IMG/VR virus record: IMGVR_UViG_3300034050_000363
Location: 1 to 22,039 of that record
Reading direction: 5' to 3' (one strand)
Length of the DNA: 22,039 nucleotides
Source: a virus
The notes under the pieces were generated by a model. That model did not search any database, was not told where the DNA came from, and worked only from the letters and a program-made list of their open reading frames with translations. Below, one piece after another: positions 1 through 22,039 of the stretch; position 1 is the first letter of the stretch, and every line of letters begins with the position of its first letter. A program made the position numbers and the translations under genes.

Positions 1-1
1 C

Positions 2-334
2 CCAGTTAAAAATAAAGAGGATGTATATAAGATATTACGAATGGATATAGTAGAGAATTATAAATCTATATTAGATACACATGGATCATCGAAAGATGAT
101 GACTCTACAGATTTTATTATAGGATGTATGGGTAGATTATTTGAATTCAATACAGATGACTGGGGAGTAGCTGAAATAACGGAGGTAGCTATAGGTAGTG
201 GAGGTAACTTTGCATTAGGTTCTCTATACTCTACTATAGGTAATGATCCCCTGGAAAGAATAGGATTGGCTATTGGATCTGCTATTACATATTCCCCCAC
301 TTGCCAGGGACCAATAGATATACTATCTTTATAA
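2..334 (+). CDS. HslV/proteasome-like Ntn-hydrolase, C-terminal part (5' end outside window)
   Basis: The frame is open from base 2 to the TAA at 332-334, so the gene starts upstream of the window. The first ATG in it (41) has no good ribosome site. The segment VAIGSGGNFALGSLYSTIG followed by a helical stretch rich in small residues matches the IGSGGNYALAAARAL region of HslV and proteasome beta subunits, which are N-terminal-nucleophile peptidases that form barrel proteases with an ATPase. The catalytic N-terminal Thr or Ser would lie outside the window and cannot be checked. It is the only plus-strand gene before 10.8 kb and converges on the minus-strand microprotein operon. It could instead be another Ntn-hydrolase. 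The fold call is fairly good; protease activity is inference. Confidence 0.72.
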   Translation, partial: PVKNKEDVYKILRMDIVENYKSILDTHGSSKDDDSTDFIIGCMGRLFEFNTDDWGVAEITEVAIGSGGNFALGSLYSTIGNDPLERIGLAIGSAITYSPTCQGPIDILSL

Positions 335-480
335 TACTCCCTATATATATAGTAATAGTGTATATAGCATATAGGGCATACAGAAGTCAATAGACATTAC
401 GAAAGAGTTATAATTTCCCCATTTTTTATATATTATATATATCGTATATAAGTTTATATATATTATCTATGCATTTACCT

Positions 481-510
481 ACGTTTGCTTATGTTTGCAT
501 GTGTTTGTGG
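481..510. repeat. Three 10-bp-phased GTTTG repeats
   Basis: Three consecutive decamers, acGTTTGctt, atGTTTGcat and gtGTTTGtgg, keep GTTTG at the same position with a 10-bp period, about one DNA turn. They lie inside the AT-rich convergent intergenic region. This looks like a small iteron-type or operator array; the function is unknown. Confidence 0.55.
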
Positions 511-570
511 GGGATTTATTATAGAAAAATAAAGATTACGAGGAGTTTTAATTATTTTCTATTACCCATA

Positions 571-600
571 TCACTCCTTTTTACTCCATTCTATTCCACT
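571..600. repeat. Three 10-bp-phased ACTCC/ATTCC repeats
   Basis: Decamers tcACTCCttt, ttACTCCatt and ctATTCCact repeat with a 10-bp period, 60 bp downstream of the GTTTG set. GGAGT at 541-545 is the reverse complement of the ACTCC core. Function unknown; the helical phasing suggests protein binding. Confidence 0.45.
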
Positions 601-781
601 GCAAATATCACAGTAACATATATATACCTATAATCATGTCTATAAACACTACTTTAAAGCCTATTTGAGCTATTCTGAGGGGCTATATAAGCTATCTTCA
701 CTACCAGGTACGCACATATATATCTATATATAAGTATTTCTCTCTTGGGATATATATCTATTACGAGTATATGTGTATATA

Positions 782-810
782 GGGTAATGGGGTAATGTTT
801 TATCTACCCC
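782..810. repeat. Tandem GGGTAATG with a GGGGTA/TACCCC inverted repeat
   Basis: GGGTAATG is repeated exactly at 782-789 and 790-797. GGGGTA (789-794) and TACCCC (805-810) form a 6-bp stem with a 10-nt loop, beginning 7 nt past the stop codon of the minus-strand operon. It could help end transcription or stabilise the mRNA 3' end, but no T run follows on either strand. Confidence 0.4.
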
Positions 811-816
811 GAATAT

Positions 817-981
817 TTATCTGAGTCTTCTTTCCTTATCTGACATCTCTCTACCCTTAACATAACCTTTTCTAAAACCAACCTCATATTCTTCTGCTCT
901 CACCTTACGAATAAGAACGCATAGGTGACAGACCTTCATATTAGGATCTGCTCTATTCATACAAAGCTTATCGTGTTTCAT
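817..981 (-). CDS. Cys-rich microprotein of the HD-C-CxxC-YxxG family (54 aa)
   Basis: The product has HDKLC near its start, then CHLC at residues 18-21 (Cys18 and Cys21), and ends with a basic helix carrying YEVGFRKGY (residues 32-40). The HD-x2-C, C-x2-C and Y-x2-G-[YF]-x2-G-[YW] elements also occur in the 66-aa and 67-aa proteins upstream in the same operon, so the three look paralogous. The cysteines probably bind zinc. The ATG shares one base with the TAA of the gene before it (TAATG), so translation is coupled. This is the last gene of the operon. The biochemical role is unknown. Confidence 0.7.
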   Translation of the reverse strand: MKHDKLCMNRADPNMKVCHLCVLIRKVRAEEYEVGFRKGYVKGREMSDKERRLR

Positions 982-1088
982 TACTCTCTACCTCTCTCTA
1001 TCCATCTATCTTCATGAATAATAAGATGATGTTGTATTTCATAATCTTTCCTGGGTATCTTAGTTCCACAGATAGGGCAATCTATCAT
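981..1088 (-). CDS. Single C2H2-type zinc-finger microprotein (35 aa)
   Basis: The sequence starts MIDCPICGTKI and later carries HHLIIH, giving Cys4-x2-Cys7 and His20/His21 with His25. This is the ligand spacing of a lone C2H2 zinc finger. GAGGATG precedes the ATG by 7-8 nt. The ATG overlaps the stop of the upstream gene (ATGA) and the TAA overlaps the next ATG (TAATG). Such a small finger could bind nucleic acid or a host protein. Support comes from tight packing within the operon and intact ligands; the target is unknown. Confidence 0.68.
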   Translation of the reverse strand: MIDCPICGTKIPRKDYEIQHHLIIHEDRWIERGRE

Positions 1089-1228
1089 GTGTCATCCTCT
1101 ATCTTTTCATTGGCAATCTTTTCTAATCTATGAATCTCTTTATGTAAGCTCAGCATATCTTTAACATGTTTCTTCTTTGCAGGACCGTATTGCCAACCGC
1201 ATGTACATGTAATTGTATGAAAGAACAT
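1085..1228 (-). CDS. CxCGW-type zinc-binding microprotein (47 aa)
   Basis: The N-terminus carries TCTCGWQYGP (Cys8, Cys10) and is followed by a basic helix with spaced histidines (His21, His29, His33). C-x-C-G-W followed by distant His is a common theme of small actinophage zinc-binding proteins. The start overlaps the stop of the upstream 66-aa gene (TAATG at 1226-1230) and its own stop overlaps the next ATG (ATGA). No further function can be assigned. Confidence 0.65.
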   Translation of the reverse strand: MFFHTITCTCGWQYGPAKKKHVKDMLSLHKEIHRLEKIANEKIEDDT

Positions 1229-1428
1229 TAGTCTTTATCCTTACATTGAATACATAGGTCTAAAGACACTATTCCTCCTGTACCGCAAACAATACATCTG
1301 TTTGTATAATGTTGTTCCGCATCTGAGTACCCGTCTAGATACCCATCTCTATATGCATCATGAATACATGGTGGACATCCTTCATACTTTGTATGATTAC
1401 ATTGTCCATATTTAGGATCATGACTCAT
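1228..1428 (-). CDS. Cys-rich microprotein of the HD-C-CxxC-YxxG family (66 aa)
   Basis: The start chosen is the ATG at 1428, which follows GGGGAG (1436-1441) and overlaps the TGA of the upstream gene; a longer frame up to 1491 would overlap that gene more. Features in order are SHDPKYGQC, CPPC (18-21), the helix motif YRDGYLDGY (26-34), and a second zinc knuckle CIVCGT ... CIQC near the C-terminus. It therefore has the family core seen in the 54-aa and 67-aa neighbours plus an extra zinc ribbon. Probable zinc binding; role unknown. Confidence 0.7.
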   Translation of the reverse strand: MSHDPKYGQCNHTKYEGCPPCIHDAYRDGYLDGYSDAEQHYTNRCIVCGTGGIVSLDLCIQCKDKD

Positions 1429-1673
1429 CACTTCATCTCCCCTATTTTTAATACAATTAGATCTCTCACAAAACCAGCAGTGCATGAACATGCGTCTCCA
1501 CTACAATGCGTTCCTAACGGAACGGTACATCCATTGCGACAGCAATAATCCTCACAAATATCCATAGCAAGAATCATTTTTATTATTTGTTCATCGGCTT
1601 GTAGTTCACGACTAGACGCACCGCTAGGTGCAGAAGATTCGTGTTCTGTGCCGCAGGACCAACATCTTATCAT
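1428..1673 (-). CDS. Cys-rich hypothetical protein (81 aa)
   Basis: CWSCG near the N-terminus is followed by a Ser/Ala/Glu-rich linker, then a dense cysteine cluster (residues about 40-64, including CEDYCCRNGC and CSGDACSC), then a hydrophobic and basic tail. Ten cysteines in 81 residues suggest one or two metal sites. The stop overlaps the next ATG (TGATG). The ribosome site upstream of 1673 is weak (AGAAAG). No family is recognised, and the pattern is too short for a function call. Confidence 0.6.
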   Translation of the reverse strand: MIRCWSCGTEHESSAPSGASSRELQADEQIIKMILAMDICEDYCCRNGCTVPLGTHCSGDACSCTAGFVRDLIVLKIGEMK

Positions 1674-1713
1674 TTGTTTTCTTTCTATTTTTCCGTCGAA
1701 TTAAAAGACATAA

Positions 1714-2106
1714 TTATAGCTCTCCAAGCATGTCATATTTTGAGTATCTTTCTTCTGCTTTCTTTATGTATTCATCTGCACATTTCTTACAGTATCCGAA
1801 GTACCAATACTTGTGTACCCGAATTTTTACCTCGTCACTAGGCTTATTTGCACCACAGAGTTCACAGGTATATGAAGCTTGATATTCCGCAGAACGAACA
1901 ATGTCATCCATAATCTGTACTGCCAGGTCTCCCCAATTTTTTGTATCATCAGAGTGAGTATAGTAATATCGTAGACCACCAAACTTTTCTTTAATCTGAT
2001 CAATCTTATAATTTGGGTCTATGCACTTTAGTTTCTCATGAGTACGATGAATGATATCTTTCCAACCATTGTTACACTCCAGTCCGTATGGTTCTGGATA
2101 GTTCAT
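1714..2106 (-). CDS. Phage hypothetical protein with KEKFGGLRYYY motif and Cys pairs (130 aa)
   Basis: The start is set at ATG 2106 because AGGAGT precedes it; the open frame to 2160 would overlap the upstream gene. The N-terminal half contains IDQIKEKFGGLRYYY, a sequence I recognise from many uncharacterised phage proteins that also end with a small zinc-binding part. Here that part is CELCGA followed by GYCKKC, fitting one four-Cys site. The C-terminus is a charged helix. The family is widespread in phages but its function is not known. Confidence 0.75.
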   Translation of the reverse strand: MNYPEPYGLECNNGWKDIIHRTHEKLKCIDPNYKIDQIKEKFGGLRYYYTHSDDTKNWGDLAVQIMDDIVRSAEYQASYTCELCGANKPSDEVKIRVHKYWYFGYCKKCADEYIKKAEERYSKYDMLGEL

Positions 2107-2114
2107 GTCTACTC

Positions 2115-2318
2115 CTATACTCCATTGAGTTCTTGTAGTTTTGATATTGCAGCATTCCACCCATCAGAATATCCTTCATCATAAGTCTTATCTTTACCGT
2201 GTGATTTCTTATCTTTATAATGATCTCTCACATTATCAATTAGATTACAGTAGGCACAATTCTTTCGTTCAACAATGTGTGGATTTGGTGTTGGGCAAAG
2301 CCCATCATGACCTTTCAT
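2115..2318 (-). CDS. Cys-rich microprotein of the HD-C-CxxC-YxxG family (67 aa)
   Basis: GHDGLC near the N-terminus, CAYCNLIDNVRD (Cys21, Cys24) and the C-terminal YDEGYSDGW helix (46-54) give the same order of elements as the 54-aa and 66-aa proteins downstream. The HDxLC ... CxxCxLIxxVR pattern resembles small actinophage proteins of unknown role. The ATG follows GAGGAATA and lies 6 nt past the stop of the 138-aa gene. Likely zinc binding. Confidence 0.7.
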   Translation of the reverse strand: MKGHDGLCPTPNPHIVERKNCAYCNLIDNVRDHYKDKKSHGKDKTYDEGYSDGWNAAISKLQELNGV

Positions 2319-2324
2319 TATTCC

Positions 2325-2741
2325 TCAATCCCATAGCTCTGTGAAATGATCTGCTAACCAATGTACACTAGCTTTGATGTCTTTGTCAAGTACCCCGCCA
2401 GATTCTTTTGCATCTTCTTCATTCCAGGCAAGGCCGTTGTTTAGATATTGCTGGAAAATTGCAATGTGGGTTAAATAATCAGTGTTTCTTCTAATCACCA
2501 TAGATTCTATATCTTTACAATATGAGTCGTTTGGGTCGCTGTAAGACATTGAGACACCCATACCATTATGTACATACCAATCAAGCACTCCTGCAAAAAC
2601 TCCTGCTAGATAGGTGTCTGCGTTCCACATGTCTTTATCGCTGTACCCTCGAACAATACGCTGATGCCACCACTTGGGAGTGCGAATGGCATTACGAACA
2701 CTACGCATAATCGAAGAATATACCCTAGTTATGCGTATCAT
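2325..2741 (-). CDS. Phage hypothetical protein (138 aa)
   Basis: The recognisable segment is the basic, Trp-rich WWHQRIVRGYSDKDMW followed by NADTYLAGVFAGVLDWYV. Similar R-G-[WY]-S-D-x-D-x-W segments occur in uncharacterised actinophage proteins. No signal peptide is evident and the rest is mixed helix. The ATG at 2741 lies 17 nt inside the hydrolase gene and has no clear ribosome site; Met12 (2708) is an alternative start. Function unknown. Confidence 0.62.
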   Translation of the reverse strand: MIRITRVYSSIMRSVRNAIRTPKWWHQRIVRGYSDKDMWNADTYLAGVFAGVLDWYVHNGMGVSMSYSDPNDSYCKDIESMVIRRNTDYLTHIAIFQQYLNNGLAWNEEDAKESGGVLDKDIKASVHWLADHFTELWD

Positions 2742-3603
2742 AATGTTTTTGCATTTCTGTCCATGCTGCTGACCCTTCTTTTATAATCAATCCACCCAAA
2801 ACATCATCCTTATCCCATCCATACCAAAATACTGGAGAGTGTCCTGCATATCTATAAGTATCTCTGACATATCTTTCAGATGTTTGTGGATCTAGCGTCT
2901 TTCCTAAAAGATTGTAGTTTGTTTCTGTTACCCAGATAAGTTTTGGACCATTTAGCCTATTAACGGAGTTTCTAACATCTTGTAAGTAAGAATACCAGGA
3001 TGCAGCCCCCATTCCTATTTCTGGATAGATATGGCAAGAAACTCTATCTACTGGCCACCCACCTTTTTTAAGCGTTTTAAGATACCTCTCAGCCCTTTTC
3101 ATTCCACCACTAGAAACTCTTGGCAAGACTGATGCTGACAACACTATGGCCTGATTGTCATTAGTTTTGATAGTGTTATATGCCCTCTTTGTCATTGAGA
3201 CAAGGGCATTGATGTTTTTAGTGTCATATGGATACATAAAGTCTGCCAACTGTGGTTCATTCCATATCTCATATGCATTAATCTTTCCAGCATATCTTTT
3301 TGATACCATCCAAACAAATTTATTCCACTCTTCAGGGCTATAAGGCAAAGAATTAGATCCTGGACCAAGCCATTTAGCAAAATGTGGTGCTTCTGGATCT
3401 TTTGCTAACCATTTGGGAGTTGCAGCAAAGACATATAAAATGTTTCTGTCAGAATAAAGATTTACTAAGTAATCTAGTTTTGACCAGTTGTAGTTATTTG
3501 GACCAAGGTGTATATCTTTCCATGCCACTCCGCAATCCCAAAGTCTTATCCAATCAGTTTTGGGAGGGGATTCCAATGGATCATTAAAGTGCATACCCAG
3601 CAT
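2725..3603 (-). CDS. Clan GH-A glycoside hydrolase (GH39/GH5-like)
   Basis: This 292-aa protein is a (beta/alpha)8-barrel retaining glycosidase of clan GH-A. It shows RLWD near strand 1, the acid/base motif YEIWNEPQ (Glu116), CHIY (190-193) and the nucleophile strand WVTETNYN (Glu227), followed by FWYGWDKDD near the last strand. Both catalytic glutamates are present, so the enzyme is probably active on a polysaccharide or glycoside; the substrate cannot be read. No signal peptide is seen, so it acts in the cytoplasm, on release at lysis, or as a virion part. A leaderless-type promoter lies directly before the ATG, inside the FmdB-like gene, so it may be transcribed apart from the operon. Unusual company among zinc microproteins. 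Confidence 0.82.
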   Translation of the reverse strand: MLGMHFNDPLESPPKTDWIRLWDCGVAWKDIHLGPNNYNWSKLDYLVNLYSDRNILYVFAATPKWLAKDPEAPHFAKWLGPGSNSLPYSPEEWNKFVWMVSKRYAGKINAYEIWNEPQLADFMYPYDTKNINALVSMTKRAYNTIKTNDNQAIVLSASVLPRVSSGGMKRAERYLKTLKKGGWPVDRVSCHIYPEIGMGAASWYSYLQDVRNSVNRLNGPKLIWVTETNYNLLGKTLDPQTSERYVRDTYRYAGHSPVFWYGWDKDDVLGGLIIKEGSAAWTEMQKHYDTHN

Positions 3604-3638
3604 GATTTATTGTATCACTAACTTTTTGAGTCTGTCGA
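3604..3638 (-). promoter_or_regulatory. Leaderless-type promoter of the glycoside hydrolase
   Basis: Read on the minus strand: TCGACA (3633-3638), 18-nt spacer, TACAAT (3609-3614) with an extended -10 TGA before it. Only 5 nt separate the -10 box from the ATG at 3603, so the start site should fall at or next to the ATG. No ribosome site lies before this ATG, which fits a leaderless mRNA. Confidence 0.55.
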
Positions 3639-3797
3639 GTAAAATCCTTTACCTTTAAACTGAATACCAGTAAGACCTATTTTTTTAGTAAACTGTTTTG
3701 AATTGCATGTTGGGCATCTAGTCAATGTACTTTCATGAATGCTTTGATGAATGTCAATCATTCCACATGAATTGCATTGATATGAGTATGTTGGCAT
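3618..3797 (-). CDS. FmdB-family zinc ribbon protein (59 aa)
   Basis: MPTYSYQCNSCG at the N-terminus, CPTCNS at Cys28/Cys31 and the C-terminal FKGKGFYSTDSK match the FmdB / CxxC_CxxC_SSSS family, whose typical members read MPxYEYxCxxCG ... CPxCG ... FKGxGFYxTD and are of similar length. Four cysteines form a zinc ribbon. The family was named as a putative regulator near amidase genes; the actual role is unclear. The ATG shares a base with the TAA of the gene upstream (TAATG). The promoter of the glycoside hydrolase lies inside its 3' end. Confidence 0.85.
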   Translation of the reverse strand: MPTYSYQCNSCGMIDIHQSIHESTLTRCPTCNSKQFTKKIGLTGIQFKGKGFYSTDSKS

Positions 3798-4030
3798 TAC
3801 CAGATCCTTACCGCAGGAATACAGTCATCATTACCAAAATCCCAGCCTTCCATTTCTTCGTCTGTCATGGGGAGTCCTTCATGGGTATCACAAACCATAT
3901 CTGAACACCATCCCATTTCTTTTCCAAATGCCATCCAACCATAAAAATCAATCTCTTTGTTGTTGATCTTTGTTTCTTCGGCAATTCTCTTACGCCAATA
4001 CTTCTCAAACTGTGGTTGATTTGGATTCAT
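3797..4030 (-). CDS. Hypothetical acidic protein (77 aa)
   Basis: The sequence starts MNPNQPQFEKYWRKRIAEE, has FYGWMAFGKEMGWC in the middle and an acidic tail (TDEEMEGWDFGNDDC). There are no membrane segments or clear motif. GAGGA lies 11 nt before the ATG, which directly abuts the TAA of the 21-aa gene; its own stop overlaps the next ATG. It is a real gene by packing; no function can be assigned. Confidence 0.65.
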   Translation of the reverse strand: MNPNQPQFEKYWRKRIAEETKINNKEIDFYGWMAFGKEMGWCSDMVCDTHEGLPMTDEEMEGWDFGNDDCIPAVRIW

Positions 4031-4096
4031 TTAGTTATCATCCTCGTCAATGTTTTCTATTCCATGCATTACATATAAATCTTTCATCTTTCCCAT
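4031..4096 (-). CDS. 21-aa microprotein starting MGKMKDLY
   Basis: The frame starts with a TAATG overlap to the 128-aa gene and ends directly before the ATG of the 77-aa gene, so it exactly fills the gap between two coupled genes. The peptide begins MGKMKDLYVMHG and ends in acidic residues (DEDDN). Very short phage proteins beginning MG[KR]MK[DE]L are, to my memory, seen in unrelated phages, but this was not checked. It may be functional, or only a coupling ORF. Confidence 0.5.
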   Translation of the reverse strand: MGKMKDLYVMHGIENIDEDDN

Positions 4097-4482
4097 TATA
4101 GATACCCATCTCTCTTCCACTCTGAGTACCCCAAAGAATCTTCTTCTGTTATAAGTGGCTCGCCTTCTTTAAGAAGAGCTGGTTCTACTTTGGTGGTAAC
4201 TGTTGGATTTTCCGTTGCCAATGAACCTGTTGACCAAGATCCAGAGGTATTCTTAGATAGGTTACCTGTTCTCAGGACAGCCATCTTTTGATCTAAGTTT
4301 ATATCGTGTATTTTTTTTATTGCCCACTCCATTGTTGCTGCAATAGTTTCGGCAGTAGAAATAAAAGATATTGCCATATCTGATGGATGATTTTTAGTAC
4401 CCTTTTTAAAATAATTTTGCTCATGAAGAGTGTCTACAATTATTGCAGCAAACTCTTCTGTTGTCATATATAAATTACTCAT
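4096..4482 (-). CDS. Hypothetical protein (128 aa)
   Basis: AAGGAGA stands 5-6 nt before the ATG and the ATG overlaps the upstream stop (ATGA). The N-terminal 70 residues look helical and amphipathic (MTTEEFAAIIVDTLHEQ, then TAETIAATMEWAIKKI). The C-terminal half is Ser/Thr/Glu-rich and probably flexible. No motif is recognised. It belongs to the microprotein operon driven from the promoter at 4681-4710. Confidence 0.68.
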   Translation of the reverse strand: MSNLYMTTEEFAAIIVDTLHEQNYFKKGTKNHPSDMAISFISTAETIAATMEWAIKKIHDINLDQKMAVLRTGNLSKNTSGSWSTGSLATENPTVTTKVEPALLKEGEPLITEEDSLGYSEWKRDGYL

Positions 4483-4646
4483 TTTTTCTCCTTATGGCAA
4501 ATGCAACCACATTTACCGTGATTAAATTGATAGGGACAGTTTTCATGATGTTCTGTTATACAAAAGCCACTGGGACCTTCTAGTTGTCTTTCTGGTGTTG
4601 GTATTGGAGTTGTCAGATCTTCTCTTTTTTTTCTAACGCTTGCCAT
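4479..4646 (-). CDS. Cys/His-rich microprotein (55 aa), first gene of the operon
   Basis: The ATG at 4646 is chosen for AAGGAGATACGGA before it; the frame is open further upstream without a ribosome site and would cross the promoter. The N-terminus is basic (ASVRKKRE), then a Pro-rich linker, then FCITEHHENCP and GKCGCICH near the end: Cys29, His33, His34, Cys37, Cys47, Cys49, Cys... and a final His, enough for one or two zinc ions. Similar CxCxCH tails are typical of small actinophage proteins. Role unknown. Confidence 0.68.
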   Translation of the reverse strand: MASVRKKREDLTTPIPTPERQLEGPSGFCITEHHENCPYQFNHGKCGCICHKEKK

Positions 4647-4680
4647 TTCCGTATCTCCTTGCGCCAGTTTCCGTGTCACT

Positions 4681-4710
4681 ATTATAACGCAAATATTATG
4701 TTTTTGTCAA
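4681..4710 (-). promoter_or_regulatory. Near-consensus sigma70-type promoter of the microprotein operon
   Basis: On the minus strand TTGACA (4705-4710) and TATAAT (4681-4686) are both perfect, with an 18-nt spacer. The predicted start near 4674 leaves a leader of about 28 nt with an AAGGAG site. It lies 3 nt past the 3' end of tRNA-Asn and reads into the operon that ends at 817. Confidence 0.8.
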
Positions 4711-4713
4711 TAG

Positions 4714-4785
4714 CTGGCGTGGAAGGATTCGAACCTTCAACCCTTCGATTAACAGTCGAATTCTCTGCCGTTGAGATACACGCCA
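4714..4785 (-). tRNA. tRNA-Asn (GTT)
   Basis: A full cloverleaf can be folded: acceptor TGGCGTG/CACGCCA, anticodon loop CTGTTAA with anticodon GTT, and T-arm GGTTCGAATCC. The discriminator is G, as usual for Asn, and CCA is not encoded. It reads Asn AAU/AAC codons, frequent in this AT-rich phage. Confidence 0.93.
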
Positions 4786-4801
4786 ATATAGGTACATCAT
4801 A

Positions 4802-5842
4802 CTACAAAGAATTGATTAAGTCAAGGTAAGAGTCTTTAAGATTTTCTGAAGAAAAGTTATTATATCCAATGTCGAATGCCTCTTGTTTATCATCAGATAG
4901 GTTATCTTGTGAAAAGTATTTATCAACTACCTTGGCCAGAGACTTTGGATCAGCCTCATATAATTTTATACCGATTCTTGCCATAAAATCTTTAACAAAG
5001 CTTGCATCTGACAACCATTTACCAGGAAGAATGATGTTATTTGGAGATATATCTGTCATAAAAACAGGTATACCACTCATAAGAGCTTCATTCATGGGCA
5101 AGCAAAGACCAGCGTACCTTCTGGGGAGGATCATGGCATCATATCCAGAATACATATCTTCACGATTAATCTCATTACCAACCAAAACAGCAATCCTCTT
5201 GTCTTCAGACTCTATCTTTAAATCTGTCTGGCTCTTTATTACCAATTCATATTCAGAATTAGAATGCTTTAACATGTCAATGACACTATTTGTACCATTT
5301 CTGTCATATATAGCAGCCTTTCCTCCTATATGAAGCAGCTTATTTGTTCTTATTGAGTTTACTTCTTTATTCCTCTTAAATGTTTGTGAGTCTGTTGGGG
5401 GCGGTAGGTATTTAACCATACATCTACCCGAAAATTTTTCTTCTACTTCTTCAAATCTCCATAGACTAGGAGCCAACAAGACATCTGGGAGCATTAAGGT
5501 TTCATTAGACATGTAATCTAAGAATTCAAAGTTATATTGAAGAATTGTTTTTATTCTTTTCTTTTTTGCCAAGGCAACGAATTGTTTATTATAAAATGTT
5601 TCACAGCTAAGAACAACACTCAAGCCATCAAAAAACTTTAACAACACCCTGCTATCTGGAAAACCTCTGCTGACAGTTATGTTTCTTCCTTCATACCAGT
5701 CATAATGCTGAACGTTCTTATTATGAAATGTGGATGAATCAATGATAAGGATCTTTTCTGGATTAAGCATTTTTACTAATTCATGGGTTTGATTGCCCAG
5801 ACCAGTATCATCTGCTCTTACAACTATCCCTAGCTTTTTCAT
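4802..5842 (-). CDS. GT-B fold glycosyltransferase (GT4-like)
   Basis: This 346-aa protein begins KKLGIVVRADDTGLGNQTHE, an N-terminal Rossmann start with the Gly loop typical of GT-B enzymes. The C-terminal domain carries LLHIGGKA (169-176) and ILPRRYAGLCLPMNEALMSG (238-257), where Glu252 is in the position of the nucleotide-binding Glu of the E-x7 motif of GT4 enzymes. It probably transfers a sugar from a nucleotide donor; donor and acceptor are unknown. It is the last gene of a four-gene cassette, coupled by TAATG to the GT-A gene. The product may decorate virion proteins or host envelope glycans. Confidence 0.78.
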   Translation of the reverse strand: MKKLGIVVRADDTGLGNQTHELVKMLNPEKILIIDSSTFHNKNVQHYDWYEGRNITVSRGFPDSRVLLKFFDGLSVVLSCETFYNKQFVALAKKKRIKTILQYNFEFLDYMSNETLMLPDVLLAPSLWRFEEVEEKFSGRCMVKYLPPPTDSQTFKRNKEVNSIRTNKLLHIGGKAAIYDRNGTNSVIDMLKHSNSEYELVIKSQTDLKIESEDKRIAVLVGNEINREDMYSGYDAMILPRRYAGLCLPMNEALMSGIPVFMTDISPNNIILPGKWLSDASFVKDFMARIGIKLYEADPKSLAKVVDKYFSQDNLSDDKQEAFDIGYNNFSSENLKDSYLDLINSL

Positions 5843-6531
5843 TACAATCCGTACCTATTCTTTAACTCGTCAATGCTTACTTCTTCCCAATAAGAAAGCG
5901 GTAAAGATGGATCATTAAATGGATAAAGATATTCTCCCCATCCACTTCTAGTTCTTTCTCCACCCCATTTTTCTTTAAAGTAATCATGAACTGCATCAAT
6001 TCTTATATCACATCCATCTTTAGATGCTCCTCCGTCAACCTGACACACTGCATCAATCTCTATGTTTCCGTACTCATTAATTTTTTCTAGTCCACATCTA
6101 TGATCCCAATCACAATCTTCGAAGTATCCTGGATAAAAGTTTTCATCAAAATAACCAATCTTATCAACAAGCTTCTTGTTTACTGCATTACAATGCCAAA
6201 CATGAGTTGACCTAAACATTAAGCCCTCATACCCCTTTAGCATTTCCCCTATCTTCTTAAAGCCGTTAGGGAAAAACATAGAACTTGATACCACAAAAGT
6301 CCACTCATGGTTTCTTCTTAGTCCAATGTTCCATGCGCGAGGGACTCCTATGTTTTCATCTTGATACGAAACCTCTAATCCAAGAGACTCAAACTCTTTA
6401 CATTCTTGAGTTCCAGTATTATCTATTAGTAATACGCGATCATAATCTTTTATTGAATCAATACATTTGCGAGTTCTTTTATTTACCTTGTATACGGGAA
6501 TACAGATTAAGTAATCAGTATCTAGAGGCAT
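5842..6531 (-). CDS. GT-A fold glycosyltransferase (GT2-like)
   Basis: The 229-aa protein starts YLICIPVYKVNKRTRKCIDSI and has LLIDNTG (34-40), ENIGVPRAWNIGL (59-71) and GYFDENFYPGYFEDCDW (126-142). These are the nucleotide-binding, mid-domain and acceptor-side ED motifs of GT2 enzymes. The usual D-x-D position reads VVSSSM, so metal binding may be altered. The start overlaps the FkbM gene by 17 nt and the stop overlaps the GT-B gene. It probably adds a second sugar in the same pathway; donor unknown. Confidence 0.78.
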   Translation of the reverse strand: MPLDTDYLICIPVYKVNKRTRKCIDSIKDYDRVLLIDNTGTQECKEFESLGLEVSYQDENIGVPRAWNIGLRRNHEWTFVVSSSMFFPNGFKKIGEMLKGYEGLMFRSTHVWHCNAVNKKLVDKIGYFDENFYPGYFEDCDWDHRCGLEKINEYGNIEIDAVCQVDGGASKDGCDIRIDAVHDYFKEKWGGERTRSGWGEYLYPFNDPSLPLSYWEEVSIDELKNRYGL

Positions 6532-7213
6532 AAATATACCCGCCTCTTTCAGGGCTTCCTAAAATTTCAATTCCAAATTGTTTTGCAAGTTTTTCTATCA
6601 TCATTCCAAATCTTCCATCAGATGATTTATCAAATTCAAGAACCAATTTTTTTATTTTAGATAAAACTTCTGACGGAGTATTGATGATGAGATCAAATTC
6701 AGCGCCTTCAATATCTATTTTCATAACGTCTACTTCTCTTATATCATAAAGAAGAAATAATCTTTCCATTGTTATTGCAGAAACAATACTTTTTTCTTCA
6801 TCTTCTAAGTTTAATATATTGCTATTCCCACCCTTGTTGCTTATTGATACTACTTTTTCTTCATGCCAAATAGCATTATTAACAATTGTTATATTTTGTG
6901 CAAAATTATTAATTATGTTTTCTTTTAATAATGCAAGATTGTTTGGTTCTGGTTCAATAGCAAAGACTTTTATCTTATTATCATCTTTTCTATTTTTATT
7001 AAAATTACCTACAAATAAGCTTACTGATCCAATATTTGCTCCAATGTCAACAAATATTTTGTCTCCATTAAAATCTCCATCATGTATTCTGTAAACATTT
7101 TCTTCCCAAGTTTCATTAATAACTTTATGATCAAGGTCGTGCTGATAACTTGGATCATCTTGATAATCTCTAACTAAAAAATTATAATTAGAGTGATTAA
7201 TTATAGAAGTCAT
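6515..7213 (-). CDS. FkbM-family SAM-dependent methyltransferase
   Basis: The start is ATG 7213, which overlaps the upstream TGA (ATGA). The 232-aa product has the SAM motif FVDIGANIGSVSLF (54-67), the acidic motif VFAIEPEP (83-90), and MKIDIEGAEFD (164-174), the signature of FkbM methyltransferases. These usually O-methylate a sugar hydroxyl, for example on polysaccharides or glycosylated products. Placed between three glycosyltransferases, it probably caps or modifies the glycan they make. Methylated surface sugars can hide a glycan from recognition, but that role is inferred. Confidence 0.87.
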   Translation of the reverse strand: MTSIINHSNYNFLVRDYQDDPSYQHDLDHKVINETWEENVYRIHDGDFNGDKIFVDIGANIGSVSLFVGNFNKNRKDDNKIKVFAIEPEPNNLALLKENIINNFAQNITIVNNAIWHEEKVVSISNKGGNSNILNLEDEEKSIVSAITMERLFLLYDIREVDVMKIDIEGAEFDLIINTPSEVLSKIKKLVLEFDKSSDGRFGMMIEKLAKQFGIEILGSPERGGYIYASRY

Positions 7214-8154
7214 ATTCCTAATTCCTTTAGTATTTGTTCCCACCTATTTTTATAGGTGTACTTTTCTTTTACTAGATTGTGACCAGAAACTCTAATCTTT
7301 TCTCTTTCCTCGTCATGCTCTAAATAATAATCTATCAACTCTTTTAATTGTTTAAAGTTCTTGTATTCATAAAAAACTAAATGCTCTTTATCTGTAAACT
7401 CTTTTTCCATACCAGAGATATATGGATGAATGATAAATCCACCTCTACCTAGAGTTTCATAAACCCTGTCAGACCAATAGTCTGGGTAGGAGAAGTTCGG
7501 GCAAAGAGTATCTCCTACAACAATCTTTGTACTTGCATACAAGTGGTTAAGATTTTTCCCTCTAATAGTTTTAATTCCATCATTACCCCAATGCTCAAAC
7601 CTTTTATTATAAGTAGATTGAAGCCAGTCAATCAATTGAGATCTATATTTCCATTCTGGGTGATATCTTTTGCTACCGACAAAGACTACCTCATGACTTA
7701 AAGTTTTTGTTGGCTTGTAGGTTGCCTCTTTATCAAAAACTCCAGCGGGTATGTAGTGACCTTTAACGTTTGTTTTCTTGTTAAACCAATCAGCCATTTT
7801 TGAATCTACTGTAAAGAAGTGTCCTATCTCTTTATATACTGGATCAGAAGATAGATCCTTTTGTCTTTTTAATCCAAACCATAAATCAAGGTGGTAGGTC
7901 ATGGTTGGTATTTTTTCATTCTTTAATTGCTTCAAGACATTAGACATGGTTAATCTGCCTGGAGTTTTCCATCCATGGGTATGTACCCAAATAAACAAGT
8001 CTGACTTTCTAGCAGTAGCGAGTATTTCTTCACTCTTTGCTTCAGTTTCTTGTAATTTAATAACCTTGTGCCCCATAGACTGAAGGGTTTTTACATGATG
8101 ACTCTCAGTAGTGTAATCTACTCTAAAGTTACCCAAAAAAACTATATTTGCCAT
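7210..8154 (-). CDS. CgeB-like glycosyltransferase (GT-B, group 1)
   Basis: The 314-aa protein starts ANIVFLGNFRVDYTTESHHV with a GT-B N-terminal beta strand and His pair. It continues with VVFVGSKRYHPE (157-168) and ends with DYWSDRVYETLGRGGFIIHP (225-244), the C-terminal pattern of CgeB-like transferases (Glyco_trans_1_2 type). It is the first gene of the cassette, preceded by an extended -10 promoter, and couples to FkbM by ATGA. It probably initiates or extends the glycan; donor and acceptor are unknown. Confidence 0.8.
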   Translation of the reverse strand: MANIVFLGNFRVDYTTESHHVKTLQSMGHKVIKLQETEAKSEEILATARKSDLFIWVHTHGWKTPGRLTMSNVLKQLKNEKIPTMTYHLDLWFGLKRQKDLSSDPVYKEIGHFFTVDSKMADWFNKKTNVKGHYIPAGVFDKEATYKPTKTLSHEVVFVGSKRYHPEWKYRSQLIDWLQSTYNKRFEHWGNDGIKTIRGKNLNHLYASTKIVVGDTLCPNFSYPDYWSDRVYETLGRGGFIIHPYISGMEKEFTDKEHLVFYEYKNFKQLKELIDYYLEHDEEREKIRVSGHNLVKEKYTYKNRWEQILKELGI

Positions 8155-8179
8155 TCATCACCAATCTAATTAGATAGTA

Positions 8180-8190
8180 GAATTATATCA
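8180..8190 (-). promoter_or_regulatory. Extended -10 promoter of the glycan cassette
   Basis: On the minus strand TGA-TATAAT (the -10 box at 8182-8187) lies 27 nt before the ATG at 8154. No good -35 box is seen at 17-18 nt, which is common for extended -10 promoters. The ribosome site before the ATG is weak (GGTGATGA). Confidence 0.5.
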
Positions 8191-8233
8191 TGAAGAAAAA
8201 ATGTTTGATATACAGGGTGCTTAAGTGATGATA

Positions 8234-8578
8234 TTAAAAAAGGGTGGTAACGACAGCAATAACAACGCCTATGGCTCCAACAAGGTATCCCCATCCTGCA
8301 TTTATTCCACTACTTTTGCCCTCGCTGGTATTGATACGGGCTTCTATCTTATCTATTCGATCTGACATAAGACTATATTCTGTACGACTAATAAAAGTTC
8401 TTGTTTGATCAGATAGTGCTGATCTAAATTCGTTGACAGATGCAAACCTATCATTTAATACAACATCAGATCTTATAATTGATTTCTCTATGCCATTAAT
8501 TCTTTGTTGCAACATGAGAATAATGTCTTCCAATCTTGCATCAACATAATCTTTTAACAAAACACTTTCTTTTATCAT
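8234..8578 (-). CDS. Coiled-coil protein with C-terminal membrane segment (114 aa)
   Basis: The start is ATG 8578, since AAAGGAGA (8581-8588) lies 2-3 nt before it; the upstream ATG at 8593 would place that site inside the gene. Residues 1-85 are charged and helical with heptad-like spacing and contain FASVNEFRSALSDQT, a segment I recognise from uncharacterised phage proteins. Residues 94-114 form one hydrophobic helix (GWGYLVGAIGVVIAVVTTLF), giving a tail-anchored protein. Proteins of this shape often sit near lysis or tail genes, so a spanin/holin-accessory or virion role is possible. It follows the sortase remnant and ends the 10301 operon. Confidence 0.7.
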   Translation of the reverse strand: MIKESVLLKDYVDARLEDIILMLQQRINGIEKSIIRSDVVLNDRFASVNEFRSALSDQTRTFISRTEYSLMSDRIDKIEARINTSEGKSSGINAGWGYLVGAIGVVIAVVTTLF

Positions 8579-8589
8579 AGTCTCTCCTT

Positions 8590-8665
8590 TCATTTTAACA
8601 ATTCTGCGGTAACAATAATGTTGTTCTTATATCCTCCACTATGCGGGGTAGCTTGTTAAAGGGTG
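8590..8665 (-). pseudogene. Decayed sortase C-terminal fragment
   Basis: Read on the minus strand, this stretch gives FTL-stop-QATPHSGGYKNNIIVTAE and a final stop. It lines up with the active-site end of the sortase 500 bp upstream, ITLISCAGPY then GGYQKNIIVTAE. DNA identity is 28 of 34 bases over the GGY-to-AE part. The catalytic Cys position is Gln, a stop interrupts the frame, and three residues after the active site are missing. Its final TGA overlaps the ATG at 8593 that opens the coiled-coil frame, as an intact gene's stop would. It is a relic of a second, probably tandem, sortase. Confidence 0.65.
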
Positions 8666-8685
8666 AATTGGAGTTTATTTGAAAA

Positions 8686-9063
8686 TTAGGGTATCAAAAT
8701 GACACGGACAGAATCGAATTCATTGGTAAAAATATTGGTGGAAACCGTGGCTGATCCTCCAGCAATTGCACTGCTGTATGTTTTCACAATATTGTCAGAG
8801 GCATCAATAAATTCCAGAGTCGCAGTCTTACATTCACTGTCAATTCCCGTGATGGTGCCACTTTCAACCTTCACACCTTTGGCACTAGATTTGCCGTAGG
8901 TATAGGTCGTATCCACCCCATCACTATCACAGGCTTTCGCTGTCGCTTGTCCTACAACTGGGAATAGTGGTGCAGATACGCTAATTGTGCCGAGTGCATA
9001 CGCACCCCCAGCAACGCCCATAGCTGCGACTAATAAGGCTGCTGTGACGAATATCCGCTTCAT
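8686..9063 (-). CDS. Secreted protein, actinobacterial type (125 aa), higher GC than surroundings
   Basis: The N-terminus is a clear Sec signal peptide (KRIF, then hydrophobic ALLVAAMGVAGGAYA, cleavage near residue 23). The mature part is Thr/Ser/Val-rich and beta-like, with two cysteines (45 and 78) that may form a disulfide. No LPxTG-like sorting motif is seen. The ATG overlaps the sortase TGA (ATGA), so the two are co-translated. GC is roughly 50 percent against about 35 percent nearby, suggesting recent acquisition, perhaps from the host. It could be the partner or substrate of the sortase or a surface adhesin subunit. Confidence 0.75.
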   Translation of the reverse strand: MKRIFVTAALLVAAMGVAGGAYALGTISVSAPLFPVVGQATAKACDSDGVDTTYTYGKSSAKGVKVESGTITGIDSECKTATLEFIDASDNIVKTYSSAIAGGSATVSTNIFTNEFDSVRVILIP

Positions 9064-10301
9064 CGGGTATCACCAACAGAAATAGCTACATTTTTAGATG
9101 TATCTAGATTGTAGTGTGTCCATGGGTATCCTGTTAATGGCTCAGCAGTAACAATAATATTTTTTTGATATCCTCCGTTATTTTTATCATATGGACCAGC
9201 ACAACTTATTAAAGTTATCTTTGTTTTTCCATTTGAATAAAATATATCTTTAGATATTTTAGGTAATTTATTTTTTTCTATCATTTTTACATCCTTAACT
9301 TCATATAATGAGGTATAATCTAAATATTCAAGAACAATGGAGTCTTTAATCTTTAGGTCTTCTAGAGAATAAAAAGCCCCAGGCTCAGGATCAGTGCCAT
9401 CACGATGCCCTACGATGACAGTTGACCCCCCCTTTGAGCCTGGGGTTGCTCCATGTTTATACCATCCCACGGTTGATATGTTCTCTGGGACTTCTATTGA
9501 ATTGTCTTTTTTTATCCCCACGGGAGTCAGTGGAGCTTCTACCATCAAAGAAGGAATCTTTACCATTCCCCCTCCCCCTGCATCAATTACTGTAGGAATT
9601 GGCATGGGTTTTTTCGTTGGCTTTGTCGTGGGCACTGGAGTTGGAGTGCTTATTGGTGTTGGCTCTTGAGTTGTAATTGGATCTGGAACTACTTCTTCCT
9701 CTACAGGAGTAGCTGGTGGTGCGATTACAACTGGTGGCAAGCCGTAATCTGGTGTGTGTGGTGCAGGAGGATCTGGTGTCAGTGTAGGAGTAGGCGTTGG
9801 TGTAGGTGTAGGTGTAGGAGTAGGCGTAGGCGTTGGTGTTGGTGTAGGCGTTGGAGTAGGCGTTGGTGTTGGTGTAGGTGTTGGTGTAGGAGTAGGCGTT
9901 GGTGTAGGTGTTGGTGTAGGTGTAGGCGTTGGTGTAGGTGTTGGTGTAGGTGTAGGTGTAGGAGTAGGAGTAGGCTCTACAACATTACAGCCATTCTCCC
10001 AGATCTTCTTTCCTTCATCATTCCAATTTCTTCCTTCAAAAGAAGATGATTTATAGCTAAATGGAGGAATAATATCTCTTTCATGATCCCCATGTCCATT
10101 AAGATATTTATTCTTTTCATTGTTTATACTTGATGCATCAACTGTATTTTCTGTATAAGGATTTTTTTCAGATGCTGTTGCATGACAAATTTTTACTTTA
10201 TCAGACTTTGCCTGAGCATTTGATGTTATAAAAATTGCCGTTACTGCAATAACAACCAAGATTAACCAAAATACAAAACCTAACACGATATTCTTCCTCA
10301 T
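9060..10301 (-). CDS. Membrane-anchored sortase with Pro-Thr stalk (class E/F-like)
   Basis: The 413-aa protein has an N-terminal signal anchor (residues 5-28), then a small extracellular domain with KICHATASEKNPYTENTVD and GHGDHERDIIPPF (36-81), a type found in secreted actinobacterial proteins. Next come about 32 Thr-Pro repeats (110 to about 174), a second Pro/Thr linker, and a sortase domain from about 246. The sortase has VIVGHRDG (His299) and TLISCAGPYD (Cys367), the two main catalytic residues. The third residue, usually Arg, is not obvious: the place I would expect it reads GGYQKNIIV. AAGGAG stands before the ATG. Sortases join proteins to the cell wall; a phage-encoded one on a long stalk is unusual. 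Confidence 0.86.
   Translation of the reverse strand: MRKNIVLGFVFWLILVVIAVTAIFITSNAQAKSDKVKICHATASEKNPYTENTVDASSINNEKNKYLNGHGDHERDIIPPFSYKSSSFEGRNWNDEGKKIWENGCNVVEPTPTPTPTPTPTPTPTPTPTPTPTPTPTPTPTPTPTPTPTPTPTPTPTPTPTPTPTPTPTPTPTLTPDPPAPHTPDYGLPPVVIAPPATPVEEEVVPDPITTQEPTPISTPTPVPTTKPTKKPMPIPTVIDAGGGGMVKIPSLMVEAPLTPVGIKKDNSIEVPENISTVGWYKHGATPGSKGGSTVIVGHRDGTDPEPGAFYSLEDLKIKDSIVLEYLDYTSLYEVKDVKMIEKNKLPKISKDIFYSNGKTKITLISCAGPYDKNNGGYQKNIIVTAEPLTGYPWTHYNLDTSKNVAISVGDTR
9778..9973 (-). repeat. Hexanucleotide-type repeat coding (Thr-Pro)n
   Basis: About 195 bp of near-perfect 6-bp units (on the plus strand GGTGTA, GGAGTA, GGCGTT and variants) encode the Thr-Pro stalk. Third-base variation is spread along the tract and suggests old plus recent unit duplication. 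Tracts like this change length by slippage. The long plus-strand Gly-Val frame over it is only a shadow. Confidence 0.85.
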
Positions 10302-10394
10302 TTACAAGCATCTCCTTTTTTGGGAGAGAAGGGGGGCGCTCTTGATAAATAGAATATCATATTTTTATGAGGGTTTTTATTGTTTTAAGGTAAA

Positions 10395-10416
10395 TGACCA
10401 TACATTGACCATATAT
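10395..10416. repeat. 11-bp tandem repeat upstream of the sortase
   Basis: TGACCATACAT is followed directly by TGACCATATAT, one mismatch in 11. It lies 95-115 bp before the sortase ATG and overlaps a possible -10 box (TATGGT at 10397-10402 on the minus strand). It could be an operator. Confidence 0.5.
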
Positions 10417-10444
10417 TTTTCCTAATATGTCTGATTTGTCTATG

Positions 10445-10460
10445 TGTGATTTACATCACT
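10445..10460. promoter_or_regulatory. CRP/GlxR-like binding site upstream of the sortase
   Basis: TGTGATTTACATCACT matches the actinobacterial GlxR/CRP consensus TGTGA-NNTANN-TCACA at all but the last base and is a near-perfect palindrome. It lies between tRNA-Thr and the sortase, about 150 bp before the sortase ATG. If the weak promoter TTAGGA (10420-10425), 17-nt spacer, TATGGT (10397-10402) is used, the site is centred near -62, the classic class I activator position. Host CRP-type control of the sortase is inferred. Confidence 0.55.
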
Positions 10461-10482
10461 TTTTAGTCTTTTTATATTTAAG

Positions 10483-10554
10483 AGCCCTCTATCCGATTTG
10501 AACGGATGACATTTGCTTTACAAGAGCAACGCTCTACCACTGAGCTAAGAGGGC
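10483..10554 (-). tRNA. tRNA-Thr (TGT)
   Basis: The acceptor GCCCTCT/AGAGGGC, D-arm GCTCAGTGGTAGAGC, anticodon loop CTTGTAA with anticodon TGT and T-arm GTTCAAATC fold normally. CCA is not encoded. It reads Thr ACA and lies 7 nt past the stop of the DUF7455 gene, so it is probably cotranscribed with it. Confidence 0.93.
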
Positions 10555-10561
10555 GTTAGTG

Positions 10562-10798
10562 CTATATTGCTGCGCTAGATTCACGCTTTACTTCTAGCTT
10601 ATGCCTCTCATCAACAATATCAAAAGAGTATGCACGGATTTTTTCTTCATTCTTAGAAAAATGATGACCACAAAAAAGCAAGTCTCCGTTTACTCCTTCT
10701 ACCCAAACATATGCCTGTGCTTGACAGGAGTCACAACGGTCTTGTGAATTAAGCTGATCGGTTTCTTCTTGCTTAGATTCTTCTAACATTATATCCAT
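10562..10798 (-). CDS. DUF7455-type small zinc-binding protein (78 aa)
   Basis: The start is ATG 10798, preceded by AAAGGAGATATA; a longer frame to 10828 lacks a ribosome site. The core reads RCDSCQAQAYVWV (residues 21-33), then LLFCGHHFSKNEEKI, closely matching the DUF7455 pattern RCDxCxAQAYV ... LxFCGHH, a small actinobacterial and actinophage family with a Cys/His metal site. The function is not known. It supports an actinobacterial host. A good promoter precedes it and tRNA-Thr follows. Confidence 0.83.
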   Translation of the reverse strand: MDIMLEESKQEETDQLNSQDRCDSCQAQAYVWVEGVNGDLLFCGHHFSKNEEKIRAYSFDIVDERHKLEVKRESSAAI

Positions 10799-10823
10799 TA
10801 TATCTCCTTTGGTTTGTGTGTAT

Positions 10824-10853
10824 ATCATACTACCCTCAACTAATATTTGTCAA
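10824..10853 (-). promoter_or_regulatory. Promoter of the DUF7455/tRNA-Thr unit
   Basis: On the minus strand TTGACA (10848-10853), 18-nt spacer, TATGAT (10824-10829). The start near 10817 leaves a leader of about 19 nt carrying AAAGGAG. Its -35 region overlaps that of the divergent plus-strand promoter. Confidence 0.7.
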
Positions 10854-10885
10854 GGATAGATTTTTCTTACTGTATAATTTTATTC
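10850..10885 (+). promoter_or_regulatory. Leaderless-type promoter of the plus-strand glyco pair
   Basis: A perfect TATAAT (10873-10878) is followed by 7 nt and then ATG (10886). No ribosome site precedes this ATG, so the mRNA is probably leaderless. The -35 is weak at normal spacing; TTGTCA at 10847-10852 is 20 nt away and is the same element that gives TTGACA on the other strand. Confidence 0.6.
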
Positions 10886-11296
10886 ATGATAATTTATACT
10901 GGAGGGACGTTTGATCTGTTTCATAAAGGTCACGTTAATCTTTTAAAGTGGTGCAATTCTATGGGAGACAAGGTTGTTGTTTCTTTGAATACCGACGAAT
11001 TTATTCTTGAATATAAGGGAAAGGCTCCAATTATATCTTATGAAGATCGTGCAGAAGTTCTTATGTCTTGCAAGTATGTTGATGAGGTTATTCCTAACTA
11101 CGGGGGAACAGATTCAAAGATATCAATTTCATTAGTAATGCCAAATATCATAGTCATCGGCTCCGACTGGGCTAAAAAAGATTATTATTCACAAATGGGT
11201 TTTGATCAGGAATGGCTTGATGATAGGGGAATCGGTCTCTGCTATGTTCCTTATACCTGGGACACATCGACAACAAAGATTAAGAGTAGAATATGA
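10886..11296 (+). CDS. Cytidylyltransferase-like nucleotidyltransferase (TagD/glycerol-3-phosphate type)
   Basis: The start is ATG 10886, directly after a TATAAT box; the frame runs upstream to a TTG at 10847 inside the promoter. The 136-aa product starts MIIYTGGTFDLFHKGHVNLL, with HKGH (13-16), the nucleotide-binding signature of the cytidylyltransferase family, and continues with SLNTDEF, YEDRAEVLMSCKYVDEVIP and IVIGSDW. The length fits TagD-like enzymes, which make CDP-glycerol or a similar activated alcohol for wall polymers. The usual RTxGIS motif is not clear, so substrate is uncertain. It is coupled by ATGA to the next gene. Confidence 0.85.
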   Translation: MIIYTGGTFDLFHKGHVNLLKWCNSMGDKVVVSLNTDEFILEYKGKAPIISYEDRAEVLMSCKYVDEVIPNYGGTDSKISISLVMPNIIVIGSDWAKKDYYSQMGFDQEWLDDRGIGLCYVPYTWDTSTTKIKSRI

Positions 11297-11817
11297 AACA
11301 AGCTATCGTTATCGCCACTGCCGCTGGCAGGGAACAGTGGATATCTCAATGCATAAAGTCTTTGGGTGATCTACCGTATATTGTAGTTTCTACTGATGGA
11401 TACGAGCTAGGAAAAATTCGCTGGGTATATGAAAACACAAACCTGGATAGATGGTTCTTTATCCAGGATTCAGTTTTAATAAAAGATACAAGTCTTTTTG
11501 ATTTAGGATTTTCTTATCCTAAGTCTGTTGCAGTGTCAAATTGTCCAACGAAGTTTGGGATGTACCTGGGAATATATCACAGAGAAACTTTGTCAAAGGT
11601 TGGAATACCACATGCAAACTCTAAAGAAGATACTATAAGGTATGAAATAGAGTGGTCAAACAAATACTGCGAAACAGAAGGAGATGTCCCCACACTGTTC
11701 CCAGATTTTGTAGATCATAACCATAACGGTATCAAGAATGTTTTTGGTAGAAAAAACTTAGTACTAGAAAACGAATACTTAATTAAGTATAAGGGTACTT
11801 GGGGATCTTTTACATAG
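11293..11817 (+). CDS. Glycosyltransferase-like protein, GT-A type (174 aa)
   Basis: The protein begins KQAIVIATAAGREQWISQCIKSL, a GT-A-like first strand and helix. It continues with VVSTDGYELGKIRWVYEN and WFFIQDSVLIKD, where QDS takes the place of D-x-D, and a DHNHNG segment near the end. It is shorter than most GT2 enzymes (174 residues), so it may be a minimal domain. The ATG overlaps the stop of the cytidylyltransferase gene, suggesting both act on one activated precursor. The stop is 2 nt from the antisense tRNA-Tyr. Fold assignment is moderate, activity inferred. Confidence 0.65.
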   Translation: MKQAIVIATAAGREQWISQCIKSLGDLPYIVVSTDGYELGKIRWVYENTNLDRWFFIQDSVLIKDTSLFDLGFSYPKSVAVSNCPTKFGMYLGIYHRETLSKVGIPHANSKEDTIRYEIEWSNKYCETEGDVPTLFPDFVDHNHNGIKNVFGRKNLVLENEYLIKYKGTWGSFT

Positions 11818-11819
11818 TG

Positions 11820-11900
11820 TGCCTAATGCTGGAATCGAACCAGCCATGCGTTACCGCGACAGATTTACAGTCTGCTTCCCCACCTTGGGGACTATCAGGC
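11820..11900 (-). tRNA. tRNA-Tyr (GTA)
   Basis: The acceptor GCCTGAT/ATTAGGC (one G-T pair), anticodon loop CTGTAAA with anticodon GTA, a long class II variable arm, and T-arm GGTTCGATTCC are present. CCA is not encoded. It reads Tyr UAU/UAC. Confidence 0.92.
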
Positions 11901-11904
11901 TTGG

Positions 11905-11977
11905 TCTCGCTGGCAGGGATCGAACCTGCGACCTTAGAATTAGAAGTTCTCTGCTCTGTCCCCTGAGCTACAGCGAG
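11905..11977 (-). tRNA. tRNA-Arg (TCT)
   Basis: The acceptor CTCGCTG/CAGCGAG, anticodon loop CTTCTAA with anticodon TCT, and T-arm GGTTCGATCCC are present. There is one mismatch at the top of the anticodon stem (27-43). It reads AGA/AGG Arg codons, AGA being a favoured codon in AT-rich phages. Confidence 0.92.
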
Positions 11978-11981
11978 TTGG

Positions 11982-12052
11982 AGCAAATGACCAGGATCGA
12001 ACTGGCGATTCCAACTTGGAAGGATGGCGTGTTACCGCTACACTACATTTGC
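11982..12052 (-). tRNA. tRNA-Gly (TCC)
   Basis: The acceptor GCAAATG/CATTTGC, anticodon loop CTTCCAA with anticodon TCC, and T-arm AGTTCGATCCT are present. The anticodon stem has one T-T mismatch. It reads Gly GGA/GGG. With Arg and Tyr it forms a three-tRNA run behind the 12061-12681 genes. Confidence 0.9.
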
Positions 12053-12060
12053 AAACCAGC

Positions 12061-12249
12061 CTACTCCTTTGTTGGAGGAATCTTTGAAGGCTTGTCTTGA
12101 GCAGATTTCTTCATTTCTTCAATTTGATTATTAAGAATAATAATCTGAGAACTAAGATTAGCAACCTCTGCCTCATAAGACATTGCTTGCCGACCCAATC
12201 TTTCTATTGTTGCGTTTAATGTTTTTTGCAATAGTTCTTCGTTATTCAT
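12061..12249 (-). CDS. Short coiled-coil protein (62 aa)
   Basis: Residues 5-50 are a continuous amphipathic helix with heptad-spaced hydrophobics (VANLSSQIIILNNQIEEMKK), followed by a Lys/Pro-rich tail. AAGGAGG stands before the ATG. It overlaps the upstream gene by 8 nt and is followed 8 nt later by tRNA-Gly. It probably forms a dimeric or trimeric coiled coil. No function can be read. Confidence 0.68.
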   Translation of the reverse strand: MNNEELLQKTLNATIERLGRQAMSYEAEVANLSSQIIILNNQIEEMKKSAQDKPSKIPPTKE

Positions 12250-12472
12250 TCCACTTCCTCCTTATAGTGTCTTGTTCTTTAATAAACAAGCTTTCTGATT
12301 GTGCTGATACGTTTTTAATTATATTCTTCAGTGCCCACCGATATGCTGGAAATATTCTAATAAACTTTTTTGTCTTCCAGACACTATCAATTCCATTTTC
12401 TGACTTCCAAACTGTAGAACAATGTTTGTAGATACCTCTGTGTACAGGAGTAATCTTTGCATAAAATTCCAC
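12242..12472 (-). CDS. Hypothetical basic protein (76 aa)
   Basis: The frame is open from a GTG at 12487, but the GTG at 12472 is preferred because AGGTGG lies about 11 nt before it and it avoids overlap with the upstream stop (12478-12480). The product is basic, with ITPVHRGIYKHCSTVWKSEN, FIRIFPAYRWALKNIIK and a C-terminal RRKWNE. No known motif or membrane segment is seen. The start is uncertain; the operon position supports a real gene. Confidence 0.55.
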   Translation of the reverse strand: MEFYAKITPVHRGIYKHCSTVWKSENGIDSVWKTKKFIRIFPAYRWALKNIIKNVSAQSESLFIKEQDTIRRKWNE

Positions 12473-12477
12473 TATCC

Positions 12478-12681
12478 CTATAACCACCTTACATCATTAG
12501 GGCTATACTCTGGATGATCTAATGGGGTTGGAGCACTAAGAAGGGTGTCACACATTGCACACTTAGCATTCAGCAAATACCCCTGAACATTGTAATCTTC
12601 ATCAAATTGAACTTGAACAGTAAATAAAGTAGATCCACAGCTGGGGCATACCCTAGTTGCAATACCTCTAGCATCTAACAT
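12478..12681 (-). CDS. Zinc ribbon protein (67 aa)
   Basis: CPSCGS (Cys12, Cys15) and CAMCDT (Cys41, Cys44) flank a beta-rich stretch (TLFTVQVQFD), a classic two-knuckle zinc ribbon. The length suits a small phage zinc ribbon protein. AAGGAGATCTAA stands before the ATG and a strong promoter lies 35-65 bp upstream, so it heads the unit that ends in three tRNAs. Role unknown. Confidence 0.75.
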   Translation of the reverse strand: MLDARGIATRVCPSCGSTLFTVQVQFDEDYNVQGYLLNAKCAMCDTLLSAPTPLDHPEYSPNDVRWL

Positions 12682-12721
12682 TTAGATCTCCTTTATCTGT
12701 ATATGACTTGACTACTATTAA

Positions 12722-12750
12722 ATTTTACATTAAAAGTATACCTTTGTCAA
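12722..12750 (-). promoter_or_regulatory. Promoter of the zinc ribbon/coiled-coil/tRNA unit
   Basis: On the minus strand TTGACA (12745-12750), 17-nt spacer, TAAAAT (12722-12727). The predicted start near 12715 gives a leader of about 34 nt. The -35 box begins 1 nt past the stop of the upstream 56-aa gene. Confidence 0.72.
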
Positions 12751-12751
12751 C

Positions 12752-12922
12752 CTAACGGTATTTATTTCTTAGTTTTGGTTTAATTCCTGCTTGGACGCAT
12801 TTTGAATATGCTATGGCATATACCTTTTCTGCACCTTCTCCAGTCTTTCCACCATTACCTCTACGAACTACCGTTGCAGCAACTTCTAAATCTCGCAATA
12901 ACTTTTCTTCTTGATCCTTCAT
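12752..12922 (-). CDS. Hypothetical basic protein (56 aa)
   Basis: The start is ATG 12922 after AGGAGATAAT; the frame to 13036 only overlaps the glycosyltransferase. The product begins KDQEEKLLRDLEVAATVVRR, a charged helix, then a Gly-rich turn (RGNGGKTGEGAE), a second helix and a basic end. The Gly/Lys turn resembles a nucleic-acid-binding loop but no family is recognised. Confidence 0.65.
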   Translation of the reverse strand: MKDQEEKLLRDLEVAATVVRRGNGGKTGEGAEKVYAIAYSKCVQAGIKPKLRNKYR

Positions 12923-12930
12923 ATTATCTC

Positions 12931-13887
12931 CTAAAATATTATTTCTTGAGTTTTTACAGAACTGTTTACTTTTTTTTCCATTTCGTTTTGATAAAAATCG
13001 GCAAAATTTATTCCAATTAATTCTTGATACTCCCAAAACTTATCTAGATCTTCTATGCCATATATTCCTTGCTCAGTTCCAAGAAGTACCTTTCTTTGTA
13101 CCCGCTTGGAATTCATTTCCATCTCTATCCATTTTATTGGTCTCTTTGTATCTTCAATTTGATCCCAAACTTTTGGACTACGACTTCTTTTGTAATAGTG
13201 CCACAGAAGCATTTTGTTTGGTGCATAAATCTTCCATCCTCTTGTATAAGATCTAATCGCTATGCATAATTCTTCTCCCATAAAGGATATTCTTTCATCA
13301 GATGGGATTTCTTTTACAAATATTCCAGGAGCAAATAAGTATCCAGCAAGAACAGTGTGAGATAGGTGTGGCTTAGACAAGTCTTCAATCTCCTGTCTAG
13401 TTGCTGACCATGCTCCGTGATCTCTATTATGTACCTTTGACCAAGATGGTCTGTCCCATAACTCTTCATGATTTTTAGGATAAAATATCTTACCATCAGT
13501 ATGAACTTCGTAAGGAGCAGGGAACTGACTAAGGATAACTTTTTCTGTCTTTGCCATAGTGCATGAAGTAAAGTACATTCCAATCATTTCAGAATCCCAG
13601 TTTTTGCCTGCTCTCATGTGAGAATCTACTTGTAAAAAGTAATCTTCTCCTCTATACAAATCCATTGCAATCTTTCTTGCATAACCTGCTCCGCGAGCTT
13701 CTCTAGAATCCATCTTTACATAAGAAAGATTCTTTATAAAAGATAAATCTGGATGTTTATTTTTTAAGTCTTGAGAAACAATACAAAAGTATAGTGAGTC
13801 TGGATTCTTTGCATTGTCTATAAAGCTCCTAATGGTGGGAACTAGCTCAGTATCCCTATAAGAAACAATACTAACCATTATTGTCAT
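12931..13887 (-). CDS. GT60-like N-acetylglucosaminyltransferase
   Basis: The 318-aa protein starts MVSIVSYRDTELVPTIRSFI and then shows IVSQD (36-40), REARGAGYAR (62-71), FLQVDSHMRAGKNWD (84-98), FMGEELCIAIRSYTRGWKIY (202-221) and LWHYYKRS (228-235). This order matches the GlcNAc family (Pfam PF11397, CAZy GT60), which includes eukaryotic Skp1 GlcNAc-transferases and bacterial homologues. VDSH stands at the metal-binding D-x-D site. It would add GlcNAc to a Ser/Thr/Hyp or a glycan; the acceptor is unknown. ATGA links it to the 87-aa gene. Confidence 0.8.
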   Translation of the reverse strand: MTIMVSIVSYRDTELVPTIRSFIDNAKNPDSLYFCIVSQDLKNKHPDLSFIKNLSYVKMDSREARGAGYARKIAMDLYRGEDYFLQVDSHMRAGKNWDSEMIGMYFTSCTMAKTEKVILSQFPAPYEVHTDGKIFYPKNHEELWDRPSWSKVHNRDHGAWSATRQEIEDLSKPHLSHTVLAGYLFAPGIFVKEIPSDERISFMGEELCIAIRSYTRGWKIYAPNKMLLWHYYKRSRSPKVWDQIEDTKRPIKWIEMEMNSKRVQRKVLLGTEQGIYGIEDLDKFWEYQELIGINFADFYQNEMEKKVNSSVKTQEIIF

Positions 13888-14147
13888 CCTAGTTTTTGAC
13901 CTCCAGGAACATCATATACAGGATCAAGTGTTACTGATACCCCATACGATTCAATAATCTTCTTTACCTTCTGTAGGTAAGCAATACATTTTAACCTCTC
14001 TGTGTCGCTCATATGCCGCCAATGACTTTCATAGAACCTAAGTCCTATGTATGGTGGAGGCATGTCATATTCTACAACGTCCATTGCAAAGTTAGAGGGA
14101 ACCTTTACTGTATGAACATCTCTCTTCATCTTAGGGGTATAGATCAT
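13884..14147 (-). CDS. Phage hypothetical protein (87 aa)
   Basis: The sequence includes VVEYDMPPPYIGLRFYESHW and DTERLKCIAYLQKVKKIIES, a short beta segment followed by a long helix. No motif or membrane segment is seen. The ATG overlaps the WhiB stop (ATGA) and the stop overlaps the GT60-like start (ATGA). It is real by packing; no function assigned. Confidence 0.65.
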   Translation of the reverse strand: MIYTPKMKRDVHTVKVPSNFAMDVVEYDMPPPYIGLRFYESHWRHMSDTERLKCIAYLQKVKKIIESYGVSVTLDPVYDVPGGQKLG

Positions 14148-14428
14148 TCTTTATCCATCGTTAGAGACTTCCATGTATCAAACCATGATTGCTTTGTTTT
14201 GTGTTGATTGAACTCTCTGTCGATGTTTCCCTCTTTTAAATAAACACCACCCCAGACTCCCCATTCTTTATTTGAGACTCCAACAGCGAAGCATTCTTTG
14301 TTTACAGGGCACTGTCTACAAAAGTTATCTATTCTTGCAGCAATTGCTTGATCTTCTTCATACTTATCGAAGAATATGTTTGTGTCCATCCCCAGACATT
14401 TAGCCTGATCTTTCCATTTATAGTTCAT
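14144..14428 (-). CDS. WhiB-family Fe-S transcriptional regulator
   Basis: The 94-aa product has the four invariant cysteines: Cys11, then FCRQCPVNKEC giving Cys37, Cys40 and Cys46 (C-x2-C-x5-C), and the GVWGG turn (57-61). These bind a 4Fe-4S cluster. After GVWGG the basic DNA-contact segment is short and weakly basic (KEGNIDREFNQHKTK). WhiB proteins are nearly confined to Actinobacteria and their phages and act with the host primary sigma factor; phage versions can repress host whiB2 and cause superinfection exclusion, as in mycobacteriophage TM4. It overlaps the 73-aa gene by 11 nt. Confidence 0.93.
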   Translation of the reverse strand: MNYKWKDQAKCLGMDTNIFFDKYEEDQAIAARIDNFCRQCPVNKECFAVGVSNKEWGVWGGVYLKEGNIDREFNQHKTKQSWFDTWKSLTMDKE

Positions 14429-14639
14429 TGTTCAATCCCATGTAGTTAGGTAGAGACCATCCATTTTCTGTAACAGCATAGACAATCTTCTTATGCCATT
14501 GACCGTCTCTATAAACACCTTTTTTATCAAACTGAGCAGAGGCACTGTTTTTATATTGAACAACGTTCCATCCATCCCATTCAAGGTCTGGTCTAAAGGA
14601 AACGATTTTTTCCATATCTGTTAAATTACTTACAAACAT
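14418..14639 (-). CDS. Hypothetical protein (73 aa) upstream of WhiB
   Basis: AAGGAGAGAATT precedes the ATG. The product has several Trp (LEWDGWNVVQYKN, RDGQWHKK, ENGWSLP), pointing to a small beta-rich fold. No cysteine motif or membrane segment is seen. It overlaps the WhiB start by 11 nt and should be cotranslated with it. Function unknown. Confidence 0.68.
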   Translation of the reverse strand: MFVSNLTDMEKIVSFRPDLEWDGWNVVQYKNSASAQFDKKGVYRDGQWHKKIVYAVTENGWSLPNYMGLNNEL

Positions 14640-14682
14640 AATTCTCTCCTTGATTGTTTTTTGTCCATTTATTTGCTAGCAT
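14626..14682 (-). CDS. Possible 18-aa leader peptide upstream of the WhiB operon
   Basis: An ATG with AGGAG 5 nt before it opens an 18-codon frame (MLANKWTKNNQGEN, ending VCK) that overlaps the start of the 73-aa gene in another frame. A promoter lies directly upstream. It could be a leader peptide that couples translation, or a chance frame. Confidence 0.35.
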   Translation of the reverse strand: MLANKWTKNNQGENYVCK

Positions 14683-14699
14683 TCAATCTCCTGCATAAA

Positions 14700-14728
14700 A
14701 TAATATTACTAGTATCGAAATATTCCAA
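14700..14728 (-). promoter_or_regulatory. Promoter of the WhiB/GT60 operon
   Basis: On the minus strand TTGGAA (14723-14728), 17-nt spacer, TATTAT (14700-14705). The start near 14693 is followed by AGGAG and the 18-aa frame. Confidence 0.5.
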
Positions 14729-15053
14729 CTTCAACTCCACTTAGCTCAGCAGATCTTACCAACTTAGAAGGTCTTTGATTTGGAGTTGAAAGGAAAACAA
14801 GATAATCAAAAGTATTCATTTTCTCTTCAATAAAAGATACTGGAACTCTAAAAAACTTTGCTTTAATTCCTCTTTGCTTTAGGCTATTTTCCGATCTATT
14901 GCAAAACTCAGCAGTAAAAGAATTTATTTGTGATGGTCCAACTGAATAAAGATTAAACTCTCCATCGCTAACATCTGAAAGAACAACTCCCATTGATCGT
15001 AAAAATACATTATAGTCTGAGAACTCTTTGGTTCCTTGAACAACAATATTCAT
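14709..15053 (-). CDS. SLOG/DUF2493-like Rossmann protein (114 aa)
   Basis: The sequence begins MNIVVQGTKEFSDYNVFLRSM, a beta strand and helix with a Gly-Thr loop, and ends FDYLVFLSTPNQRPSKLV then VEVGIFRY. This alternation resembles the small SLOG/YspA (DUF2493-like) Rossmann domains that bind nucleotides or their derivatives. The Gly-rich loop is weaker than in DprA. AAGGATAATT precedes the ATG. I believe similar proteins occur in actinophages but did not check. Ligand unknown. Confidence 0.62.
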   Translation of the reverse strand: MNIVVQGTKEFSDYNVFLRSMGVVLSDVSDGEFNLYSVGPSQINSFTAEFCNRSENSLKQRGIKAKFFRVPVSFIEEKMNTFDYLVFLSTPNQRPSKLVRSAELSGVEVGIFRY

Positions 15054-15055
15054 AA

Positions 15056-15397
15056 TTATCCTTCTGCTAAGTTATCTAATATAAAAAGCATTTTTGTTAT
15101 GTCTTTGTTTGACATGCTAAATGCATTAACTGGTCTAGAGCTTGATTTGTCAATTTCACCATCCATCGTTAGATCAGCTTGATAAAACATGTTATTGATA
15201 ACCCAATAGGCTTTATCCTCTATGATGGCAACACTAACGGCATTGTCTTCATCTTCTTCCATTTCCTCTTCTACCTCTCGAACTATGCTATCAAAAACTC
15301 GATCTAGCTTATCCTCAATCATATAATAATATGCATGAAAAAAAATAGACCAAAGGAATCCTATAGATGAACTAAATGAAAATAAGATGTGCGACAT
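15056..15397 (-). CDS. Membrane-anchored acidic hypothetical protein (113 aa)
   Basis: The ATG at 15397 follows AAAGGAGCTGTTAGG. Residues 4-25 form one hydrophobic segment (LFSFSSSIGFLWSIFFHAYYY), then a very acidic helix (REVEEEMEEDEDN), then a small beta-like domain with AYWVINNMFYQADL. It is thus a single-pass membrane protein with most of its mass on one side. A shorter start at Met26 would remove the membrane segment but has no ribosome site. Function unknown. Confidence 0.65.
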   Translation of the reverse strand: MSHILFSFSSSIGFLWSIFFHAYYYMIEDKLDRVFDSIVREVEEEMEEDEDNAVSVAIIEDKAYWVINNMFYQADLTMDGEIDKSSSRPVNAFSMSNKDITKMLFILDNLAEG

Positions 15398-15423
15398 CCT
15401 AACAGCTCCTTTCTATAAGTTTA

Positions 15424-15801
15424 TCAGGAGTTATTTCTTTTGTCAACATTTGAATCAAATGCCGATCCTTGCCAAACCTTTTTTGCTTTTTCTCTTTCAA
15501 CAATCTTTCTTGACCAAGAGAATCCTGCATCTCCACCCCAAGCATCCCACATGATTCTACCGTTGGATGGATTAGATGTATTATAAAAGTCTTTTCCTTT
15601 TTTGTCAACTTCATGGCGAGAGAAAAAAGAATACATTCTCTTTACTGTATCAAGGGACATTACAGAGCCATTAACTATATCCGTTGCTCTACCCCAGCCA
15701 ACAGGGGTTCCTGCTCCAGTAGCCTTTCCTTCTTCCTTCCACTTAAGGGCTCTACGGGCTGCTGCTTTCATTCCAGAGTTCGGGGAGTAGGTATCAGCCA
15801 C
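15424..15801 (-). CDS. Prohead-protease/head-associated domain protein (125 aa)
   Basis: The start is a GTG at 15801 that overlaps the stop of the upstream gene. The product carries SPNSGMKAAARRALKWKEE, TDIVNGSVMSLDTVKRM, FFSRHEVDKKG and RIMWDAWGGDAGFSWSRKI. This block is familiar from larger phage head-maturation proteins (capsid protease or portal fusions), where it is an accessory domain of unknown job. Here it is nearly the whole protein. It probably has a role in virion assembly. Confidence 0.75.
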   Translation of the reverse strand: MADTYSPNSGMKAAARRALKWKEEGKATGAGTPVGWGRATDIVNGSVMSLDTVKRMYSFFSRHEVDKKGKDFYNTSNPSNGRIMWDAWGGDAGFSWSRKIVEREKAKKVWQGSAFDSNVDKRNNS

Positions 15802-16663
15802 GTTTCATCAAGCCAATCTTTGGATCAAACACTCCAGACCAAAGGCTCTTCTTTACTGTAAGAGTATTCATCCTATGCCCAACCATTCTTCCTGTTGGCT
15901 TGTCATCACGGTATACCTCAATAACAACTGCTGGATTATCCTCTGTTCCTGTAATTGTAAAGTCTGAATCTGGAACATTATATGATCCGCTCCTAACAAT
16001 TCTCTTTACTTTTCCTTCTGCTCTTCCACCTGAAGAACCCCAAGAAACCATCTGGCCTACTCTAACTCCTGAAGCCTTATCTATTTCTAATTTGCAGACT
16101 GGGCAATCCTTGCAAGCTACATTCATTTTTTTGCAGGTCTCACACCCACATCCAGTATAATTTTTATCTATATTTTCTTCATCCTCTTCTTCTTCATCCA
16201 TCTCAGGCATAACGTATCCATCTGGAATTGCTGCAAGACGACACTTACCGAGTGGCTCAACAGTATACGAAAGAATTGCACAACCATTATTTGATGGATT
16301 GAAGAATGAACAATTGGAACACATTACACCAATTTTTGCATCTTCGTTATCTTCTCCAGATTCATAACCAACCCAGATACTAGATGTCCCAAGATCAAAC
16401 GGACCGTATTTTTCTGCGATAGATACTAGAGCATCATGGAATGCTTTTTCTTCTTCTGTTAATCTTGTATAAAGTTCTCCACGATACTTCTCAAACTCTG
16501 AATCGATTGACTTTGATGCTTCTGGTTCTGATGCATAAAGAGCAGCCACTTGTCTTTGTGCTTTTTCTCTACTATCGTGACAACCTTCTAGCTCATCTGT
16601 TCCTTCTTTAAATACACCGTATCCAGAACATTGAGGAGTGTCTTCTTTAATTTCCCAAGGCAT
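15794..16663 (-). CDS. Multi-domain head-associated protein with two Cys clusters and a DUF2945-like C-terminus (289 aa)
   Basis: The N-terminal segment PWEIKEDTPQCSGYGVFKE followed by a REKAQRQVAALYASE helix is typical of the start of phage head-maturation proteins. Residues 113-146 hold four cysteines (CSNCSFF, Cys128, Cys141) in a HiPIP-like spacing. After an acidic linker (153-167) comes a second, six-cysteine cluster (GCGCETC, CKDCPVC, 171-190). Residues 199-270 form a small beta domain (VGQMVSWGSSGGRAEGKVKR, then MVGHRMNTLTV) matching DUF2945/hypervirulence-associated TUDOR proteins. GGAGGATAG precedes the ATG. It may be a metal-binding virion or assembly factor. Confidence 0.72.
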   Translation of the reverse strand: MPWEIKEDTPQCSGYGVFKEGTDELEGCHDSREKAQRQVAALYASEPEASKSIDSEFEKYRGELYTRLTEEEKAFHDALVSIAEKYGPFDLGTSSIWVGYESGEDNEDAKIGVMCSNCSFFNPSNNGCAILSYTVEPLGKCRLAAIPDGYVMPEMDEEEEDEENIDKNYTGCGCETCKKMNVACKDCPVCKLEIDKASGVRVGQMVSWGSSGGRAEGKVKRIVRSGSYNVPDSDFTITGTEDNPAVVIEVYRDDKPTGRMVGHRMNTLTVKKSLWSGVFDPKIGLMKRG

Positions 16664-16665
16664 AT

Positions 16666-17382
16666 CTATCCTCCGAAAATCTTTCCGTGGGCAATTCTTC
16701 CGTACTTACCTGGAGGCTGTACGTTATACCCCTTTGATTTTTGCCATGCTGCTACCGCATTCCAAGGATAACTTTGCTCATACTCCACTGGAATTCCCTT
16801 AAAGAACCCTAGATCTGCTAGCCTGCAAGATAGTCTCCAAGATGCTTTGTTTTTTAATTCTTTGTCATCCATTGCTTTTATAATGTTATTGAACTCTGGA
16901 ACCACTCCATCCCATAACTTATTTGAAGGTGTATTTTCATTAAATATGGGGAGCTTAAAGAGAGATCCATCATTGTCTGCTTTATTGGTAAAGCTAATGT
17001 GTATGTGATAAAAATGTCCATATCCCGATCCTCTAAAGTGCCAGTTATTTGCTGTTGCAGACGCTACTTGTCCTTCATAAACAATGTGGGCAATTCTTCC
17101 GTTATCTTTTCCTTCACGACAGTATGTTGCAAGTTGTTCTGCAAACTCTTTTGCAACTTTTTGTCCTTTGCCCTTGCCTAAAAAATCCTCATCGATATCA
17201 AGACCATGAACAACGCCAAATGGGTCTGGATTATGATAAGATCCTTTTCCATTAGTTCCCCAACCTTCTCTTGCTGCATGAGCAGAATCCCCAATCCAGC
17301 CATCACTAGACTTATCTCTGCTAACCCATTTTTTGTTTACCTGATCTCTAAGAGTTATCCCTGCTGCACAAAGCTTTGCCAT
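16666..17382 (-). CDS. Endolysin: M15-like peptidase with C-terminal wall-binding region
   Basis: The 238-aa product has GDSAHAAREG (His35), VVHGLDIDED (Asp62 or Asp64) and FYHIHISF (His126/His128), the zinc-ligand pattern of M15-type D,D- or L,D-peptidases that cut peptidoglycan stems. The C-terminal 60 residues (WRLSCRLADLGFFKG, then YPWNAVAAWQKSKGY) resemble a peptidoglycan-binding domain. No signal peptide is seen, so it needs a holin to reach the wall. The start is ATG 17382, overlapping the stop of the 27-aa gene (TAATG). A two-helix membrane protein lies just upstream. Confidence 0.83.
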   Translation of the reverse strand: MAKLCAAGITLRDQVNKKWVSRDKSSDGWIGDSAHAAREGWGTNGKGSYHNPDPFGVVHGLDIDEDFLGKGKGQKVAKEFAEQLATYCREGKDNGRIAHIVYEGQVASATANNWHFRGSGYGHFYHIHISFTNKADNDGSLFKLPIFNENTPSNKLWDGVVPEFNNIIKAMDDKELKNKASWRLSCRLADLGFFKGIPVEYEQSYPWNAVAAWQKSKGYNVQPPGKYGRIAHGKIFGG

Positions 17383-17465
17383 TAAAGCACCGCCCAATCA
17401 ATATTTGATTCATCTGCAACTGTATAATCTTCGTCTGTAAACTCTTCAAGTTCTGTATCGTTCAT
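17382..17465 (-). CDS. Acidic 27-aa microprotein coupled to the endolysin
   Basis: The frame runs from ATG 17465 to a TAA that overlaps the endolysin ATG. The peptide is very acidic at the start (NDTELEEFTDEDYT) and ends DWAVL. A TATAAT box with extended TGG lies 6 nt before the ATG, so the mRNA is probably leaderless. It may mainly serve to load ribosomes for the endolysin, or act as a lysis-timing peptide. Function unknown. Confidence 0.6.
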   Translation of the reverse strand: MNDTELEEFTDEDYTVADESNIDWAVL

Positions 17466-17480
17466 AGCTAAATTATACCA
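17466..17480 (-). promoter_or_regulatory. Leaderless-type promoter of the endolysin unit
   Basis: On the minus strand TGG-TATAAT (the -10 box at 17472-17477) lies 6 nt before the ATG at 17465. The -35 box is not clear, as is usual for extended -10 promoters. The promoter sits just after the holin-like gene, giving the endolysin its own transcript. Confidence 0.6.
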
Positions 17481-17495
17481 CCAATACCATCGTTG

Positions 17496-17660
17496 TTATT
17501 GAAATAAAAGGAGCGATCCCCAAACCAACATAGATGTAAAGATGATAAGCCCAACGACTGCTCCACCCTTAAATGTTGTATTTTCATTTAAGACAAAGAG
17601 TATATTGCTGACTAAAGAAAGAAAAAATAAAACTAGGGATGAGATGATAAAAGCTGTCAT
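17496..17660 (-). CDS. Two-helix membrane protein, holin candidate (54 aa)
   Basis: The 54 residues form two hydrophobic helices (AFIISSLVLFFLSLVSNILF and GAVVGLIIFTSMLVWGSLLL) joined by a short polar turn (NENTTFKG). This is the size and topology of a small class II-type holin, and the gene lies directly upstream of the endolysin unit. It has its own strong leaderless-type promoter. Holins share little sequence, so the call rests on position and shape; another small membrane protein is possible. Confidence 0.66.
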   Translation of the reverse strand: MTAFIISSLVLFFLSLVSNILFVLNENTTFKGGAVVGLIIFTSMLVWGSLLLFQ

Positions 17661-17695
17661 GTGTAAATCCTACCAGAACCTTTTCTTATTGTCAA
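17661..17695 (-). promoter_or_regulatory. Leaderless-type promoter of the holin candidate
   Basis: On the minus strand TTGACA (17690-17695), 17-nt spacer, TAGGAT (17667-17672), then 6 nt to the ATG at 17660. It begins 1 nt past the TerL stop codon. No ribosome site is present before the ATG. Confidence 0.75.
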
Positions 17696-19480
17696 CTACA
17701 TAAATCCCATGCTGGAAAGATATTCTTTTATCTCTTCCGTTGGCTTTGGAGGAACAATAAGACTTTCTGAAGCTTCCGCAGCCCTTTCTTTTGTAACAGA
17801 CTTCCAGGAATGAATAGATATTTCTTGATTCAGATTGCGAGGTGTATGAGCTATTGCATTATATACTGCCCCTGTAACGGCATCTGAGAGATCCTTAGAC
17901 CCTTTTCGAGGATGGTCAACCTTCTTATCAGAAACAATTCTTAGCTGACTCATTTCGTCCAAAAGGATTTGAATGTGTGGCATCATAACTCTATCTTCAT
18001 AGACAAGCATGGCTAGATCTTCGTAGTGCTTCTTTCCTACAGACAAAGTATCTGCTTTAATACCTACAGACTTTAATTCTTGCTGGATATCAAATGATTG
18101 CCACCTGTCAAAGGTAACTAAACCAATATCAAATCCTTGTCTACGAAAATCAACAATCCAGTTTTTTACTTCTGATAGATTAACAGGTCCTTCTTTTTGT
18201 GGTTCCCACCAAACAATAGCATCAACAATAACTAGGGGGTGAACCTGAGTGTAATCATTAAAAGTTCTTACCTCTACCCACTTATCCACATGAGATATTG
18301 CTATTGCACATTTGTCGTGCTTTTGAGCAAGGTCAGCATGAAGAAAATATCGAACACCTTCTTTAGGTTGCCATACTGGTTCTATCCTCTTAAAAGAGTC
18401 AATTGGATTGTGTAAGCACATAGACTTCTCTAGCTTTTCTTTTTGCTTAAAGAATGCATCTGACATATAGGATGGCATACAAGCAAATCTTTGCATTGCA
18501 TCTGCATAGTCATCTACAAATGCTCTTTCAAAGTCTTCTATCTTTCTCGTTGGATTAGCTTCCCATGTCGGTCTCTTGATTGCAAAGACCCCAGAAGTTT
18601 TATAAGATTTAATATGATCTTCTTCCCACTCAATAGTGAATTGGTTTTCTGCAAGATCTTCTGGCAAGTCTGGATTAATAATAAAGGTGTGACTCCTTAT
18701 GACAACATCTTTTTCTGCAACAACTGTGTCATATCTTTTTGAAATAAAGTCACCTGGGTATCGGGGAAAAGACAACAAGATTACTTTACCAAAATCTGGA
18801 AATCGTGAATCTACTGAGGCACGGAAGGCTTTGTATATGGCATCACCAGTTTTTGCATTTTCATTTCCAGATGCTGAGTCTTGGGCGAACCCCGATATCT
18901 CATCAAGGATTGCAAGTATCAGGTTTAGTCCTTCGTGACTCTCTCTTTCTGAATGTCCAGAGTAAACAGTAATAGCTTTATCAAACTCAATGCTGTCTAC
19001 CTTTGCGTCATATTTTCCAGCAAACCACGGGGAGCGAGCAATCTTATTCTTAAATCCTTTAAAGAAAACATTCTTTGCTTGCTGGGCATTTACGGCAACG
19101 TTAATAATATCAATAGCATCTCCAGGTGGCTTGCCAAAGTATTGTGCTGGATTTTTTAGACACATTAGCTTATATACAAGATAGGCACACCCAATAGTAG
19201 ATGTATGATCTTTACCACTACCCTTGCCTAGTTGCAGCAACACCTCTGACTTTGTATATTTTTTATAGTGGGCCTTGCCTTCTGCTTCCCCCATAAACCT
19301 AATAAGATCTTCTTCTTTATAGATTTGGCTCATAGCCTCTACAAGATCACGCTGGATCTGTGATAGCTCTGGTTGTTCTAAGTACAGAGGAGCATGAAGA
19401 AAAGTATCTAGATCAACTGGGATTTCTTCAAATGGCTGAGCATCAAGGGCTGAGATAAAATCTGAAAAATCAAGACTCAT
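17696..19480 (-). CDS. terL: Terminase large subunit (TerL)
   Basis: The 594-aa protein has the Walker A motif QLGKGSGKDHTS (84-94), Walker B ILAILDEIS (188-196, Asp193 and catalytic Glu194), and an RNase H-like nuclease domain with FLHADLAQKHD (Asp383), LVTFDRWQS (Asp458) and KGSKDLSDAVTGA (Asp530, Asp533). It powers packaging of DNA into the prohead and cuts the concatemer. Length is normal for the family. It overlaps TerS by 11 nt. The G-x-G-S-G-K-D loop with Asp after Lys is typical of this TerL branch. Confidence 0.95.
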   Translation of the reverse strand: MSLDFSDFISALDAQPFEEIPVDLDTFLHAPLYLEQPELSQIQRDLVEAMSQIYKEEDLIRFMGEAEGKAHYKKYTKSEVLLQLGKGSGKDHTSTIGCAYLVYKLMCLKNPAQYFGKPPGDAIDIINVAVNAQQAKNVFFKGFKNKIARSPWFAGKYDAKVDSIEFDKAITVYSGHSERESHEGLNLILAILDEISGFAQDSASGNENAKTGDAIYKAFRASVDSRFPDFGKVILLSFPRYPGDFISKRYDTVVAEKDVVIRSHTFIINPDLPEDLAENQFTIEWEEDHIKSYKTSGVFAIKRPTWEANPTRKIEDFERAFVDDYADAMQRFACMPSYMSDAFFKQKEKLEKSMCLHNPIDSFKRIEPVWQPKEGVRYFLHADLAQKHDKCAIAISHVDKWVEVRTFNDYTQVHPLVIVDAIVWWEPQKEGPVNLSEVKNWIVDFRRQGFDIGLVTFDRWQSFDIQQELKSVGIKADTLSVGKKHYEDLAMLVYEDRVMMPHIQILLDEMSQLRIVSDKKVDHPRKGSKDLSDAVTGAVYNAIAHTPRNLNQEISIHSWKSVTKERAAEASESLIVPPKPTEEIKEYLSSMGFM

Positions 19481-20000
19481 AAATTACAACAGCCTCTCCA
19501 GATGCACCAGAAATTTCGGTAAGCCTCATCATTACTTCATTACGAATATTTGGGTATTTTGATGCAATGTCTTTTAGAATATCAACAATCAACTCTTGTT
19601 TTCTTTCTTGCTCTAGCAATTGATCTGCTAATTCTTTATTTTCTAAAAGTCCAGCCTTCTGTAGCATGTCTATTCTTTTTCCCTCAATATCAAGAATAAG
19701 TTTGATTGCCGTTGTCTTTGCAGAAAGATTTGCAGTAGTGTTAGCGTCATCGATTACTTCGTATGCTTGTTTAATTAAGTGATTGTAATGTTGATCTGCT
19801 CCAGCAAGGGCTTCCCTAGCCCTGATTCTTACTGCTTCATTGTTTGCCACCATGTTTCTCCACTCATTCAAGAGGGAGAGAACTCTGTTGCGAGGGATGT
19901 TTAATGTTTTAGAAATTGCAGAGGCATCATTACCTTTGATGTACTCTGAGGCTACCGTATTAACTTCTTCTATATGTAGCACTAATTCTTGGCTATCCAT
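19470..20000 (-). CDS. terS: Terminase small subunit-like protein (TerS)
   Basis: The 176-aa protein starts with a short helical region and a helix-turn-helix-like segment (DASAISKTLNIPRNRVLSLL, 25-44), then a long helical region (about 60-165) suited to oligomer formation. AAGGAGC precedes the ATG. Adjacency to TerL, size and a N-terminal DNA-binding region agree with TerS, which marks phage DNA for packaging. The assignment is by context and architecture, since TerS proteins diverge widely. Confidence 0.75.
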   Translation of the reverse strand: MDSQELVLHIEEVNTVASEYIKGNDASAISKTLNIPRNRVLSLLNEWRNMVANNEAVRIRAREALAGADQHYNHLIKQAYEVIDDANTTANLSAKTTAIKLILDIEGKRIDMLQKAGLLENKELADQLLEQERKQELIVDILKDIASKYPNIRNEVMMRLTEISGASGEAVVIYES

Positions 20001-20021
20001 AAAGCTCCTTTATTAGTAACA

Positions 20022-20030
20022 ATTATAGCA
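20022..20030 (-). promoter_or_regulatory. Extended -10 promoter of the terminase operon
   Basis: On the minus strand TGC-TATAAT (the -10 box at 20022-20027) lies 22 nt before the TerS ATG, with AAGGAG between. No clear -35 is seen; the upstream DNA is the arm of the inverted repeat. Confidence 0.5.
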
Positions 20031-20084
20031 GTAGTGGGACGAGTTGTTGTTACCTTAATTTTTATTTGGGTCTCGCCCCACTAC
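20031..20084. repeat. 13-bp inverted repeat before terS (operator, packaging site or hairpin)
   Basis: GTAGTGGGACGAG (20031-20043) and CTCGCCCCACTAC (20072-20084) pair over 13 positions with one G-T, across a 28-nt AT-rich loop. The arms are GC-rich in an AT-rich genome. The right arm (minus-strand sense) abuts the extended -10 of the terS promoter. A second, overlapping repeat GTAACAA/TTGTTAC (20017-20023, 20046-20052) could compete with it. No T run follows on either strand. Confidence 0.65.
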
Positions 20085-20087
20085 GAA

Positions 20088-20627
20088 CTACATGCAATCA
20101 GAATTAAATTGATACCAGTGTTTCTTTCCAGCACTGTGTCTCCACGCTGTAAAGAAAGATCTATCTTGATAATATCTATTCCATTCATGAATTGGCTTAT
20201 CTCTTAACTTTTTAATTTCCTTGGATAAACCATCATTGCTTTTCTTTGATTCTTCTAACATCATCCAAACTAAAGAGTCACGCCAAAAATTATCTAAAAA
20301 TTGGTACGCGCCTCTCGCTGATGATGTTTTGTTTGCTGATCTGTAATTGAAACGTGACTCTCCGTGCATAATACATTCTCTTGTATTTTCCCACTTTGAG
20401 TCATACCATTCACCTTTATAAAGTGATTTTTCGTATCCCATCATGTCTTTAGCATCTTTTGATTTTGCAATTCGATACTCATGACTAGATTTTACGACTT
20501 GATTTGTCGCAGTCGGTGCAGACTTAGCATACACCTGATTGGGGGCAGGCTCAGCGATTGCTGGTAAAGCTGTACTAATAACAATCACCATTCCTAAAAT
20601 GCCTCCTAGCAGTTTCGTTTTCGTCAT
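20088..20627 (-). CDS. Secreted Rpf/transglycosylase-like muralytic protein
   Basis: The 179-aa protein has a Sec signal peptide (about 1-25, cleavage near AIA-EP), a Pro/Ser/Lys-rich linker, and a lysozyme-fold catalytic segment CIMHGESRFNY (85-95, Glu90 as the likely catalytic acid) with SSARGAYQFLDNFW (102-115), the pattern of resuscitation-promoting factor and lytic transglycosylase domains. Cys85 and Cys178 may form a disulfide. It ends RHSAGKKHWYQFNSDCM. It would cut glycan strands outside the membrane, before or during lysis. CAGGAGGAAG precedes the ATG. A CRP/GlxR-like site lies about 60 bp before the predicted transcript start. Confidence 0.8.
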   Translation of the reverse strand: MTKTKLLGGILGMVIVISTALPAIAEPAPNQVYAKSAPTATNQVVKSSHEYRIAKSKDAKDMMGYEKSLYKGEWYDSKWENTRECIMHGESRFNYRSANKTSSARGAYQFLDNFWRDSLVWMMLEESKKSNDGLSKEIKKLRDKPIHEWNRYYQDRSFFTAWRHSAGKKHWYQFNSDCM

Positions 20628-20660
20628 TTCTTCCTCCTGACGGCAACAACATCTATCTAG

Positions 20661-20688
20661 ACTATCATATAAAAGATAGCTGAGTCAA
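20661..20688 (-). promoter_or_regulatory. Promoter of the Rpf-like gene
   Basis: On the minus strand TTGACT (20683-20688), 16-nt spacer, GATAGT (20661-20666), or TAGTCT with an 18-nt spacer. The start near 20652-20654 leaves a leader of about 25 nt with AGGAGG. Confidence 0.5.
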
Positions 20689-20703
20689 CTCTTTAGGTGA
20701 CAC

Positions 20704-20719
20704 TGTGACATTAGTCACT
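20704..20719. promoter_or_regulatory. CRP/GlxR-like binding site upstream of the Rpf-like gene
   Basis: TGTGACATTAGTCACT fits TGTGA-N6-TCACA at all but the last base, and the core GTGAC-ATTA-GTCAC is a perfect palindrome. The central TA of the GlxR form is only partly matched. It overlaps the HNH stop codon and is centred about 58-60 bp before the predicted start, near the class I activator position. CRP/GlxR control of rpf genes is known in Mycobacterium and Corynebacterium; here it is inferred. Confidence 0.5.
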
Positions 20720-21055
20720 AATATTATTTTTTCTATTGTAAGTTCTTTTTCTATGGCAGTTGGAACATACAACGTCACATTTGGCTACTTCTTTTAGTAT
20801 GTCTTCTAAACTAAAATAATCTAGCATTTGTCCGATATTTGAAACTTTATTCCCCCTGGCATGATCAAAGTCCAAGACATAAAATGGATATTTTGTATTA
20901 CAGTCTATGCAGCCAGAGTCTTCTTTCATCTTTCCAAGCATCTGATGAACTTCTCTTTTTTTTGCTGCGGTTCTTTTTTGCGGTTTCTCTTTTTGGTTTT
21001 TGCTGCTGTCAAGAATATTGGGCTGAGCGTATTTTTTAAGCCTATCCTGAGCCAA
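20711..21055 (-). CDS. HNH endonuclease (114 aa)
   Basis: A basic N-terminal part is followed by GCIDCNTKYPFYVLDFDHARG (CxxC knuckle and the DH of the HNH core) and CDVVCSNCHRKRTY (second CxxC and the final H). This is the zinc-stabilised HNH fold. The start is probably TTG 21055, with AAAGGA about 10 nt before it. HNH proteins near terminases often help cut packaged DNA, and a separate 2-kb distance leaves this open; a free-standing homing nuclease is the alternative. Confidence 0.83.
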   Translation of the reverse strand: MAQDRLKKYAQPNILDSSKNQKEKPQKRTAAKKREVHQMLGKMKEDSGCIDCNTKYPFYVLDFDHARGNKVSNIGQMLDYFSLEDILKEVAKCDVVCSNCHRKRTYNRKNNISD

Positions 21056-21057
21056 TT

Positions 21058-21348
21058 TTATGCAGTCCTTTTGTTCTTTCTGCTTTTCTTTGGCATAGGA
21101 TTAATTCTATCAGGTCTGAATGATCTCCATCCAGCAAGCTGACCCCCAATAATTTGAAAGCAATCTATCCACTCTACTCCGCTATCAGTTCTTGCAACGT
21201 GTTCTTTAAACTTAAACTTTGATCCCCACTCACCATGAATCTTTATTGTTTCCCCAACTTCAACCACTCTTCCATCAGGCATTGTGTAGTTAGACTCTCT
21301 TTGATACAGGTAGGCATTAGGAGATAAAACTTCCTTACGCTTAGTCAT
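21058..21348 (-). CDS. Phage hypothetical protein (96 aa)
   Basis: The start is ATG 21348 after GAGGGTACAG; it overlaps the DUF3310 stop. The sequence has DGRVVEVGETIKIHGEWGSK, FKEHVARTDSGVEWIDCFQI and a WRSFRPDRI segment, followed by a strongly basic tail (KKSRKNKR). The beta-rich core with a basic tail suggests nucleic-acid contact. Similar proteins of unknown role occur in actinophages, from memory. Confidence 0.68.
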   Translation of the reverse strand: MTKRKEVLSPNAYLYQRESNYTMPDGRVVEVGETIKIHGEWGSKFKFKEHVARTDSGVEWIDCFQIIGGQLAGWRSFRPDRINPMPKKSRKNKRTA

Positions 21349-21547
21349 TCTGTACCCTCGCAATCTCTCTGTTAATATACCAAACTGCCTTCTCAAGGTC
21401 TTCTACCTTCTTGCCCTTGAGTTCAGATCTTAGTATATATTTTATAGCATTCCCTAAACAGAATCCCATGTGTTCTGTAATCTGTATTGTTTCTATTCCA
21501 GATGGGTGAGATGTGTAATGCGGTGGGTGGTTTACCATGTCTGTCAT
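21341..21547 (-). CDS. DUF3310 protein (68 aa)
   Basis: The start is ATG 21547, overlapping the TGA of the HTH gene (ATGA); the longer frame to 21604 would run inside that gene. The product reads VNHPPHYTSHPSGIETIQIT, then LGNAIKYILRSELKGKKVEDL and a terminal helix. VNHPxHY and GNAxKYxxR are the signature of DUF3310, a small phage family of unknown function common near replication and nucleotide genes. Confidence 0.9.
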   Translation of the reverse strand: MTDMVNHPPHYTSHPSGIETIQITEHMGFCLGNAIKYILRSELKGKKVEDLEKAVWYINREIARVQND

Positions 21548-21693
21548 TTTCTTAACCCCATTTTCTTTAGTTGGCGATATATCAATTGTACACTTACCCC
21601 GCACTCTTTAGCAATATCCTCTGGAGACTTTTTATCCATGACATACCTCTTTTTCATAAATGCTTCAGAGAGATGCAATCCTTTGCTCCTCAT
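21544..21693 (-). CDS. Helix-turn-helix microprotein (49 aa)
   Basis: The segment MDKKSPEDIAKECGVSVQLI followed by YRQLKKMGLRK is a compact helix-turn-helix: helix, turn around CGVS, recognition helix. The length matches minimal HTH proteins with a basic N-terminal part. It overlaps both neighbours by ATGA. Probably a DNA-binding regulator or an accessory to the DUF3310/RuvC group. Confidence 0.72.
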   Translation of the reverse strand: MRSKGLHLSEAFMKKRYVMDKKSPEDIAKECGVSVQLIYRQLKKMGLRK

Positions 21694-22039
21694 TGTTTAA
21701 CAACCTTGTCCCAGTTATCTAAAGAAAACATCCCAATACCAATCGCATCGGCTACATCGTTATCTGTTACTTCTATAGAGTATTTTTTATTTACGATATC
21801 TATGGTTCTGTTCTTTCTGATATCTCTTTCTTTTGCTTTATACCATGCTGCTGACTTCCCTGGATTTTGATTTTTGATAAAATCTTTTTCTTCTTTCTTT
21901 ATAAGAGGATTACCGATATATGATTGCCAAGAAATTGGAGCAACAGAATGTACTTGATTTACCCCAGACATAGTTGCACCAGCAATGAGGGCTCCTTGGC
22001 TTAGAGCTAAGTTTGCTGCAACCATGGGACTATTAGCAA
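21690..22039 (-). CDS. RuvC-like Holliday junction resolvase (5' end outside window)
   Basis: The frame is open to the window end, so the N-terminus with the first catalytic acidic residues is missing. The visible part has ANSPMVAANLALSQGALIAG, a RuvC-like helix and strand, SWQSYIGNP, and VTDNDVADAIGIGMFS near the end, where the DxxDA-type acidic residues of RuvC nucleases lie. It would resolve branched DNA before packaging. It is coupled to the HTH gene by ATGA. Confidence 0.8.
   Translation of the reverse strand, partial: ANSPMVAANLALSQGALIAGATMSGVNQVHSVAPISWQSYIGNPLIKKEEKDFIKNQNPGKSAAWYKAKERDIRKNRTIDIVNKKYSIEVTDNDVADAIGIGMFSLDNWDKVVKQ

Follow-up and report, generated by a model that had tools for sequence, protein, structure and literature searches.

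The palindrome TGTGA-N6-TCACA is probably a CRP/GlxR operator used by a family of actinophages, in which the host's regulator would activate the promoter of an operon encoding an exported protein and the terminase. We analyzed it in a 22,039-base phage contig from IMG/VR, here called the window, of which only about 11% is non-coding. We assign it to an actinophage because it carries a WhiB regulator gene (14144-14428) and because its terminase is 54% identical to that of Streptomyces phages. Its other genes include several glycosyltransferases and an FkbM methyltransferase (4802-8154 and 12931-13887). It had originally been predicted, from a box upstream of a sortase gene, that this phage puts genes under the control of the host's CRP/GlxR. 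Comparison with related phages argues for such control at the late-operon promoter and, in relatives, at the promoter of a gene encoding a protein of about 50 amino acids. The sortase gene itself has one unconserved site, whose geometry relative to the conserved -10 element is poor.

The late operon lies on the minus strand of the window. It is preceded by the conserved CRP-type box AGTGACTAATGTCACA (20704-20719), which has one half-site mismatch. A -35 element, TTGACT (20683-20688), begins 15 nt after the box, and an extended -10, TGA-TAGTCT (20659-20667), follows 39 nt after it, placing the box centre at about -59.5. Next comes a leader with a conserved GTTGCCG-type stretch and the ribosome-binding site AGGAGG (20628-20650). 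The operon then encodes an exported protein that is conserved in relatives (20088-20627), a phrog_9507 protein that may be the small terminase (19470-20000) and, immediately after it, the large terminase subunit (17696-19480). The exported protein has a weak PHROG match to transglycosylase, which we retain only as a weak label; its predicted fold has a mean pLDDT of 58 and yielded no structural match.

The same layout is found in related phages. We scanned 80 loci, nearly all of which had been found by their terminase, and detected 9 perfect boxes where 1.4 were expected, and 14 GlxR-type sites with at most one mismatch where 4.3 were expected. Most of these boxes precede the start of the terminase gene by about 1.23 kb, i.e., at the place occupied by 20704-20719 in the window, and the order of elements is the box, a -35, an extended -10 and then the leader GTTGCCGCCGCAAGGAGG. 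The leader is itself strikingly conserved 5' of the exported gene: the sequence GTTGCCGCCGCAAGGAGGAA, of which a variant is present at 20628-20650 of the window, occurs in 56 viral contigs.

To rank the motif without bias, we compared all 11,264 dyads (5-mers separated by gaps of 0-10). In 26 non-redundant regions upstream of the exported gene, TGTGA-N6-TCACA ranks first (18 of 26, 7 perfect). We also used the leader alone as bait in the viral contigs, obtaining 56 stretches, so that these loci were not picked by the box. Among the 30 non-redundant promoters selected in this way, TGTGA-N6-TCACA is again first, with 24 within one mismatch, 12 of them perfect, against 10 for the runner-up, although a few of the 24 matches (gap 74) fall in the upstream HNH coding region. 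Nearly all of the information is held by the half-sites while the central six bases vary, a pattern that arises partly by construction, as the matrix sites were chosen as boxes.

Spacing relative to the promoter is also preferred. In a wider set of 41 non-redundant late promoters, a box lies at most 55 nt from the -10 in 28, and 13 have no such box. The distance from the box to the extended -10 in these 28 is 38-42 nt in 20 cases, 46 nt in 3, 33 nt in 2 and 50-51 nt, which is one turn further than 38-42 nt, in the remaining 3. If the -10 is taken to start at -12, a distance of 40 nt corresponds to a box centre of -60.5, and the 20 promoters with a distance of 38-42 nt have the class I layout, in which the site is upstream of the -35, in phase and centred at about -61.5. 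CRP boxes are paired with promoters 21 times, as opposed to 1, 0 and 4 times for control motifs of the same composition, and the distance from box to -35 in paired promoters peaks at 10 and 17 nt. We looked for weaker -35 elements in the box-bearing promoters and did not see them. In isolated Streptomyces and Rhodococcus relatives, the gene order is different and there is no clear enrichment of the box.

Palindromes of this kind might instead be RNA hairpins acting as terminators. Stems of 5 bp can form at both sites in the window, and T-runs follow the sortase-side site at 10445 on the plus strand. However, neither site folds better than shuffled sequence (plus-strand z values of -0.2 and -0.03, and a minus-strand value of -1.4), and we rejected this reading on that basis. 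In addition, no gene on the plus strand would be terminated at 10445, and the late box is kept whether the upstream gene is an HNH gene or another, with a preferred spacing to the promoter that follows it. A hairpin function is thus very improbable, and we continue to treat the palindromes as putative binding sites for a protein.

A second conserved promoter supports the association. In long relatives, a gene of about 50 codons, which lies some 8.7 kb past the box of the late operon and is absent from the window, also carries a box (L088:11345-11427, L093:1547, L096:1580, L101:5567, L102:1610 and others). Its protein sequence, MKTITNLFSRMF...EIDAIFSRHA, has no Pfam match. TGTGA-N6-TCACA again ranks first of all dyads, being found in 9 of 14 non-redundant copies of this promoter. 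In most copies the box is 33 nt from a TGNTATAAT-type -10, and this gap is found even in phages whose terminases are only about 71% identical. The box centre is then at about -53.5, which is not a canonical position for E. coli CRP.

Other boxes occur in individual relatives. A one-mismatch box lies within a non-coding stretch common to four genomes (G001:5190, G004:28517, G005:92200 and G006:70517, corresponding to L091, L095, L086 and L100), possibly a third conserved place; this stretch also holds TCTGACA/TTGTCAA-like sequence. At L086:5556 (G005:93555), the perfect box TGTGAGACAGATCACA is followed, after 10 nt, by TTGACA and, after a further 18 nt, by the extended -10 TGATAGGGT; the late-operon promoter of this phage has no box.

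Given a tentative operator, we considered which protein might read it. We searched 18 phage records, including four of 101-106 kb, for an HTH_Crp or cNMP-binding domain and found none. A relative whose terminase is 87% identical, and which has the same box, sits in a metagenome-assembled genome (MAG) titled Candidatus Nanopelagicales, which also codes for a CRP containing the helix GASRETVNKAL. A cNMP-binding protein is present in 56 of 59 genomes of the MAG's family, which is the likely host family, although this assignment comes from a single MAG contig, for which mis-binning is possible. Across these genomes there are 85 perfect boxes, compared with 31 matches for a reversed control.

It is conceivable that the reader of the boxes is a regulator from another protein family, encoded by the phages themselves, that recognizes TGTGA-N6-TCACA. 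These phages do encode other regulators, e.g., the WhiB protein of the window, and not every phage protein has been classified. However, the motif equals the CRP/GlxR consensus, the phage records searched contained no CRP-family domain, and WhiB proteins are not known to recognize palindromes of this kind. We therefore regard a phage-encoded reader as rather improbable. Since the dyad is top-ranked at two conserved promoters, has a preferred spacing and is accompanied by no phage CRP in the records searched, activation by the host's CRP/GlxR is the most likely explanation.

The box from which control of the sortase gene had been predicted, TGTGATTTACATCACT (10445-10460, not assigned to a strand; AGTGATGTAAATCACA on the minus strand), lies between a tRNA-Thr and the sortase gene. 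The original description of this site was confirmed. The site fits the consensus save for its last base, which is its one mismatch to TGTGANNTANNTCACA, and it is the sole site in the window with at most one mismatch to that sequence. A similar density of palindromes in shuffled sequence would have weighed against it; dinucleotide shuffles give only 0.067 such sites per window, with at least one site in 6.5% of shuffles, and shuffling the 180-bp intergenic stretch alone gives a match in 2 of 5000 cases. The site also stands before genes for exported proteins, as had been stated. One gene encodes an exported protein that has a sortase domain (PF04203, 72.7 bits) and a long TP repeat (9060-10301, minus strand). 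The other overlaps the sortase stop and encodes a small protein whose N-terminus carries a signal-like segment (8686-9063, minus strand). The TP repeat (9800-9990) comprises roughly 60 residues and is likely a wall-spanning spacer.

The suggested scan with a position weight matrix likewise gave few strong matches. With a matrix trained on related phages, the window being excluded, the two best matches are both upstream of exported-protein genes: 20704-20719 ranks first (16.2 bits) and 10445-10460 second (14.5 bits). Looser matches are another matter, as the window has 15 sites with three mismatches and 15.2 are expected by chance. Because these counts are equal, only near-perfect sites are informative, and we dropped three-mismatch sites as evidence.

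The promoter context of this box is less favorable. The original prediction had centred it near -62 from a possible weak promoter, and this arithmetic is right: relative to the candidate -10 TATGGT (10397-10402, minus strand), the centre is at about -62.5. However, this hexamer is TACGGA in the two related sortase loci that were found (L002 and L003). The element that is conserved there is an extended -10 of the sortase leader, TGATATTCT (10351-10359, minus strand), which aligns with TGCTAATAT in both relatives, and relative to which the box centre is at about -108. A scan with the sortase leader found no loci beyond these two. The leader and this -10 are retained in both, and the tRNA directly upstream differs from that of the window. 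In neither is there a box before the sortase gene, the best match having three mismatches, and a search of viral contigs with the exact sortase box and its flank returned no match.

The chances are about evenly balanced that the 10445 box is a fortuitous match, that the only conserved CRP-type promoter in the window is the one at 20704, and that the sortase gene is transcribed either from the tRNA/DUF7455 unit upstream of it or solely from the extended -10. The absence of the box from two relatives that retain the leader and the extended -10 is consistent with this explanation, as is the chance expectation of 0.158 matrix matches per window as strong as the 10445 site. Moreover, a strong promoter-like site, TTGACA-18-TATGAT (11 of 12 positions; 10824-10853, minus strand), lies upstream of the DUF7455 gene. 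This site could also transcribe the DUF7455 gene, the sortase gene and the tRNA-Thr(tgt) (10482-10554, minus strand) that immediately precedes the box when the sortase strand is read. Outside the conserved promoters, one-mismatch sites are little more frequent than those of a reversed control; 18 records contain 41 and 23, respectively, counts that include the conserved promoters. Against a chance origin, the site is the second-best matrix match in the window, is intergenic, precedes exported genes and has a motif that is in use by the phage family.

We consider the sortase box to be a good motif that lacks conservation. Control of the sortase gene by it is unproven, because the box is absent from both relatives and is separated by about 108 bp from the sole conserved promoter element. 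It is possibly a lineage-specific extra site, although we lean mildly against its being functional. If it is functional, it might activate a promoter about 62 bp away or modulate read-through from the tRNA unit. A broader proposal is that a widespread family of aquatic actinophages makes its terminase/late operon, together with one or more other promoters, dependent on the cAMP-CRP state of the host, which would tie late gene expression to host nutrition, and that the sortase gene joined this regulon in the window phage; this combination falls just short of an even chance.

The sortase leader has features of its own. In the window (10302-10335, minus strand) and in L002 and L003 (about 5960-6000), the segments TCTCC...GGAGA are kept and can pair over the ribosome-binding site, and the same leader contains a conserved GAGCGCCCCCCTTCTC stretch. 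Together, these suggest possible translation control. In L002 (5930-5955), and identically in L003, a perfect inverted repeat, AACAATAT-GCTA-ATATTGTT, overlies the extended -10 of the sortase leader. Its fold has a z of -4.8 in L002, and the repeat is degraded in the window.

Under the mechanism that we favor, the host's CRP/GlxR, probably with cAMP, would bind the boxes and aid RNA polymerase at promoters of the phage, chiefly the one that drives the exported-protein/terminase operon. Late gene expression would then follow the cAMP state of the host. The same protein might instead act as a repressor or road-block that delays the late genes, and cAMP-CRP does repress the pir promoter of coliphage T1 (PMC6737242). 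In Mycobacterium tuberculosis, however, CRP has a similar consensus and its sites cluster at -60 to -40 of start sites; upstream sites tend to activate, and those close to the start are more often repressive (PMC4117774). The phage boxes lie upstream of the -35 at a preferred spacing, where activation would be expected, and we consider repression unlikely. If activation by the host regulator is correct, a family of uncultured actinophages senses the carbon and energy state of its host through the host's own global regulator, which would act at the promoter that drives the packaging genes, and phage production would be linked to host nutrition.

Use of host CRP by a phage is already known from coliphage T1, which is the closest precedent found; full-text searches of the available literature found no report of host CRP at a terminase/late promoter for actinophages, nor of such use across a family of them. 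The dyad itself is the same as in the actinobacterial operators of M. tuberculosis CRP (Rv3676) and Corynebacterium glutamicum GlxR, the difference being that the phage copies are predicted sites on phage genomes, before phage late genes. As with M. tuberculosis CRP sites, the phage boxes are upstream, within or bordering the zone from -60 to -40 (PMC4117774). Most late-operon copies also resemble class I CRP promoters of the E. coli lac type (centre at -61.5) in being centred at about -60 with a sigma-70-type promoter. However, the phage promoters have an extended -10, TGNTAnnCT, and some copies are at -53.5, -66 or -71. Adoption of a host global regulator by a phage has a parallel in phage GIL01 and host LexA (PMC4551915), although both the regulator and the signal are different. 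In coliphage T1, as proposed here, a phage promoter is read by host CRP; there, CRP represses a regulator of lysogeny and lysis (PMC6737242), whereas the actinophage layout suggests activation of the terminase operon.
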